IMG/VR virus record: IMGVR_UViG_3300031521_000103
Location: 1-48,114 of that record
Strand: one strand, 5' to 3'
Source of the DNA: a virus
DNA length: 48,114 nucleotides
Within the stretch, counting starts at the first letter, position 1. Each line of letters opens with the position of its first letter. Of the stretch, positions 1 through 48,114 are shown one piece after another. Below the pieces are notes generated by a model. It was not told the DNA's origin and ran no database searches. It saw only the letters and a list, made by a program, of their open reading frames with translations. Position numbers and translations under genes: made by a program.

Positions 1-183
1 CAGGCGCTGTGGGACGCGCTCCACGACGGTGACCGCTCGGACGTGTACCCCGAGTGGGAGGACGAGACCGCGACGTCTGTCGTCCTGCGCAACTTCGACG
101 AGTGCGTCGCGCGCGTCGCCGGGGACGTCGTGCGCGACCTGCTCCTGCCCGCCGTGAGCGCCGACCAGGGTGCGCTCCTGTGA
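1..183 (+). CDS. Hypothetical protein, C-terminal part (cut by window edge)
   Basis: Frame 1 is open from the first base to a TGA at 181-183 and gives 60 residues, acidic and rich in Asp, Glu and Val, with no start codon in the window. The next gene begins at the GTG that overlaps this stop, the same GTGA coupling used throughout the arm, which supports it as the real end of a gene. No domain is recognised. Confidence 0.6.
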   Translation, partial: QALWDALHDGDRSDVYPEWEDETATSVVLRNFDECVARVAGDVVRDLLLPAVSADQGALL

Positions 184-389
184 TCCGCCTGCTGACGTCT
201 GACGCCGAGGTCATCACGGGCCAGACCGCCGAGACCGCGATCCGAGCGCGCTACGGGCGCCGAGTGGACACGCGACACCGACCCTCACGCATGACGCGCC
301 ACGGGCACATCCCGGAGCGCTGGGAGGTCTACGCACCGAGCGGCGCCTACCTGGGCGACTGCTACCGCCACGACTCTACGGAGGTCTGA
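180..389 (+). CDS. Hypothetical protein (69 aa)
   Basis: The GTG start at 180 overlaps the preceding TGA. The product is 69 residues, basic in the middle, with a C-terminal stretch rich in Tyr, Trp and Gly (WEVYAPSGAYLGDCYRH) that looks like a small folded domain. A longer in-frame reading from 54 would run through the upstream gene and is less likely. No family is recognised. Confidence 0.6.
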   Translation: MIRLLTSDAEVITGQTAETAIRARYGRRVDTRHRPSRMTRHGHIPERWEVYAPSGAYLGDCYRHDSTEV

Positions 390-391
390 GC

Positions 392-832
392 ATGACGACC
401 ACGACGACCACGACGACCTACCACCTGCACGTCGGCATCGACGCGAGGCGCCTGCTGGAGGCCATGCTGACCATGCAGGAGTGCGGCCCGATCATCGACG
501 GTGACGGCTGGGAGTGCTGGGGCGAGGCCGTCGGCACCGACGTCAACGACGACCGCACCCTGCACGTCATCATCCCGCTCGACTCGCCCGACCGCGCCGA
601 CGAGTTGGTCGCGCGGCTGCGGGCCGTCGGCCTGCTGACGAGCGCGAGGCGTAGCACGGGCGGCGTCCCGCTCCATGCCGCCCTGAGTGACGCGAGCAAC
701 TGGGGAGCGCTCGACGGTGGTGACGTCCGCACGTTCTACGCGCCGTGCGCCTGGTGCCACGCCGACGTCATGGAGTGGAGCGCCTGCCCGAACGCCAAGG
801 ACATCTGCACCGACTGCTGTGGAGAGGACTGA
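392..832 (+). CDS. Hypothetical protein with C-terminal zinc ribbon
   Basis: This 146-residue protein starts at an ATG 2 bases after the previous stop and opens with a run of eight Thr. The body is a mixed alpha/beta region, roughly residues 10-110. The C-terminus carries a Cys cluster, CAWC then CPNAKDICTDCC, that probably binds zinc. The role is unknown; binding of nucleic acid or protein is an inference from the ribbon alone. Confidence 0.65.
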   Translation: MTTTTTTTTYHLHVGIDARRLLEAMLTMQECGPIIDGDGWECWGEAVGTDVNDDRTLHVIIPLDSPDRADELVARLRAVGLLTSARRSTGGVPLHAALSDASNWGALDGGDVRTFYAPCAWCHADVMEWSACPNAKDICTDCCGED

Positions 833-834
833 CC

Positions 835-1176
835 ATGCTGCGCATCCCGAACAACAGGGCGCACGCCGCCATCCGCCTGCGCGAGGACTTCCAGGGGTCG
901 AACCTGCGAGGAGGGGCGACCAAGTGGCTGCCCCGCGTGGGCGCCCTGCCCTCCGCCCAGGTGCGCACGCTGACGGCTGACCACGCACTCGCCCGCGCGC
1001 TGGGTGAGGAGCTGTACGTCGTGTACTCCTACGCGACCCCGATCGCGTGGTTCGCCCCGTCGTTCGGCTGGGTCGTCCCGGACGTCAGGTACAGCCAGAC
1101 GACGGGCCGCCACCAGTCGCGCGTTCGGCTGGGCGTCGCCCAGTACGCGGCGAGCCGTGAGCGGGTGAGCGCGTGA
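835..1176 (+). CDS. Small phage protein, DUF8033-like
   Basis: This is a 113-residue protein from an ATG at 835, 2 bases after the upstream stop. The centre reads VVYSYATPIAW, then WVVPDVRYSQTTGRHQ. I associate this pattern, a short beta-rich domain ending in YSxTTxxHQ, with a common small family in actinophages and other phages (DUF8033 type). Its function is not known. The 3' end overlaps the next gene by four bases. Confidence 0.65.
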   Translation: MLRIPNNRAHAAIRLREDFQGSNLRGGATKWLPRVGALPSAQVRTLTADHALARALGEELYVVYSYATPIAWFAPSFGWVVPDVRYSQTTGRHQSRVRLGVAQYAASRERVSA

Positions 1177-1505
1177 GCGCGCTGACGGCCCGGCAGCGCG
1201 CCGGCCTGGCCGGCGTGACGCTGGCCGACTGCACCGACCCCTGGTTGCAGCACCCGGACGGGAGCGTGGTCGCCCTGACCGAGCACCTGGCCGCGCTGAC
1301 CCCTGGTGAGTGCGGCGAGTGCCGTGGCGGCTTCTTCGCCCCGACCGACAACGGCCCGACCGAGCAGGGCGTGGAGCGCTGCGACGCCTGCGATGCCTAC
1401 CCCGGAGACCTCGATGCGGCCGTGGCCCTGGCCGCCCTCATCGGGCCCGACATCACGGTCTGGTACGAGCCCGACACCGACGAACAGGAGGACGACCGGG
1501 CGTGA
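1173..1505 (+). CDS. Hypothetical protein with two CxxC knuckles
   Basis: The GTG start at 1173 overlaps the upstream stop. The product is 110 residues. Two Cys pairs (CGEC at about 48 and CDAC at about 71) suggest a central zinc-binding domain, followed by an acidic tail. No family is recognised. Confidence 0.6.
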   Translation: MSALTARQRAGLAGVTLADCTDPWLQHPDGSVVALTEHLAALTPGECGECRGGFFAPTDNGPTEQGVERCDACDAYPGDLDAAVALAALIGPDITVWYEPDTDEQEDDRA

Positions 1506-1894
1506 GCGCGACGACCATCTACCGAGTGGAGCGACGGCGCCACCACGACGGACCGTACAACCCGCAGACGACGAGCGTCCGAGTGCGGCGCCTCGCCTCC
1601 CGCCTCGCTCGCGCACACGGATGGGGGGACGTCAACGAGCACCCGAACCCGTACAACGACGGGGCGGGCAACCCGCGCTCGTCCGAGCGCTGCGGCTTCG
1701 AGTCGATGGAGTCCCTGCGCGCCTGGTTCGACGGCTGGTGGCGGGCGCTGGGCGCCGCTGGGTTCGGTGTCGCCACGTACGAGCTGAGCGAGTCCGGCGT
1801 GCGCCGCGGGCGTCGCCAGGTCTTGTTCGCCTGGCGCGCGGAGGAGCGCAAGTCGTGGGCGACATTCACGTCCCTGGGCTTGACGGGCAAGTGA
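1502..1894 (+). CDS. Hypothetical protein (130 aa)
   Basis: The GTG start at 1502 overlaps the previous stop. The protein is basic, 130 residues, and opens with IYRVERRRHHDGPYN. The middle has a Trp-rich helix (LRAWFDGWWRALG). It is the last gene of the first cluster: its TGA lies inside the 13-base repeat element at 1885-1897, and a promoter-like region follows. Function unknown. Confidence 0.6.
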   Translation: MSATTIYRVERRRHHDGPYNPQTTSVRVRRLASRLARAHGWGDVNEHPNPYNDGAGNPRSSERCGFESMESLRAWFDGWWRALGAAGFGVATYELSESGVRRGRRQVLFAWRAEERKSWATFTSLGLTGK

Positions 1895-1919
1895 CGCGCG
1901 CGTAAGGTTCCACTTACAC
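1885..1919 (+). promoter_or_regulatory. Repeat element pair and possible promoter before the DUF932 gene
   Basis: GGGCAAGTGACGC at 1885-1897 matches the dispersed 13-base element in 11 of 13 positions. Five bases downstream, TAAGGT (1903-1908) could be a -10 hexamer. A partial inverted copy (GTGTAAGTGG on the minus strand) lies at 1907-1919. The arrangement resembles the clearer promoters at 5358-5383 and 24644-24671 and would drive the gene at 1969. Confidence 0.45.
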
Positions 1920-1968
1920 ACCGCGACGGCGACCGCCGCGCGAGAGGCTCAAACGAGAGGAGCGCAAC

Positions 1969-2988
1969 ATGTCGCGCGAGACGATGGAGCACCTGAACAC
2001 GAACACCCTGATCGGCTTCACGGACAAGCGGGGGAAGGCGTGGCACTACCGCGCCGCGGACCAGGGCGCCGAGTCCAACCACTACACGGGCGCGATCCCG
2101 GTCGAGGACGTCCGCCGACGCCTGTTCGGCTGGACGGGCATCGAGGGCGAGATCACCGCCACGGCGCTGACGCCGGACGGGGTCGTCGTGACGACCGACC
2201 CGGAGCGCAAGGCGATCATGCGCTCCGACACGGGCGCGATCCTGGGCATCTTCAAGTCCGGCTACCGCGCCCACCAGTACGACGAGTGGCTGATCCACAA
2301 CGTCGAGACGCTGCTCGACGCCGACCTGGCCGTGGGTTCGGCCGGGCTGCTCAAGGGCGGCGCGGTGGCCTGGGTGCAGATCGAGATGGAGGACACGCTC
2401 ACGGCGCCCGGAGGCGTCGAGTACCGGCCCTTCCTCACGGCGGCGACGTCGATGGACGGCTCGCTCGCCACCACGTACAACGTGGGCGTCCAGGTGGTCG
2501 TCTGTGACAACACCCTGAGTGCCGCGATGGGCGCCGGGGACGCCTCGCGCGTCAAGATCAAGCACTCGCGCTACTCGCTGTCGAAGGCGCAGGACGTCCG
2601 GGACGCGCTGGGCATCGTCCACGGCGTCGCCGACGACTTCGACACCCAGGTGCAGACGCTCCTCCGCGAGGAGGTGGACGCCGACCGCTGGCGGGCGTTC
2701 GTGGCCGCGCACACCGAGATCGGCAAGGCGAAGGCGTCCGAGTCCAAGCGGGCGATCACCCTGGCCGAGAACAAGGCGGGCGAGCTGAACCGCCTGTGGA
2801 ACCACGACGAGCGCGTGGCGCCCTGGCAGGGCACCGCGTACGGGGTGCTCGCCGCGGTGAACACCTACACGCACCACGTCCAGACGGTCAAGGGCGCGAC
2901 GCGCGTCGAGCGCAACATGGAGCGGGCCGTCACGGGCGGCATCGACCGCCTGGACGCCGAGACGCTCCGGGTGCTCGCCACCGTCTGA
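1969..2988 (+). CDS. DUF932 / phage-plasmid-like TIGR03299 family protein
   Basis: This is a 339-residue protein with a good ribosome site (GAGAGGAG, 7 bases from the ATG). Its length and motifs fit the DUF932 family found on phages and plasmids: an N-terminal region with a conserved HYTGAIPVEDVRRRLFGW segment, the central block GYRAHQYDEWL, and a VCDNTLSAAM stretch before a helical C-terminus. The biochemical role of the family is unknown; some members are expressed early and may act in DNA metabolism. Its own upstream promoter-like region and a strong downstream hairpin make it a single-gene transcription unit, suggesting high or separately controlled expression. Confidence 0.85.
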   Translation: MSRETMEHLNTNTLIGFTDKRGKAWHYRAADQGAESNHYTGAIPVEDVRRRLFGWTGIEGEITATALTPDGVVVTTDPERKAIMRSDTGAILGIFKSGYRAHQYDEWLIHNVETLLDADLAVGSAGLLKGGAVAWVQIEMEDTLTAPGGVEYRPFLTAATSMDGSLATTYNVGVQVVVCDNTLSAAMGAGDASRVKIKHSRYSLSKAQDVRDALGIVHGVADDFDTQVQTLLREEVDADRWRAFVAAHTEIGKAKASESKRAITLAENKAGELNRLWNHDERVAPWQGTAYGVLAAVNTYTHHVQTVKGATRVERNMERAVTGGIDRLDAETLRVLATV

Positions 2989-2998
2989 CCGAGCCTCT

Positions 2999-3033
2999 CG
3001 CGCCGCACCCGAGCAGGGAGCGGGTGCGGCGCG
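2999..3033 (+). terminator. Hairpin terminator after the DUF932 gene
   Basis: A perfect 13-bp stem (CGCGCCGCACCCG with its complement) and a 9-base loop start 10 bases after the stop at 2988. There is no clear T run, but the stem is very stable. Confidence 0.65.
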
Positions 3034-3076
3034 GGGGAGTTGAGCAGACGACAACGACAAGCGAGAGGGGCACAAC

Positions 3077-3346
3077 ATGGCCTACGAGTTGCACTACGAG
3101 GGGGACGCGCACTTCCTCCTGGACGGCCTGTTCGAGACGCTGGCGCGCGACGGCGAGTGGCGCGTCGAGGTGCAGTACCTCGATGGCCCCACGGACGCCC
3201 CGACCCTCGTCCGCGGCGAGGTCACGGACTACGCCAACCACCGCGTCTCGATCCTCCCGATGGGGGGCGAGGACTACCTCACGCCCACGGGGGCGCCCGC
3301 GGTGGTCATCGAGACCGAGTCGATCGTGGACGTGCTGGTGCCGTAG
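3077..3346 (+). CDS. Hypothetical protein (89 aa)
   Basis: The ATG at 3077 follows a GCGAGAGGGGCACAAC leader, the same leader style seen before several genes of this arm. The product is a small acidic protein predicted to be mostly beta. No recognisable family. Confidence 0.65.
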   Translation: MAYELHYEGDAHFLLDGLFETLARDGEWRVEVQYLDGPTDAPTLVRGEVTDYANHRVSILPMGGEDYLTPTGAPAVVIETESIVDVLVP

Positions 3347-3391
3347 GGCGCGAGCTGAACGGGCAGCGACAACAACAAGCGAGAGGAGCAC

Positions 3392-3700
3392 ATGATGACG
3401 ACCCCGAACGAGACCGAGGTGGCGGCGGCGGCGGTCCTGAGCGCCGCCCTGGACACGCTGGCGACGATGAGCGAGGTGTGGGAGCACCTCACCTGCACGG
3501 AGGCCGACACGCTGCTCGCGCTGCTCGCCCTCCACGGCGCCAACAACGACGCCGCGTGGGCCCTGGTGGCGCACATCGAGAACGACGACGCCGGAGACCT
3601 GCACGGCGCCGTCAAGTACGTGGACCCCGAGAACGACGAGGAGCCGGAGACGACCGAGGTCGTCGCCCGCGCCCGCGCCTACGTGGACGGGCTGCTCTGA
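3392..3700 (+). CDS. Hypothetical acidic helical protein (102 aa)
   Basis: It starts at tandem ATGs (3392/3395) after the leader GCGAGAGGAGCACATG. The protein is Ala-rich, helical and acidic, with a highly charged C-terminal part (DPENDEEPETTEV). The stop overlaps the ATG of the next gene. Function unknown. Confidence 0.65.
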   Translation: MMTTPNETEVAAAAVLSAALDTLATMSEVWEHLTCTEADTLLALLALHGANNDAAWALVAHIENDDAGDLHGAVKYVDPENDEEPETTEVVARARAYVDGLL

Positions 3701-4020
3701 TGCCCGAGGGACAGGTCGAGGCCAGCGTCAAGGTGTGGCTGGCGTGGGACCGCGAGAACAAGCGCTGGGCGATCGACTCGCCCACCACGGACGGCTCCCC
3801 GCTGTACTCCGCGGACGAGTGCAACGGCCCGTACCTGGAGAATGGGCGGGAGGAGGCCGAGAGGTGGCACGCCAGGTACCGGCCGCTGGAGCCCGGGGAG
3901 TCGCTGGACGACCTTCACACCCTGGCCGACCTGGAGGAGGCGCGGGGCGTCGACCTCCCGACCGCGGCCGAGCTGGTCGCCCTGCTCAACGACGCGCTCG
4001 ACTACCGGAACGCGCTCTGA
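3700..4020 (+). CDS. Hypothetical protein (106 aa)
   Basis: The ATG at 3700 overlaps the previous stop (ATGA). The first half contains a beta-type segment with VKVWLAWDRENKRWAID, the second a helical region. The stop overlaps the next ATG at 4020. No family recognised. Confidence 0.65.
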   Translation: MPEGQVEASVKVWLAWDRENKRWAIDSPTTDGSPLYSADECNGPYLENGREEAERWHARYRPLEPGESLDDLHTLADLEEARGVDLPTAAELVALLNDALDYRNAL

Positions 4021-4556
4021 TGGGCCGCTCCGTGGCGACGGCGCCGCGCGCCGGGCTGGTGCTCTACTTCGTCGGCCAGTCCGACGAGGACTTCGCCCGC
4101 GAGTACGTCGAGTACGCCATCGACCCGGACGGCACGTCAACCGCGACGACGCTGGAGGAGGCGCTGTCGTGGTCCCCCGACGTGTGGAGCGACCCGCGCG
4201 AGTGGGAGTGGGAGGACTTCGTCGAGGGCATCCGAGAGGGCCTGCGCGAGCGCTACCCGTCCTTCGAGGACGCCGACCGCTGGATCGGCAGCGAGGTCCA
4301 CGTCATCGCCGAGAACGGGCACGCCTACGTGGCCGTCTCGTCCTACTGCGGCCTGTTCGCGGTGTCGATCGGCTGGCGCGAGCCCGACTACGACTACTAC
4401 GTCCACCCCGGCGCCGCCGCCCTCTCTCGCGCCTGGGCGAAGCGCAACGCCGAGGGCATGGCGGAGGCGATCCGCAAGTACGTGTACCTGGAGGAGTACG
4501 GGCTCGCCGCCCGGTTCTCGAACGGCGAGGCGCTCTACACGAAGCGCTCGGCCTGA
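4020..4556 (+). CDS. Hypothetical protein (178 aa)
   Basis: Coupled by ATGA to the upstream gene. This acidic protein is rich in Trp and Tyr, with a central segment VHVIAENGHAYVAVSSYCGLFAVSIGWR that looks like a compact beta sheet, followed by a helical C-terminus. It is the last gene of the 3392-4556 run. No known family. Confidence 0.65.
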   Translation: MGRSVATAPRAGLVLYFVGQSDEDFAREYVEYAIDPDGTSTATTLEEALSWSPDVWSDPREWEWEDFVEGIREGLRERYPSFEDADRWIGSEVHVIAENGHAYVAVSSYCGLFAVSIGWREPDYDYYVHPGAAALSRAWAKRNAEGMAEAIRKYVYLEEYGLAARFSNGEALYTKRSA

Positions 4557-4593
4557 CGCCGGCCACACCCACATACAGAGAAAGGGGCACAAC

Positions 4594-5001
4594 ATGAGTG
4601 CGATGAGCAACCTGGACGTCCTGGCGGACGAGTACGGCATCGACAAGACCGCGCCGGACGCGATCGAGCAGACGCAGCGCGCCGCCGCCGCCGAGGCGAT
4701 CGAGTACCTGGAGGAGGCGCTGGCCGCCGTCACGACCTACCGCAAGACGATCGAGAGCATCCCCGGTCTCGGCTCCCGGCCTGCGTTCGCCGACCTGGTC
4801 GCGCTGGACGCCCTGGTCGGGGAGAGGCTGGACCCCCCCGCAGACCGCAGGTCCACCCTGGGGCCGGTCGAGACGCTGCTCGCGCTCATCATGGCGCGGA
4901 AGTCCGCCAGCCTGGAGCACGGCTGGGAGTCGTTCGACGAGGACCTGAACACCCAGCTCGGCAGCCTCGGGCTGCTCCCCATCGACGGCGAGGAGGTCTG
5001 A
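4594..5001 (+). CDS. Hypothetical helical protein (135 aa)
   Basis: Starts at an ATG after the leader GAAAGGGGCACAAC. The protein is almost wholly helical and Ala/Glu/Leu-rich, with a proline-containing linker in the middle. No transmembrane segment, no known family. Confidence 0.65.
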   Translation: MSAMSNLDVLADEYGIDKTAPDAIEQTQRAAAAEAIEYLEEALAAVTTYRKTIESIPGLGSRPAFADLVALDALVGERLDPPADRRSTLGPVETLLALIMARKSASLEHGWESFDEDLNTQLGSLGLLPIDGEEV

Positions 5002-5002
5002 C

Positions 5003-5137
5003 GTGGCCGAGTGCGTGCCGCGCACCCTGCGCATCGAGATCGAGGTCATCGACAACGGGGGCGTCGAGGACTACAACGCGATCCTGCGCGCCCTGAGCTC
5101 CATCGGCGCCGAGATCATCGACGAGACGGAGGTCTGA
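5003..5137 (+). CDS. Small hypothetical protein (44 aa)
   Basis: GTG at 5003, one base after the upstream stop, with a 45-codon frame ending in TGA at 5135-5137. The residues read RIEIEVIDNGGVEDYNAILRALSSIGAEIIDETEV, a beta-turn-helix-beta pattern. Gene spacing (next GTG two bases on) and shared codon bias support it despite its size. Confidence 0.5.
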   Translation: MAECVPRTLRIEIEVIDNGGVEDYNAILRALSSIGAEIIDETEV

Positions 5138-5138
5138 C

Positions 5139-5336
5139 GTGACCGTGGACGAGCTCATCGGCAAGCTCCAGCGCTGCATTCGGCTGGGCACGCTCGACCC
5201 CAGCCGGCCGGTGCTGCTCCGCAACACCGCCATCGACGAGGACGCGATGGATCGGGGCGAGGACGGCTACGCCGAGCTGGAGGAAGCGCTGATCGCCGAG
5301 GGCCGCGTGCGGCTCCTGATGGACGAGTACCTGTAG
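5139..5336 (+). CDS. Small hypothetical protein (65 aa)
   Basis: GTG start at 5139, one base after the previous stop. The opening TVDELIGKLQ and the later alternating charged segments resemble small phage proteins of unknown role. It ends just before the promoter-like region at 5358. Confidence 0.6.
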   Translation: MTVDELIGKLQRCIRLGTLDPSRPVLLRNTAIDEDAMDRGEDGYAELEEALIAEGRVRLLMDEYL

Positions 5337-5357
5337 GCCCACAAGCAAGGCGCTGGC

Positions 5358-5383
5358 GTACAAGTGACGCCGTGTGCTAGTGT
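5358..5383 (+). promoter_or_regulatory. Extended -10 promoter with 13-base repeat element
   Basis: GTACAAGTGACGC (5358-5370) is the dispersed element with one mismatch. Seven bases later comes TG-C-TAGTGT (TG 5375-5376, hexamer 5378-5383), an extended -10 box. The same arrangement recurs at 10193-10214 and on the minus strand at 24644-24671. The ATG of the next gene lies 31 bases downstream. A protein bound to the element would cover the -35/spacer region. Confidence 0.6.
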
Positions 5384-5413
5384 ACCAACGACAGAGAGTG
5401 AGGACCCCGCGAC

Positions 5414-5836
5414 ATGACCACAACCACGCAGGACGCCCCCCCGAGCCGCGACTACCTCCAGGGCCGCGCCGACGCGCTCCAGGACGTCATCAACGTCGTG
5501 GGCCTACTGCCGAGCCGCTACTCGATGATCCGCGACCTCAAGCTGGGGCTCGCCGCGGACCGCGCGGACGTACTTCTGGAGCTCGACCACATGGACGCTC
5601 TCGTCGAGAGCGCGCCCCTTGCGGTCGGGGATCGCGTGCGAGTCGAGCAGGGCGCAACGTTCCGCCACGGGGGCGCCGATGTGGTCGACCCCGACTTCGC
5701 CGACCGCGCCAAGGCGGGTGTCGTGAAGTCGCTCTACGCCAACGGCGACGTGGAGGTGAGGCTGGACGAGCCCATGACCGCCGGGCTCACGAGCGGCTGG
5801 GCCTCCCCGCAGTTCGTCCACCGCATCGCCGCGTGA
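5414..5836 (+). CDS. Hypothetical protein with SH3-like segment (140 aa)
   Basis: First gene after the promoter at 5358. Residues about 70-140 contain VGDRVRVEQG, then VVKSLYANGDVEVRLDE and SPQFVHRI, a pattern of a small SH3/KOW-type barrel. The N-terminal half is helical. The function is unknown. The stop overlaps the next ATG. Confidence 0.65.
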   Translation: MTTTTQDAPPSRDYLQGRADALQDVINVVGLLPSRYSMIRDLKLGLAADRADVLLELDHMDALVESAPLAVGDRVRVEQGATFRHGGADVVDPDFADRAKAGVVKSLYANGDVEVRLDEPMTAGLTSGWASPQFVHRIAA

Positions 5837-6027
5837 TGGGCACCGTCGCGCCGATCGAGGCCACGGGCAAGACGGTGCGGCGCTGGGCCGCCGCCCGGCT
5901 CGGCATGGACCCGCGGGCCGTGGTGCTGACCGTGGCGCTGATCGAGAACTACAACCGGCACAACACGACGCTGCCCTACACGGGGCCGGCGCAGACGCTT
6001 GGGACGAGGGGAAGGTGGGCGGCGTGA
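5836..6027 (+). CDS. Small hypothetical protein (63 aa)
   Basis: The ATG at 5836 overlaps the previous stop, and the TGA at 6025-6027 overlaps the GTG of the kinase remnant. The residues include TVRRWAAARLGMDPRAVVLTVALIENYN, mainly helical. Translational coupling on both sides supports it. Function unknown. Confidence 0.55.
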   Translation: MGTVAPIEATGKTVRRWAAARLGMDPRAVVLTVALIENYNRHNTTLPYTGPAQTLGTRGRWAA

Positions 6028-6080
6028 GCAAGGTCATCGTCGGGCTGGCGGGGCGCAAGCGCGGGGAGCGCTCGGCGTGA
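6024..6080 (+). pseudogene. Remnant of the original 5' end of the nucleotide kinase gene
   Basis: From the GTG at 6024 the frame reads MSKVIVGLAGRKRGERSA then stops. The first 13 residues nearly repeat the N-terminus of the kinase at 6567 (MPSVIVGLCGRKRSGKDT), up to the middle of the P-loop. The kinase gene therefore seems to have begun here, coupled to the gene at 5836, and to have been cut within the P-loop codons by insertion of the endonuclease gene at 6077. The present kinase start carries a second, synonymously recoded copy. An 18-residue functional peptide is possible but less likely. Confidence 0.6.
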
Positions 6081-6564
6081 CGTGTGAGACGTGCCCGAAC
6101 CCGCTGCCGCGACAGAGGCGGACCGGCTCGGCGCGTCGGCGGTTCTGCGACGAGTGCCGCGCGTTGCGCGCGCGTGAGCGGCGCCAGGCCCATCGCGCCG
6201 CACATCCCGTCTCGCCCGAGAAGCGGCGCGAGTACGTCACGAGATACCGCGCCCTCCACCCCGAGAGGGTGCGGGAGCAGGACCGCAGGCGCCGATTCCG
6301 CGACAAGTACGGGATGGACGCTGATCGGTACGACGAGATGCTCGCGGCACAAAGCGGGCGCTGTGCCATTTGCGCCGAACCCGAGTCGGTTCTCGGTGCC
6401 GATGGTGAACCGCGCCCGCTTGCGTCGATCACAGCCACAAGACGGGCGCGGTTCGCGGACTCCTCTGCGCCCGATGCAACTCGGCCCTCGGGCTGTTTGG
6501 CGACAGCATTGACATTCTCATCGAGGCGATGGATTACCTCGACCGGCAAGAAAGGACGGGTTAG
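6077..6564 (+). pseudogene. Endonuclease VII / HNH homing nuclease gene, frameshifted
   Basis: The GTG at 6077 overlaps the stop of the kinase remnant. The first frame gives an N-terminal zinc knuckle (CETC ... CDEC), a basic helix and the endonuclease VII segment YGMDADRYDEMLAAQSGRCAIC. The catalytic part continues in another frame from about 6424: VDHSHKTGAVRGLLCARCN, then a helical tail ending at TAG 6562-6564. One missing T near 6420 (CTTGC for an expected CTTTGC) would explain the shift. The frame entered from the first part never reaches the His and Cys of the active site, so the gene is probably inactive, unless this is a sequencing error or recoding. Base composition is less GC-rich than the neighbours, a sign of transfer. 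Confidence 0.75.
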
Positions 6565-6566
6565 AA

Positions 6567-7160
6567 ATGCCCTCTGTGATTGTTGGCCTGTGCGGAAGAA
6601 AGCGCTCGGGGAAGGACACCCTCGCCGAGGAGCTCGTGGAGCGGTACGGCTACACGCGGGTCGCGTTCGCGGACCCGCTGCGGGAGATGCTCCTGGCGCT
6701 GGACCCCATCGCCGAGCAGGGCGACTACACCCGCACGCTGCGCGTGTCGGACATGGTCGCCACGCGGGGCTGGGAGGACGCCAAGGCGCACCCGGAGGTG
6801 CGGCGGCTGCTCCAGCGGCTCGGCACCGAGGCCGGGCGCGTGACGCTCGGGGAGAACGTGTGGATCGACGCGGCCCGCCGCAAGATCGACGCCATCGAGG
6901 GCCCCGTCGTCGTGACCGACGTCCGGTTCCCGAACGAGGCCGACGCGATCAAGGACTGGGGCGGCTACCTCGCGCGCGTCGTGCGGCCGGGCTACGAGAG
7001 CTCGGACGACACCCACGTCAGCGAGTCGGCGATGGACGACTACCTCACCTACGCGGACGTGCAGAACGACGGCACCGTGACCGAGCTCAAGGCGAAGGCG
7101 GAGCGCATCGACGGTTGGGTGCGCTCGTGGGCCAGCGTCTGCGCAGCCCTGGGAGTGTAA
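6567..7160 (+). CDS. Deoxynucleoside monophosphate kinase
   Basis: This 197-residue P-loop kinase would phosphorylate dNMPs (or modified dNMPs) for phage DNA synthesis. The Walker A motif GRKRSGKDT lies at residues 10-18, FADPLREML at about 35 is typical of the phage T4 gp1-like kinases, and VVVTDVRFPNE at about 112 is the second core motif. The first 15-18 codons use low-GC synonyms (ATT, GTT, GGA, AGA) unlike the rest of the gene. They appear to be a recoded copy of the original 5' end left at 6024, brought in with the endonuclease gene directly upstream. The ATG is 2 bases after that gene's stop. Confidence 0.85.
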   Translation: MPSVIVGLCGRKRSGKDTLAEELVERYGYTRVAFADPLREMLLALDPIAEQGDYTRTLRVSDMVATRGWEDAKAHPEVRRLLQRLGTEAGRVTLGENVWIDAARRKIDAIEGPVVVTDVRFPNEADAIKDWGGYLARVVRPGYESSDDTHVSESAMDDYLTYADVQNDGTVTELKAKAERIDGWVRSWASVCAALGV

Positions 7161-7165
7161 GTGCC
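7153..7165 (+). promoter_or_regulatory. 13-base repeat element copy
   Basis: GTGTAAGTGCCGC differs from GTGCAAGTGNCGC at one position. It spans the kinase stop codon and the GTG of the next gene, in the direction of transcription. Confidence 0.45.
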
Positions 7166-7679
7166 GCAGATCAAGCCGCTGTACCGCTCACCGTCCATCG
7201 CCACGCGCAAGCCCGAGGTCGACGCGATCGTCGAGCTGCTGGAGTCCGACGACTTCGACAGCGCGGAGAAGATGGCCCGCAAGGTCATCTCGACCGCGTT
7301 CGGCCTCATGGCGGAGCGCGACTGGTGGGTGGTTGCCAGCCGGCTCGACGGCGGAGGGCCCGTGACGCTGTACGGGTTCTTCGCCACGGAGGGCGCGGCG
7401 CTCAAGGCGCTGGCGCAGAACAGCCTCGCCCTGTTCGGGGAGGCCACCGTCTACCCGGTGCGCGGGCTCTCGGCCAGGACGGCGGAGATCGAGCGGGCCG
7501 ACGCGCGCTCGGACGACTGCTCCACCTGCTCGCACCCGCGCATCGCGCACGAGTGGCCGCGCCCGCGAAGTCGTGGCCTCACCTTCCCGCATTGCGTCGC
7601 CGCGCGAGCTGACGGCGTCTGCGGCTGCACCACCTACTTCGCCCCCGAGTCAGACCTGTGGCCCCTCGTGGCCGCATGA
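7161..7679 (+). CDS. Hypothetical protein with C-terminal Cys/His cluster (172 aa)
   Basis: The GTG at 7161 abuts the kinase stop. Residues 1-105 form a helical then beta region (GGGPVTLYGFFATEGAALKAL). The C-terminal 60 residues hold CSTCSHPRIAHEW ... FPHC ... CGCTTY, a spaced Cys/His set suggesting a zinc site and similar in style to small actinobacterial zinc-ribbon tails. The 3' end overlaps the leader of the next gene. No named family. Confidence 0.6.
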   Translation: MPQIKPLYRSPSIATRKPEVDAIVELLESDDFDSAEKMARKVISTAFGLMAERDWWVVASRLDGGGPVTLYGFFATEGAALKALAQNSLALFGEATVYPVRGLSARTAEIERADARSDDCSTCSHPRIAHEWPRPRSRGLTFPHCVAARADGVCGCTTYFAPESDLWPLVAA

Positions 7680-7696
7680 AGCGAGAGGAGTACAAG

Positions 7697-7933
7697 ATGA
7701 CGCAGGGCCTCCCGACGAGGTGCCCCACGGGGCTGCGCGCGTTCGACACGCGCGCCGCTGCCGACCGGGCGCTCGGCAAGGCTCAGGCCAAGCGGACCAG
7801 GCGCGCGGACCGCGCCGGCTCGCGCCGCGGGCTGGTCATGGAGCACCGGCCGTACGCCTGCGAGCTGTGCCCCAGGTTCCACCTCACCTCCCTGAACCGC
7901 CAGGACTACTACGCGATGCGGGTGGCGGCGTGA
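7697..7933 (+). CDS. Small Cys/His protein (78 aa)
   Basis: ATG at 7697 was chosen because it follows the usual leader GCGAGAGGAGTACAAG; an upstream in-frame ATG at 7676 lacks one. The basic N-terminal half has KAQAKRTRRADR, and the C-terminus has YACELCPRFHLTS, a CxxC...H mini-finger typical of small actinophage proteins. Probably binds nucleic acid, by inference only. Confidence 0.6.
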   Translation: MTQGLPTRCPTGLRAFDTRAAADRALGKAQAKRTRRADRAGSRRGLVMEHRPYACELCPRFHLTSLNRQDYYAMRVAA

Positions 7934-8262
7934 AGGCCCAGGGTGTGTACGCCCGCGAGGCGGCCGTCGGGAAGTGGTGCTGGACCTGTGGGGAGCAGAA
8001 GGCGCTCCACCAGTTCGCCGCCGCCCCGGACCAGTACGACGGGCTCGCGGCCGAGTGCCTGCGCTGCGCCGAGTGCCGGGAGATCGCTCGCCGGCTCGAC
8101 GGGCAGACCGGGCCGCGCACCACACCGATCGAGGGGGAGGGGAGGCGCAAGCCGACCTACTGGCTCGCCCCGCTGGAGCGCGCCGCCTCGCTGGCGACGC
8201 TGTCCTGGCAGTCGAGCCTCCGGGCCCGACCCCGCTCGGGGTTGCGACGGGAGGTGGTCTAG
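7930..8262 (+). CDS. Zinc-knuckle protein (110 aa)
   Basis: GTG at 7930 overlaps the preceding TGA. Residues 15-50 read KWCWTCGEQKALHQFAA ... CLRCAECR, a two-CxxC knuckle like the N-terminal part of endonuclease VII-type proteins, but no catalytic HNH region follows; the C-terminal half is basic and Trp/Arg-rich. It may be a relic or a stand-alone nucleic-acid-binding protein. Confidence 0.6.
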   Translation: MKAQGVYAREAAVGKWCWTCGEQKALHQFAAAPDQYDGLAAECLRCAECREIARRLDGQTGPRTTPIEGEGRRKPTYWLAPLERAASLATLSWQSSLRARPRSGLRREVV

Positions 8263-8505
8263 GTGACCGCGGTGGCTGGTGGGCGCATCGCGCGCGCGTC
8301 GGTGAGCGTGAGCCTCACCGAGCTGGTCCACGAGGCCGTCGCGATCGAGCGGTGGAAGGTGCTGCGGGCGGTGAGCGAGGCCGTCGGCTCGGTCCCGGCG
8401 ACCAGCCGGAACAACCAGCTCTACCGCGACGAGGACCGCCCCGGACGCCACGTCAAGGCGGACATCCTCGCGGCCATCGCCGCGGTCGAGAGGGAGGTGG
8501 GCTAG
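8263..8505 (+). CDS. Small hypothetical helical protein (80 aa)
   Basis: GTG immediately after the previous stop. Segments SLTELVHEAVAIERWKVLRAVSEAV and HVKADILAAIAAVEREV are helical. No family. Confidence 0.55.
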   Translation: MTAVAGGRIARASVSVSLTELVHEAVAIERWKVLRAVSEAVGSVPATSRNNQLYRDEDRPGRHVKADILAAIAAVEREVG

Positions 8506-8679
8506 GTGGGCAAGCGCGAGGCGGCCCCGGAGGAGCGGATCAGGGTGCTGGAGGAGGAGCTGGTCAACGCCCACTACCAGATCAACCGACTCAAGGGCCT
8601 GCACCGCGTCCTCCCGGAGCCGGCCGGCGCCTGGTTCGCGCCTCCGCAGTACACGTTCACCCTCCCCGTCGCATGTTGA
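8506..8679 (+). CDS. Small coiled-coil protein (57 aa)
   Basis: GTG at 8506 directly follows a TAG. Residues 9-33 (EERIRVLEEELVNAHYQINRL) form a clear coiled-coil heptad run; the C-terminus is Pro-rich. The stop overlaps the next gene. Function unknown. Confidence 0.5.
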   Translation: MGKREAAPEERIRVLEEELVNAHYQINRLKGLHRVLPEPAGAWFAPPQYTFTLPVAC

Positions 8680-8798
8680 CCGCGCACCGCCACTGGGCGG
8701 GTCGCCACCAGGAGCCGAGCACGCTCGGCCTCGCCATCGCCGTCGCGCTCCTGCTCGTCGGTCTGTACCTCGCGGCGCCCCTGCTGCCGCACTACTGA
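8673..8798 (+). CDS. Single-span membrane peptide (41 aa)
   Basis: ATG at 8673 overlaps the end of the upstream gene by 7 bases. After a basic 14-residue head comes one hydrophobic span, about residues 18-36 (LGLAIAVALLLVGLYLAAPLL). Paired with another small membrane protein directly downstream. Confidence 0.5.
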   Translation: MLTAHRHWAGRHQEPSTLGLAIAVALLLVGLYLAAPLLPHY

Positions 8799-8816
8799 GA
8801 GGAGCACAACACACTC

Positions 8817-9038
8817 ATGGAGAACACTCGCGGATCGGGCGGTGTCGGCGTCCTGGGGTTGCTCGGCGTCGCCTTCATCGTCCTCAAGCTGGTCGGCGTC
8901 TCGGTCGTCGCCTCGTGGCCCTGGTGGCTCGTCCTGGCGCCGTTCTGGATCGGCTTCGCCATCCTGGCGGTGGTCGTCGCCATCGCCTTCATCATCGCCA
9001 TCCTGGCGCGCGTCGTCTCCGCGGCGGTGGCCCGATGA
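8817..9038 (+). CDS. Small membrane protein, two spans (73 aa)
   Basis: ATG at 8817 after GAGAGGAGCACAAC. Two hydrophobic helices (about residues 10-30 and 38-63) make up nearly the whole protein. It lies in the early/middle arm, away from the lysis genes, so a role in superinfection exclusion or envelope change is possible but unproven. Confidence 0.6.
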   Translation: MENTRGSGGVGVLGLLGVAFIVLKLVGVSVVASWPWWLVLAPFWIGFAILAVVVAIAFIIAILARVVSAAVAR

Positions 9039-9490
9039 GCGACCTCGCCGTGGGCCAGCGCGCCCGCATCGCCGGCCACAAGGTCGACTCGTTCGGGGCT
9101 CGCTGGAACGGGTTGCGCGTGATCGTCGTGGAGGCCGGCGGGGGCGGGGGGTTGGCGGCTTGCGTCCGCGTCATCCCGCTCACCGAGCGCCCGGACGGGC
9201 ACGGCCTGGCCGGCTTCTGGTGGGAGACGGTCCACATCGAGGCGGCGGAGGGCCTGGACGGCTACACCGACGCCGAGCTGGTGGAGGAGGTCGGCCGCCG
9301 CGGGTCGTCGGTCATCGACGTCGAGCGGCTGCGCCAGCTCCAGGAGGTCGAGGCGAGGGTCGAGCGCGCGGCTGCGGACGTGGCGATCAAGAACACGGTC
9401 ACCTTCGTCTACTGCGGGAAGGTCGGGCAGGCGATCGACGAGCTCACGCAGGCCCACCAGCTCCGCGCGTACGCGGCGGCGTGCCTGTGA
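9035..9490 (+). CDS. Hypothetical protein (151 aa)
   Basis: The ATG at 9035 overlaps the stop of the membrane protein gene (ATGA). The N-terminus resembles a small beta barrel (LAVGQRARIAGHKVDSFGARWNG), followed by helical segments with a long Glu/Arg/Ala helix (residues about 90-125). The 3' end is coupled to the RNA ligase. No family recognised. Confidence 0.6.
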   Translation: MSDLAVGQRARIAGHKVDSFGARWNGLRVIVVEAGGGGGLAACVRVIPLTERPDGHGLAGFWWETVHIEAAEGLDGYTDAELVEEVGRRGSSVIDVERLRQLQEVEARVERAAADVAIKNTVTFVYCGKVGQAIDELTQAHQLRAYAAACL

Positions 9491-10161
9491 CCGCCATCGT
9501 CCACACGCCGTGGCCCAAGATCGCGCGGCTGAACCGGACCATCTCCATCACGGAGAAGATCGACGGCACGAACGCCGCCGTCGGCATCGTCCCGGTCGAC
9601 GAGCTGGCGCGGGAGCCGTTCGGCTCCATCATCGCGATCACGACCTCGGGCTACGCGATCTACGCGCAGAGCCGGAACCGGCTCATCACCCCGGAGAGCG
9701 ACAACGCCGGCTTCGCCCAGTGGGTGAAGGACCACGCGGAGAACCTGGCGATCTCGCTCGGGCGCGGCCTCCACTTCGGGGAGTGGTGGGGCCGGGGCAT
9801 CCAGCGCGGCTACGGCCTCTCCGATCGGCACTTCTCCCTGTTCAACACGGACAAGGCCGATGCGCTCGACGCGGCCGGGGACCTGGGCTACGGGGTCGAG
9901 GGGCTGGACACGGTCCCGCTGCTCTACCGCGGCACGTACAACGCCTGGGCGATCGAACAGGCGCTCGACGACCTGCACACCTTCGGCTCGGTGGCGGCGG
10001 CCTGGAGCAAGCCGGAGGGCATCGTCATCTACCACCACCAGGCGCGCATCGGCTTCGAGGTGCTCCTGGAGAACGACGCGCTGCCCAAGTCGGCGGTCGA
10101 GCCGGCGGAGCTGCACGTCCTCAACCGCGCCGAGCCCGTGCGGGTCCTCGTCACCACGTAG
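9487..10161 (+). CDS. RNA ligase, Rnl2-type nucleotidyltransferase
   Basis: This 224-residue protein has the covalent nucleotidyltransferase signature EKIDG with the probable adenylated Lys24. Further motifs are SRNR at 62-65, FGEWWG at 98-102 (motif III region), FSLFN at 116-120 (IIIa) and EGIVIYH at 177-183 (IV). Such enzymes activate with ATP, form a Lys-AMP intermediate and join a 5'-phosphate to a 3'-OH in nicked RNA. The segment where motif V lysines are expected reads GFEVLLEND, with Glu191 where I would expect Lys, which might reduce activity. The GTG start overlaps the previous stop. A terminator follows, and an RtcB ligase gene lies 260 bases downstream, suggesting a joint role in repairing cleaved tRNA. 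Confidence 0.8.
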   Translation: MTAIVHTPWPKIARLNRTISITEKIDGTNAAVGIVPVDELAREPFGSIIAITTSGYAIYAQSRNRLITPESDNAGFAQWVKDHAENLAISLGRGLHFGEWWGRGIQRGYGLSDRHFSLFNTDKADALDAAGDLGYGVEGLDTVPLLYRGTYNAWAIEQALDDLHTFGSVAAAWSKPEGIVIYHHQARIGFEVLLENDALPKSAVEPAELHVLNRAEPVRVLVTT

Positions 10162-10173
10162 CACGACACAGCA

Positions 10174-10205
10174 CGCCGCGCCCCTTGTGTGTAAGGGGCG
10201 CGGCG
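10174..10205 (+). terminator. Hairpin terminator after the RNA ligase gene
   Basis: A perfect 13-bp stem (CGCCGCGCCCCTT and complement) with the loop GTGTGT. The right arm, GTGTAAGGGGCGC at 10189-10201, itself resembles the 13-base repeat element, and the -10 box of the next promoter begins 4 bases after the stem. Termination and initiation signals are thus fused. Confidence 0.65.
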
Positions 10206-10214
10206 TGTTAGTGT
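10189..10214 (+). promoter_or_regulatory. Extended -10 promoter for the RtcB operon
   Basis: TG-T-TAGTGT (hexamer 10209-10214) has the same sequence and spacing (7 bases) after an element-like GTGTAAGGGGCGC as the promoter at 5358-5383. It would drive the 58-residue gene and rtcB. Confidence 0.55.
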
Positions 10215-10248
10215 CTCACCAGGACAACACGAAGGGAGCGCAATCATC

Positions 10249-10425
10249 ATGGGCAAGCGACGCAACAGCCGGCAGCTTCTGGCGGACCGGAACGAGGGGG
10301 TCGGCTTCTACCCCGACGAGTGCGGCCGGGTTATCCACGCGGTCGGGTCCACCTACAAGCAGATGCGCTCCTGGGCGACCGCCGTGGACGCGGCGCGCAT
10401 CGCCCGAGTCAAGCGGGGGTGGTGA
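10249..10425 (+). CDS. Small basic protein (58 aa)
   Basis: ATG at 10249 after GAAGGGAGCGCAATCATC. The product is basic at both ends (GKRRNSRQ ... RVKRGW) with a middle CGRVIHAVGSTYKQMRSWATAVDAARIARV. It is the leader gene of the RtcB unit, and its TGA overlaps the GTG of rtcB. No family recognised. Confidence 0.55.
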   Translation: MGKRRNSRQLLADRNEGVGFYPDECGRVIHAVGSTYKQMRSWATAVDAARIARVKRGW

Positions 10426-11615
10426 CCGTGGAGAAGATCACCGACAAGCTGCTCTCGTGGGCGTCGATCCTGGAGCCCAACACCCGCGACCAGGCGATCC
10501 GCACGGCGGCGATGCCGTTCGTCGCGCCGCACCTGGCGCTCATGCCCGACGCGCACCTCGGCAAGGGTGCAACGGTCGGCTCGGTCATCCCGACCGAGGG
10601 CGCGATCATGCCGGCCGCGGTCGGCGTCGACATCGGCTGCGGCATGGACGCGGTCCTCACCCAGTGGACGGCCGACGACCTCGCCCGCCAGCGGGACCGG
10701 GCGGACGGGGGCCTGGCCTGGCTCCGCGAGGACATCGAGCGCCGCATCCCGCTGTCGGCCGGCAAGTACAACACCAGCCTCACGCCCAGCGCCGAGCGTC
10801 GCGTCGCGGAGCTTCACGAGATGGCGGCGTTTCGTGGCTTCGCGCCGGGGAACTACGCGGGCAACTGGCAGCTCCAGCTCGGCTCGCTGGGCAGCGGCAA
10901 CCACTTCATCGAGGTCTCGCTCGACGAGCTCGACCGCGTGTGGCTGTTCCTGCACTCGGGGAGCCGGGGCGTCGGCAACAAGATGGCCCAGCACCACATC
11001 AAGGTCGCCCAGGGTCTCATGGAGCGGTACTTCATCAACCTGGCCGACCGTGACCTCGCCTACCTCGTCGAGGGCACCGACGAGTTCTGGAGCTACATCC
11101 GGCACCTGCAATGGGCCCAGGCGTTCGCCCGGGAGAACCGCGCCGAGATGATGGACCGGGTGGCCGACGCCGTCTCGGACTACATGGCCGAGCCGGTGGA
11201 GCGGCGGGAGTCGATCTCCTGCCACCACAACTACACCGAGAAGGAGCGCCACTTCGGCCGGGACCTGTGGGTCTCGCGCAAGGGCGCCATCGACGCGCAC
11301 GAGGGCGTCATGGGCCTGATCCCCGGCTCGATGGGGACGCGGTCCTACGTCGTGCGCGGCAAGGGCAGCATTCCGTCGCTGTGCTCGGCCCCCCACGGCG
11401 CCGGCCGCAACTACAGCCGCACCGCGGCGCGCAAGGCGTTCACGCTCGACGACCTGACCGAGCGCATGGCCGGCATCGAGTGGTCGGGCTCCGCCGAGTT
11501 CATCGACGAGCACCCCGACGCCTACAAGGACATCGACGTCATCATGGCCGACGCCGAGCCGCTGGTGGAGAAGGTCCACGAGTTGCGCCAGGTCGTCAGC
11601 GTGAAGGGCGACTGA
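10422..11615 (+). CDS. rtcB: RtcB-type RNA ligase
   Basis: This is a 397-residue RtcB homologue, close to the usual length. RtcB joins RNA ends bearing 2',3'-cyclic or 3'-phosphate to 5'-OH ends, using GTP and Mn2+ through a His-GMP intermediate. The signature blocks are in order: MPDAHLGKGATVGSVIPT (41-58), VGVDIGCGMDAV (68-78, Asp70 and Cys73 as metal ligands), SLGSGNHFIEV (His161), HSGSRGVGN (His178), SCHHNY (267-271) and CSAPHGAGRNYSR, with His325 as the expected guanylated residue. All key residues are present, so the enzyme is probably active. The GTG start at 10422 gives GTGA coupling to the upstream gene; GTG 10428 is an alternative. In bacteria RtcB repairs tRNA and rRNA broken by toxin RNases. 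Confidence 0.93.
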   Translation: MTVEKITDKLLSWASILEPNTRDQAIRTAAMPFVAPHLALMPDAHLGKGATVGSVIPTEGAIMPAAVGVDIGCGMDAVLTQWTADDLARQRDRADGGLAWLREDIERRIPLSAGKYNTSLTPSAERRVAELHEMAAFRGFAPGNYAGNWQLQLGSLGSGNHFIEVSLDELDRVWLFLHSGSRGVGNKMAQHHIKVAQGLMERYFINLADRDLAYLVEGTDEFWSYIRHLQWAQAFARENRAEMMDRVADAVSDYMAEPVERRESISCHHNYTEKERHFGRDLWVSRKGAIDAHEGVMGLIPGSMGTRSYVVRGKGSIPSLCSAPHGAGRNYSRTAARKAFTLDDLTERMAGIEWSGSAEFIDEHPDAYKDIDVIMADAEPLVEKVHELRQVVSVKGD

Positions 11616-11616
11616 C

Positions 11617-11826
11617 GTGGGGCCCTTCGTGCCATGCGACGCCTGTGGGCATCGCGCCTACGTGATCGTGCGCAGGCAGTACCGACCGGGCGCCCCGGTC
11701 GCAGAGCTCGCGCTCTGCGGGCACCACTTCAACGAGCACGAGGCCCAGCTCCTCGCCGAGGGGTTCGAGGTCACGGAGGACAACCGCGCCGAGCTGGCGC
11801 CACGGAGAGAGGAGGTGGCGGCGTGA
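11617..11826 (+). CDS. DUF7455-like zinc protein (69 aa)
   Basis: GTG one base after the rtcB stop. CDACGHRAYVIVRRQ ... ALCGHHFNEHE matches the small actinobacterial family with CxxC...C.HH (DUF7455 type), a one-zinc domain of unknown role. The stop overlaps the next GTG. Confidence 0.65.
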   Translation: MGPFVPCDACGHRAYVIVRRQYRPGAPVAELALCGHHFNEHEAQLLAEGFEVTEDNRAELAPRREEVAA

Positions 11827-12380
11827 TCGCCAACGAGCAGGAGCTTCGCGAGCTGTGCGCCGAGCACATCGCGATGGCCGAGACCCACGACGGGTGCGAG
11901 GCGCACCGCCCCTGCGAGGCGGGGGCGCGTTCCGCCCTGGCCCGCCGCTTCCTGTCCATCCTCGACCAGCCCGCGGTCGGCACGAGGTCGGTGCCGGACC
12001 CGCGCCAATGGCGGGCGGGGGACATGTTCGATGGCTTCTTCGAGGGCCACCGGTTCTCCGGGGCGCTGCGGGCCGACGTGTGGGGGAACCTGCTCGTCGG
12101 CACCTCCCTGATCTACGACCGGAACGACGGGTTGCGTGAGGGCCTCACCGGCCTGGTCACGCGCCCGGTGGCCGTGATCGAGGAGCCGACCGAGCTCGGG
12201 GCCGGCATCCGGCACGAGAGCGGGATGACGTGTCGGCGCTGGGTCGAGGCGCGCGGCGGGTGCGTGTGGATGGACGAGGCTGGCGCCATCTGGACGTGGG
12301 AGCAGGTCGTCGCCCGCTACGGCCACCCCGTTGCGGTCTCCCGGCCGCGATGGGTCGACGCCGACGGGGTGGCCGCGTGA
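11823..12380 (+). CDS. Hypothetical protein (185 aa)
   Basis: GTG at 11823 overlaps the upstream TGA. The N-terminal helix carries Cys/His residues (CAEHIAMAETHDGCEAHRPCEAG), possibly a metal site. The C-terminal half is beta-rich with several Trp (RRWVEARGGCVWMDEAGAIWTWEQVVARYG). It is coupled to the next gene. No family. Confidence 0.6.
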   Translation: MIANEQELRELCAEHIAMAETHDGCEAHRPCEAGARSALARRFLSILDQPAVGTRSVPDPRQWRAGDMFDGFFEGHRFSGALRADVWGNLLVGTSLIYDRNDGLREGLTGLVTRPVAVIEEPTELGAGIRHESGMTCRRWVEARGGCVWMDEAGAIWTWEQVVARYGHPVAVSRPRWVDADGVAA

Positions 12381-12949
12381 GCGGCGCCCTGTGCGCGGTG
12401 GACGTGGCGCGGGTTCTGAGCGCGTACACGGTTGGCGGCGGCCCGATGCCCGCTGACGCGCCGATCGTCTCGGCCATCCTGGAGCTGGACGACCTGTCCC
12501 GCTACGGCGACGGGGAGACGCCGTTCGGGATGACCCTGTCCGAGGACGGCGCGCTGCTGAACTGGCTCGGGGAGAACTACGTCCGCCAGTCGGCGCCTGT
12601 GGCCCCGATGGACGTCGACAGCGCGCTGGACTACGCCCGCCGCTACTGGCAGTTCGGCCAGGAGCCCGAGTCGCAGGCCGCGCTCACGATCCTTGCCCAC
12701 CTCGTCACCCGGGCGATGGACCGGGACGGGACGCTGGAGCTGCTGGCGGAGGAGCGGCGCAGGGCCGAGCGCCACCAGCTCCTCGCGCTCCACGCCGCCG
12801 CGCTCGACGCGGGCACCGACTGGCGATCCGTGGAGGACGGGCCCAGCCACTTTCACAGCTCCAGGCTCTACCCGCACAACCTCGCAGCGGGCGAGCGGTG
12901 CTACGCCTGCGCGGCCCCCGAGATCGTGCGCGAGGCGCCGGGTGAGTAG
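12377..12949 (+). CDS. Hypothetical protein (190 aa)
   Basis: GTG at 12377 overlaps the previous stop. Mostly helical, with PFGMTLSEDGALLNWLGENYVRQ at about 50-75, a long Glu/Arg helix at about 120-150 and a C-terminal CYAC knuckle. Its stop overlaps the HNH gene by 8 bases. No family recognised. Confidence 0.6.
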   Translation: MSGALCAVDVARVLSAYTVGGGPMPADAPIVSAILELDDLSRYGDGETPFGMTLSEDGALLNWLGENYVRQSAPVAPMDVDSALDYARRYWQFGQEPESQAALTILAHLVTRAMDRDGTLELLAEERRRAERHQLLALHAAALDAGTDWRSVEDGPSHFHSSRLYPHNLAAGERCYACAAPEIVREAPGE

Positions 12950-13352
12950 CCCAGGCGGCGACGTGCAAGTGCCGCTGCGCCTGCTCGACGACGGCGCGCT
13001 GCGCCGCTTCGCTCGCTACGTGAGGGTCGTCCACCGTGACGGCTGGACCTGCTGGGAGTGGGACGGCAAGCGCGACCACAAGGGCTACGGGCGGTTCTGG
13101 CTCGACGGCCAGTGGCGGCAGGCGCACCGCGTCGCGTACGTCACGCTCGTCGCCGGGGAGAGCCGGCCGCGGGGGCGCGTGCGCAGGCGTGCGATCCCAG
13201 GGGACCGACCTCAGCTCGACCACCGCTGTGTGAATGCGGCCTGCGTGCGCCCGTCGCACCTCCAGCCCGTGACCGGACCAGAGAACCACCGACTGCGAGT
13301 CCTCCGCGGTGGGTACAAGACCAAGCCGAGCCTCATGCGGGCTGCGGCGTGA
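12942..13352 (+). CDS. HNH endonuclease (136 aa)
   Basis: This small HNH_3-type nuclease has CWEWDGKRDHKGYGRFW and AHRVAYVTLVAG before the catalytic block QLDHRCVNAACVRPSHLQPVTGPENHRLR. The HNH residues are the His of LDH, the Asn of VNAACVRPSHL and the following His. Such proteins nick or cut DNA, often as free-standing homing enzymes. GTG 12942 is preferred because it overlaps the previous stop; a second GTG at 12963 lies inside a copy of the 13-base repeat element. Confidence 0.8.
   Translation: MSSPGGDVQVPLRLLDDGALRRFARYVRVVHRDGWTCWEWDGKRDHKGYGRFWLDGQWRQAHRVAYVTLVAGESRPRGRVRRRAIPGDRPQLDHRCVNAACVRPSHLQPVTGPENHRLRVLRGGYKTKPSLMRAAA
12963..12975 (+). promoter_or_regulatory. 13-base repeat element copy
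   Basis: GTGCAAGTGCCGC, a full match to GTGCAAGTGNCGC, in the direction of transcription, within codons 8-12 of the HNH gene (or at its start if GTG 12963 is used). Confidence 0.5.
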
Positions 13353-13366
13353 CCGACGGCGCCAGA

Positions 13367-13379
13367 GTGCAAGTGGCGC
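13367..13379 (+). promoter_or_regulatory. 13-base repeat element copy
   Basis: GTGCAAGTGGCGC, full match, in the 43-base gap between the HNH gene and the next ATG, and followed by the ribosome site GGAGGGGAG. Confidence 0.55.
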
Positions 13380-13395
13380 GGAGGGGAGTGGCGGC

Positions 13396-13926
13396 ATGAC
13401 CGACATCATCATCACGGAGGCCGAGCTCGCTGCGGCGTCGGCCCACATCGGGGGCCCGGACCGCGACGGCGACTACGAGATCACGGTGGCCGGCGAGGCG
13501 CTGTACGTGGGCCCGGGCTCGTGCTGGGCAACGCCGGGCGATCGGCGGGAGCTCGCCGCCGCGATCCTTGCGGTCGACGAGGTCATCGCGGATCAGTACA
13601 CGCGCGCCGCGCGCTCCGCCATGCTGGCGCTCGTCGAGACGGAGCGCGACAAGCTCCTGGCCGAGCTGGGCTACGTGCCGGTCGCGCCCACCCCCGCCAT
13701 CGGCCAGGAGGTGACGGTCGAGGGGTTGCTCGCCCTGCCGGCCGGCACGCGAGCGGTCGACCGCGATCGTGACGTCCACGTCGTCGTGCTCGGCGGGACG
13801 AAGATCGTTCGCTGGCACTACGAGGACGTGGACCGCGATAGCGACGACTGGTCCGCGGACGACCTCTACGCCCCGGCCGAGCTCATCGACTACGGGCCCT
13901 ACACCGTCGTGGCGGTGGCGGCATGA
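13396..13926 (+). CDS. Hypothetical protein, first of a tandem paralogue pair (176 aa)
   Basis: It starts at ATG 13396. It shares its whole plan with the next gene: ITEAELAAASAHIGGPDRDGDYEI at the N-terminus, a LYVG segment, a helix with RRELAAAILAVDEVIA, ELGYVPV, then a beta-rich C-terminal domain beginning GTRAVDRDRDVHVVV and ending in YTVVAVAA. The function is unknown. The C-terminal half resembles small barrel domains used for binding. Confidence 0.65.
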   Translation: MTDIIITEAELAAASAHIGGPDRDGDYEITVAGEALYVGPGSCWATPGDRRELAAAILAVDEVIADQYTRAARSAMLALVETERDKLLAELGYVPVAPTPAIGQEVTVEGLLALPAGTRAVDRDRDVHVVVLGGTKIVRWHYEDVDRDSDDWSADDLYAPAELIDYGPYTVVAVAA

Positions 13927-14417
13927 GCGACATCACCATCACCCAGGCGGAGCTCGACGAGGCGCAGCGCGGCATCAGCGGCCCGGACGGCGAGGGGGAC
14001 TACAGCGTCAACTTCGGGGCCGCCGGGCTCTACATCGGGGGCACGGCCCTGCGCAGCGCCGCCGAGCGCCGGAAGTTCGCCGTGGCGATCCTCGCCATCG
14101 ACCAGCTCGTCGCGGGCGCGGACGCGCGCAACGCGCTCACCGCGCTCCAGGAGCTCGACAAGGTGGCGCGGGACGCGATCATGGACGAGCTGGGCTACGT
14201 GCCCGCCTCTCGGGTCGGGGCCGTGGTGACGGCGGCCGAGCTGGTGGAGCTGCCGGTCGGCACGCGGGCGAGCGACTCGCAGGGGGACATCCACGAGGTC
14301 GTGGAGCGCGGGGTGACGACGATCGCCCTGTGGCACTGGGGGCGACGTGGCAGCGGGGCGGCGTGGGGCGCCGCAGACCTCGCCCACTACGAGCCCTTCA
14401 CGGTGGTCGCGGCATGA
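13923..14417 (+). CDS. Hypothetical protein, second of the tandem pair (164 aa)
   Basis: The ATG at 13923 overlaps the upstream stop. ITQAELDEAQRGISGPDGEGDYSV, then LYIGG, RRKFAVAILAIDQLVAG, ELGYVPAS, VGTRASDSQGDIHEVV and PFTVVAA align in order with the preceding protein, so this is a tandem duplication with strong divergence. The stop overlaps the phosphoesterase start. Confidence 0.65.
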   Translation: MSDITITQAELDEAQRGISGPDGEGDYSVNFGAAGLYIGGTALRSAAERRKFAVAILAIDQLVAGADARNALTALQELDKVARDAIMDELGYVPASRVGAVVTAAELVELPVGTRASDSQGDIHEVVERGVTTIALWHWGRRGSGAAWGAADLAHYEPFTVVAA

Positions 14418-15061
14418 ACATCTGGTTCACGTCCGACCTCCACCTCGGACACGAGCACGTCGCGGAGGTGCGCGGGTTCCACAACGTGCTCGACCACGAC
14501 GAGGCGATCCGGTGGAACTGGCACGATCAGGTCGGCGCCAGGGATCAGGTGTGGGTGCTCGGCGACATCGCGGTCTCGAACCCGCGGTACGCGCTGGAGA
14601 TGCTCTCGGCCTGGCCGGGGGAGAAGCACCTCGTGTGGGGGAACCACGACAAGGGCCACCCCATGCACCGCGACGCCCACCGCAAGGCGGCGCAGTACAC
14701 CGAGCTCCGGGGCCCACGCGGCATGGGGTACGACTTCCGCGCGCCTGCGTTCGCCTCGACGCAGGCGTTCGCCCGGCGCCGGATCGAGGGCCGCGAGGTG
14801 CTGCTGTCCCACTTCCCGTACGAGGGCGACACCGAGGGGCGCGACGAGGACCGACACCCGCAGTACCGGCTCCGCAACGCGGGCCTGCCGCTGATCCACG
14901 GCCACACCCACAGCGCGCAGGAGCTCACCTGGGCCTACCACCCCGAGGGCCGGGAGATCAGGTACGCGATCCCGCAGGTCCACGTCGGGCTCGACGCCTG
15001 GGGCCTGCGCCTGGCCCCGCTCGAACGGGTGGCGCGCATCCTCGCGGGGGTGACCGCGTGA
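14414..15061 (+). CDS. Calcineurin-like metallophosphoesterase (215 aa)
   Basis: The five metal-binding blocks of the superfamily are present in order: FTSDLHLGH (Asp8, His10), VLGDIA (about 50), WGNHDKGH (about 76), SHFPYEG (about 136) and IHGHTHSA (about 162). Small phage members of this type act as phosphodiesterases or phosphatases on nucleotides, nucleic acid ends or proteins; the substrate here is unknown. Since the arm also encodes two RNA ligases, an end-processing role is conceivable but unproven. ATG 14414 overlaps the upstream stop. Confidence 0.85.
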   Translation: MNIWFTSDLHLGHEHVAEVRGFHNVLDHDEAIRWNWHDQVGARDQVWVLGDIAVSNPRYALEMLSAWPGEKHLVWGNHDKGHPMHRDAHRKAAQYTELRGPRGMGYDFRAPAFASTQAFARRRIEGREVLLSHFPYEGDTEGRDEDRHPQYRLRNAGLPLIHGHTHSAQELTWAYHPEGREIRYAIPQVHVGLDAWGLRLAPLERVARILAGVTA

Positions 15062-15186
15062 GCCCCGTGGTGGGGGCGGCGACCTTCTCCACTCCGCTCT
15101 ACGCCCTGATCGACGGCGAGTACGTGGAGATGGGCACGCTGGAGGCCGAGATCGACGTCAGCTTCAAGGTGGGGGGGACCGACTAG
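15058..15186 (+). CDS. Small hypothetical protein (42 aa)
   Basis: GTG at 15058 overlaps the phosphoesterase stop. The residues form three predicted beta strands (TPLYALIDGEYVEMGTLEAE). Coupled on both sides. Function unknown. Confidence 0.5.
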   Translation: MSPVVGAATFSTPLYALIDGEYVEMGTLEAEIDVSFKVGGTD

Positions 15187-15353
15187 TGCCGGCCGCACGC
15201 CGGCCGGCCGTGGACGCCCGCCCCGCGGTCGTCGCGCTGGCCCCGTGCGGCTGGTGCCTTGCCGGAGCGTGCGGCGACTGCCACCCCGAGGGGTGGGGCT
15301 ACAGGTGCTCGTGCGCGGAGCACAAGCACGACCTCAAGGCGGCGCTCGCCTAG
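15186..15353 (+). CDS. Small Cys-rich protein (55 aa)
   Basis: The GTG at 15186 shares its G with the preceding TAG. Residues 20-46 hold CGWCLAGACGDCHPEGWGYRCSCAEHKH, six Cys and two His, suggesting two zinc ions or an Fe-S site. It is the last rightward gene before the terminator at 15381. Small proteins next to serine integrases can be recombination directionality factors, but nothing here proves that. Confidence 0.5.
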   Translation: MPAARRPAVDARPAVVALAPCGWCLAGACGDCHPEGWGYRCSCAEHKHDLKAALA

Positions 15354-15380
15354 CGCCGGCACCGCCCGACAGCACGACCG

Positions 15381-15426
15381 AACGCCCCCAATCCATGAGG
15401 ATCACACCTCGCGGGTTGGGGGCGTT
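15381..15426 (+). terminator. Hairpin terminator at the end of the left arm
   Basis: AACGCCCCCAA at 15381-15391 pairs with TTGGGGGCGTT at 15416-15426. The 24-base loop holds a smaller GAGG/CCTC hairpin. It separates the arm from the integrase. Confidence 0.7.
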
Positions 15427-15505
15427 TCGCTGTCTCCGCACGCTCGACACGCGGAGTGCGAGCCGATCACGCGACGACTCCAATGATGAGCGTACACTCC
15501 GTCAT
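15427..15505 (+). other. Probable attP and integrase promoter region
   Basis: Large serine integrases normally recombine at an attP directly beside their gene. This 79-base gap is the only non-coding DNA adjoining the 5' end. It contains a 6-bp inverted repeat CTCCGC/GCGGAG (15434-15439, 15451-15456) and a -10-like TACACT at 15493-15498. The crossover core cannot be fixed without the bacterial junctions. Confidence 0.4.
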
Positions 15506-17125
15506 GTGAGGATTCTTGGAGTGGTCCGGCTCTCCCGCACCGACGCCGCGAGCACGTCGATCGAGCGCCAGCGCGAGGAGATCGAGCGGTGGGCTGCCAT
15601 CGCGCGGCACGACATTGTGGCATGGGCCCAGGACGAGGACGTGAGCGGCGACGTCGCCCCGTGGCGCCGGCCGGGGCTCGGCCAGTACCTCCCGGACTCC
15701 CTGGGCCACCGGGACGCCTCAGCGAGCGACGTCGCTCGCTCCACGGCCTCCTCGCGCGCGGGGGAGTGGGACGCGCTGGTGGTGTGGAAACTCGACCGGC
15801 TCTCGCGCCGCGCCGCGGACATGCTCGCGGTGATCGACTGGTGCCGGGCCAACGGGCGCCAGGTGTGGGAGACGAGCGGCACCGAGTACACAGGCCCCGC
15901 CGGCACGCTCATCGTCTCGGTGCTGGGCGGGCTGGCGCAGGGCGAGCGGGAGCGCATGGTGGAGCGAGCTCGCTCCTCGTTCGTGAAGCTGTCCAAGTCC
16001 GGGCGCTGGCGCGGGGGGCAGGTCCCGTGGGGCTACCGCGTCGAGACCGACAGCGCCGGGCACCCGCGGCTCGGGGTCGACGAGGAGCAGGCCGTGGTGA
16101 TCCGGTCCGTCGTCGCGCGCGTGCTGGCGGGGGAGTCCATCAACTCCATCGCCGCGGACCTCAACCGCAGGGGCGTGCCCACGGTCAGCGGCCGGGGCGA
16201 GTGGCGCATGGGCAACCTCCAGCGCGCGGTCAAGTCCGAGCGGCTGCTCGGCTACATGGTCCGCGAGGACAAGCGCGCGGGCGAGGGCCGGCGCGAGTAC
16301 GTGGTGCGCGGGGACGACGGGATGCCGGTGCAGCGGGCGGAGCCGATCCTCACGCGCGCCGAGCTGAGTGCCGTCCGGGCCAAGCTGGCGGACAGCCGCA
16401 AGGGGGCGGGGAACACGGCCGGCGCCCGGCCAGACCGGGCCATGCTGCTGCGCGTGCTCTGGTGCTGGGAGTGCCAGAACGAGCACGAGATCGACGAGCC
16501 GATGTACCTGTCGATGGGGCGCAGCCGGCGCTACTACCGCTGCGGCTCGCGCTCGCGCACGGGCGCGGCCCAATGCTCGAACGGCTCGATCCCAGCGGAG
16601 GCGGTGGAGGAGCGCGTCAGCGCCCTCGTCCTCGGGATGTGGGGCGACGCGCCCGTCACCGAGCGGGTGTGGGAGGCCGGCACCGACGCGACGGAGCGCA
16701 TCGCCGAGCTGACCGAGGCCCTGCGCAACCTGCGCGACGACCGCGCCGCGGGCCTCTACAGCTCGGCGTCGGCGGTCGACGAGTACCGGGCAACGTACGG
16801 CGCGCTGGAGGCGCAGCGCACGCACCTGGAGGCGCTGCCGCAGGTGCCGTCCGGCTGGCGCGCGGTGGACACCGGCCGCACCCTGGCCGACCGCTGGCAG
16901 GAGTGCGCCACGGACGCCGAGCGCAACGCGCTGCTGCGGTCGATGGGCGTCCGGTTCTACGTCGACCGCGGCACGGGCTTGCCCGGCCAGGACGCGGGCG
17001 CCCGGTTGCGCATCGGCGTGCCGCTCGTCGAGGACGGCTGGGCGGACGGCGAAGCCCGCCCCGTGGCAGACCTCGTGCTCCAGGGCGCGGGCGAGATCGG
17101 CAGGCGCGCGGGCGAGCCGCGCTGA
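15506..17125 (+). CDS. int: Large serine integrase
   Basis: This 539-residue large serine recombinase would integrate the phage at a host attB site. The catalytic domain (about 1-150) begins RILGVVRLSR with the nucleophile Ser10 and includes SIERQREEIERW, VVWKLDRLSRR and VSVLGGLAQGERERMVERAR. The recombinase domain follows (GQVPWGYRVE ... AGESINSIAADLNRRGVPT). A zinc ribbon domain has CWEC at about 315 and CGSRSRTGAAQC at about 345. A coiled-coil region follows (TERIAELTEALRNLRDDRAAG). The GTG at 15506 is the only start that fits the N-terminus. No ribosome site precedes it, and a -10-like box ends 8 bases upstream, so the mRNA may be leaderless. Confidence 0.95.
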   Translation: MRILGVVRLSRTDAASTSIERQREEIERWAAIARHDIVAWAQDEDVSGDVAPWRRPGLGQYLPDSLGHRDASASDVARSTASSRAGEWDALVVWKLDRLSRRAADMLAVIDWCRANGRQVWETSGTEYTGPAGTLIVSVLGGLAQGERERMVERARSSFVKLSKSGRWRGGQVPWGYRVETDSAGHPRLGVDEEQAVVIRSVVARVLAGESINSIAADLNRRGVPTVSGRGEWRMGNLQRAVKSERLLGYMVREDKRAGEGRREYVVRGDDGMPVQRAEPILTRAELSAVRAKLADSRKGAGNTAGARPDRAMLLRVLWCWECQNEHEIDEPMYLSMGRSRRYYRCGSRSRTGAAQCSNGSIPAEAVEERVSALVLGMWGDAPVTERVWEAGTDATERIAELTEALRNLRDDRAAGLYSSASAVDEYRATYGALEAQRTHLEALPQVPSGWRAVDTGRTLADRWQECATDAERNALLRSMGVRFYVDRGTGLPGQDAGARLRIGVPLVEDGWADGEARPVADLVLQGAGEIGRRAGEPR

Positions 17126-17138
17126 GGCATCGCAGGCA

Positions 17139-17200
17139 GCACGAAAGCGCCCCTCCCTGGACTCCATCACTGGAGCTCGGGGAGGGGCGCTTTGTCGTGC
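17139..17200. terminator. Strong bidirectional terminator between integrase and the leftward genes
   Basis: GCACGAAAGCGCCCCTCCC pairs with the matching right arm ending at 17200, with two mismatches near the base and a loop that contains its own CTCCA/TGGAG pairing. It is T-rich enough on both flanks (CTTTG) to serve both convergent units. Confidence 0.75.
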
Positions 17201-17202
17201 GG

Positions 17203-17424
17203 TCAGGCGGCGAGCTTGGCGATCAGGTCGGGGCGGAAGCCGCTCCAGTTCTGGTCGCCGGCCACGACGACGGGCGTCTGCTGGTGGCCCAGGGAGACCG
17301 CGTAGGCGAGGGCGCTGGGGCTCTCGCTGACGTCGATCTCGACGTAGTCGATGTCGAGCTGGTCGAGCTTGCGCCGGGTCGCCGCGCACGGCGGGCAGTT
17401 GGGCTGGGAGTAGACGGTCACCAT
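17203..17424 (-). CDS. Glutaredoxin-like protein (NrdH type)
   Basis: This 73-residue thioredoxin-fold redoxin has the CPPC active site at residues 10-13 (VTVYSQPNCPPC), the cis-Pro segment QQTPVVV and a C-terminal GFRPDLIAKL. NrdH redoxins reduce class Ib ribonucleotide reductase. No reductase gene is in the window, so it would serve the host enzyme. ATG 17424 overlaps the upstream stop (TGATG); GTG 17427 is an alternative. Confidence 0.85.
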   Translation of the reverse strand: MVTVYSQPNCPPCAATRRKLDQLDIDYVEIDVSESPSALAYAVSLGHQQTPVVVAGDQNWSGFRPDLIAKLAA

Positions 17425-17642
17425 CACGGGGCGTCGACCTCCGCGATGAGCTGGCGGAGCAGGTCCGCCGTCTGGCGCATGTAGGCGGCGCCTTCGAGCA
17501 TCGCCACGAACTGCCGGTGCGAGGACAGGAGCGCGTTGCCGTTGAGGTGGTTGGCCTCGTGCTCCTGCTCGTCGGCGAACATGGTCAGCTCGTCCGCGCG
17601 CTCCGCGGCGGCGGTGGTGAGCTCATTCCTGGACGGTCCCAT
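17424..17642 (-). CDS. Hypothetical helical protein (72 aa)
   Basis: All-helical, with LTTAAAERADELTMFADEQEHEA and AYMRQTADLLRQLIAEV. Its 5' end overlaps the sigma-like gene by 20 bases, and its 3' end is coupled to the glutaredoxin. No family. Confidence 0.6.
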   Translation of the reverse strand: MGPSRNELTTAAAERADELTMFADEQEHEANHLNGNALLSSHRQFVAMLEGAAYMRQTADLLRQLIAEVDAP

Positions 17643-18363
17643 TGAGGGGCACTTCCTTCCCGTTGAGGGTGGTGAGGATGGCGGTGAGGGCGCGGTCGGC
17701 CCTCTCGATGACGGTCGACTTGCCGGCTCCGAGCTCGGCCGCCGCCTCGCGCGCGGTGAGCCCGAGGACTGCCGTGGCGAACAGGGCCTGTCGCTCCGTC
17801 AGCGGCAGGTCCACGAGCTCCCAGGCGCGGCGCACGTCGGCCAGGTGGACCACGTTCGAGCCCGCGTGCGAGGGGTCGGCCTTCGCCCGCGGCATGTCCT
17901 CGGTCGGCCCCTGCGGATCGCGCACGGTGTCGAGGTCACCCCACAGCGCCGGGAGCAGGCGCTCGACGATGGCCGGCGTGTAGCCCAGGCCCTCGTAGCC
18001 GGGCGGCGTAGGGCGGGCGCCCCACCGCGTCAGGTCTGGCGCCGGGGGCCGGGCGCCACTTGCACCCGCGACGTTGAGGTCGGCGCCGAGGTCCGCGGCG
18101 CACATGCGGCGGAGCTCATGCACCACGCCCACCAGCACGCGCTTGCGCCCGCCATCGCGCCCGCCGCGGACGCCAGGCAGCGCCTCGCCGTACTCGTACC
18201 ACTGGCGCACGAAGTCCGGGTGCGTGGCGATGTAGATGCACGCCTCCTGGAACACGTCCTCCTCCTCCACGCGCGAGAAGCTCCGCGCCACCGAGCGCGC
18301 CGCGCGCTCCGCGACCCAGAATCCGTCCTCGCCGAGGAGGGACCAGTCGATCGCCCGCGTCAC
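17623..18363 (-). CDS. Sigma factor-like protein (246 aa)
   Basis: The N-terminal part (about 5-60) has RAARSVARSFSRVEEEDVFQEACIYIATHP, like sigma-70 region 2. The C-terminal part (about 180-235) reads LTERQALFATAVLGLTAREAAAELGAGKSTVIERADRALTAI, a typical region 4 helix-turn-helix. The middle is long and Pro/Gly-rich. It may redirect host RNA polymerase to phage promoters, or act only as a DNA-binding regulator. The GTG at 18363 overlaps the preceding stop. A copy of the 13-base repeat lies inside the gene. Confidence 0.65.
   Translation of the reverse strand: MTRAIDWSLLGEDGFWVAERAARSVARSFSRVEEEDVFQEACIYIATHPDFVRQWYEYGEALPGVRGGRDGGRKRVLVGVVHELRRMCAADLGADLNVAGASGARPPAPDLTRWGARPTPPGYEGLGYTPAIVERLLPALWGDLDTVRDPQGPTEDMPRAKADPSHAGSNVVHLADVRRAWELVDLPLTERQALFATAVLGLTAREAAAELGAGKSTVIERADRALTAILTTLNGKEVPLNGTVQE
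18053..18065 (-). promoter_or_regulatory. 13-base repeat element copy inside the sigma-like gene
   Basis: Minus strand GTGCAAGTGGCGC, full match, identical to the copy at 13367-13379. It points in the direction of transcription and lies in the Gly/Ala linker between the two conserved parts of the gene. Confidence 0.45.
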
Positions 18364-18536
18364 CTGCCCACCGCGTCGATCCACATGCGCGCCTCGTCGA
18401 GCTTGGTCAGCACGATGGACAGCTCGCGCGACTTGACGCCGAGCGCCACCAGCGCCTCGCGCAGGTCGATGATCTTGGCCTGAGCGAGCGACAGGGCGGC
18501 CCTCTCGTGCGGGGACAGCGACCCCGCGGCGCTCAC
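18360..18536 (-). CDS. Small coiled-coil protein (58 aa)
   Basis: GTG at 18536 overlaps the upstream TGA, and the stop overlaps the sigma-like gene. Helical, with leucine heptads (LAQAKIIDLREALVALGVKSRELSIVLTKL). A longer frame from 18716 is a shadow of the upstream gene. Confidence 0.55.
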   Translation of the reverse strand: MSAAGSLSPHERAALSLAQAKIIDLREALVALGVKSRELSIVLTKLDEARMWIDAVGR

Positions 18537-18748
18537 CACTTCACCTCGGCCACCGCGGTCGGCGTGAAGGCCGAGAGCGGGAGGCGGACCTCCACCTCGA
18601 CGGCGATGGCGCCGTCCGCCAGGGTCTCCGGCCGCGTCCTGCGGAGGGTCGCGACGCGAGCCCCCACGACCCGGCCCGGCCAGTACCGGCTCCACTTGGG
18701 CGCGACGACGAGCCACACCTTCGTGCAGGCCATCTCCCCGTCGGTCAT
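18533..18748 (-). CDS. Hypothetical beta-rich protein (71 aa)
   Basis: ATG at 18748 overlaps the stop of the phosphoesterase gene. Strands such as VWLVVAPKWS, RVVGARVATLRR and AIAVEVEVRLPL suggest a small barrel. No family. Confidence 0.55.
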   Translation of the reverse strand: MTDGEMACTKVWLVVAPKWSRYWPGRVVGARVATLRRTRPETLADGAIAVEVEVRLPLSAFTPTAVAEVKW

Positions 18749-19938
18749 CGGACCACCTCGATCTGCCCGGTGTGCCCGTCCTTCGTCACCGCAACGACGA
18801 TGCCGGGGTTGCCGCGCACGCCGGTGGCGTGCTCCCACCACTTGCTCGTGGCCTCCAGCGCCGGCACCTGGACCATCGTGCGCAGGCCGCTCTCCTCGAC
18901 GTGAAGGTGGTGCAGGTGGCCCAGGAGCAGGAGCGTGGCCTGCCCGATGGGCGAGCCGCCGAACGTCTGGTCCCCCCACCACTTGAAGTGCTGGCCGGGG
19001 CGGAACTGGTGCCCGTGCGCGTGCGAGGTCACCGTGCCGGCCAGGTCCAGGGTGACCGTCATCTCGTCCGGCTCGGGCGTGTAGAACTCGACGTGGCCGT
19101 AGTGCAGCGGGTCGAGCGCGGCAGCCTCGGAGACGGCGATCAGCGCCTCGGTGTCGTGCGAGTCGTCGTAGCGGGTGATGCCCTTCTTGCCGAACCGCTG
19201 CGGCTCGCCGTGGTTGCCGGGGACGGCGACCATCGTGACCCGCTCGGCCAGGGGCGCGAACACCTGGAGGGCGTGCATCATCACGCGCCGCACGAGCCGC
19301 GTCTGCTCGGAGAGCGTGAGCTGCGTGCGCCAGGCGTTGTCGCCGCCCTGGGAGACGAAGCCCTCGACGTGGTCGCCCAGCCACGCGACGTGGATGTGGC
19401 CGATGTCGAACCGCTTGCGGTACCAGGCCAGCGCGTCGGCGGCGCGGTTGATGCACTCGATGACGCGGCGGAGCGTGCCCTCCGGGCCGTCCCCGTCGAT
19501 CTTGCCGAACTGCATGTCGCCGAGGGCGACGATGAAGGCGTGCTCGCCCGAGGGGCGCACGACGATGGGGCTCGCCCGGTGCAGCTCGATGAGGTCGAAC
19601 AGCTCGTTGAGGTCGAGCACGTCCACCGTCTCGCCGCCGAACATCCGCGAGTGGAACGAGAACCGGGCGCTGACGCCCTCCTCGCCGTTCGCCATCGTCC
19701 ACTTCGAGACGCGGAACGCGGTCACCGCGAAGGCGTCGGGCTTGAGCCCGTACTCCTCCAGGAGCTCGCGCGCCTTGCCCTCCAGCTCCTCGCGCGGCGC
19801 CGCCGCACAGTTGACCGTGGCCTCGGTCGTGCCGTCGAGCTTGACCTCCAGCTTGCGCGAGAACTCGGCCTTCGTGGACTTGGGGATCACGGGCGCGACC
19901 GGGATCGCGAGGATGTCGTCGAGGAGGCTGTCGGTCAA
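18745..19938 (-). CDS. Mre11-like metallophosphoesterase (397 aa)
   Basis: After an N-terminal region of about 130 residues, the phosphoesterase blocks appear: IVALGDMQFGKID, VAWLGDHVEGF, VAVPGNHGE, TSHAHGHQF and LLLLGHLHHLHV. The length and motif spacing fit SbcD/Mre11-type nucleases of phages, which process DNA ends during recombination and replication. No SbcC partner is visible. The start is TTG at 19938, which overlaps the upstream TGA (TTGA); no ATG or GTG is nearby in frame. The neighbours encode primase, resolvase, helicase-like ATPase and exonuclease, consistent with a DNA replication/recombination operon. Confidence 0.8.
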   Translation of the reverse strand: MTDSLLDDILAIPVAPVIPKSTKAEFSRKLEVKLDGTTEATVNCAAAPREELEGKARELLEEYGLKPDAFAVTAFRVSKWTMANGEEGVSARFSFHSRMFGGETVDVLDLNELFDLIELHRASPIVVRPSGEHAFIVALGDMQFGKIDGDGPEGTLRRVIECINRAADALAWYRKRFDIGHIHVAWLGDHVEGFVSQGGDNAWRTQLTLSEQTRLVRRVMMHALQVFAPLAERVTMVAVPGNHGEPQRFGKKGITRYDDSHDTEALIAVSEAAALDPLHYGHVEFYTPEPDEMTVTLDLAGTVTSHAHGHQFRPGQHFKWWGDQTFGGSPIGQATLLLLGHLHHLHVEESGLRTMVQVPALEATSKWWEHATGVRGNPGIVVAVTKDGHTGQIEVVR

Positions 19939-20174
19939 GATGTCGGTGCTCCAAGCTGGCGGAGGTGCCGCCGGTAGTCGTTGATGGTTGCCCGCGAGAT
20001 GCGGTGGCCGTGCCTGGCGAGGACCGCGGACACGGCCTCTGCCGCGGGCCCGTCGGGGCCGAGCCGGGCCTCGATCGCGGGGAGGTCTGCCACCGTCACG
20101 GTGGCGAGCAGGCGCTCGATCCCCAGGAAGCGGCGGTACGGGACGGGCGCAGGCCCGGCCGCGGTGAGGTTCAT
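19935..20174 (-). CDS. Small helix-turn-helix-like protein (79 aa)
   Basis: ATG 20174. The C-terminal part, AAEAVSAVLARHGHRISRATINDYRRHLRQLG, has the look of a homeodomain-like helix-turn-helix (RISRATINDYRRH as recognition helix). A possible binder of the 13-base elements, but nothing direct shows it. The longer frame upstream of the ATG is a shadow. Confidence 0.6.
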   Translation of the reverse strand: MNLTAAGPAPVPYRRFLGIERLLATVTVADLPAIEARLGPDGPAAEAVSAVLARHGHRISRATINDYRRHLRQLGAPTS

Positions 20175-20392
20175 CGCGACACCAGCTCGTCGTAGATCGG
20201 CGAGCCGGCGTCGCGCGTGTCGACCACGGCTCGGGCGTCGAGGAGGTACTCGATCGTCAGGGCCGGGCCCTCCAGTCGCGCGCACACGACGCGCAGCTCC
20301 TGGTCGTAGGCGTCGATCGAGATGATCGGCCCGACCACCCCGTACAGGGCCAGGAGGTCGGTCATGTCGTCCGTGAGGGTGCGCCGCGTCAC
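20171..20392 (-). CDS. Hypothetical protein (73 aa)
   Basis: The GTG at 20392 overlaps the primase stop (GTGA). This start lies inside a full copy of the 13-base repeat element. The product is short, beta-rich and acidic (LYGVVGPIISIDAYDQELRVVCARLEG). No family. Confidence 0.55.
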   Translation of the reverse strand: MTRRTLTDDMTDLLALYGVVGPIISIDAYDQELRVVCARLEGPALTIEYLLDARAVVDTRDAGSPIYDELVSR

Positions 20393-20398
20393 TTGCAC
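20386..20398 (-). promoter_or_regulatory. 13-base repeat element copy
   Basis: Minus strand GTGCAAGTGACGC, full match. It spans the stop of the TOPRIM primase gene and the start of the next gene, pointing with transcription. Confidence 0.55.
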
Positions 20399-21033
20399 AC
20401 CGCCTCGCCAGAAACGGCCGCCAGGCGCTCGCACAGGGCCTCACGGCCCCCGCGGACGTAGAGGTCGCTCACGTCCCCGTCGTCCCGTGTCATCCGCACC
20501 CCCGTGGCGTTGCGCACGGAGCGCGTCACCTTGGCCGCGAACTCCGCGCCGGCCTCGTCCGGGTCGCCCCACACGAACACCCGCGAGAAGCCCGCCACCA
20601 TGCGGCGGTGGTGAGGGCGCCAGCCCTGCGCGCCTGGGATCGAGATGGCCGGGAAGCCCGCCTTCGTGAGGACGATCCCATCGAACTCGCCCTCCGCGAT
20701 GTGCAGGTCGTCGCCAGCGTCATGCACGGCGCTGACGTTGAACGTGCGGGCCGGCTCGTGCGGCAGGCTCATGTACTTCCCGTGCCCGTGGGTGCGGTGG
20801 TCGTGCTGCTGGAGGCAGCGGAAGCGCATCGTCAGGGGGTTGCCGTCGCGGTCCAAGTAGGGCAGCGCCAGCATCCCGGTGTACTTCTCGTGACCGGGGA
20901 ACGGATCAGCGGCGACGCCAAGACGGTACATAGACGCCTCGTCCAGGCCCAGCCCCCGCTCCAGGAGCCACTCGACGGCCTGAGCCGTAAGCGCTGCCTG
21001 ATAGGCGCTCACCGCCGCCTCCAGCTCCGCCAT
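20389..21033 (-). CDS. DNA primase, catalytic/TOPRIM part (214 aa)
   Basis: This is the catalytic half of a DnaG-like primase. After an N-terminal segment typical of phage primases (GLDEASMYRLGVAADPFPGHEKYTGMLALPYLDRDGNPLTMRFRC) comes the TOPRIM core, with IAEGEFDGIVLTKAG (Glu at the metal site), ISIPGAQGW and VFVWGDPDEAGAEFA (DxD-type). ATG 21033 is chosen; a TTG at 21075 is also possible. The zinc-binding half is encoded upstream in another frame (20906-21241) and overlaps this gene by 128 bases, so two polypeptides probably form the primase. Confidence 0.8.
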   Translation of the reverse strand: MAELEAAVSAYQAALTAQAVEWLLERGLGLDEASMYRLGVAADPFPGHEKYTGMLALPYLDRDGNPLTMRFRCLQQHDHRTHGHGKYMSLPHEPARTFNVSAVHDAGDDLHIAEGEFDGIVLTKAGFPAISIPGAQGWRPHHRRMVAGFSRVFVWGDPDEAGAEFAAKVTRSVRNATGVRMTRDDGDVSDLYVRGGREALCERLAAVSGEAVCK

Positions 21034-21241
21034 TCGAGATGCCGAGACCGGCAAGAGCGGTTCGTGCTCCGACAAAGTTGAGCCCTTCCTTCTCCATGAC
21101 CAACGTGAAGGCGTCTCCGCCGCGACCGCAGCTCTGGCACTTGTAGAGGCCCGTGTCGAGCCTGATTGACATGCTCGGCGTCCGGTCGTCGTGGAACGGG
21201 CAGGACACCATCTGCGTCGTGCGGCTGGGGTTCACCCGCAC
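20906..21241 (-). CDS. DNA primase zinc-binding protein (CHC2 type)
   Basis: Residues from the GTG read RVNPSRTTQMVSCPFHDDRTPSMSIRL ... KCQSCGRGGDAFTLVM, the CHC2 zinc finger of DnaG primases (Cys, His, Cys, Cys ligands). The C-terminal tail is Gly/Ser-rich and ends YVPSWRRR, then overlaps the TOPRIM gene in a different frame. The open frame extends about 17 codons upstream (DLGALLEHYG), which looks like conserved primase sequence, but it holds no ATG, GTG or TTG. Either CTG initiates or the true start has been altered. Confidence 0.75.
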   Translation of the reverse strand: MRVNPSRTTQMVSCPFHDDRTPSMSIRLDTGLYKCQSCGRGGDAFTLVMEKEGLNFVGARTALAGLGISNGGAGGGGERLSGSAYGSGRRVAPGAGAGPGRGVYVPSWRRR

Positions 21242-21284
21242 GCCGTAGTGCTCTAGTAGCGCGCCCAGGTCCGGGCGCTCGTCC

Positions 21285-21449
21285 TCAGTCGAGTCCAGCC
21301 TCGATCACCGCCATCGTGATGAGGTCGTCGTCCGTGAGGTCCAGGTCGGCGACGAACTCGTCGAGCGCGAGGTACTCCCACTCGTCCACGAGCCCGTACA
21401 GCGGGATCACCTCGGCGAACAGGGCGTCCATCGCCTCGTCGATCGTCAC
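21285..21449 (-). CDS. Small acidic protein (54 aa)
   Basis: GTG at 21449 overlaps the upstream TGA. Strongly acidic and helical (IDEAMDALFAEVIPLYGLVDEWEYLALDEFVADLDLTDDDLITMAV). The longer frame to 21785 is a shadow of the nuclease gene. Function unknown. Confidence 0.55.
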   Translation of the reverse strand: MTIDEAMDALFAEVIPLYGLVDEWEYLALDEFVADLDLTDDDLITMAVIEAGLD

Positions 21450-21841
21450 AAGGCGGCCACGTCTGCGAGGAGGCGCACCATCTCGGACACCTGCATAACG
21501 GCGTAGCCCTCGTCCACGCCCTTGCCGCGCGCCTTGACGATGGCGACGGGGTAGACCTGGCCGGCCGAGACCGCGGGGCGGTGGGCCGCGAAGTTGACGC
21601 CCTCGGCGCCGGCCTCGCGCAGGTAGCCCGGCAGGTCGATGGTGGCCTCGTTCTTGGCCTCGATCACGACGTAGCGCTTGCCTAGCCGCACGACGAGGTC
21701 GCCTTCGTCGGCGGACCCACTCAGCTTGAGCGGCTCCGCGTCGAACCCGAGGTCCCGCAGGTAGGTGCGGATGTCGGTCTCCCACTGGGCGCCGCGCCGC
21801 TTGCTCGCGCGCGCCCGGCGGGTCGCTTCCGGTGTCGTCAC
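21446..21841 (-). CDS. Holliday junction resolvase-like / PD-(D/E)XK nuclease (131 aa)
   Basis: Residues about 14-65 read KRRGAQWETDIRTYLRDLGFDAEPLKLSGSADEGDLVV ... VVIEAKNE. The order of an N-terminal Glu, then GD and ExK (DEGDLVV, IEAKNE), is the PD-(D/E)XK core found in archaeal-type Holliday junction resolvases and related phage nucleases. It would resolve recombination or replication intermediates. GTG 21841 has a good ribosome site (CTAGGAGCG). It belongs to the replication block. Confidence 0.7.
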   Translation of the reverse strand: MTTPEATRRARASKRRGAQWETDIRTYLRDLGFDAEPLKLSGSADEGDLVVRLGKRYVVIEAKNEATIDLPGYLREAGAEGVNFAAHRPAVSAGQVYPVAIVKARGKGVDEGYAVMQVSEMVRLLADVAAL

Positions 21842-21851
21842 TGTGTCGCTC

Positions 21852-22685
21852 CTAGAGAGGGGTGAGCGCGTGGTCGCGGGACTCGCGCTCGTAGGACAGG
21901 AACCGCGTACGTGCCGGGTCGGCACGTAGCGTGGCGAAGCTCTGTGCCGTGGGGTCCGAGGGGCCGAGGCGCTGCTTGAGGCAGGCGACCCGGTAGAGGT
22001 AGCTCTGTGGGTCCAGGGCCACGGACAGGCACAGCTCGGGCTTCTCGCTCATGCCGCCCTTGATCTGGTCGCGGCTGGGCGGTTTCCAGGGGTCCGTCTT
22101 GGCGTCCCAGGACTTGTCGCTGGCGTGGTGCAGGACGATCACCGTGGCGCCCGTGTTGCGGGACAGCTCGGAGATGGCCTGCATCGCGTCCATCTGGCCC
22201 ACGTAGTCGGCCTGCGCTCCCTCGACGTCCATGAGGTTGTCGACCACGATCACCTCGGGGAAGCGGTTCCAGAGCTCGACGTAGGACTCGATCTCGTAGT
22301 CGACCGACTCCCACGAGATCGGCGAGCCGAACGCGAAGGTGATAGGCAGGCCGCGAATCGCGTCCAGGTAGAACTCCCTGGTCCGCTCGTCCGCCATGCC
22401 GGCCTCGACCTGATCGGTGATCTCGCCCGTGGTCGAGCACGCCAGCCGGACGCTGGCCTGGAACGGGCTCATGTCGGCGCTGAGGTACAGCGTCGGCAAG
22501 CCCATCTGCGCCACCCACCAGAGGGCGAAGCCGGATTTCTGCGTGCCGGACCGGCCGGCGATCATGATGACCTCCCCCTGGCGGGGGCGGACACCGAGGC
22601 TGTAGAGGGCCTGGAGCTCCGGCACCCGCGGCAGGGTGGGGGAGGATCGCGCGTTGAGAGCCAGCGCGCGTGATGCGGTGAGCAC
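21852..22685 (-). CDS. RecA/DnaB-like P-loop ATPase (277 aa)
   Basis: A RecA-fold ATPase with Walker A in the form AGRSGTQKSG (about 43-52), a YLSADMSPFQASVRLAC segment typical of DnaB-like helicases and phage RecA-like proteins, Walker B EVIVVDNLMDVEG at about 144-156, and VIVLHHASDK as the motif 3 region. It probably acts as a replicative helicase or recombination ATPase with the adjacent primase. GTG 22685 lies 8 bases from GGGAGG; an upstream GTG at 22694 is too close to that site. Confidence 0.75.
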   Translation of the reverse strand: MLTASRALALNARSSPTLPRVPELQALYSLGVRPRQGEVIMIAGRSGTQKSGFALWWVAQMGLPTLYLSADMSPFQASVRLACSTTGEITDQVEAGMADERTREFYLDAIRGLPITFAFGSPISWESVDYEIESYVELWNRFPEVIVVDNLMDVEGAQADYVGQMDAMQAISELSRNTGATVIVLHHASDKSWDAKTDPWKPPSRDQIKGGMSEKPELCLSVALDPQSYLYRVACLKQRLGPSDPTAQSFATLRADPARTRFLSYERESRDHALTPL

Positions 22686-22712
22686 TACGCCCACCTCCCT
22701 TCATGGAGGCGG

Positions 22713-22745
22713 CAGGGCGCCGCGTCACTTACACGCGGCGCCCTG
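22713..22745 (-). terminator. Hairpin terminator with a repeat element in its loop
   Basis: CAGGGCGCCGCGT (22713-22725) and its exact complement (22733-22745) form a 13-bp stem around the loop GTAAGTG (minus strand). Loop plus flanks make GTGTAAGTGACGC (22722-22734), a one-mismatch copy of the dispersed 13-base element. It lies between the genes at 22759 and 22685 and could end transcription or be bound by the factor that recognises the element. Confidence 0.65.
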
Positions 22746-22758
22746 CACTTGGGCGAGG

Positions 22759-23196
22759 TCAGGCCGCGGTGAAGTCCGGCACCTCCGCCAGGGCCTCCGC
22801 CTCGGCCGCCTCGCGGCGCTGGGCGTAGGCGACGACCTTGCCGCGGGTGTCGGCGTCGACCTGGCGCCAGACCCACGCGCCGTTCGGGAGCTGGGCCGAC
22901 GGCGGCAGCTTGACGACGGTGACCACCGTGGCCGAGCCGACGAGGTGGCGCAGCTTGTTCACGAGGTCGATCGCCTGCACCTTGACGCCCTGGTTGAACT
23001 GGCCGTTGCCCGTCTCGATGTCCGCCGTCGAGGCGAACTTCGTGATGTCGACGGTGAGGGTGTCCTTGGGCCCGAACTTGGTCGGGACCTGGGGGTCGAG
23101 GTGCCCGACCTCGATGAGCAGGGCGACCGCCGTGGCGTAGTCGTCACCCTTGAAGTAGGCGCCCCCGGCGGGGATGTCAGCGAAGTTGAGGCCCAT
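22759..23196 (-). CDS. Hypothetical protein of the replication block (145 aa)
   Basis: ATG with leader AGGAGATACACCACT. The opening GLNFADIPAGGAYFKGDDYATAVALLIEV is familiar from actinophage replication regions. The middle is beta-rich (DTLTVDITKFASTADIETGNGQFNQGVKVQ), which would suit an OB-type single-strand binding protein, but no family is certain. It is followed by a strong hairpin, so it may be made in large amounts. Confidence 0.65.
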   Translation of the reverse strand: MGLNFADIPAGGAYFKGDDYATAVALLIEVGHLDPQVPTKFGPKDTLTVDITKFASTADIETGNGQFNQGVKVQAIDLVNKLRHLVGSATVVTVVKLPPSAQLPNGAWVWRQVDADTRGKVVAYAQRREAAEAEALAEVPDFTAA

Positions 23197-23229
23197 AGTG
23201 GTGTATCTCCTGGTGGTTCGAGGGGTGGG

Positions 23230-23313
23230 TCAGAAGCGGGGGGGTCGAGCGGCGTGCAGGAGCACGAAGGCGAGTGCCGCCACGATGGCGGCGACCCACA
23301 GGGCTGCGGTCAC
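23230..23313 (-). CDS. Tiny membrane peptide (27 aa)
   Basis: The GTG at 23313 overlaps the stop of the upstream gene (GTGA). The frame TAALWVAAIVAALAFVLLHA then RPPRF is one membrane span with a basic tail. It is below usual gene size, but the coupling and hydrophobic pattern support it. Confidence 0.4.
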   Translation of the reverse strand: MTAALWVAAIVAALAFVLLHAARPPRF

Positions 23314-23588
23314 CCGAAGAACGCCCGGATGCGCGCGGCGCGCGCCGTGTTCTCGTCGGCCGACGCCTGGAGCTCGGCGGCCTCGCGCTCGGCGTAGTCC
23401 GCCGCGTCGCGCAGCCCGTCCGCGGCCTCGATGGCGAGGGCCGCGAGCTTGTCCTGCGTGCCGGCGGCGAACTCCAGGAGCTCGGCCGCCTCGTCGAACA
23501 GGGAGGTCGCGGCGGACGCGGCCTTCTCGGCGACGTCGGCCTCGCTGACCTGGCTGAACAGGGACTTGATCTTGTCGATGATGCTCAT
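23310..23588 (-). CDS. Helical coiled-coil protein (92 aa)
   Basis: ATG 23588 after GAGGAGCAACCACAGC. The N-terminal IIDKIKSLFSQV is amphipathic, and residues 20-85 are Ala/Glu-rich helix without breaks. No family. Confidence 0.6.
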   Translation of the reverse strand: MSIIDKIKSLFSQVSEADVAEKAASAATSLFDEAAELLEFAAGTQDKLAALAIEAADGLRDAADYAEREAAELQASADENTARAARIRAFFG

Positions 23589-23602
23589 GCTGTGGTTGCT
23601 CC

Positions 23603-23902
23603 TCAGTCGTTCGGGTCGGACTTGCGGTGGTTGAGCAGGGCCGTGACGAACACGGCCGCGTCCAGTGGTGCCGTGCTGTGAACCCCGTCCCAGCCGACCA
23701 TCACGGTGTTGCCGTTGAGGTCGGGGAAGGCGGTGACGAGGCAGTCGAGGTTGAAGTAGTAGCCCTCGCGGGCCACGAACAGCTCCCCGTCCTCGATCAC
23801 GAAGTCCGGCGCGCTGGCGTCGGAGGCGTCGCGCAGGTCAGCGACCAGCGCCTCGAACTCCTCGTCCATCTCCGGCATCTCCGGCCAGGCCGCCCCGCTC
23901 AC
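23603..23902 (-). CDS. Hypothetical protein (99 aa)
   Basis: GTG at 23902 overlaps the upstream stop. The N-terminus is acidic and helical. The second half has a beta-hairpin pattern (GELFVAREGYYFNLDCLVTAFPDLNGNTVMVGWDGVHS). No family. Confidence 0.6.
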   Translation of the reverse strand: MSGAAWPEMPEMDEEFEALVADLRDASDASAPDFVIEDGELFVAREGYYFNLDCLVTAFPDLNGNTVMVGWDGVHSTAPLDAAVFVTALLNHRKSDPND

Positions 23903-24087
23903 AGGCCGGCCCCGTCGAGCGTGGCGGCAGCCTCGTCGAACTCGGCCGCCTTGGCGAGCTGCTCGGCGACGCTCGCCGTCAGGACCCGGAGCTGGGAGGC
24001 CAGCGCCTCGGCCTCCGACTGCCCGCTGGCCGCGAAGCGGCGCGCGGTGGCCGCCTGGCCGCGGAGCAGGTCGGCGCTGTCGCTCAC
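23899..24087 (-). CDS. Small helical protein (62 aa)
   Basis: GTG at 24087 overlaps the upstream TGA, and the stop overlaps the next GTG. The protein is a single Ala/Glu-rich helical stretch. The longer frame upstream is a shadow. Confidence 0.5.
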   Translation of the reverse strand: MSDSADLLRGQAATARRFAASGQSEAEALASQLRVLTASVAEQLAKAAEFDEAAATLDGAGL

Positions 24088-24614
24088 TGGAGCCGACCCT
24101 GCGCCGCTGCCGCCGCCGCCTTGACCGCCGGCTCGGAGAACCGCGCCTGGTTGGCCTTCCACAGCAGAGCGAACTCCGCCTTCGTGGTGACGGCCTCGAT
24201 CTGCGCGATCAGCGGGTCGGTCGCCTCGGGGTCATCCCACGGCGGGTCCACGTCGGGCGGCGAGGCGATGGCCGGGGTGTCGACCTTGGCCGGCGTCCCC
24301 TCGATCGCGTCGTCCGCGGGCTTGGCTGCCGCGCGGCTGCGCCGCGGTGCCGGCGCCGCCTTGGCCGTCTCGACCGCCACGATCTCCCCGCCCAGCGAGA
24401 TCGACGCGGTGCGGAGCACCTGCGCCCGCCGGCTCGACTCGACGATCAGCTCCGCGAGCGAGAGGGTCGCGACACTTGCACGGTCGTACCCGAAGGCGAC
24501 GACGAGCTGCTCGCGAATCTCCTCCGGGCTGCCGTAGACGACGTACCAGGGGTCCTCGAACCCCTTGCCGAACTTGATGGTGGCGGTCGATGCCGGCACC
24601 CTCTCCGATGTCAC
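24084..24614 (-). CDS. Conserved actinophage-type hypothetical protein (176 aa)
   Basis: The start GTG 24614 follows GAAGGGAGCACAGCACA. The N-terminal 75 residues (ATIKFGKGFEDPWYVVYGSPEEIREQLVVAFGY) form a compact domain that I have seen in replication regions of many actinophages. The middle is an Ala/Pro-rich linker, and the C-terminus (about 125-176) is a helical domain. Function unknown. It is the first gene after the promoter at 24644-24671 and contains an internal copy of the 13-base element. Confidence 0.65.
   Translation of the reverse strand: MTSERVPASTATIKFGKGFEDPWYVVYGSPEEIREQLVVAFGYDRASVATLSLAELIVESSRRAQVLRTASISLGGEIVAVETAKAAPAPRRSRAAAKPADDAIEGTPAKVDTPAIASPPDVDPPWDDPEATDPLIAQIEAVTTKAEFALLWKANQARFSEPAVKAAAAAAQGRLQ
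24469..24481 (-). promoter_or_regulatory. 13-base repeat element copy inside a gene
   Basis: Minus strand GTGCAAGTGTCGC, full match to the consensus, coding for Ala-Ser-Val in the domain of the 176-residue protein and pointing with transcription. Confidence 0.45.
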
Positions 24615-24643
24615 TGTGCTGTGCTCCCTTCGTCCATGATCCC

Positions 24644-24671
24644 AGCCTAGCACGATCTGCGCCACTTGCAC
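24644..24671 (-). promoter_or_regulatory. Extended -10 promoter with 13-base repeat element
   Basis: Minus strand: GTGCAAGTGGCGC (24671-24659), 9 bases, then TG-C-TAGGCT (hexamer 24649-24644). It sits in the only gap (60 bases) within this gene run and resembles the promoters at 5358 and 10189. It would drive the genes from 24614 leftward. Confidence 0.6.
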
Positions 24672-24674
24672 AAC

Positions 24675-25559
24675 TCAGGCCGCGACTGCTCCCGCTGCGG
24701 CCTCACGAGCCTCCACGTCGGCCGCCTGGGGCCGGGTGAGGACATCTTCGATGGGGATGGTGACGCCCTTCCTGCCGCCCATCGCGCGGCAGAACTCATG
24801 CACCGAACAGCCCCGGCACATGCTGGACGGGCTCGGCAGGAACACGCCGGCCTCGATGCCACGCCAGGCCATCTCGAACTGGTGGTCGACGAACTCCTCG
24901 CTGTACTGCGTGAGGTCCGTCAGCGGCGTGACGATGTCGCCCGTCTTGCCCAGCCAGAACGTGCCCACGTCCGCGTCGATGCCCCACAGCTTGCGCAGGG
25001 CCACGGCGTAGGTCCCGAGCTGGAGCCGGGTCGACGGGAGGTTGCCCGTCTTGAGGTCGACGATGAGCACGCGCCCGTCCGGCAGGATGAACACGCGGTC
25101 GATGAACCCGAGCTGGTCGCGGCCGGCGAACTGCGCGGGCACGCGGACCTCGATCGCGGGGGCGCCGTCCGGCATCGTGGGAATCTCCCACTTGGTCAGC
25201 GCCCGCCAGTCGATGTACGCCTGGACCATCTCGGGGCCTCGGATGAGCCACCAGTCGCGGTCCTTCTTGTTCGGCCCACCCTCGATCCCGTGGTTCTTGA
25301 GCACCTTGCCCGACGCCTTGATCTCCTGCCCTCGGCCCTTGGCCTCCGCCTCGTTGGCCGCGAGCGTCAGCTCGAAGTCCGGCAGCGGCTTGCCCAGGTC
25401 GAACGCCTCGGTGATCGTGTGAACCGCGGAGCCGGCGATGGTGGCCCACCACGTCGACGAGGTGACGTGGTGCAGGCGCTCCAGGCGCCAGCGCTCACCG
25501 CACTCCGCGTAGGAGGACAGCGAGCTGTAGGAGAGCCGGCTCGGCAGCTTCACGCTCAC
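24675..25559 (-). CDS. Cas4/RecB-family exonuclease (294 aa)
   Basis: The N-terminus LSYSSLSSYAECGERWRLERL is typical of RecB/Cas4-type nucleases and supplies the first Cys of an iron-sulphur cluster. Nuclease motifs follow: His in AVHTITEAF, GFIDRVFILPDGRVLIVDLKTG (Asp and the DxK core) and QLGTYAVALRK. The C-terminal CRGCSVHEFC completes the four-Cys Fe-S site. Phage members degrade DNA ends to create single strands for recombination. The GTG start overlaps the stop of the previous gene. Confidence 0.85.
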   Translation of the reverse strand: MSVKLPSRLSYSSLSSYAECGERWRLERLHHVTSSTWWATIAGSAVHTITEAFDLGKPLPDFELTLAANEAEAKGRGQEIKASGKVLKNHGIEGGPNKKDRDWWLIRGPEMVQAYIDWRALTKWEIPTMPDGAPAIEVRVPAQFAGRDQLGFIDRVFILPDGRVLIVDLKTGNLPSTRLQLGTYAVALRKLWGIDADVGTFWLGKTGDIVTPLTDLTQYSEEFVDHQFEMAWRGIEAGVFLPSPSSMCRGCSVHEFCRAMGGRKGVTIPIEDVLTRPQAADVEAREAAAGAVAA

Positions 25560-25858
25560 GCGGCCTCCACCGTGCCGCCGTCGAGGGCGCCCAGGTACCA
25601 GCGGACGCCGTCCTCGCCGAAGAAGTCGGGCCCGTCGCCGCTCTCGTCCTCGCAGATGATCTCGTAACCCAGCTCGCGAGCGAGGGCGATCATGGCGTTG
25701 ATCTCGCGCAGGGACGTGGTCCGGCCGGTGTCGAGGTGGTAGTCCTCGGAGCGATGGTCGATGACCAGCTCGGTCTGCCCCGTGGTCGAGGTGTAGACCT
25801 CGCGGGACAGTAGTGCCCGCCGCCTGGCCGGCGGCGCGTTCGTGGACTCGTGGCTCAC
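25556..25858 (-). CDS. Hypothetical protein, first gene of the leftward block (100 aa)
   Basis: GTG 25858 with GGGAGG 11 bases upstream. The middle TELVIDHRSEDYHLDTGRTTSLREINAMIALARELGYEIICEDESGDG suggests a small alpha/beta fold. It is the first gene after the operator pair at 25884-25939. No family. Confidence 0.6.
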   Translation of the reverse strand: MSHESTNAPPARRRALLSREVYTSTTGQTELVIDHRSEDYHLDTGRTTSLREINAMIALARELGYEIICEDESGDGPDFFGEDGVRWYLGALDGGTVEAA

Positions 25859-25883
25859 TAGGTGATGACCTCCCGCTGTCTCT

Positions 25884-25939
25884 GCGTCACTTGCAACACC
25901 CATTTGTACCACAGGTCGAGGGTGGGGTGCAAGTGACGC
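25884..25939. promoter_or_regulatory. Paired 13-base elements over a leftward promoter
   Basis: Two copies face away from each other: minus strand TTGCAAGTGACGC at 25896-25884 and plus strand GTGCAAGTGACGC at 25927-25939. On the minus strand TTGCAC (25932-25927), 18 bases, then TACAAA (25908-25903) form a good sigma-70-like promoter. Its -35 is made by one copy, and the other copy lies just after the expected start site, so a bound repressor would block the whole leftward early block. Positions 25940-26101 hold nothing else I can name; a lone TTGACA at 25972-25977 has no -10. Confidence 0.6.
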
Positions 25940-26101
25940 GGGCCTACCGCGGGTGGTCTGGCGTGTCGTCATTGACATGTCCGGCTCCGGTGACTCCCAC
26001 GCGACCCGGCCGCCCGTCGAGCACGCAGGGATCGAGGGTTTGTGAGGACGGCGAACGAATCATAGGACCACATGCGCTGGTGTCACAAGCCGCACGACAA
26101 A

Positions 26102-26149
26102 GCCCCCAAACCCACCGTGACAGCACTAGGTCAGGTGATGTTTGGGGGC
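26102..26149 (-). terminator. Terminator after the helix-turn-helix gene
   Basis: GCCCCCAAAC at 26102-26111 and GTTTGGGGGC at 26140-26149 form a 10-bp stem extended inside by CACC/GGTG. On the minus strand it is followed by CTTTGTCGT. It begins 8 bases after the stop at 26158. Confidence 0.7.
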
Positions 26150-26157
26150 CCTTGGTC

Positions 26158-26607
26158 CTACTCGGCGAGCCGGCGCTGCGTGGTCTTGTGCTCCGGCTCG
26201 CGGATCAGGTCGAGGTCCACGCCGGGTCGGCGCGGGACGTACCAGAACCCCTCCTCGGTGTCGGGGTCGTAGTGGAGCACGAGGTTGCCGGCGTCGAGGC
26301 GGTCGCGCCAGCTCGCCAGCCGGCCCGCGTCCTCCGGGTTCAGCTCGGCGCCGTTGCGGCGGCGCGCCTCCATGCGCAGCATCGCCAGGTCGTAGGCCCA
26401 GCGGTGCTCCACGTTGACGGCCCACGGGATCAGGTCGTCGTTGCGCGTGATGCGCCGGCCGAGGCCGCGACGGTGGCGGAAGTTGGAGAACGCGCTCTGC
26501 GTCATGGTGATGTTGTACTTGCGCTCGTACTCCTCCACCATCCAGCGGTACGTGCGGCCCTCGTTGAACCAGCGAGTGATCTCGCCCTCGTCCTGAATCT
26601 TGCTCAT
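26158..26607 (-). CDS. Helix-turn-helix DNA-binding protein, candidate repressor (149 aa)
   Basis: Residues 8-50 read EITRWFNEGRTYRWMVEEYERKYNITMTQSAFSNFRHRRGL, a homeodomain-like helix-turn-helix with a basic recognition helix, followed by RRITRNDDLIPWAVNVEHRWAYDLAMLRMEARRR and a C-terminal domain ending near FWYVPRRPG. Proteins of this plan are frequent in actinophages and are annotated as DNA-binding proteins, sometimes as immunity repressors. Here it has its own consensus promoter, its own terminator and a divergent partner gene, the layout of a lysogeny switch. It is a main candidate to bind the 13-base elements, but that is inference. ATG follows GGAGGACATC. Confidence 0.75.
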   Translation of the reverse strand: MSKIQDEGEITRWFNEGRTYRWMVEEYERKYNITMTQSAFSNFRHRRGLGRRITRNDDLIPWAVNVEHRWAYDLAMLRMEARRRNGAELNPEDAGRLASWRDRLDAGNLVLHYDPDTEEGFWYVPRRPGVDLDLIREPEHKTTQRRLAE

Positions 26608-26663
26608 GATGTCCTCCGGTCTCCCCTATGCGGCGCCCCCCGCGGGCCTCACTTGATGGGTCA

Positions 26664-26693
26664 ATCATGCTCGCGTCGGTGGCGGTGTGTCAA
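26664..26693 (-). promoter_or_regulatory. Consensus promoter of the helix-turn-helix gene
   Basis: Minus strand TTGACA (26693-26688), 18 bases, CATGAT (26669-26664). This is the best -35 box in the window. The start site would give a leader of about 50 bases. Confidence 0.6.
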
Positions 26694-26731
26694 TGGCGCA
26701 GACCGTGAGTCACCCGCCCGGCGGATGTGCA

Positions 26732-26760
26732 TTGACCGCGCGTCACGCTACAGTAGGCGA
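26732..26760 (+). promoter_or_regulatory. Divergent promoter of the small Cys-rich gene
   Basis: Plus strand TTGACC (26732-26737), 17 bases, TAGGCG (26755-26760); TACAGT at 26749-26754 is an alternative -10. The two divergent -35 boxes are 38 bases apart, so a factor bound between them could control both. Confidence 0.45.
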
Positions 26761-26795
26761 GCGGGGGTGTCGGGGCAACAGGAAGGGGAGCGGCG

Positions 26796-27032
26796 ATGGC
26801 AAGGTTGCAGGTCACGGTGTGTGACGAGTGCGGGGTGCTGGGCAAGCCCACGACTCGCTACCAGATCGCGAGCGGGACGCGGAAGGCCGTGATGGACCTG
26901 TGCGCAGATGACGCACGGGACCTGGAGAAGGTGCTCACGAAGCACGGGGCGAAGGCCGCCAAGCGGGAGCCATTCTCGGCGCGCGTCACGACGCCCGAGG
27001 CGCTAGAGGAGCGCAAGAAGGCCAAGCCGTAG
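26796..27032 (+). CDS. Small zinc-binding protein, divergent to the HTH gene (78 aa)
   Basis: ATG after GGAAGGGGAGCGGCG. The residues VTVCDECGVLGKPTTRYQIASGTRKAVMDLCADDARDLEKVLTKHG form a one-zinc domain of the kind found at the N-terminus of some actinobacterial Lsr2-like and phage DNA-binding proteins. The C-terminus is basic (EERKKAKP). It is the only rightward gene in the right half, lies between the repressor candidate and the lysis genes, and ends at a strong terminator. A regulatory role is likely but unproven. Confidence 0.65.
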   Translation: MARLQVTVCDECGVLGKPTTRYQIASGTRKAVMDLCADDARDLEKVLTKHGAKAAKREPFSARVTTPEALEERKKAKP

Positions 27033-27041
27033 CCACAACGA

Positions 27042-27087
27042 AAGAAGGGCCCCATCCCGGAAGTCATCCCAGGATGGGGCCCTTCTT
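27042..27087. terminator. Bidirectional terminator between convergent genes
   Basis: AAGAAGGGCCCCATCC and its exact complement give a 16-bp stem with a 14-base loop. T-rich ends on both strands suit the rightward gene at 26796 and the leftward holin. Confidence 0.85.
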
Positions 27088-27096
27088 GCATTCCGG

Positions 27097-27354
27097 CTAG
27101 GCCGGCGCCTCCTCGCCACCCGCCTCGGCGGGGGACACCTTGAGCCGCACGAGGTAGCTCGCGACGGCCTGGAGGGCGCTCCGGGCCACGAGGATGCCCA
27201 GGGCACCCCACGCAGCCGCGGAGCCGATGTCGGCGTTGCCGACCCACAGCGCCAGGGCCGTGCCGGTGCCGACGGCGACGTCGGTACCCAGCCCCGTCCA
27301 GAGGGTGCGGAGCGCGCGGTCTCGCGCGTCCGCCTTCACAGCGTGGTCCGCCAT
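27097..27354 (-). CDS. Holin-like membrane protein (85 aa)
   Basis: Directly downstream of the endolysin gene. The N-terminus is charged, followed by hydrophobic segments at about 20-40 (LGTDVAVGTGTALALWVG) and 44-65 (SAAAWGALGILVARSALQAV) and an acidic tail. The size, two spans and position fit a phage holin that releases the lysin through the membrane. Confidence 0.75.
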   Translation of the reverse strand: MADHAVKADARDRALRTLWTGLGTDVAVGTGTALALWVGNADIGSAAAWGALGILVARSALQAVASYLVRLKVSPAEAGGEEAPA

Positions 27355-27370
27355 CGCGGACCTCCCTTCG

Positions 27371-28405
27371 TCAGATGCCGAGTGCGGCCCGCGTCTTGGG
27401 GCCGCAGATGCCGTCGACCGCGAGGCCGGAGCGGCGCTGGAACTCGCGCACGACCGCCTCGGTGGCCGGGCCGTAGGACCCGTCCGCCACGAGCTTCTTG
27501 GCGTAGGCCGGGTAGCCCGTGCGCAGTCGCTCCTGGAGCCGCTTGACGTCCGCGCCGGACGAGCCCCGGCGCAGCACGCCGGGAGCTGCGGCGGCGTGCG
27601 CAGCGGGCCGGCCGGAGCGCAGCGCGCTCATGGTCGCCTCGCCGGCCAGGCCGTCGATGACCAGGCCGCGCGAGCCCTGGTAGGCCCGCACCTGCGCCTC
27701 GGTGTCCGGGCCGAACGAGTTGTCCCGCGCGCAGGGGAAGCCGGCCGCGGTGAGGAGGCCCTGGAGCTCGCCGACCGCGGCGCCCACGTTGCCTCGCTGG
27801 AGCCACCGCTCCGACGTCACGGCCGGGATCGGGGCGGGCGTGGAGGCGGGGATCGCGACGGGCGCGGTGCCGTCCTGTGACGCGGCGAAGATCGCCGGCA
27901 CCTGCGCGATCCGGGCGTCGCCGGGACAGCGCTTGCCGCGCGAGCTGGAGTAGCGCATCCCGCCCGAGACGCGCCACGGGTCGATGCCGAGGCGGTGCCA
28001 GCTCAGGCCCTTGGACTCGTCGCCGATGCGCGAGGTGGTCGCGAGCTTGTTGGCGACGCCGTGCTGGGCGCGAACCCAGGCGTAGATGCGCGCCAGGGCG
28101 GCCACCTGCTCCGGGGTCCAGGGCTCGCCGTCGGCGTTGGTCACGCCACCTTGGGTCTCGACCGAGACGCTCCCGTCGTTGCCCTCCAGGTCGGCGGCAC
28201 TACAGAAGTCGGTGTCGATGTACTGCTCGATCACGCCGCTGCGGCGCACGTAGAGGTTGGCGCAGACGTCCGCGCCCGAGAAGAAGCCGTAGAGGCTGTC
28301 GGCCTCCGAGACGGCGATGTGCAGGTTGAGGCGGTTGAACGCTGCGCGCCTGCGGGTGTTGTGCTTGGGGATGAGCTTGACGATGGCGCCGGGCATGAGA
28401 GCCAC
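27371..28405 (-). CDS. Endolysin: N-acetylmuramoyl-L-alanine amidase with two PG-binding repeats
   Basis: This 344-residue lysin cleaves the amide bond between muramic acid and the stem peptide. The amidase domain (about 1-165) has zinc-ligand candidates in NLHIAVSEAD (His), LSWHRLGIDP (His) and GKRCPGD (Cys). A Pro/Ala linker (175-195) follows. Two peptidoglycan-binding type 1 repeats come next, LQRGNVGAAVGELQGLLTAAGF ... SFGPDTEAQVRAYQ and LRRGSSGADVKRLQERL ... SYGPATEAVVREFQRRSGL. The GTG start has AGGAGG 6 bases upstream. No signal peptide is seen, consistent with holin-dependent release. Confidence 0.92.
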   Translation of the reverse strand: MALMPGAIVKLIPKHNTRRRAAFNRLNLHIAVSEADSLYGFFSGADVCANLYVRRSGVIEQYIDTDFCSAADLEGNDGSVSVETQGGVTNADGEPWTPEQVAALARIYAWVRAQHGVANKLATTSRIGDESKGLSWHRLGIDPWRVSGGMRYSSSRGKRCPGDARIAQVPAIFAASQDGTAPVAIPASTPAPIPAVTSERWLQRGNVGAAVGELQGLLTAAGFPCARDNSFGPDTEAQVRAYQGSRGLVIDGLAGEATMSALRSGRPAAHAAAAPGVLRRGSSGADVKRLQERLRTGYPAYAKKLVADGSYGPATEAVVREFQRRSGLAVDGICGPKTRAALGI

Positions 28406-28443
28406 GGGCGACCTCCTATCTGCCCGCGTGCGGGCATGGCGAA

Positions 28444-28474
28444 AGGGGCCCCCGGCGCTGTGCCAAGGGCCCCT
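28444..28474 (-). terminator. Hairpin between tail genes and lysin gene
   Basis: AGGGGCCC/GGGCCCCT stem of 8 bp with a 15-base loop, followed on the minus strand by TTTC. It may separate tail and lysis transcription. Confidence 0.6.
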
Positions 28475-28490
28475 CTCGGTGGTACTGCGG

Positions 28491-28898
28491 TCAGGTGTGG
28501 TACAGCCCCACTTGGCGCCCCAGCTCGCCGAGCTCGGAGGCGACGGTCTCGACCCGCTGCCCGAGGAGGATGCGCTCCTGGCGCTCCATGCGACTGTCGT
28601 CGCGGATGGACCCCAGGGAGGTGCCGTGGGAGCGGAGGAGCTCCTCGTGGCGACTCTGCGTGTCGGCGATGCGCTCGACCGTCCCGGCCACGCGCTCGAC
28701 GGCGCCGGCCATCTTGTCGAAGTCCTCGCGCAGGTTCGTCTTGTGGTCGTTCTGCACCTGATACTTCGTCTGCCGTACGTCCTCGTGCAGGGCCTTCGTG
28801 TCGCGCCGTAGGCGCTCCAGGAGCAGGCCGAACAGCCCGAACACCCCGGTGATGATCGCCACCTGCACGGACGGGTGGAGGCTGTTCCAGAGCGTCAC
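28491..28898 (-). CDS. DUF2746-type membrane protein (135 aa)
   Basis: The GTG at 28898 overlaps the stop of the tail protein gene. Residues 10-28 (QVAIITGVFGLFGLLLERL) form one membrane span. The rest is a long coiled coil (KALHEDVRQTKYQVQNDHKTNLREDFDKM ... RVETVASELGELGRQV). This matches the DUF2746 type found beside actinophage lysis genes, where it may modulate holin action or virion contacts. Confidence 0.7.
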   Translation of the reverse strand: MTLWNSLHPSVQVAIITGVFGLFGLLLERLRRDTKALHEDVRQTKYQVQNDHKTNLREDFDKMAGAVERVAGTVERIADTQSRHEELLRSHGTSLGSIRDDSRMERQERILLGQRVETVASELGELGRQVGLYHT

Positions 28899-29938
28899 TG
28901 GGCCCACCCCCCGGACATCTTCTCCATCGCGTAGGCGATGGGCGCCCACGACGTCGGCGACACCTTCTCGTAGAGGGTGCCCGCCACCCAGCCGGCGGCC
29001 ACCTTCTCGAAGATGCCGGCCTGCGAGGTGACCGTCAGCGTTGCGGACCAGGGGCCCGTGCCGGCGCTGTTCACCTCGGCGACGCGCACGCTGTAGGTGC
29101 CGCCCGGCGCGAGGCCCGTGATGGCGCCCGAGCTGAACGTGCCCACGATCGCGGAGAAGTTGGACGTCTGCGACACCTGCACGACGTGGCCGGTGATGGC
29201 ACGTCCACCGTTGTCGGCGGGCGCCGTCCACGTCACGGTGAGCGACGTGGTGGCGATGTCCGAGGTCGGGGTGGCGGGCCACGTCGGGGCGCCCGGCGCG
29301 GTGGGCAGGGTGTCGAACTCCGCGTAGGCGTAGGGCCCGTCGGAGACGGCGTTGTGGGCCCTGGTCCGGACGTAGTAGTGCCCGGCGCGGGTCAGGTCCG
29401 TCGCTGTGCCGGAGCCGCCGCCCCAGGTCTTGACGACCGAAGCGAAGGCGGCGTCGGTGGCGACGTCCACCACGTAGGCGGTCACGACCGCTCCGTTGGG
29501 CGCAGCCGCGGTGACGGTGACCACCGCCGAGGTGGCGGAGATGGTGCCCACCGAGAGGCCGGGGGCGCCGGGCGCCCTCGCGAGGCTGGGGACGGCCACG
29601 GAGCCCGTGGCGTCCTTCGAGTAGGACCAGGCGCTCGACTGACTGACGGTCTGGACGTGGGCCGAACCCGAGACGCCCAGGTTCCCGCTGCCGTCGTGGG
29701 CGAGCGCGATGTCGCCCTCGGCCAGCGTGTACGTCCCCGTGCTGACCATGTTGCCGGGGTTGCCGGCGTAGTTCCACACGAGGTTGCCGTTGACGTAGGC
29801 GTTGCCGCTGTGGTTCGCGTTGACGCCGTAGTTGATGTAGACGCGGACGCGCCAGTGGATCGTCGAGGTGTTGGCCGTCGGGTCCTGCGAGCCGACCGTG
29901 AGGTCGAGGTAGACGACGTTGTTCGCTGGGCTGACCAT
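28895..29938 (-). CDS. Minor tail protein with fibronectin type III repeats (347 aa)
   Basis: Residues 1-115 form a beta-rich carbohydrate-binding-like domain (VYLDLTVGSQDPTANTSTIHWRVRVYINYG). Two fibronectin type III-like repeats follow at about 125-215 (APGAPGLSVGTISATSAVVTVTAA) and 218-310 (APGAPTWPATPTSDIATTSLTVTWTAPADNGG). The C-terminal FEKVAAGWVAGTLYEKVSPTSW recalls actinophage tail tip proteins. It probably contacts the host surface. ATG 29938. Confidence 0.8.
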   Translation of the reverse strand: MVSPANNVVYLDLTVGSQDPTANTSTIHWRVRVYINYGVNANHSGNAYVNGNLVWNYAGNPGNMVSTGTYTLAEGDIALAHDGSGNLGVSGSAHVQTVSQSSAWSYSKDATGSVAVPSLARAPGAPGLSVGTISATSAVVTVTAAAPNGAVVTAYVVDVATDAAFASVVKTWGGGSGTATDLTRAGHYYVRTRAHNAVSDGPYAYAEFDTLPTAPGAPTWPATPTSDIATTSLTVTWTAPADNGGRAITGHVVQVSQTSNFSAIVGTFSSGAITGLAPGGTYSVRVAEVNSAGTGPWSATLTVTSQAGIFEKVAAGWVAGTLYEKVSPTSWAPIAYAMEKMSGGWAQ

Positions 29939-29943
29939 CGGCG

Positions 29944-30624
29944 TCAGGCCGCTCGGCGCACGAAGAAGAAGTCGCCGACCTTGCCCACGCTGCCGTCAGG
30001 CGCCGCGGTGCCGGACAGGAGGTCGCGCCCGTCGAGCAGACCCGAGGTCGGCTTGCCCGGCAGCGTGGACCACGAGAAGGCGTCCACCCACGCGGCGCCG
30101 TCCCAGGTCACCCAGCGGGACGTCTGCCCGTTGAACCCGAACTGCCCCTTGCGCGGGGAGGCGGGGAGCAGGGCCGTGGTCGGCCAGTAGCCGACGCGGC
30201 TGCCCGAGCGCCGACGGACGTCGGACACGTTGGCGACCTGGATCGTCACGACGTTGGCGCCCACCGCGACCGTGGCGAGCGGCAGCTCGTAGATGCCGGT
30301 GTCCGTCTGCACCAGCGCCGCGGACGTCACCGCGAGGACGATGGTGTTGGCCGTCGGGTCCAGGCGCAGCACCACGGTGTCCGTGCGCGCAACGGCGCCG
30401 GCCGCCGCGATGGTCAGCGGCTCGACGGCGGTGGACTGGTAGAAGAAGCCGCGCACGGCGGCGGAGCCGGGCTGGACCTTGACGTTCATGCCGGAGGCGT
30501 CGGCGCTCACGACGAGCTCGTTGCCGGTCCCGATCACGCCCGTGTCGATCAGCTCGCGGAACAGGTAGGAGAACTGCGACTCGCTCGTGGTGAGCCCGTC
30601 GAAAGGGAAGGAGGACTGAGTCAT
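29944..30624 (-). CDS. Minor tail / fibre protein (226 aa)
   Basis: The N-terminal QSSFPFDGLTTSESQFSYLFRELIDTGVIG and the following VVSADASGMNVKVQPGSAAVRGFFYQS are characteristic of actinophage tail proteins that follow the Gp37-like protein. The middle is beta-rich, and the C-terminal part has a Trp/Gly segment (WVTWDGAAWVDAFSW). Structural, distal tail; exact place unknown. Confidence 0.75.
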   Translation of the reverse strand: MTQSSFPFDGLTTSESQFSYLFRELIDTGVIGTGNELVVSADASGMNVKVQPGSAAVRGFFYQSTAVEPLTIAAAGAVARTDTVVLRLDPTANTIVLAVTSAALVQTDTGIYELPLATVAVGANVVTIQVANVSDVRRRSGSRVGYWPTTALLPASPRKGQFGFNGQTSRWVTWDGAAWVDAFSWSTLPGKPTSGLLDGRDLLSGTAAPDGSVGKVGDFFFVRRAA

Positions 30625-30663
30625 TCACGCTCCAGGTGGAATGGGGGCGGGCGCGCGCCGGGG

Positions 30664-32757
30664 CTAGCCGGTCGCCGATGTGGCCGTGCGCTGAATCGCG
30701 CGGACGGCGATGACGAAGCCCGTTGTCCGGGCGATGGTCCCGGTGCCGCCGGGGAAGTACGCACAGTGGCCGGAGAACGCTGTCGTGCTGGTCGCCACAC
30801 CAGCGGCGATGGCAAACTCCGTGAGGGACGCCACGGACACGACGACGTGGGGGGTGACGGTGAAGCGGCCGGCCGGGAAGGTCCCGGAGAAGATGCCGTT
30901 GGCATCGCAGGTCGCGGTACCGACCCACTCCGCGAAGGGCGCCTTCGTCAGCGCCGCGTCCAGGCCGGTCACGTCGGCGGTCGCGTGGACGTGCGCCGCC
31001 CCCTGGACCTCGACCCCGGTGTACGCCGCCTTGATGAGCCAGGTGAGCGTGAGGTAGGGCTGGAGGTTGTTGTGCGACGCGGTGGCGGGCTGGGAGATGT
31101 CGGCGGAGCCGTAGCCGTTCGAGCCGGTGGTCCCCGCCAGGTCCTTGACGCCGCCCGTGCGGAAGTTGGCGTCGAGCGACGCCGCGCCACGCACCACCCC
31201 GTCGTCGGTGTTCGCGTTCCCGACCGTCATGCCAGCTCGCAGGACGTGTCGGTGGTCGCGGAGACCAGACTCGGCCGCGGTCAGGAGGTGGGCCTTCTCG
31301 CCGCCCGTCTCGCCCAGCGCGTTGAACTCGGTCTGCGCCGTGTCCTGGCCGACCGGGACGCGCCCCTTGAGGTTCGGCAGGTTGAAGGTCGTGGTGCCGT
31401 TGCCGGCGCCGAACGTCGTGCCGACGACCGCGAACAGGGCCGCGTACGTCGTGCGCGAGACCGCCGAGCCGTCCGCCACCAGGCATCCGGTCTGGATCGT
31501 CGTGGACGGCCAGGCGAACACCTCGCCGATCTGGCGGCCGATGGTGGTGCCGTAGTTGTTGGTCACGTTCGTGACCGTGGTGCCGCCCTCGGCGGTGCGC
31601 TCCAGGGAGCTGACCCGGTTCTCGATGCGGCTCTCGAAGTCGCGCACCTGATCGACGGTGCCCACGCTGTCGCTCAGGGCGATGGCGAGGCGCACGCCCT
31701 CGCTGTCCACCTTGATGATGGCCGACTGCACGAGCGCCGTGATCTCCACGCCCTCCACGACCGCGGTTACCCGGTCGCCCAGGAACCAGTCGTAGATGTA
31801 GCGCATGGTGCTGTCGTCCATCGGCGTGAACTTGACGAGGGCCTGCTTGATGCCGTCCTTCGCCAGGGCCTCGTCGCCGGCCTGCTCCAGCTCGGGCGTG
31901 GTGTCCGCGGAGCGGCGGTCCAGGAAGCGCTCGATGCGCCGGCCCCACTCGTCCATCTGCGACAGCGACTCGGGGGTGGTGCGCTCGACGAAGTTGCGGT
32001 CGACGCCCTCCTCGCTGCCGCCGACGATGGCGTGCGTCAGGGCGGCGCCGGCCGTCTCCACGGAGTAGGCCGCGAGGGTGTTGTTCCACAGGTCCATGCG
32101 GATCAGGCGCGAGCGATCGGCGACCTCGAAGGTCTCGAACACCAGGCTGGAGCCGCGCTGGATCACGCGGAAGCCGATGTCGCTGACGGCCGCGATCTCG
32201 TTGAGCAGGGTGCCGAGCACGTCGAAGCGCGCGCTCTTGGAGATCGACGCACCGCGGCCCAGGTTCGTGCCCATGACGAGCTTCTTCGCGAACTTGCCGC
32301 GCCGCGCCGCGGGGGCGCCGGGACCGATGTTCGCGTTGACGTAGGCGTGGAGCAGGGTCTCGATCGGACCCGTGCGCGAGTCGCGCGCGGAGCCGGACTG
32401 CCCCGCCATCGTGGCCGACGTCGGGAACGGGTAGGCCAGCGCGTCGGCGAGGATCACGTCGTCGGTGACGCCCGTGATGGTGACCATGCCCTCGGGCGCC
32501 TCGGACGAGCCGACCGAGCTCGTCTTGGAGGTGGGCCCGCTGAGGATGACGGTGCCGGTGCGGTTCGTGACGATCAGGCCCGAGCCCGGGGTGCGCAGGT
32601 ACGGCACCATCGGGTGCTCCAGTGGCAGCGTCACCGACCACTGGCCCACGTTGCAGAACTCGTCCTGGAGCGTGAAGGTCGCGTCGGTCGGCAGGATGAC
32701 GCCCACGCGGGCGAGGGTGACGTCACGGACCTCGACGTTGATGTCGACGAGCTCCAC
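30664..32757 (-). CDS. Tail protein: Gp37-like domain fused to a tail collar domain (697 aa)
   Basis: The first about 380 residues match the ReqiPepy6 Gp37-like siphovirus tail family (VTLPLEHPMVPYLRTPGSGLIV, then FLGDRVTAVVEGVEITALVQSAIIKVD). At about 420-475 a collar domain begins (CLVADGSAVSRTTYAALFAVVGTTFGAG and FNLPNLKGRVPVGQD) and closes with ATASHNNLQPYLTLTWLIKA at about 590. The C-terminus is a beta-rich tip. It would form the tail hub or fibre base. GTG 32757 directly follows the stop of the gene at 32758. Confidence 0.85.
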   Translation of the reverse strand: MELVDINVEVRDVTLARVGVILPTDATFTLQDEFCNVGQWSVTLPLEHPMVPYLRTPGSGLIVTNRTGTVILSGPTSKTSSVGSSEAPEGMVTITGVTDDVILADALAYPFPTSATMAGQSGSARDSRTGPIETLLHAYVNANIGPGAPAARRGKFAKKLVMGTNLGRGASISKSARFDVLGTLLNEIAAVSDIGFRVIQRGSSLVFETFEVADRSRLIRMDLWNNTLAAYSVETAGAALTHAIVGGSEEGVDRNFVERTTPESLSQMDEWGRRIERFLDRRSADTTPELEQAGDEALAKDGIKQALVKFTPMDDSTMRYIYDWFLGDRVTAVVEGVEITALVQSAIIKVDSEGVRLAIALSDSVGTVDQVRDFESRIENRVSSLERTAEGGTTVTNVTNNYGTTIGRQIGEVFAWPSTTIQTGCLVADGSAVSRTTYAALFAVVGTTFGAGNGTTTFNLPNLKGRVPVGQDTAQTEFNALGETGGEKAHLLTAAESGLRDHRHVLRAGMTVGNANTDDGVVRGAASLDANFRTGGVKDLAGTTGSNGYGSADISQPATASHNNLQPYLTLTWLIKAAYTGVEVQGAAHVHATADVTGLDAALTKAPFAEWVGTATCDANGIFSGTFPAGRFTVTPHVVVSVASLTEFAIAAGVATSTTAFSGHCAYFPGGTGTIARTTGFVIAVRAIQRTATSATG

Positions 32758-33153
32758 TCACATCACCCACCTTCGCGGTCGCCAGCGCACGGTGACGCGC
32801 GAGGCCGACGTGCTGTCGCTGACCTCGACGGCTGCCGAGGTGATGCCCGGGGGGATGGTCCACATCCGGGGCGCGGGGGAGAGCTCCGCGTAGCGGTTGG
32901 CCCCCGTGTTGTCGACGACCGTGCCCTTCTCGGTGTCGATCGTGAGCGTCTGGCCGGCGGCCAGGGCCCCGGTCCACTCCAGGACGGCGCCGTCTGGCGA
33001 GACCGCACGGAAGCGGCTCGCCGGGGCGCGCACCTCCCACACCGGGAAGGCGTGGGCGTCGCCGTCGTTCTCCAGGACGACGTCGCCCGTGATCTGCGAG
33101 GGGGACACCTTGAGCTGGGACAGGTCGGGCAGGAGCCCGCGGTTCGATGCCAT
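32758..33153 (-). CDS. Distal tail protein, C-terminal part (131 aa)
   Basis: GLLPDLSQLKVSPSQITGDVVLENDGDAHAFPVWEVRAPASRF ... TVVDNTGANRYAEL ... MWTIPPGITSAAVEV matches the C-terminal domain of siphovirus distal tail (Dit-like) proteins. It lies in the same frame as the upstream gene, separated only by TAG-CCG-ATG. A GGGGGG tract 7 bases before the ATG could allow separate initiation. It is either a split gene or one protein with an in-frame amber codon. Confidence 0.75.
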   Translation of the reverse strand: MASNRGLLPDLSQLKVSPSQITGDVVLENDGDAHAFPVWEVRAPASRFRAVSPDGAVLEWTGALAAGQTLTIDTEKGTVVDNTGANRYAELSPAPRMWTIPPGITSAAVEVSDSTSASRVTVRWRPRRWVM

Positions 33154-33156
33154 CGG

Positions 33157-33618
33157 CTAGCCCCCCAGGGTCACGGTGCGGACGATCTCGCCTTGCCAGA
33201 ACGGGTTGGGGGCGCGGAGCGTGACGACGGTTCGGAGCTCTCGCTCCCCGTCGGTGTCCGAGCCCCAGGCGAAGTCGCCACCGCCGACGCGGTAGGTGTC
33301 GATGGACCACGACGTGCCGTCGTCCTCAATGAGGCGCAGGCGGCACTTGCCGTCGAGCATCCGGGCGAGCCTGGACCAGAGCGCCGTGAGGTCGCTGCGG
33401 TCCAGGCCCACCACCAGGAGCGGGAGGTCGATGTCGCGGGGCAGGACGCGGCGCCCTCGGTAGAGGGCGCCATCCCCGGCCCCCTCCAGCCAGCGGATGC
33501 TGACCGGGGGGAGGCCGAAGCCCGTGGCGCCGGAGAGCGCCTGAATGCCGCGCCCGTACTTGAACACGTAGTCCAGGTCGAGCGCGTCCGTGTCGTTCTC
33601 CAGCGCGAGAGAGGGCAT
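33157..33618 (-). CDS. Distal tail protein, N-terminal part (153 aa)
   Basis: LENDTDALDLDYVFKYGRGIQALSGATGFGLPPVSIRWLEGAGDGALYRGRRVLPRDIDLPLLVVGLDRSDLTALWSRLARML ... NPFWQGE is the N-terminal domain of Dit-type tail proteins. The gene ends at TAG 33159-33157, six bases before the in-frame ATG of the C-terminal part. The ATG at 33618 overlaps the TAA of the tape measure gene. Confidence 0.75.
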   Translation of the reverse strand: MPSLALENDTDALDLDYVFKYGRGIQALSGATGFGLPPVSIRWLEGAGDGALYRGRRVLPRDIDLPLLVVGLDRSDLTALWSRLARMLDGKCRLRLIEDDGTSWSIDTYRVGGGDFAWGSDTDGERELRTVVTLRAPNPFWQGEIVRTVTLGG

Positions 33619-36600
33619 TAGAAGCCCACCGCCCTTCCTCGGGAAAGTGCAGCGAACAGGTCCTCCTCGGAGCCGAGAGAGGAGCCTTCCGCAGCGTTGT
33701 AGTTGATGACCTGCTGCTTGAGAACGGGGCCCATGAACTCGGCCTCGTCGAGGGCGGCGTGGGTGTCCGCGGCCATCTTCTTCGCCGCATTGACGGCGTT
33801 CTGCGCGCGGGCCTCGATGCCGTCCGCCATTGCGTCGCCGATGGACATGCCGGAGTAGAGGACCCACCCCTTGCCGGAGAAGGGCCCTTCCTTGGCCGGG
33901 CTGAACGGGAACAGGTCGCGGATGTCGGAGAGCACGTTGGAGACCGACTTCTTGGCCTCGTCGGCGCGATCGCTAATGCCCGCGGTGAACCCGTCGATCA
34001 GGGATCGACCGGAGGCGATCAGCCACGTCCCGATGTTCGAGACGGCCTTCTCGATGTCCTTACGCAGGCCCTCGATCTTGGTCTGGACGCCGGAGACCGC
34101 GGTCTCAACGTCGGCCTTCATCTGCTTGAACCAGGCGATCACCGCGACGACCTGGTCACTCACGGCCCCGATGAACGCGGCGATGGCCTGGAGCTTGGGG
34201 TTGACCTGCTCGACGATCACTCGAACCAGCTCGATCATCGGCGTGACGATGTACTCGAACAGCTCGATGAGGAGCGGCATCGCCTCGACGATGATGGGCG
34301 TCAGCTCGACGAGCAGGTCGGTCGCGGTGCCGGCCAGCTCGACGAACACGTCGGCGTTCTCAGCGACCTTCCCGATGATCTCGCCGAGGGCTTCGATCAG
34401 GTCGGGACTGGTGGCCTTGAAGATTTGCGCGAAACAGTCGGCGATGACCGGCAGGAGCGGGCCAAGGTCGTCGGCCAGCGCAGACCAGAGGTCGACGATC
34501 TGCGGCAGGAGCTCGATGATGGCGTCGGCGAGCATCTTCACCATCGGGACCAGGAGCGGGCCGATGGCGTCGATGACCGGGGTCAGGGCCAGGGCCAGGT
34601 CGGCGATCGCCTGACCAACGACCGGGAGAATCTCCGCGACGGGGCCCGCGAGCGCCAGCGCCAGGTTGACGAAGGCGTCCACGAGGCCCGGCAGGGAGGG
34701 CGCGATGGCCTTGATCGCGTCAGCGAGACCCGTCGAGAGGAGCTCGATGACGGGGGTCAGGCCGTCCACGAGGATGACGAACGCCGGGGCGACCGCCTCC
34801 ACGAACGACGTGATGAGCGGCGCGAACGCCGCCGCCAGGTCGCCGATCAGCGTCAGGACGGCGCCCATGATCTCGCCGAGCGGCTTCCACATCGGGGTCA
34901 GCGCGTCGATCGCCACGAGCAGGTTGTCGAACAGGCTGACGATGCTGTCCTGCATGGCCGGCGCCGCGAGGGCGTTGGCGATGTCTCGCAGGAGGGTTCC
35001 GATCGCGGGGCCGGCGCTCTCCATGACCTTGTCGAACGTGTCGGCCAGGGTGGCGAACAGGTTCGAGAAGGCGGGGCCCGAGATGTTGCCGATCGCGTAC
35101 ATCGCGTCGTGGGCGGCGGTGAGCGCCGTGACCATGCCCGTCTGGAATGCGGGGGAGTCGACCGCGGCGTGGACCCGCTCCAGCGTGTCGGCCATCATGC
35201 CGAGCGTGGAGCCGCCGGCCTCCTTCGCTGCGCGGCCGAGGCCGGACAGGGTGCCGTACAGCTCACTGAATACGTGCCCCAGCTCGACCAGCGCGGCGAT
35301 GCCGTTGTTGATCCACGTCTGGAGCTCACCGGACTGCTCCGTGCGGTCGAGGAACGCCGCGAACCTGTCGGTGATCTGGACGAACCAGCCCGCCAGGCGG
35401 GGCAGGAGCGAGGCGCCCTGCCGGCCGAGAATCTCGATGATCGTGACCATGCCGGTCATGCCGCCGCTGGCGATGTTGATGCTCTCGCCGAGGTCGGCGA
35501 ACATTCCGGCGAGCGCGCCATTGAGGCCACCGCCCAGCGCATCCGCCAGGGCGCCGAACCAGCCACCGAGCTGCTTCGAGGTGTGGATCAGCCCCGCGGA
35601 CAGCTCGGGCAGGAGGGAGTCGATCAGGTCCCGGAACGGCTTCTTCGCCTCGGACCAGAAGGTCGAGGACATGGCGTCCTGGAGGTGCCCGAGCGCCTTC
35701 TTGACCTCGGGCAGCACGACGTTGAAGTCCTTGAGGACGGCGATCGAGGCGCCAAGGCCAATCGCCATTCCGCCGAGAATGCCAGGGAGGCCGAGAAGCG
35801 CCGGGCCGATCTGCGCCAGGGACGACGACAGGGCGAACAGGTTGCTCGCCGCGCTCAGGCCCCAGCCGGCCACGCCGGCAATGCCGAGCGCGAGGGCCGA
35901 CAGCTTGGGGATGGCCTTGTCGATGTTCGACAGCCAGTCGGTGAAGTTGGTCGTGACGTCCCACAGCATTCGGCCGCCGGAAAGGGCGGCGATTGCGGTG
36001 CCGGCCTTGGCGAGCGACTTCTGGTTGACCCGCACAACGAGGTCGACGTAGCGGCGGCGGTTGATGATCGCCAGCTCCGCGGACGCCTTGCCGTGGTCGA
36101 GTGCGACCTGGAGCTCGACCTTCTTGCCGTCGTAGTCGTCGACGAGGTCCTTGAGCTGCTCGCGCGTGTGGTGAAGCGACTCGGCGCCGTTGTTGACGTC
36201 GATCTCGACGGTGCGCTGGCGCGCGAGCTCGGCGTCGATCTTCTTGAGCGCCGTGCGGTAGGTCTCGATGTCGTGGGGGTCGATCTCGATGCGGATGTCG
36301 ACGCTGGACGCCTGGAGCGCCGCCTCCAGGCGCGCCTTCTCCACCTTGAGGCTGGCCTCGTCGAGGTGGACCTCGACCTTGTAGGTCTCGCCCAGCTTCT
36401 CCAGCTCGGCGTCGATCCTCGCCAGGCCCCGCTTGATGGAGTCGGTGTCGTCGAGGTTGACCGCGATGTTGATGGCCTTGGCGGAGCGCTGCGCAACCTC
36501 GACGGCGCGCTCGACCTCCTGCTGGAGGCCCTCGTTGAGGCGCAGGTCGACGCCGATGGCCTTGAGGTTGCGCTCGATGCGGTTCAGATCGGCGCGCAGA

Positions 36601-36677
36601 TCGTCGCCGAAGTCAGTGGTGTCGGGAAGAACCTTGACGGCCACGCGGCCGATGACGACGGACTTCCCGACACCCAT
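33618..36677 (-). CDS. Tape measure protein (1019 aa)
   Basis: The longest gene; its length sets the tail length. The N-terminal 250 residues are coiled coil (DFGDDLRADLNRIERNLKAIGVDLRLNEGLQQEVERAVEVAQ). Hydrophobic segments follow at about 265-320 (LSALALGIAGVAGWGLSAASNLFAL, LLGLPGILGGMAIGLGASIAVLKDF) and then a long repeat-like region of amphipathic helices (VDGLTPVIELLSTGLADAIKAIAPSLPGLV). The C-terminal GFTAGISDRADEAKKSVSNVLSDIRDLFPFSPAKEGPFSGKGW is typical of actinophage tape measure proteins. ATG 36677. Confidence 0.93.
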   Translation of the reverse strand: MGVGKSVVIGRVAVKVLPDTTDFGDDLRADLNRIERNLKAIGVDLRLNEGLQQEVERAVEVAQRSAKAINIAVNLDDTDSIKRGLARIDAELEKLGETYKVEVHLDEASLKVEKARLEAALQASSVDIRIEIDPHDIETYRTALKKIDAELARQRTVEIDVNNGAESLHHTREQLKDLVDDYDGKKVELQVALDHGKASAELAIINRRRYVDLVVRVNQKSLAKAGTAIAALSGGRMLWDVTTNFTDWLSNIDKAIPKLSALALGIAGVAGWGLSAASNLFALSSSLAQIGPALLGLPGILGGMAIGLGASIAVLKDFNVVLPEVKKALGHLQDAMSSTFWSEAKKPFRDLIDSLLPELSAGLIHTSKQLGGWFGALADALGGGLNGALAGMFADLGESINIASGGMTGMVTIIEILGRQGASLLPRLAGWFVQITDRFAAFLDRTEQSGELQTWINNGIAALVELGHVFSELYGTLSGLGRAAKEAGGSTLGMMADTLERVHAAVDSPAFQTGMVTALTAAHDAMYAIGNISGPAFSNLFATLADTFDKVMESAGPAIGTLLRDIANALAAPAMQDSIVSLFDNLLVAIDALTPMWKPLGEIMGAVLTLIGDLAAAFAPLITSFVEAVAPAFVILVDGLTPVIELLSTGLADAIKAIAPSLPGLVDAFVNLALALAGPVAEILPVVGQAIADLALALTPVIDAIGPLLVPMVKMLADAIIELLPQIVDLWSALADDLGPLLPVIADCFAQIFKATSPDLIEALGEIIGKVAENADVFVELAGTATDLLVELTPIIVEAMPLLIELFEYIVTPMIELVRVIVEQVNPKLQAIAAFIGAVSDQVVAVIAWFKQMKADVETAVSGVQTKIEGLRKDIEKAVSNIGTWLIASGRSLIDGFTAGISDRADEAKKSVSNVLSDIRDLFPFSPAKEGPFSGKGWVLYSGMSIGDAMADGIEARAQNAVNAAKKMAADTHAALDEAEFMGPVLKQQVINYNAAEGSSLGSEEDLFAALSRGRAVGF

Positions 36678-36680
36678 GTG

Positions 36681-37396
36681 CTACCTCCGTTGCATTCGCG
36701 CGAACAGACCGGCGACGGTCTCGTGCGCGCCCTTCTTCTCTGTCTTGGGTCGCGGGAACGGCGTGAACTTGGGGGCCTTGCCCTTTGCCCATGAGCCGGT
36801 GCCGCGCGTGTTGTTGTTGATCGCGTCGTAGACGCTCGCGATCAGGTGACGGTCCATGCCCCAGCCGAGGTGCTCCGCACCCCCAGCCGCGATGGCGCTG
36901 GTCATTCCGTCGTCGGGGAGCCTCTCGATGAGCAGGACGAGCAGGCGCGGGGCCGGTCCGCGACCAGCGATCGCGTCCACTAGGTCGATGCCGTAGTGGA
37001 AGCGGAGGTCGGCGTACAGCCCCGCGCCGTACTTGTCGATCAGCTCACAGAGGCCGAGGCTTCCCCCACCTGGACCGCCCGCGAGTAGTTCTCGAACGTG
37101 GTGACCAGGAGGGCGAGGCTGCCGTCCAGGGCGGCGACGAGCTTGGCGCCGGCCTCCGGGTTCTCGGCGACGATCGTGAGGATGCTTTCGAGGACCTGCT
37201 CCTGGTCGACGGTCTCGTTCTCGTCGTCGCTGTTGAGGCGCCCCTGCTCCGCGATCAGCGCCTCCCGCCGCGCCTTGGTCATCTGGAGGGGGTTGAGGAG
37301 CTTCACCACCACGCCGTCGTCGAGGGTGACGGGGAAGTTGCCGTACTTCGCCTCTGCGGCGGCGCGGATGTCGTCGAGCGTGAAGGACTTGGTCAT
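36681..37396 (-). CDS. Tail assembly chaperone, long form by -1 frameshift (gpGT-like)
   Basis: Translation starts at 37396, shifts -1 at G-GGG-GAA (37067-37061) and ends at TAG 36683-36681, giving 238 residues. After the shift the frame reads LGLCELIDKYGAGLYADLRFHYGIDLVDAIAGRGPAPRLLVLLIERLPDD and continues through LGWGMDRHLIASVYDAINNN. This is the T-domain pattern of siphovirus chaperones, and no good start codon precedes it, as expected for a frameshift product. It coats and folds the tape measure protein during tail assembly. Confidence 0.8.
37040..37396 (-). CDS. Tail assembly chaperone, short form (gpG-like, 118 aa)
   Basis: ATG 37396 between the major tail and tape measure genes. Sequence FTLDDIRAAAEAKYGNFPVTLDDGVVVKLLNPLQMTKARREALIAEQ and the acidic middle are typical. 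It ends at TGA 37042-37040 after the slippery site. The short to long ratio is set by the frameshift efficiency. Confidence 0.85.
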   Translation of the reverse strand: MTKSFTLDDIRAAAEAKYGNFPVTLDDGVVVKLLNPLQMTKARREALIAEQGRLNSDDENETVDQEQVLESILTIVAENPEAGAKLVAALDGSLALLVTTFENYSRAVQVGEASASVS

Positions 37397-37458
37397 GGTT
37401 TGCGGACCTCCGGTTGGGGTGGGTGATTGCGGACCTGGCGATGCGGCCCCGAGTGGGG

Positions 37459-37499
37459 CCTCCCCCCGCGCCGGGTCCGCTACTCAGCGCGGGGGGAGG
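37459..37499 (-). terminator. Hairpin after the major tail protein gene
   Basis: CCTCCCCCCGCGC/GCGCGGGGGGAGG, 13-bp stem and a 15-base loop. It probably lowers transcription of downstream tail genes relative to the abundant tail tube protein, or protects its mRNA end. Confidence 0.65.
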
Positions 37500-37512
37500 G
37501 GTACGTGGGCCG

Positions 37513-38064
37513 TCAGCCCTGGGTGTCGCCGAGCGGCGTGACCGAGTACGGGTAGGTGTTCGTCCCGTGGATCAGCGGCGTGATGGCGAGGGGCAGGCCG
37601 GCCAGGCTCTCCGTGTCGGAGAGGGCCAGGGAGTCGGAGCCGATGATCTCCGACTTGGGGACGTGGATCGCGAAGATGCTCTCCGCGTCCACGAACACCG
37701 CGAGGAACGCCTTCACCGTGGGGGTCGGGTTCTGCGGGACGCCGATGGTACCGTCCGCGTTCTCCGGCGCGTTCGAGCCGTAGTAGAGCTTGAGGCTCGG
37801 GGTGTCGAACTGCTGGAGCGTGATGTTGAAGGTGTCGACCTTCGTGGTGCGCGAGGTGCGCAGGGTCTTGTTCTGGAGCGTGCCCAGGACCGTGACGTCG
37901 CCGCCCTCGGTCGCCTGCGAGAGGATGTCCTCCAGCGAGGTGTGACCGATGTTCTCCCACGTCCCCGAGGGGATGGCGGACAGGTCGGTCGGGAGCGGGG
38001 TGCCGACCGGGCCGGTGAAGTAGTTGCCGGAGCCGATGACGAGCGTGGCGTTGTCGTTCAGCAC
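37513..38064 (-). CDS. Major tail protein (183 aa)
   Basis: Tube subunit by position (upstream of the chaperones) and size. The sequence is beta-rich: ATLVIGSGNYFTGPVGTPLPTDLSAIPSGTWENIGHTSLEDIL, then TSRTTKVDTFNITLQQFDTPSLKLYYG. The start GTG 38064 follows AAGGAGG. A strong hairpin follows the gene. Confidence 0.85.
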   Translation of the reverse strand: MLNDNATLVIGSGNYFTGPVGTPLPTDLSAIPSGTWENIGHTSLEDILSQATEGGDVTVLGTLQNKTLRTSRTTKVDTFNITLQQFDTPSLKLYYGSNAPENADGTIGVPQNPTPTVKAFLAVFVDAESIFAIHVPKSEIIGSDSLALSDTESLAGLPLAITPLIHGTNTYPYSVTPLGDTQG

Positions 38065-38143
38065 GACGGAGCCTCCTTGGGGCGTGTCGATGGGCCCGGT
38101 CGCGTCGCGCGGCGGGCTGGTGTTCGGTGGGGGTGGGCGCCTG

Positions 38144-38638
38144 TCAGCCCTGAGCGGGCTTGCGCTCCTTGCGGATCGTGACGTGGTACGACGCCTCGTA
38201 GCGCCAGGTGCCGGCCGGGAGGTCGGCGTACTGGACAGGGCCGCTGCTGGTGGCCCAGTCGGGCGAGCGGTGCGGCGTGGAGGTCATCGCGACCTTGATG
38301 ATCGAGCCGCGTCCGGGCACGCGCGCGTGCGCCAGCCATGCGTTGCGCAGGGCGACGCGCACGGCCTCGGAGATGAGGGCCGCCGCCTCGTCGCCATCGG
38401 GGTCCTGTGCGAACACGTGGACGTCCACGATTGCCGCGTCGACGAATCGCGGGTCGCCGTCGCTCTCGCCGAGCCCCGGAGAGCGGCGGACGAGCACGAG
38501 CGGGAACTCCGGGTCGGTCGACAGGAGGGAGCGGATCGACAGGTCAGGGAAGGCGTCGCGCAGGACGTAGAGCATCACGTCCTCGACGGGACTGAGCTCC
38601 AGGTGAGCGAGAACGCTCGCCGGAAGATTCGGCGTCAT
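38144..38638 (-). CDS. Tail terminator protein (164 aa)
   Basis: The position between the connector and major tail genes and the pattern VEDVMLYVLRDAFPDLSIRSLLS ... FPLVLVRRSPGLGESDGDPRFVDAAIVDVHVFAQDPDGDEAAALISEAVRVAL suit the tail terminator that caps the tube. The ATG overlaps the upstream stop. Confidence 0.75.
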   Translation of the reverse strand: MTPNLPASVLAHLELSPVEDVMLYVLRDAFPDLSIRSLLSTDPEFPLVLVRRSPGLGESDGDPRFVDAAIVDVHVFAQDPDGDEAAALISEAVRVALRNAWLAHARVPGRGSIIKVAMTSTPHRSPDWATSSGPVQYADLPAGTWRYEASYHVTIRKERKPAQG

Positions 38639-39000
38639 TGGCCCAGCCCCATTCCCCAAGCTCGGTGTAGAATGAACAGGCCGACCATGCCGCCCTTGTC
38701 GCGAATGCCGTAACCGGGCGTGCCCATCGGGCGATCCTTGCGGCCGTACTCGATGGTCATTGCGGCCTGGAGGCCGCGCTCGTCGTCGAGGAACACGTAC
38801 CAGTCGAGGTCGCCCTTCTCGACGCCGATGCGCGCATTGCCGTCCTGGCGGTGGCCGGCGAGCATTACCGAGGCGCGAGTGCCGGCCATGCGAGCCTGGC
38901 GTTGCAGCTCGTGGCTCACGGTCGAGTGGTGCGCGAGCACCTCGGTCAGCTTGGCGCCGCTGAGGTAGCCGTCCGCGATGCGCTTGGGAACGCTCGCCAT
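38635..39000 (-). CDS. HK97 gp10-like head-tail connector (121 aa)
   Basis: Basic N-terminal helix region with THR/GLN-rich LAHHSTVSHELQRQARMAGTRASVMLAGHR, then a beta domain (LDWYVFLDDERGLQAAMTIEYGRKDR). Typical of gp10-type connector proteins found just before the tail terminator. The ATG overlaps the upstream TGA (TGATG). Confidence 0.7.
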   Translation of the reverse strand: MASVPKRIADGYLSGAKLTEVLAHHSTVSHELQRQARMAGTRASVMLAGHRQDGNARIGVEKGDLDWYVFLDDERGLQAAMTIEYGRKDRPMGTPGYGIRDKGGMVGLFILHRAWGMGLGQ

Positions 39001-39356
39001 CACCCGCCGCCAGGCGGCGCCGGGGGGCGCCGTCGCAGGTCGACCGAGATGTGCCGCGTGCCGCGCGTGCCGTGGTGGTAGGCCGGCGGAGCCGCCACGT
39101 CCCACAGGTCGCCGCGCCACTGGACGATCGCCCACAGCCCAACGTCGGGGACGTCGGCGCCGACGAGCATTCGCACGACGTCAACCTCCTGCTGGCCTGG
39201 CACCTCCGCGCGGCTGGACCGCTGCGGGATGAAGGCGGCGCGCACGGCGGTGCCGTGCTCCATGTCCGGGGCGAGCTTGCGGTTGCCGCGACCGTCGGTG
39301 ATGGTCGTCAGCGAGAACACGAAGGCGCTCTGCCCGCGGCGTCGCTGGCGGCTCAC
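39000..39356 (-). CDS. Head-to-tail stopper (118 aa)
   Basis: A small beta-rich protein in the stopper position. EVDVVRMLVGADVPDVGLWAIVQWRGDLWDVAAPPAYHHGTRGTRHISVDLRR recalls the SPP1 gp16-type fold, which closes the head after packaging. GTG 39356 overlaps the adaptor stop. Confidence 0.7.
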   Translation of the reverse strand: MSRQRRRGQSAFVFSLTTITDGRGNRKLAPDMEHGTAVRAAFIPQRSSRAEVPGQQEVDVVRMLVGADVPDVGLWAIVQWRGDLWDVAAPPAYHHGTRGTRHISVDLRRRPPAPPGGG

Positions 39357-39832
39357 GGGGCCAGGCCCACGCCAAGGTCGCCCTCGGCGTAGTACGGGAA
39401 GGGCTCGCCGTTGTCGGCCGGCACGTAGACCGCGGCTCCGGGGGTGTCCCAGCGCTCGCGCACCGGGCCCCAGGCAGACAGCGGCACGGCGGTGATCCCG
39501 TTGGGCCGCGCGATGCGCTGGAGGAGCTTGATCTCGGCCTTCGTGAGGTAGACCGAGCCGGCCTGTTCGCCGAGCCCGTCCCACGCCAGCGTCTCGTCGC
39601 CGGCCCGCGACTGCATGAGGCCGTCGGGGTTGACCATGAAGCGGCGCGCGGCCGACACGGTGATCGACTTGGCGATGGCGGGAGCGAGTGCCGGGTCGGG
39701 CCACGGCTTGCCGTGCGCTCGAACGAGCGCCGACGCATCCTCCAGAGCGGTCTCGGCCATCGCGAGCTCCTGCTCGCTCAGGTCGAAGTCGAGGCGCCGG
39801 ACAAGCTCCTCGACGGTGGCGAAAGGCCCCAC
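39353..39832 (-). CDS. Head-to-tail adaptor (159 aa)
   Basis: The N-terminal helices (TVEELVRRLDFDLSEQELAMAETALEDASALVRAHGKPW and IAKSITVSAARRFMVNPDGLMQSRAGDETLAW) are the pattern of gp6/gp15-type adaptors that bind the portal. GTG 39832. First gene after the capsid terminator. Confidence 0.8.
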   Translation of the reverse strand: MGPFATVEELVRRLDFDLSEQELAMAETALEDASALVRAHGKPWPDPALAPAIAKSITVSAARRFMVNPDGLMQSRAGDETLAWDGLGEQAGSVYLTKAEIKLLQRIARPNGITAVPLSAWGPVRERWDTPGAAVYVPADNGEPFPYYAEGDLGVGLAP

Positions 39833-39856
39833 TGGAGCCTCCTCTCCTAGACGCGC

Positions 39857-39903
39857 TCAAGCGCGGGGCCCCTGGAGGTCATGTCCAGGGGCCCCGCGCT
39901 TGA
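39857..39903 (-). terminator. Very strong hairpin after the capsid gene
   Basis: A 20-bp perfect stem (39857-39876 with 39884-39903) and a 7-base loop, 8 bases after the capsid stop. It could reduce expression of the connector genes relative to capsid. Confidence 0.8.
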
Positions 39904-39911
39904 AGGGTGGG

Positions 39912-40985
39912 TCAGGCGGTCGGGATGGTCGGCGCCTTGAAGCCCGTGATGGCGACGAACTCGTTCGCCTTGAGCTTGGCCGCGTCCGTGCCCGGGTCGG
40001 CGACGGTCACCGGGACCGACGTGGCGGTCGTGGCGAGGGTCTTGGTCGACGCCAGGGAGAGCTTGATCGCCCGGACGGTGTGCTCGTAGTCGCCCACGAA
40101 GCCGTTCCGGTTCGCGTCGTAGCCGACGAGGATGTCCTTCACCTGGCGGAAGCCCTTGTAGGTGTTGAACACCGAGCGCTCGCGCAGCTTGAGCGTGTCG
40201 TAGTCCCTGATCCACCGCAGCGCGATGCCCTCGTAGGACGAGGTGGCGCCGATCGGCACGGACTGCGGCACCAGCGGCGCGCCGTTCATGAACACGAAGG
40301 CGTTGTCCACCAGGGCGTACGCCTCGGTCGGGTCCAGCTCGTCGGCCACGACGATGTTGAAGCCGTAGCGCCGGCCGAGCGTCGCGTCGCGCAGCGCGGA
40401 GACCGCCTCGCCCTCGCCGACGTTCTGCGCCAGGGTCAGCTTCTCGTCGAGCAGGAGCGCGGACTCCCAGTCGGTGCCCACGAGCAGGGTGCGCGTGCCA
40501 CCCGGCGCCTGGAGCCGGTTGAGCGCGGCGCGGGCCTGCACGAGGCCCCAGCGCACGGCGTACTCGGGCACGCCCAGGGTGACGTCGTACACGCCGGCCC
40601 GCAGGTACTCGGCGGCCTCGTGGTTGAGGCCCTTGCCGACCGCCTCGGCCTGCACCTTCGCGAGCTTGACCCAGCCGGCGAAGTCCATCGTCGCCTGCTC
40701 GTCGGTGATGTGGACCGCCGAGTAGGCGTCCCCACCGAAGCTCATCGCGATCTTGCGCTCGGCGTACTCGTCGAACTGGAGCGACGCCGTGCGGTCGTTG
40801 CGCCAGCCGTAGGTCCGGTACGGCAGGACGCCGGGGACCTTGATGTTGATGGTGTCGTCGTCCGCGCCCTTGAACTGGTCGATGCTCTCGACCTGGAACA
40901 CCTTGGGCAGCGTGAGGGACTGCTCCAGCAGGACGGCCGCGGTCGCGGCGATCTTCTCCGGCTTCACGATGTCGTGCTCGGCCAT
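39912..40985 (-). CDS. Major capsid protein (357 aa)
   Basis: Assigned by position after the scaffold gene, length and sequence: KIAATAAVLLEQSLTLPKVFQ, an arm-like DDDTINIKVPGVLPYRTYGWRNDR, the segment ITDEQATMDFAGWVKLAKVQAEAVGKGLNHEAA and GFNIVVADELDPTEAYALVDNAFVF. These match actinophage HK97-fold capsid proteins. ATG 40985 with GGAGG 6 bases upstream is preferred to the GTG at 41024, which lies in the 13-base element. A strong hairpin and its own putative regulatory element fit high expression. Confidence 0.88.
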   Translation of the reverse strand: MAEHDIVKPEKIAATAAVLLEQSLTLPKVFQVESIDQFKGADDDTINIKVPGVLPYRTYGWRNDRTASLQFDEYAERKIAMSFGGDAYSAVHITDEQATMDFAGWVKLAKVQAEAVGKGLNHEAAEYLRAGVYDVTLGVPEYAVRWGLVQARAALNRLQAPGGTRTLLVGTDWESALLLDEKLTLAQNVGEGEAVSALRDATLGRRYGFNIVVADELDPTEAYALVDNAFVFMNGAPLVPQSVPIGATSSYEGIALRWIRDYDTLKLRERSVFNTYKGFRQVKDILVGYDANRNGFVGDYEHTVRAIKLSLASTKTLATTATSVPVTVADPGTDAAKLKANEFVAITGFKAPTIPTA

Positions 40986-41011
40986 GCCATGCCTCCGTGT
41001 GGGTTGCGGCT

Positions 41012-41024
41012 GCGTCACTTGCAC
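41012..41024 (-). promoter_or_regulatory. 13-base repeat element upstream of the capsid gene
   Basis: Minus strand GTGCAAGTGACGC, full match, in the 62-base gap between scaffold and capsid genes. It is the only full copy in the late region. Confidence 0.55.
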
Positions 41025-41047
41025 AGCCGGTCAGTGGGTTGTTGCGG

Positions 41048-41623
41048 TCAGAACCGCGCGCCGCGCGCCTTCTTGGCGACGGCCACCGGGTCGAACTTGT
41101 CGTCGTCCGCAGGCGTGAGCCCGCCGCCGAGGCGGTTCGGGTCGACCTCGGCGGCCGAGCCGAACAGGGTGACGAGCTTCTTGGCGCTGGCCGTCAGCTC
41201 CTCCTCGGTGTTGCCGACGAGGAACTCGAACAGCTCGGCGGGCACCTGCTGGGTGCGCGCCACGCGCTCGCGCGTCAGGCTGGCCTCGATGGCGGCGGTC
41301 TTGTCGCCGAACTCCTTGAGCGCCGCCTCGTACTCCTCGGGCGTCTTGGCCTTGCCGAGCGCCTCCTGGGCCTCGCGGAGCTGGGTGCGGTAGTTGGCGC
41401 TCTCGCGCCGCGTGCGCTCCAGCTCCTTCGTGAGCCAGGCCGCGTCCTTCTCGCCCTCGTTGGGCTCGTCGGTCGGCGCAACCCCCTCCGCCTGGCCGGC
41501 GTCCGGCTCGGTGCCGGTGGCGTCGGTCTGGTCGTCGGTGACGACCTCCCCCGCCGTGCCGCCTTCGCCCTCGGTGGGCTCGACGATGAAGCGGAGACGG
41601 GGGTTGACGAGCTTGCGGATCAT
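41048..41623 (-). CDS. Scaffolding protein (191 aa)
   Basis: Typical scaffold: an acidic, Thr/Glu/Gly-rich N-terminus (EPTEGEGGTAGEVVTDDQTDATGTEPDAG), a long helix (AAWLTKELERTRRESANYRTQLREAQEALGKAKT) and a basic C-terminus (VAVAKKARGARF) for coat binding. It sits directly before the capsid gene. ATG overlaps the upstream stop. Confidence 0.85.
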   Translation of the reverse strand: MIRKLVNPRLRFIVEPTEGEGGTAGEVVTDDQTDATGTEPDAGQAEGVAPTDEPNEGEKDAAWLTKELERTRRESANYRTQLREAQEALGKAKTPEEYEAALKEFGDKTAAIEASLTRERVARTQQVPAELFEFLVGNTEEELTASAKKLVTLFGSAAEVDPNRLGGGLTPADDDKFDPVAVAKKARGARF

Positions 41624-42606
41624 TCGGACGCCTCCTGGGCAGTCTCGGTGGGTTGGCCGCTGCTCCTGGCAGCGCGCCGTTCTGCATTGATGAAGCCCCG
41701 CCAGTCGTTCTTGTGGTCTTTCCATGCCGCCTTGTAGCGGCGGTTGGCGTCGAACTGCGGGTCGTTCTTGTACTGCTCCACGCTGAACACTGGCACCGCG
41801 GAGCATTGGCAGTTGTCGTGGTACAGGTCGCCGTCGTCGAAGGTGGCCGACGACTCGCTCTTGTAGACGAATCCGCGGGAGAGGAGCATCGCGCAGAAGT
41901 AGCACGGGTCGCCGTCGCTGACGCGGGCCCAGCCGAGCGCCTTGGGGTCGGCGTTGATCGCGTCGAACACCACGCCCCGTGCGCCGTTCATCGCCATTCG
42001 ACCCTCGGCGGCGGAGGCGCGTGCGCCGGATTCCCGGTGCGCCTTGTCCCGCGCCGCGTCGACCTCGACGGCCGGCTTGGCCTCGTTGCGCTTGATCTCC
42101 TCCTGGAGGGCCGCGAGCTTCTTCGCGAGGCTGCGGGGCCCGTGCGCGTAGAGCACGGTCTGTGCCTCGCTGCGCGCCTCGCGCTCCGCCGCGTCGTTCT
42201 CGGCGAGCACGCTGTCGAGACTCGGGTCGACCTCGATCGCGACGTCCGGCGCCCGGAAGTTGGCCGGCACCTTCGCGTCGGCGGCAGCCTCGAAGGCCCG
42301 CCGCAGGTCGCCCAGCGTGACGCCGGCCTCGCTCACCCCGGGGCGCGGGACGGTGACCCCGAGGGCCAGCGCCCGCACCAGGCGGTAGTACGCGATGCCG
42401 AGCTCACGACTGACGGCGCGACGCGCCAGCACCCGGCGCACGGCGCGGTTGATCCACGCCGTCGCCTGGGGCCCGGTCCAGTTGACCGGCTCGCCGCGCC
42501 AGTCGGCGAGCGCCTCGATGGCAGCCTTCCCGCCCTCGGCCGCGATCGCGGCCTGGAACAGTCGGGTCACCTCCTGGGCCTCGCGGAGCTGCGCGGGCGT
42601 GCTCAT
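41620..42606 (-). CDS. MuF-like minor capsid protein (328 aa)
   Basis: Downstream of the portal gene. The N-terminal 200 residues are helical. The C-terminal domain has the MuF signature RVSDGDPCYFCAMLLSRGFVYKS and LYHDNCQCSAVPVF, with two Cys pairs and a His that may bind zinc. MuF proteins sit inside the capsid near the portal and may carry effector or maturation functions. I see no clear protease motif. ATG 42606. Confidence 0.8.
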   Translation of the reverse strand: MSTPAQLREAQEVTRLFQAAIAAEGGKAAIEALADWRGEPVNWTGPQATAWINRAVRRVLARRAVSRELGIAYYRLVRALALGVTVPRPGVSEAGVTLGDLRRAFEAAADAKVPANFRAPDVAIEVDPSLDSVLAENDAAEREARSEAQTVLYAHGPRSLAKKLAALQEEIKRNEAKPAVEVDAARDKAHRESGARASAAEGRMAMNGARGVVFDAINADPKALGWARVSDGDPCYFCAMLLSRGFVYKSESSATFDDGDLYHDNCQCSAVPVFSVEQYKNDPQFDANRRYKAAWKDHKNDWRGFINAERRAARSSGQPTETAQEASE

Positions 42607-44078
42607 GCCGCCGCCAGTCCGTCCTCGGCGGGCGCGACGGCGTCACGCGCTGCGGTCGCGGGGCGCAGGGCGCGAGCGAGCTCGCCCTCTGCGTTGTCCT
42701 CGCGGTACAGCGCGTTCCACTCGTCGAGCTCGACCTGCGACGTCCCCGGCACGCGCGCCCAAAGGCCACGCGCGGGGATGCCGAGCTGGACGGCCAGCTT
42801 GCCGAGCGCGTCAGCGCTCTGCGCGAGCGACCGCTGCTCCATGTCGCGCCAGACGATCTCGCCTGCGAAGTTCTCGCCGGCCGTCAGGTCACCAGCGAGC
42901 TCGGCGGCGAGACGGAACACGCGCTCCCACGACTCGCCGAAGCCCTTGCGGAACTCCTCGGTCTTGCGGGACAGCGCCGTCTCGGCCGCGGTCAGCGCCT
43001 CGGCGCTGAGGTTGGCGAGCTGGCCGAGCAGGTAGTGGGGCGGCGTCTGCGACACGGCCGCGAGGTTGCGGATCGACATGTCGATCGACGCGATGTAGCC
43101 CTCCAGGGGCGTCTCGTCGAGCGTGCCGAACCGGGTCTCGGGGTCCTCGCCGAACATCATCCGCGAGGCGTTCGTGTCGATCGGGAGGAGCTCGGGCTGG
43201 CCCGTGGTGGGGTCGATGATGGGGTCGCCCGCGCGCGGGTTCGCCTCCATCGCGCCCGTCTCCGGGTTCTTGACGAGGTCCGGGTGCAGCTTGATCGGCG
43301 GGGCCATGCCCGTCGCCCAGCGCACCTTGAACGAGCCGTAGGTCTGCGCCACCAGGAGGTCGAACACCGACTGGTTGATGCGGTCCTGGAGCGGGATCAT
43401 CGGCTCGATGACGCCGATGGTGCGACCCTCCAGGTCGACCGCTGCGGCGAACCGCGTGACCGGGGTCTCCGCGGAGCCGTGCGCGCTACCGCGGCCGACG
43501 CGGGGGCCGTCCTTGGTCAGCTTGACCGGGAACTCCATCCGGCCGATCCACAGGCGCGCCGCGCCGTCGACACGCTCGCCGCCGGACGTCGTGGACCAGC
43601 GGTCGACGGTCAGCGCCGCGTAGGGCACCTCGTCGTTCGCCGGGTCGACGTACAGCGCCGCGGTGCGCAGCGAGCTGAGGCCGCTGATCTGCACCTTGTC
43701 GCCGCGCCCCGTGACGAGCACGAAGCTGTGGCCGTAGGCCAGGGCGGCGCGATGCACCGCGGCCTGGCGCGCGTCCATGCGCGAGCGCTGCCAGCGCACC
43801 CACTCCGGGCTGTCGCCCGGCTGGCGCGTCGCGCCCGCGTCGCCACCGCCTCGGCGGAAGCCGTCCACGTAGAGCGCCTGGGCGGGGGTGCCGACCAGGA
43901 GCGGCATCCAGTTGGACACCGCGCGCCGCGCGAGGAGCCGGTACTCGGCGCCGGCCGTCTCCGGCAGGTACGGGCCCGCGTGCTTCCCGTGCAGGTAGTC
44001 GTCGATGTTCTTGAGCCGGTCCTCGTCGCGGTCGAGGATCGCGAGGAGGCTCTTGGCGATCTCAAGTGGCTGGGCCAC
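42603..44078 (-). CDS. Portal protein, SPP1 gp6-like (491 aa)
   Basis: Size, order (terminase, portal, MuF) and motifs fit: NIDDYLHGKHAGPYLPETAGAEYRLLARRAVSNWMPLLVGTPAQALYVDGFRR, then VARFAAAVDLEGRTIGVIEPMIPLQDRINQSVFDLLVAQTYGSF and a helical C-terminal crown (PHYLLGQLANLSAEALTAAETALSRKTEEFRKGFGESWERVF). It is the DNA entry ring. GTG 44078 follows AAAGGAGCGGCCC. Confidence 0.92.
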   Translation of the reverse strand: MAQPLEIAKSLLAILDRDEDRLKNIDDYLHGKHAGPYLPETAGAEYRLLARRAVSNWMPLLVGTPAQALYVDGFRRGGGDAGATRQPGDSPEWVRWQRSRMDARQAAVHRAALAYGHSFVLVTGRGDKVQISGLSSLRTAALYVDPANDEVPYAALTVDRWSTTSGGERVDGAARLWIGRMEFPVKLTKDGPRVGRGSAHGSAETPVTRFAAAVDLEGRTIGVIEPMIPLQDRINQSVFDLLVAQTYGSFKVRWATGMAPPIKLHPDLVKNPETGAMEANPRAGDPIIDPTTGQPELLPIDTNASRMMFGEDPETRFGTLDETPLEGYIASIDMSIRNLAAVSQTPPHYLLGQLANLSAEALTAAETALSRKTEEFRKGFGESWERVFRLAAELAGDLTAGENFAGEIVWRDMEQRSLAQSADALGKLAVQLGIPARGLWARVPGTSQVELDEWNALYREDNAEGELARALRPATAARDAVAPAEDGLAAA

Positions 44079-44118
44079 GGGCCGCTCCTTTCGGGGCCCG
44101 CGCGCCAGGGCGCCGGAC

Positions 44119-45801
44119 CTACATGAACCAGCCGCGACCGGTGCGCTTGCGCTCCGACTTGCCGCGGGAGTTGAGGTCGTAGAGGCATTGGAAAGCGAGG
44201 AGCATCGCCGCGTAGGCGTCGACCTTGCGCGGGGACTCCCGCGACTCCTTGCGGAACGAGACGCCGTAGTCGTTGGACGCTCGGCGTGCGTTGAGGACGT
44301 GCCGGCGCAGGGTCCGGTTGCCGTCGTGGAGGAGCTTGCGGTCGAAGATCGTCCGCATGAGCCGCTCGTGGGCGCGCGTGACCGCCTTGACGGACTGGCG
44401 CATGTCGTAGCCGATGGGGGAGCGCTCCGAAGCCTTCACGGAGAGCTGGTCGCCCAGGTCCCGCTCCCACTCGTAGATGAACGACTCCCACAGGGCGACG
44501 TCGGCGTAGAAGCCCTTCACGTCGTAGAGGCGGAACTGCTCGCGCACGGTCTCGTCGACCAGCTCGCGGGGCACCTGCCAGCCGTCGGCCGCGGGGCCGT
44601 CCGGCTTCTCCCACACGTTGACCACGAACACGCACATGTCGCGCAGGCGGACGGCGATGAGCGCCGTGGCGTCGTCGGTCTTGCCACCGTCGAAGCCGAG
44701 CACGATCTCGTCGCCGGCCTCCAGCTCGGCGCCCTCGGACAGCATCACGTCCCACTGGGCGGGGCCGTAGAGCGCGTCCTCCTCGGCGACCACTTGGTTG
44801 TACCAGAAGCGGCGCGAGCGGCTGGGGGCGTTGTTGACGTCGAGGATCGACTGCACGATGGTCGGGATGTCGAGCCACACGCTGTCGCCGCGGACGAGCG
44901 AGAGGACGATCTCCGCGACGCGGCGCGAGAGGCCGGCGTGCGGGGGCGCCTCCAGGCTGTCGTAGAGCCACCCGGTGTCCTCGGCGCGGCCCTCGTTGAC
45001 CTTCTCCCACGACTCGCGCAGGTGCTGGCCGACCGAGTCCTCGCCGGGCTCGTAGGCGTTCGTGATCGCCAGCACGCGGCCCTGCATCTTCGTCAGGTTG
45101 CGCTCGATGACGTCCCACATGGCGTGGCCGCGGTTGCCGGCGATCCACTGGTGGGGCTCGTTGGCGATGACGAACGTCGCCCGGCCACCCTCCAGGGCCC
45201 GCGGGCTGCTCGTCACGGCCTGGAGGTGGACGCGCCCGTTGAGGGCGTGGATCACCTCGGCGCCGTCCGAGACGCCGTAGTGGGCGCGGAAGGCGTCGGT
45301 CATGAGGATCGCGAACATCGTGGTGGTGTTCTGCGTCTGGAACTGGTTCACGGCGGCGATCTGCACGAGCGCCGTGGGGCAGGGGACGCCGATCGGCGAG
45401 CCGTCCTTGGCCCAGCCGCCGAAGCGGCTCGGGCCGACGAGCTCGACGAGGCAGAGGGCCGCAGCGAGCGGGTCCTTGCCCCAGCCCTTGAGCCGCTGGA
45501 GGACGCCCGCGCGGTAGGTGAAGCGGCCGGACTCATCGACGGCGTACCACCAGAGGACGAACCGGAGCTGCTCCAGCGTGAGCTTGAAGTGGTCGCTGCC
45601 GTCGGGGCCGCGCAGCCACTTGGCGAGCCAGCCGGCGATCTCCCAGCCGAGCGTGCGCTCCGGCAGGAGCCACGCGCCGTCGCCGTCGCGGAGCCACGTC
45701 GGACCGATGCACACCGGGGCGTACTTCGCGCGCATCTGCTCGTCGTCGAGCAGGTCATCGCTGGTCGCGATGAGGGTGGCCGTGTCGCTGGGGGTGGACA
45801 T
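44119..45801 (-). CDS. Terminase large subunit (560 aa)
   Basis: The packaging motor. The ATPase domain has an atypical Walker A (RLKGWGKDPLAAA, about 103-115), adenine/Q-type QFQTQNTTTMF and Walker B-like ATFVIANEPHQW. The nuclease domain has VLGFDGGKTDDATAL (Asp), VKGFYADVALWESFIYEWE and RKVDAYAAMLLA (Asp). Common actinophage architecture. ATG 45801 with GAGAGGGGGTGG upstream. Confidence 0.95.
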   Translation of the reverse strand: MSTPSDTATLIATSDDLLDDEQMRAKYAPVCIGPTWLRDGDGAWLLPERTLGWEIAGWLAKWLRGPDGSDHFKLTLEQLRFVLWWYAVDESGRFTYRAGVLQRLKGWGKDPLAAALCLVELVGPSRFGGWAKDGSPIGVPCPTALVQIAAVNQFQTQNTTTMFAILMTDAFRAHYGVSDGAEVIHALNGRVHLQAVTSSPRALEGGRATFVIANEPHQWIAGNRGHAMWDVIERNLTKMQGRVLAITNAYEPGEDSVGQHLRESWEKVNEGRAEDTGWLYDSLEAPPHAGLSRRVAEIVLSLVRGDSVWLDIPTIVQSILDVNNAPSRSRRFWYNQVVAEEDALYGPAQWDVMLSEGAELEAGDEIVLGFDGGKTDDATALIAVRLRDMCVFVVNVWEKPDGPAADGWQVPRELVDETVREQFRLYDVKGFYADVALWESFIYEWERDLGDQLSVKASERSPIGYDMRQSVKAVTRAHERLMRTIFDRKLLHDGNRTLRRHVLNARRASNDYGVSFRKESRESPRKVDAYAAMLLAFQCLYDLNSRGKSERKRTGRGWFM

Positions 45802-45847
45802 GAGGCCACCCCCTCTCGCGGTCGAGCCGCGAGCCGGGGATCAGGCG

Positions 45848-46153
45848 CTAGCGGCGGGGCGTCACATGGGTCGACCAGGCGCCGCCGTCGAACCAGCGCA
45901 CGAAGCGCTGGTCAATGGGGTCGGGGTACCAGCCGGGCGGGATGGCGAGCGTCCGGTGGTTGGCGGGCGCGTTGGCGGCGACGAGTGCGGCGATCTGCTG
46001 GCGCTGGGCGTCGAGCATCGCCGCTCCGTGCGCGGCCTGGTCCCGGGCGGCGTTGCGCGTCTGGCGCGCGTAGCGCATGACGCGCTCGTCCTTCGTGCGG
46101 AATGGGACAACGCCCATCGTCGTCACGCTAATGGACTTTCGCAGCAGACCCAC
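45848..46153 (-). CDS. DUF2510 domain protein between terminase genes (101 aa)
   Basis: The C-terminal IPPGWYPDPIDQRFVRWFDGGAWSTHVTP is a textbook DUF2510 motif, common in actinobacterial membrane proteins but rare beside terminase genes. The N-terminal part is helical and basic with no membrane span. GTG 46153 has a GGGGGATTCG leader; an ATG at about 46117 is an alternative. Function unknown. Confidence 0.7.
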   Translation of the reverse strand: MGLLRKSISVTTMGVVPFRTKDERVMRYARQTRNAARDQAAHGAAMLDAQRQQIAALVAANAPANHRTLAIPPGWYPDPIDQRFVRWFDGGAWSTHVTPRR

Positions 46154-46212
46154 CGAATCCCCCTATTTCGCCCACTCGAATGACACCGGCCGACGAATCT
46201 ACCACGGAGGAA

Positions 46213-46635
46213 CTACGCGGCGTTGAGCGCCGCTCGGTAGTCGGCGATGGCGACGACCTCTGCGCCCACCTGCTCGGGCTCGGGCTCCTGGAGCTCGATG
46301 CGCGCCTTGCGGCGGTCGACCTCGGTGAGCATGAGCCGGCCAAGGCCGTCGAGGATGGTCTGGAGCATCTGCGAGGACTTCCGCGTCGCGTTCGCGTACG
46401 TGGTGACCTCGTCCATGAGGAACATGGCGAAGGCCCAGTCGGTGTCCTGGAAGAAGTCGGCCTGCCCGGACGACCTCATGGCCTTGAAGATGCGCTTGGC
46501 GCGCGGGTGCCAGCTCGGGTCCTCGCGCGGCACGATGACGTCGCGCATGACGCCCTTCGTCACGGCCGGCTGGTTGCCGCCAGCTCGCGAGCGCGGGCGC
46601 TGGAGCTCATCTTCCCGCTTGCGGTGTGCAGGCAT
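46213..46635 (-). CDS. Terminase small subunit (140 aa)
   Basis: PAHRKREDELQRPRSRAGGNQPAVTKGVMRDVIVPREDPSWHPRAKRIFKAMRSSGQADFFQDTDWAFAMFLMDEVTTYANATRKSSQMLQTILDGLGRLMLTEVDRRKARIEL is the typical actinophage small terminase plan: a basic N-terminus and a helical oligomerisation region. It recognises packaging DNA. The ATG at 46635 follows GGGAGGTGAACGCC; the longer frame lacks a ribosome site. Confidence 0.85.
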   Translation of the reverse strand: MPAHRKREDELQRPRSRAGGNQPAVTKGVMRDVIVPREDPSWHPRAKRIFKAMRSSGQADFFQDTDWAFAMFLMDEVTTYANATRKSSQMLQTILDGLGRLMLTEVDRRKARIELQEPEPEQVGAEVVAIADYRAALNAA

Positions 46636-46835
46636 GGCGTTCACCTCCCGAGGGGGCCGGCGCGCGAAGCGCGCCCTGGACGGTTTGGGTTGTGCTCGTG
46701 GGGCGTTGAGCGTTTCGCGCGATTTCGCGCGTTCGGTTTGAGAGATCGGGCTGACTTCTACCAGCCAACACACTCAGACGTTGCCGATCACCGCTTGTTC
46801 CCGGCTCGGCCACCACGCAGTAACGTGGCGATCTC

Positions 46836-46909
46836 TGGCAGACCTGACAGGAATCGAACCCGTTGCCGCCCGGGTTGGAGCCGGGGGCGCGCGCCATGCG
46901 CTCAAGCCT
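46836..46909 (-). tRNA. tRNA-Trp (CCA)-like gene
   Basis: 74 bases on the minus strand. The acceptor AGGCTTG pairs with CAGGTCT (two G-U pairs), the anticodon arm is CCCGG-CTCCAAC-CCGGG with anticodon CCA, the variable region has 5 bases, the T arm is ACGGG-TTCGATT-CCTGT, and G plus CCA is encoded. The D arm is short (GCGC stem, 5-base loop) and base 8 is A instead of T, so folding may be poor. The rest of 46636-47196 holds no gene I can support, only hairpins. Confidence 0.65.
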
Positions 46910-47056
46910 TGGTTGGGTGGAGTAGGCGCGTAGCGTCGCCTCGTTCTTCGACTCCCGGACAGGTCTGGTCCTCAGCCCTTTCGGGCGTCACCCGCCTTAC
47001 CGTTTGGCCGCACGTTTAGGGAACATGCCCTTGTACCGGCCGGGAGCCTCCACCCG

Positions 47057-47149
47057 CTGCCGGCGTGCCGGCAGAAGTCTAGGCGCGCGCGGAGTCGGGG
47101 AGCATCGACTCAACGCGCGCGCCGGGGGGCGGGGGTAGCAACCCGCCCC
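47057..47149 (-). terminator. Hairpins after the HNH gene
   Basis: Two inverted repeats, GGGGCGGG/CCCGCCCC (47126-47149) and CTGCCGGC/GCCGGCAG (47057-47074, 2-base loop), lie between the HNH gene and the tRNA. They may end transcription or act as processing signals. Confidence 0.4.
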
Positions 47150-47196
47150 AATCCGCGGAGCCCTTGTGGAGCTCGAACGCGGAGAAGGCGGCACCC

Positions 47197-47523
47197 CTAG
47201 AGAAGGCCGGGGTGCTCGTCCGTTCTGAGGAACTTCTGGTCGATGCGCTGTCGCTTGAACGCGCGAGCTCGACCACCCTCCGCCGCGGACTTGATTCCGT
47301 GGTGGTAGGAGCACAGGCCGCGCAGGTTGGTCTCGTCGTGGTCGTCGCCGCGCCGAATGTGGTCGACCTCCGTGGCCGGCTCGGGGCATCGCTCCGTGCC
47401 GTCGCCATCGCTGCGAATCCAGGTGCATTGGTAGCCGTCGCGCCGAAGGACCCGACCCCGAATGCGCGGCCAGTCGGCCGGCAGTCGATCGCGCCTGTTC
47501 GAGCCAACCCACCCGGGCATCAT
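47197..47523 (-). CDS. HNH endonuclease beside the terminase genes (108 aa)
   Basis: Classic small HNH: WPRIRGRVLRRDGYQCTWIRSDG ... RCPEPATEVDHIRRGDDHDETNLRGLCSYHHGIKSA, with the Cys residues of a zinc site, VDHI (catalytic His), Asn in DETNL and the final HH. HNH proteins next to the terminase often stimulate large terminase cleavage at cos sites, which would suggest a cos-type phage. Tandem ATGs at 47523/47520 follow CCCGGAGGCA. Confidence 0.88.
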   Translation of the reverse strand: MMPGWVGSNRRDRLPADWPRIRGRVLRRDGYQCTWIRSDGDGTERCPEPATEVDHIRRGDDHDETNLRGLCSYHHGIKSAAEGGRARAFKRQRIDQKFLRTDEHPGLL

Positions 47524-48114
47524 TGCCTCCGGGTGGGCGCACTCGCCGCGCTGCGGGCGTGGGTCAGCATCGTTGACTCCAATGCGCGCGCGGCGAGTGC
47601 GAACGGGGGCCCCCGTGGCGTCTGCTGGCTAGGCCAGCGCCAACCGGGGGAGCTTGGAAAGGGCACAGATACAGGACTCTGCACTAGGAGCTGCGCCTGC
47701 ACCTAGTCGATGCGGCTTAGGCGCTGGCCCCCAAAAGGGGACAGCGCGCTAGGGAGCAATCCCAGCGCCCTGTTTCTTCCCTACACTCTACTTATTAGCA
47801 TGGGATCGACCCCCTGTCCGGGCGCCTGGCCTGTGATCTGTGTCACACCTACACAGCGGCGGCGGCGAAGCCGACGCGAGGGGCAGCGGCGGCGAGAGGC
47901 AGAGGTCCAGGGCCCCAGGGGGTAGGAACTGGGGCCCCGAAGGGGCCCGTCAGCGGCAGGCCAGCGAGCCGGGCTCTAGGTGCCTATGCGCAGGGACCGC
48001 GCAGGCCGGCGGCGAGGCGCAGAACAGCCCGCGGAGCTGCGGCGATGGTGCCCGGCACGACGTCCGCCGCCGCTGCCTCATCGACCCCCTGAACGTGGCG
48101 GCAGCTCGGCTGCT
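47524..48114. other. Non-coding right end, structured, candidate packaging region
   Basis: About 590 bases with no convincing gene on either strand. It contains CGGGGGCCCCCG (47604-47615), GGCCAGCGCC/GGCGCTGGCC (47632-47641, 47720-47729) enclosing ACTAGG/CCTAGT (47683-47688, 47702-47707), an AT-rich island at 47771-47800 and GGGCCCC/GGGGCCC around GAA (47932-47948). Its place upstream of HNH and the terminase genes fits a cos or pac region. Confidence 0.4.
47792..47820 (-). promoter_or_regulatory. Candidate late promoter
   Basis: Minus strand CGGACA (47820-47815), 17 bases, TG-C-TAATAA (hexamer 47797-47792), in the one AT-rich island of the non-coding end. It points toward HNH, tRNA, terminase and all structural genes. 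The extended TG resembles the other promoters in the window. Confidence 0.5.

Follow-up and report, generated by a model that had tools for sequence, protein, structure and literature searches.

In most siphophages, the ring formed by the distal tail protein (Dit) is the fixed joint of the tail tube and the hub. PMC7291167 describes the structurally characterized Dits as having two domains, and the passages on Dits in that paper also apply the name to the ring-only protein of phage lambda and describe evolved Dits, in which extra modules are inserted in the galectin domain. The Ceduovirus phages c2 and bIL67 are predicted to form a hetero-hexameric Dit-like ring, in which two Hcp-like proteins alternate (PMC12474359). 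In the relevant parts of PMC13252515 and PMC6316719, Dit is treated as one gene product; nothing on a split Dit was found in the corresponding parts of PMC3118219, PMC7296036 and PMC12494034, and a term search of PMC5009743 gave no match. Two-domain, ring-only and evolved Dits are already in print, as is, for ceduoviruses, a different kind of Dit-like ring made from two genes, and no description of a split Dit was found in the portions of the open-licence literature covered here.

The window analysed here (the stretch of 48,114 bases that makes up IMG/VR virus record IMGVR_UViG_3300031521_000103, from an actinobacterial phage) encodes on its minus strand the gene series tape measure protein (TMP), dit-N, dit-C and hub, with the dit pair in the position between the tape measure and hub/Tal genes that is typical of Dit. 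The TMP gene (33618-36677, minus strand; 1019 aa; phrog_305 tape measure, 5.6e-124) ends in a TAA that overlaps the ATG of dit-N. The 153-aa open reading frame of dit-N (33157-33618, minus strand) starts with ATG at 33618 and runs for 153 codons to a TAG at 33159-33157; this is followed by CCG and by the ATG of dit-C at 33153, from which 131 codons lead to a stop ending at 32758 (dit-C, 32758-33153, minus strand). The GTG start of the Tal-type baseplate hub gene (30664-32757, minus strand; 697 aa, with a Gp37-like domain and a tail-collar domain) comes immediately after the dit-C stop. The junction (33151-33171, minus strand) consists of a G-rich, Shine-Dalgarno-like tract within the last dit-N codons, CTGGGGGGCTAGCCGATG, then TAG, CCG and the dit-C ATG, and no promoter or terminator was found between the two genes. 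The initial annotation had reported an in-frame TAG-CCG-ATG between the N and C halves of a Dit; the sequence reads exactly so, and both halves are Dit-like.

In a profile search, dit-N matched phrog_33 'distal tail protein Dit' (1e-12), with a weak match to PF05709 Sipho_tail (E 8e-4) below the family cut-off, and dit-C matched PF22768 SPP1_Dit above the cut-off (5.5e-7), as expected of the galectin-like, peripheral C domain of a Dit. The joined frame, read through the stop, matched phrog_33 over residues 33-284 (9e-28). Past the stop, the frame remains open for all 131 codons, and joining the two yields a complete Dit; both facts would fit leaky termination, of the kind known from some phage coat proteins, in which the TAG is sometimes read and a minor full-length Dit is made beside the short form. 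However, a shared frame is expected by chance for one in three pairs of closely adjacent genes, and when the bases of the C gene were shuffled, 207 of 2000 sequences were free of stops as well, so the open frame alone is weak evidence. What goes beyond chance is the homology of both halves to Dit together with the recurrence of the stop in relatives.

The read-through frame was modelled with AlphaFold2, with the TAG entered as Q and 40 sequences in the alignment. The model (mean pLDDT 82.0) has two confident parts and is weak at residues 151-170 (pLDDT 59 and 49) and at residues 30-55. The stop corresponds to residue 154 and the second start to residue 156 of the joined frame, both inside the weak 151-170 linker. 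Comparison with solved structures (Foldseek, VIA-align 2) matched the model with the baseplate protein of mycobacteriophage Douge (8zdo chain m; Z 17.2, 235 residues, 3.3 A) and with SPP1 gp19.1 Dit (2x8k; Z 14.9, 211 residues, 3.5 A); model residues 1-284 align with SPP1 Dit, including its tail-tube-like ring domain at the N terminus, and residues 145-282 also resemble fungal galectins (Z of about 7, a middling level by the scale of the tool). Both domains are thus represented in whole-length matches to 2x8k and 8zdo, but these two proteins are single-chain and very low in sequence identity to the joined frame (13-14%); a search of the solved structures by sequence alone gave no match, and fold comparison alone succeeded. 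Because the joined model matches Dits over the whole length and the stop falls in the linker, the cut parts the ring domain from the galectin-like domain within a low-confidence stretch of the model. Usually, both domains of a Dit lie on one chain; here a stop stands between them in the window and in two diverged relatives (see below), and the pair is therefore classed as a split Dit rather than an ordinary one.

By sequence, the likeness is to the one-chain Dit of Camvirus and other Streptomyces phages (for example, the 'Dit-like tail protein' of phiScoe44), in which both domains are homologous to those of the window and the position between tape measure and hub is the same. The Streptomyces-phage proteins are at most 57.5% identical to the window over all 153 residues of the N half and at most 56% identical in the C half. 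There the Dit is a single chain of 285 aa; in the window it is divided between two genes, with the cut in the linker that joins the domains.

The initial annotation had raised the possibility of a base error at the stop. The TAG-CCG-ATG is kept in three more IMG/VR contigs from this phage (98.9%, 99.9% and 100% DNA identity), which are identical to the window in dit-N and in the covered part of dit-C (132, 132 and 62 codons); this excludes an error private to one assembly. A sense codon at 33157-33159 in relatives, which the initial annotation had named as a refuting finding, was looked for, and none of the close copies has one. More distant phages have one uninterrupted chain at the stop site, and 118 of 121 distinct related loci are one-chain, as would be expected if the TAG were a miscalled or misassembled base, or a nonsense mutation newly arisen in an ordinary one-chain dit gene. 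Against this reading, the same TAG is present in the three other contigs, two diverged species have a stop at the homologous place accompanied by a new start, and the junctions differ among the loci, which excludes an error common to all of them. We consider the chance of an error or a recent nonsense mutation negligible; the one-chain state in the distant phages instead marks the split as derived.

The two diverged relatives are a 21.7-kb IMG/VR contig (L005), with an N part 71% identical to that of the window, and a prophage in Cellulomonas sp. SG140 (L160), with an N part 72% identical. Collinearity between the SG140 prophage and the window extends for about 46 kb (G001:C11, about 8000-54300), with a circular shift such that the segment matching window 17-48 kb comes first, followed by that matching window 0.4-15 kb, with the ends of the window joined; given this collinearity, the prophage is a real relative, and the host of the window phage probably belongs in or near Cellulomonadaceae. 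In the contig, the N gene comprises 153 codons before its TGA, and the ATG of the C gene follows 1 nt later, in the +1 frame; in the prophage, the TGA comes after 152 codons and the C gene starts with TTG 1 nt later, again in the +1 frame. Although the frame differs, the start codon (ATG, ATG and TTG, respectively, from the window to the prophage) occupies the same position in the three loci and is followed there by GCA, and the C chain begins with M-A-S-N-R in the window and M-A-T-N-R in both relatives, with GLLP following directly or one residue later. Since the second gene of both relatives is in the +1 frame, the in-frame arrangement in the window is, as far as these sequences tell, a coincidence.

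The same frame difference bears on translational readthrough, which had been proposed for the window. The frame-0 continuation past the stop encodes no Dit C domain in either relative, and frame-0 readthrough cannot join the halves there because the second gene is in the +1 frame; the extension is in frame in the window and shifted by +1 in both relatives, contrary to what a conserved readthrough protein would show. The RNA structure around the stop is not beyond that of shuffles (z -0.05), and the M-A-x-N-R start with its Shine-Dalgarno tract indicates separate initiation. Readthrough is thus impossible in two relatives, and as the explanation of the window locus we regard it as improbable, even though low-level readthrough without function could still take place. 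A second recoding scheme would be a programmed +1 frameshift at GGC-UGA-C in the relatives, which read TGA-C-ATG and TGA-C-TTG, promoted, as in release factor 2, by the Shine-Dalgarno-like tract upstream, with the window as a degenerate descendant. In both the contig and the prophage, a purine tract indeed precedes GGC TGA C, broadly like the prfB site, but GGC before the stop is a poor slip codon, the start codon and GCA stay at the same place in all three loci despite the frame change, and the window needs no frameshift. We therefore judge frameshifting to be even less probable than readthrough.

Separate initiation of dit-C is consistent with the upstream sequence. Scored as pairing of the upstream 20 bases with the anti-Shine-Dalgarno sequence, the G-rich tract, which had been suggested to allow re-initiation, behaves as a Shine-Dalgarno site: dit-C scores -9.3 kcal/mol, compared with -8.9 for dit-N, -8.8 for the hub gene and -10.8 for the TMP gene, and, of the 85 start codons inside these four genes, one reaches the score of dit-C. 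In the 21.7-kb contig, dit-C scores -10.2 and the hub gene -2.9, and in the SG140 prophage the TTG start of dit-C has a weak site (-4.9); because of these last two values, the measure is not decisive for every gene. The two window genes have nearly the same third-position GC (0.94 in dit-N and 0.95 in dit-C). Between the window and the contig, dN is 0.27 and dS 0.81 in dit-N, and dN is 0.33 and dS 0.58 in dit-C, where the alignment crosses an insert. Between the window and the prophage, changes at the first, second and third codon positions number 27, 19 and 69 in the first 140 codons of dit-N and 23, 19 and 32 in the first 103 codons of dit-C. These counts indicate clear purifying selection on dit-N; given the weak third-position excess relative to the prophage, selection on dit-C seems looser or is less well shown.

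Taken as a whole, the stop in the three same-phage contigs, the split in two relatives with the second gene in another frame and the score of the tract favour the first of the possibilities that had been listed for this locus, a true split into two chains. Very probably, the Dit of the window phage is encoded by two consecutive genes, dit-N for the ring domain and dit-C for the galectin-like domain, which arose by one fission and are translated in a coupled manner, and the two products would be separate chains in the virion. Under this two-gene scenario, one fission event would have produced a ring-only Dit and a separate galectin-domain chain; the second start was probably ancestrally 1 nt after a TGA, as in the contig and the prophage (the ancestral frame being reconstructed from three members), and a small length change in the window lineage would by chance have aligned the frames of the two genes. 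Ribosomes ending dit-N would re-initiate on dit-C via the Shine-Dalgarno tract in the last dit-N codons, which may yield similar amounts of both chains. The dit-N chain would form a hexameric ring linking the tail tube to the hub, and the dit-C chain would dock non-covalently at the rim of the ring, where other phages have the tethered galectin domain.

Among 390 loci collected, 384 matched both halves, and these comprise 121 loci distinct by the DNA of the N part; the split is present in 3 of the 121 and absent from the remaining 118, which are uninterrupted, although 3 of 121 is no frequency in nature, given that the loci were drawn from searches biased to near relatives. Of the other six, three have the N part alone (L054, L145 and L237, all of one contig ending there), one has the C part alone (L318), and two have neither half; L086 was matched in the C part only, and its frame continues upstream according to the list of open reading frames. 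The carriers of the split are only three species, one of them known from the single 21.7-kb contig. When 44 N domains were placed in a tree (41 hand-picked representatives besides the three split cases), the split cases formed one clade (support 96/86) with one change on the tree, in 96% of 200 bootstrap trees, so that a single fission is the simplest history. The clade adjoins a one-chain Dit of 722 aa (L229; 100/97), which is on a long branch.

Further searches yielded no additional split. Among 81 genomes of the genus of the SG140 prophage host, there were two matches, in the SG140 genome itself and in L257, which is one-chain by translation; among 396 genomes of the order, only the SG140 genome matched; and among 394 genomes of the class, the matches were the SG140 genome and L258, which encodes a 443-aa Dit in one chain. 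Plasmids gave five matches, all of them single aligned pieces and none split; four lie under one annotated feature, and the fifth has no feature. In cultured phages, 397 records matched the read-through protein, and among the 60 listed each was one aligned piece, three of them covering the C part only, with no split. The one-chain Dits L257 and L258 have extra C-domain residues, and L257 belongs to the same genus as the SG140 host, whose prophage has the split Dit. Long C-domain inserts, some with repeated similar segments, are also found in five one-chain Dits of 691-912 aa (L020, L024, L042, L074 and L229), all from actinobacterial-type viral contigs.

Set against the described systems, dit-N would resemble lambda gpM, a minimal Dit, in being a hub ring protein with the ring domain only (PMC7291167, PMC12474359), but no separate galectin chain is mentioned for lambda in the passages of these papers on gpM, and the likeness is one of description only. 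As in ceduoviruses c2 and bIL67 (PMC12474359), the hub would be built from two different gene products; unlike those, the two window products correspond to separate domains of what was ancestrally one Dit. The dit-C of the 21.7-kb contig (L005:5464-6507; 347 aa) recalls evolved Dits in having about 210 extra residues in the C domain, but the evolved Dits are not said to be split in the passages of PMC7291167 that describe them. This insert has no Pfam match above the cut-off, its structure model is poor (pLDDT 43.6), and the window dit-C is without it. A tentative extension of the two-gene scenario, which we consider possible but rather unlikely, is that the freed galectin-like chain became an independent accessory baseplate protein, docking in variable number on a lambda-like ring-only hub and evolving separately as an adhesion module, with the extra residues in the contig as an example; if so, the fission would illustrate how a fixed hub domain can turn, in nature, into an exchangeable host-binding subunit.

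We rate the split Dit as real, conserved in a small clade and modest in consequence. A natural two-gene Dit suggests that the linker is dispensable for assembly, and it offers a clean system for asking whether the galectin domain is structural or decoration. Annotators should also take it as a warning: an in-frame stop may be where one gene truly ends and the next begins.

On the plus strand of the window, very long open frames lie opposite the tape measure gene (33759-36794, 1011 aa) and opposite the dit-hub genes (30766-33621, 951 aa); they are probably a side effect of the high third-position GC, and they yield misleading antisense matches in protein searches. A tRNA-Trp gene (anticodon CCA; 46836-46909, minus strand) is located near the right end of the record.
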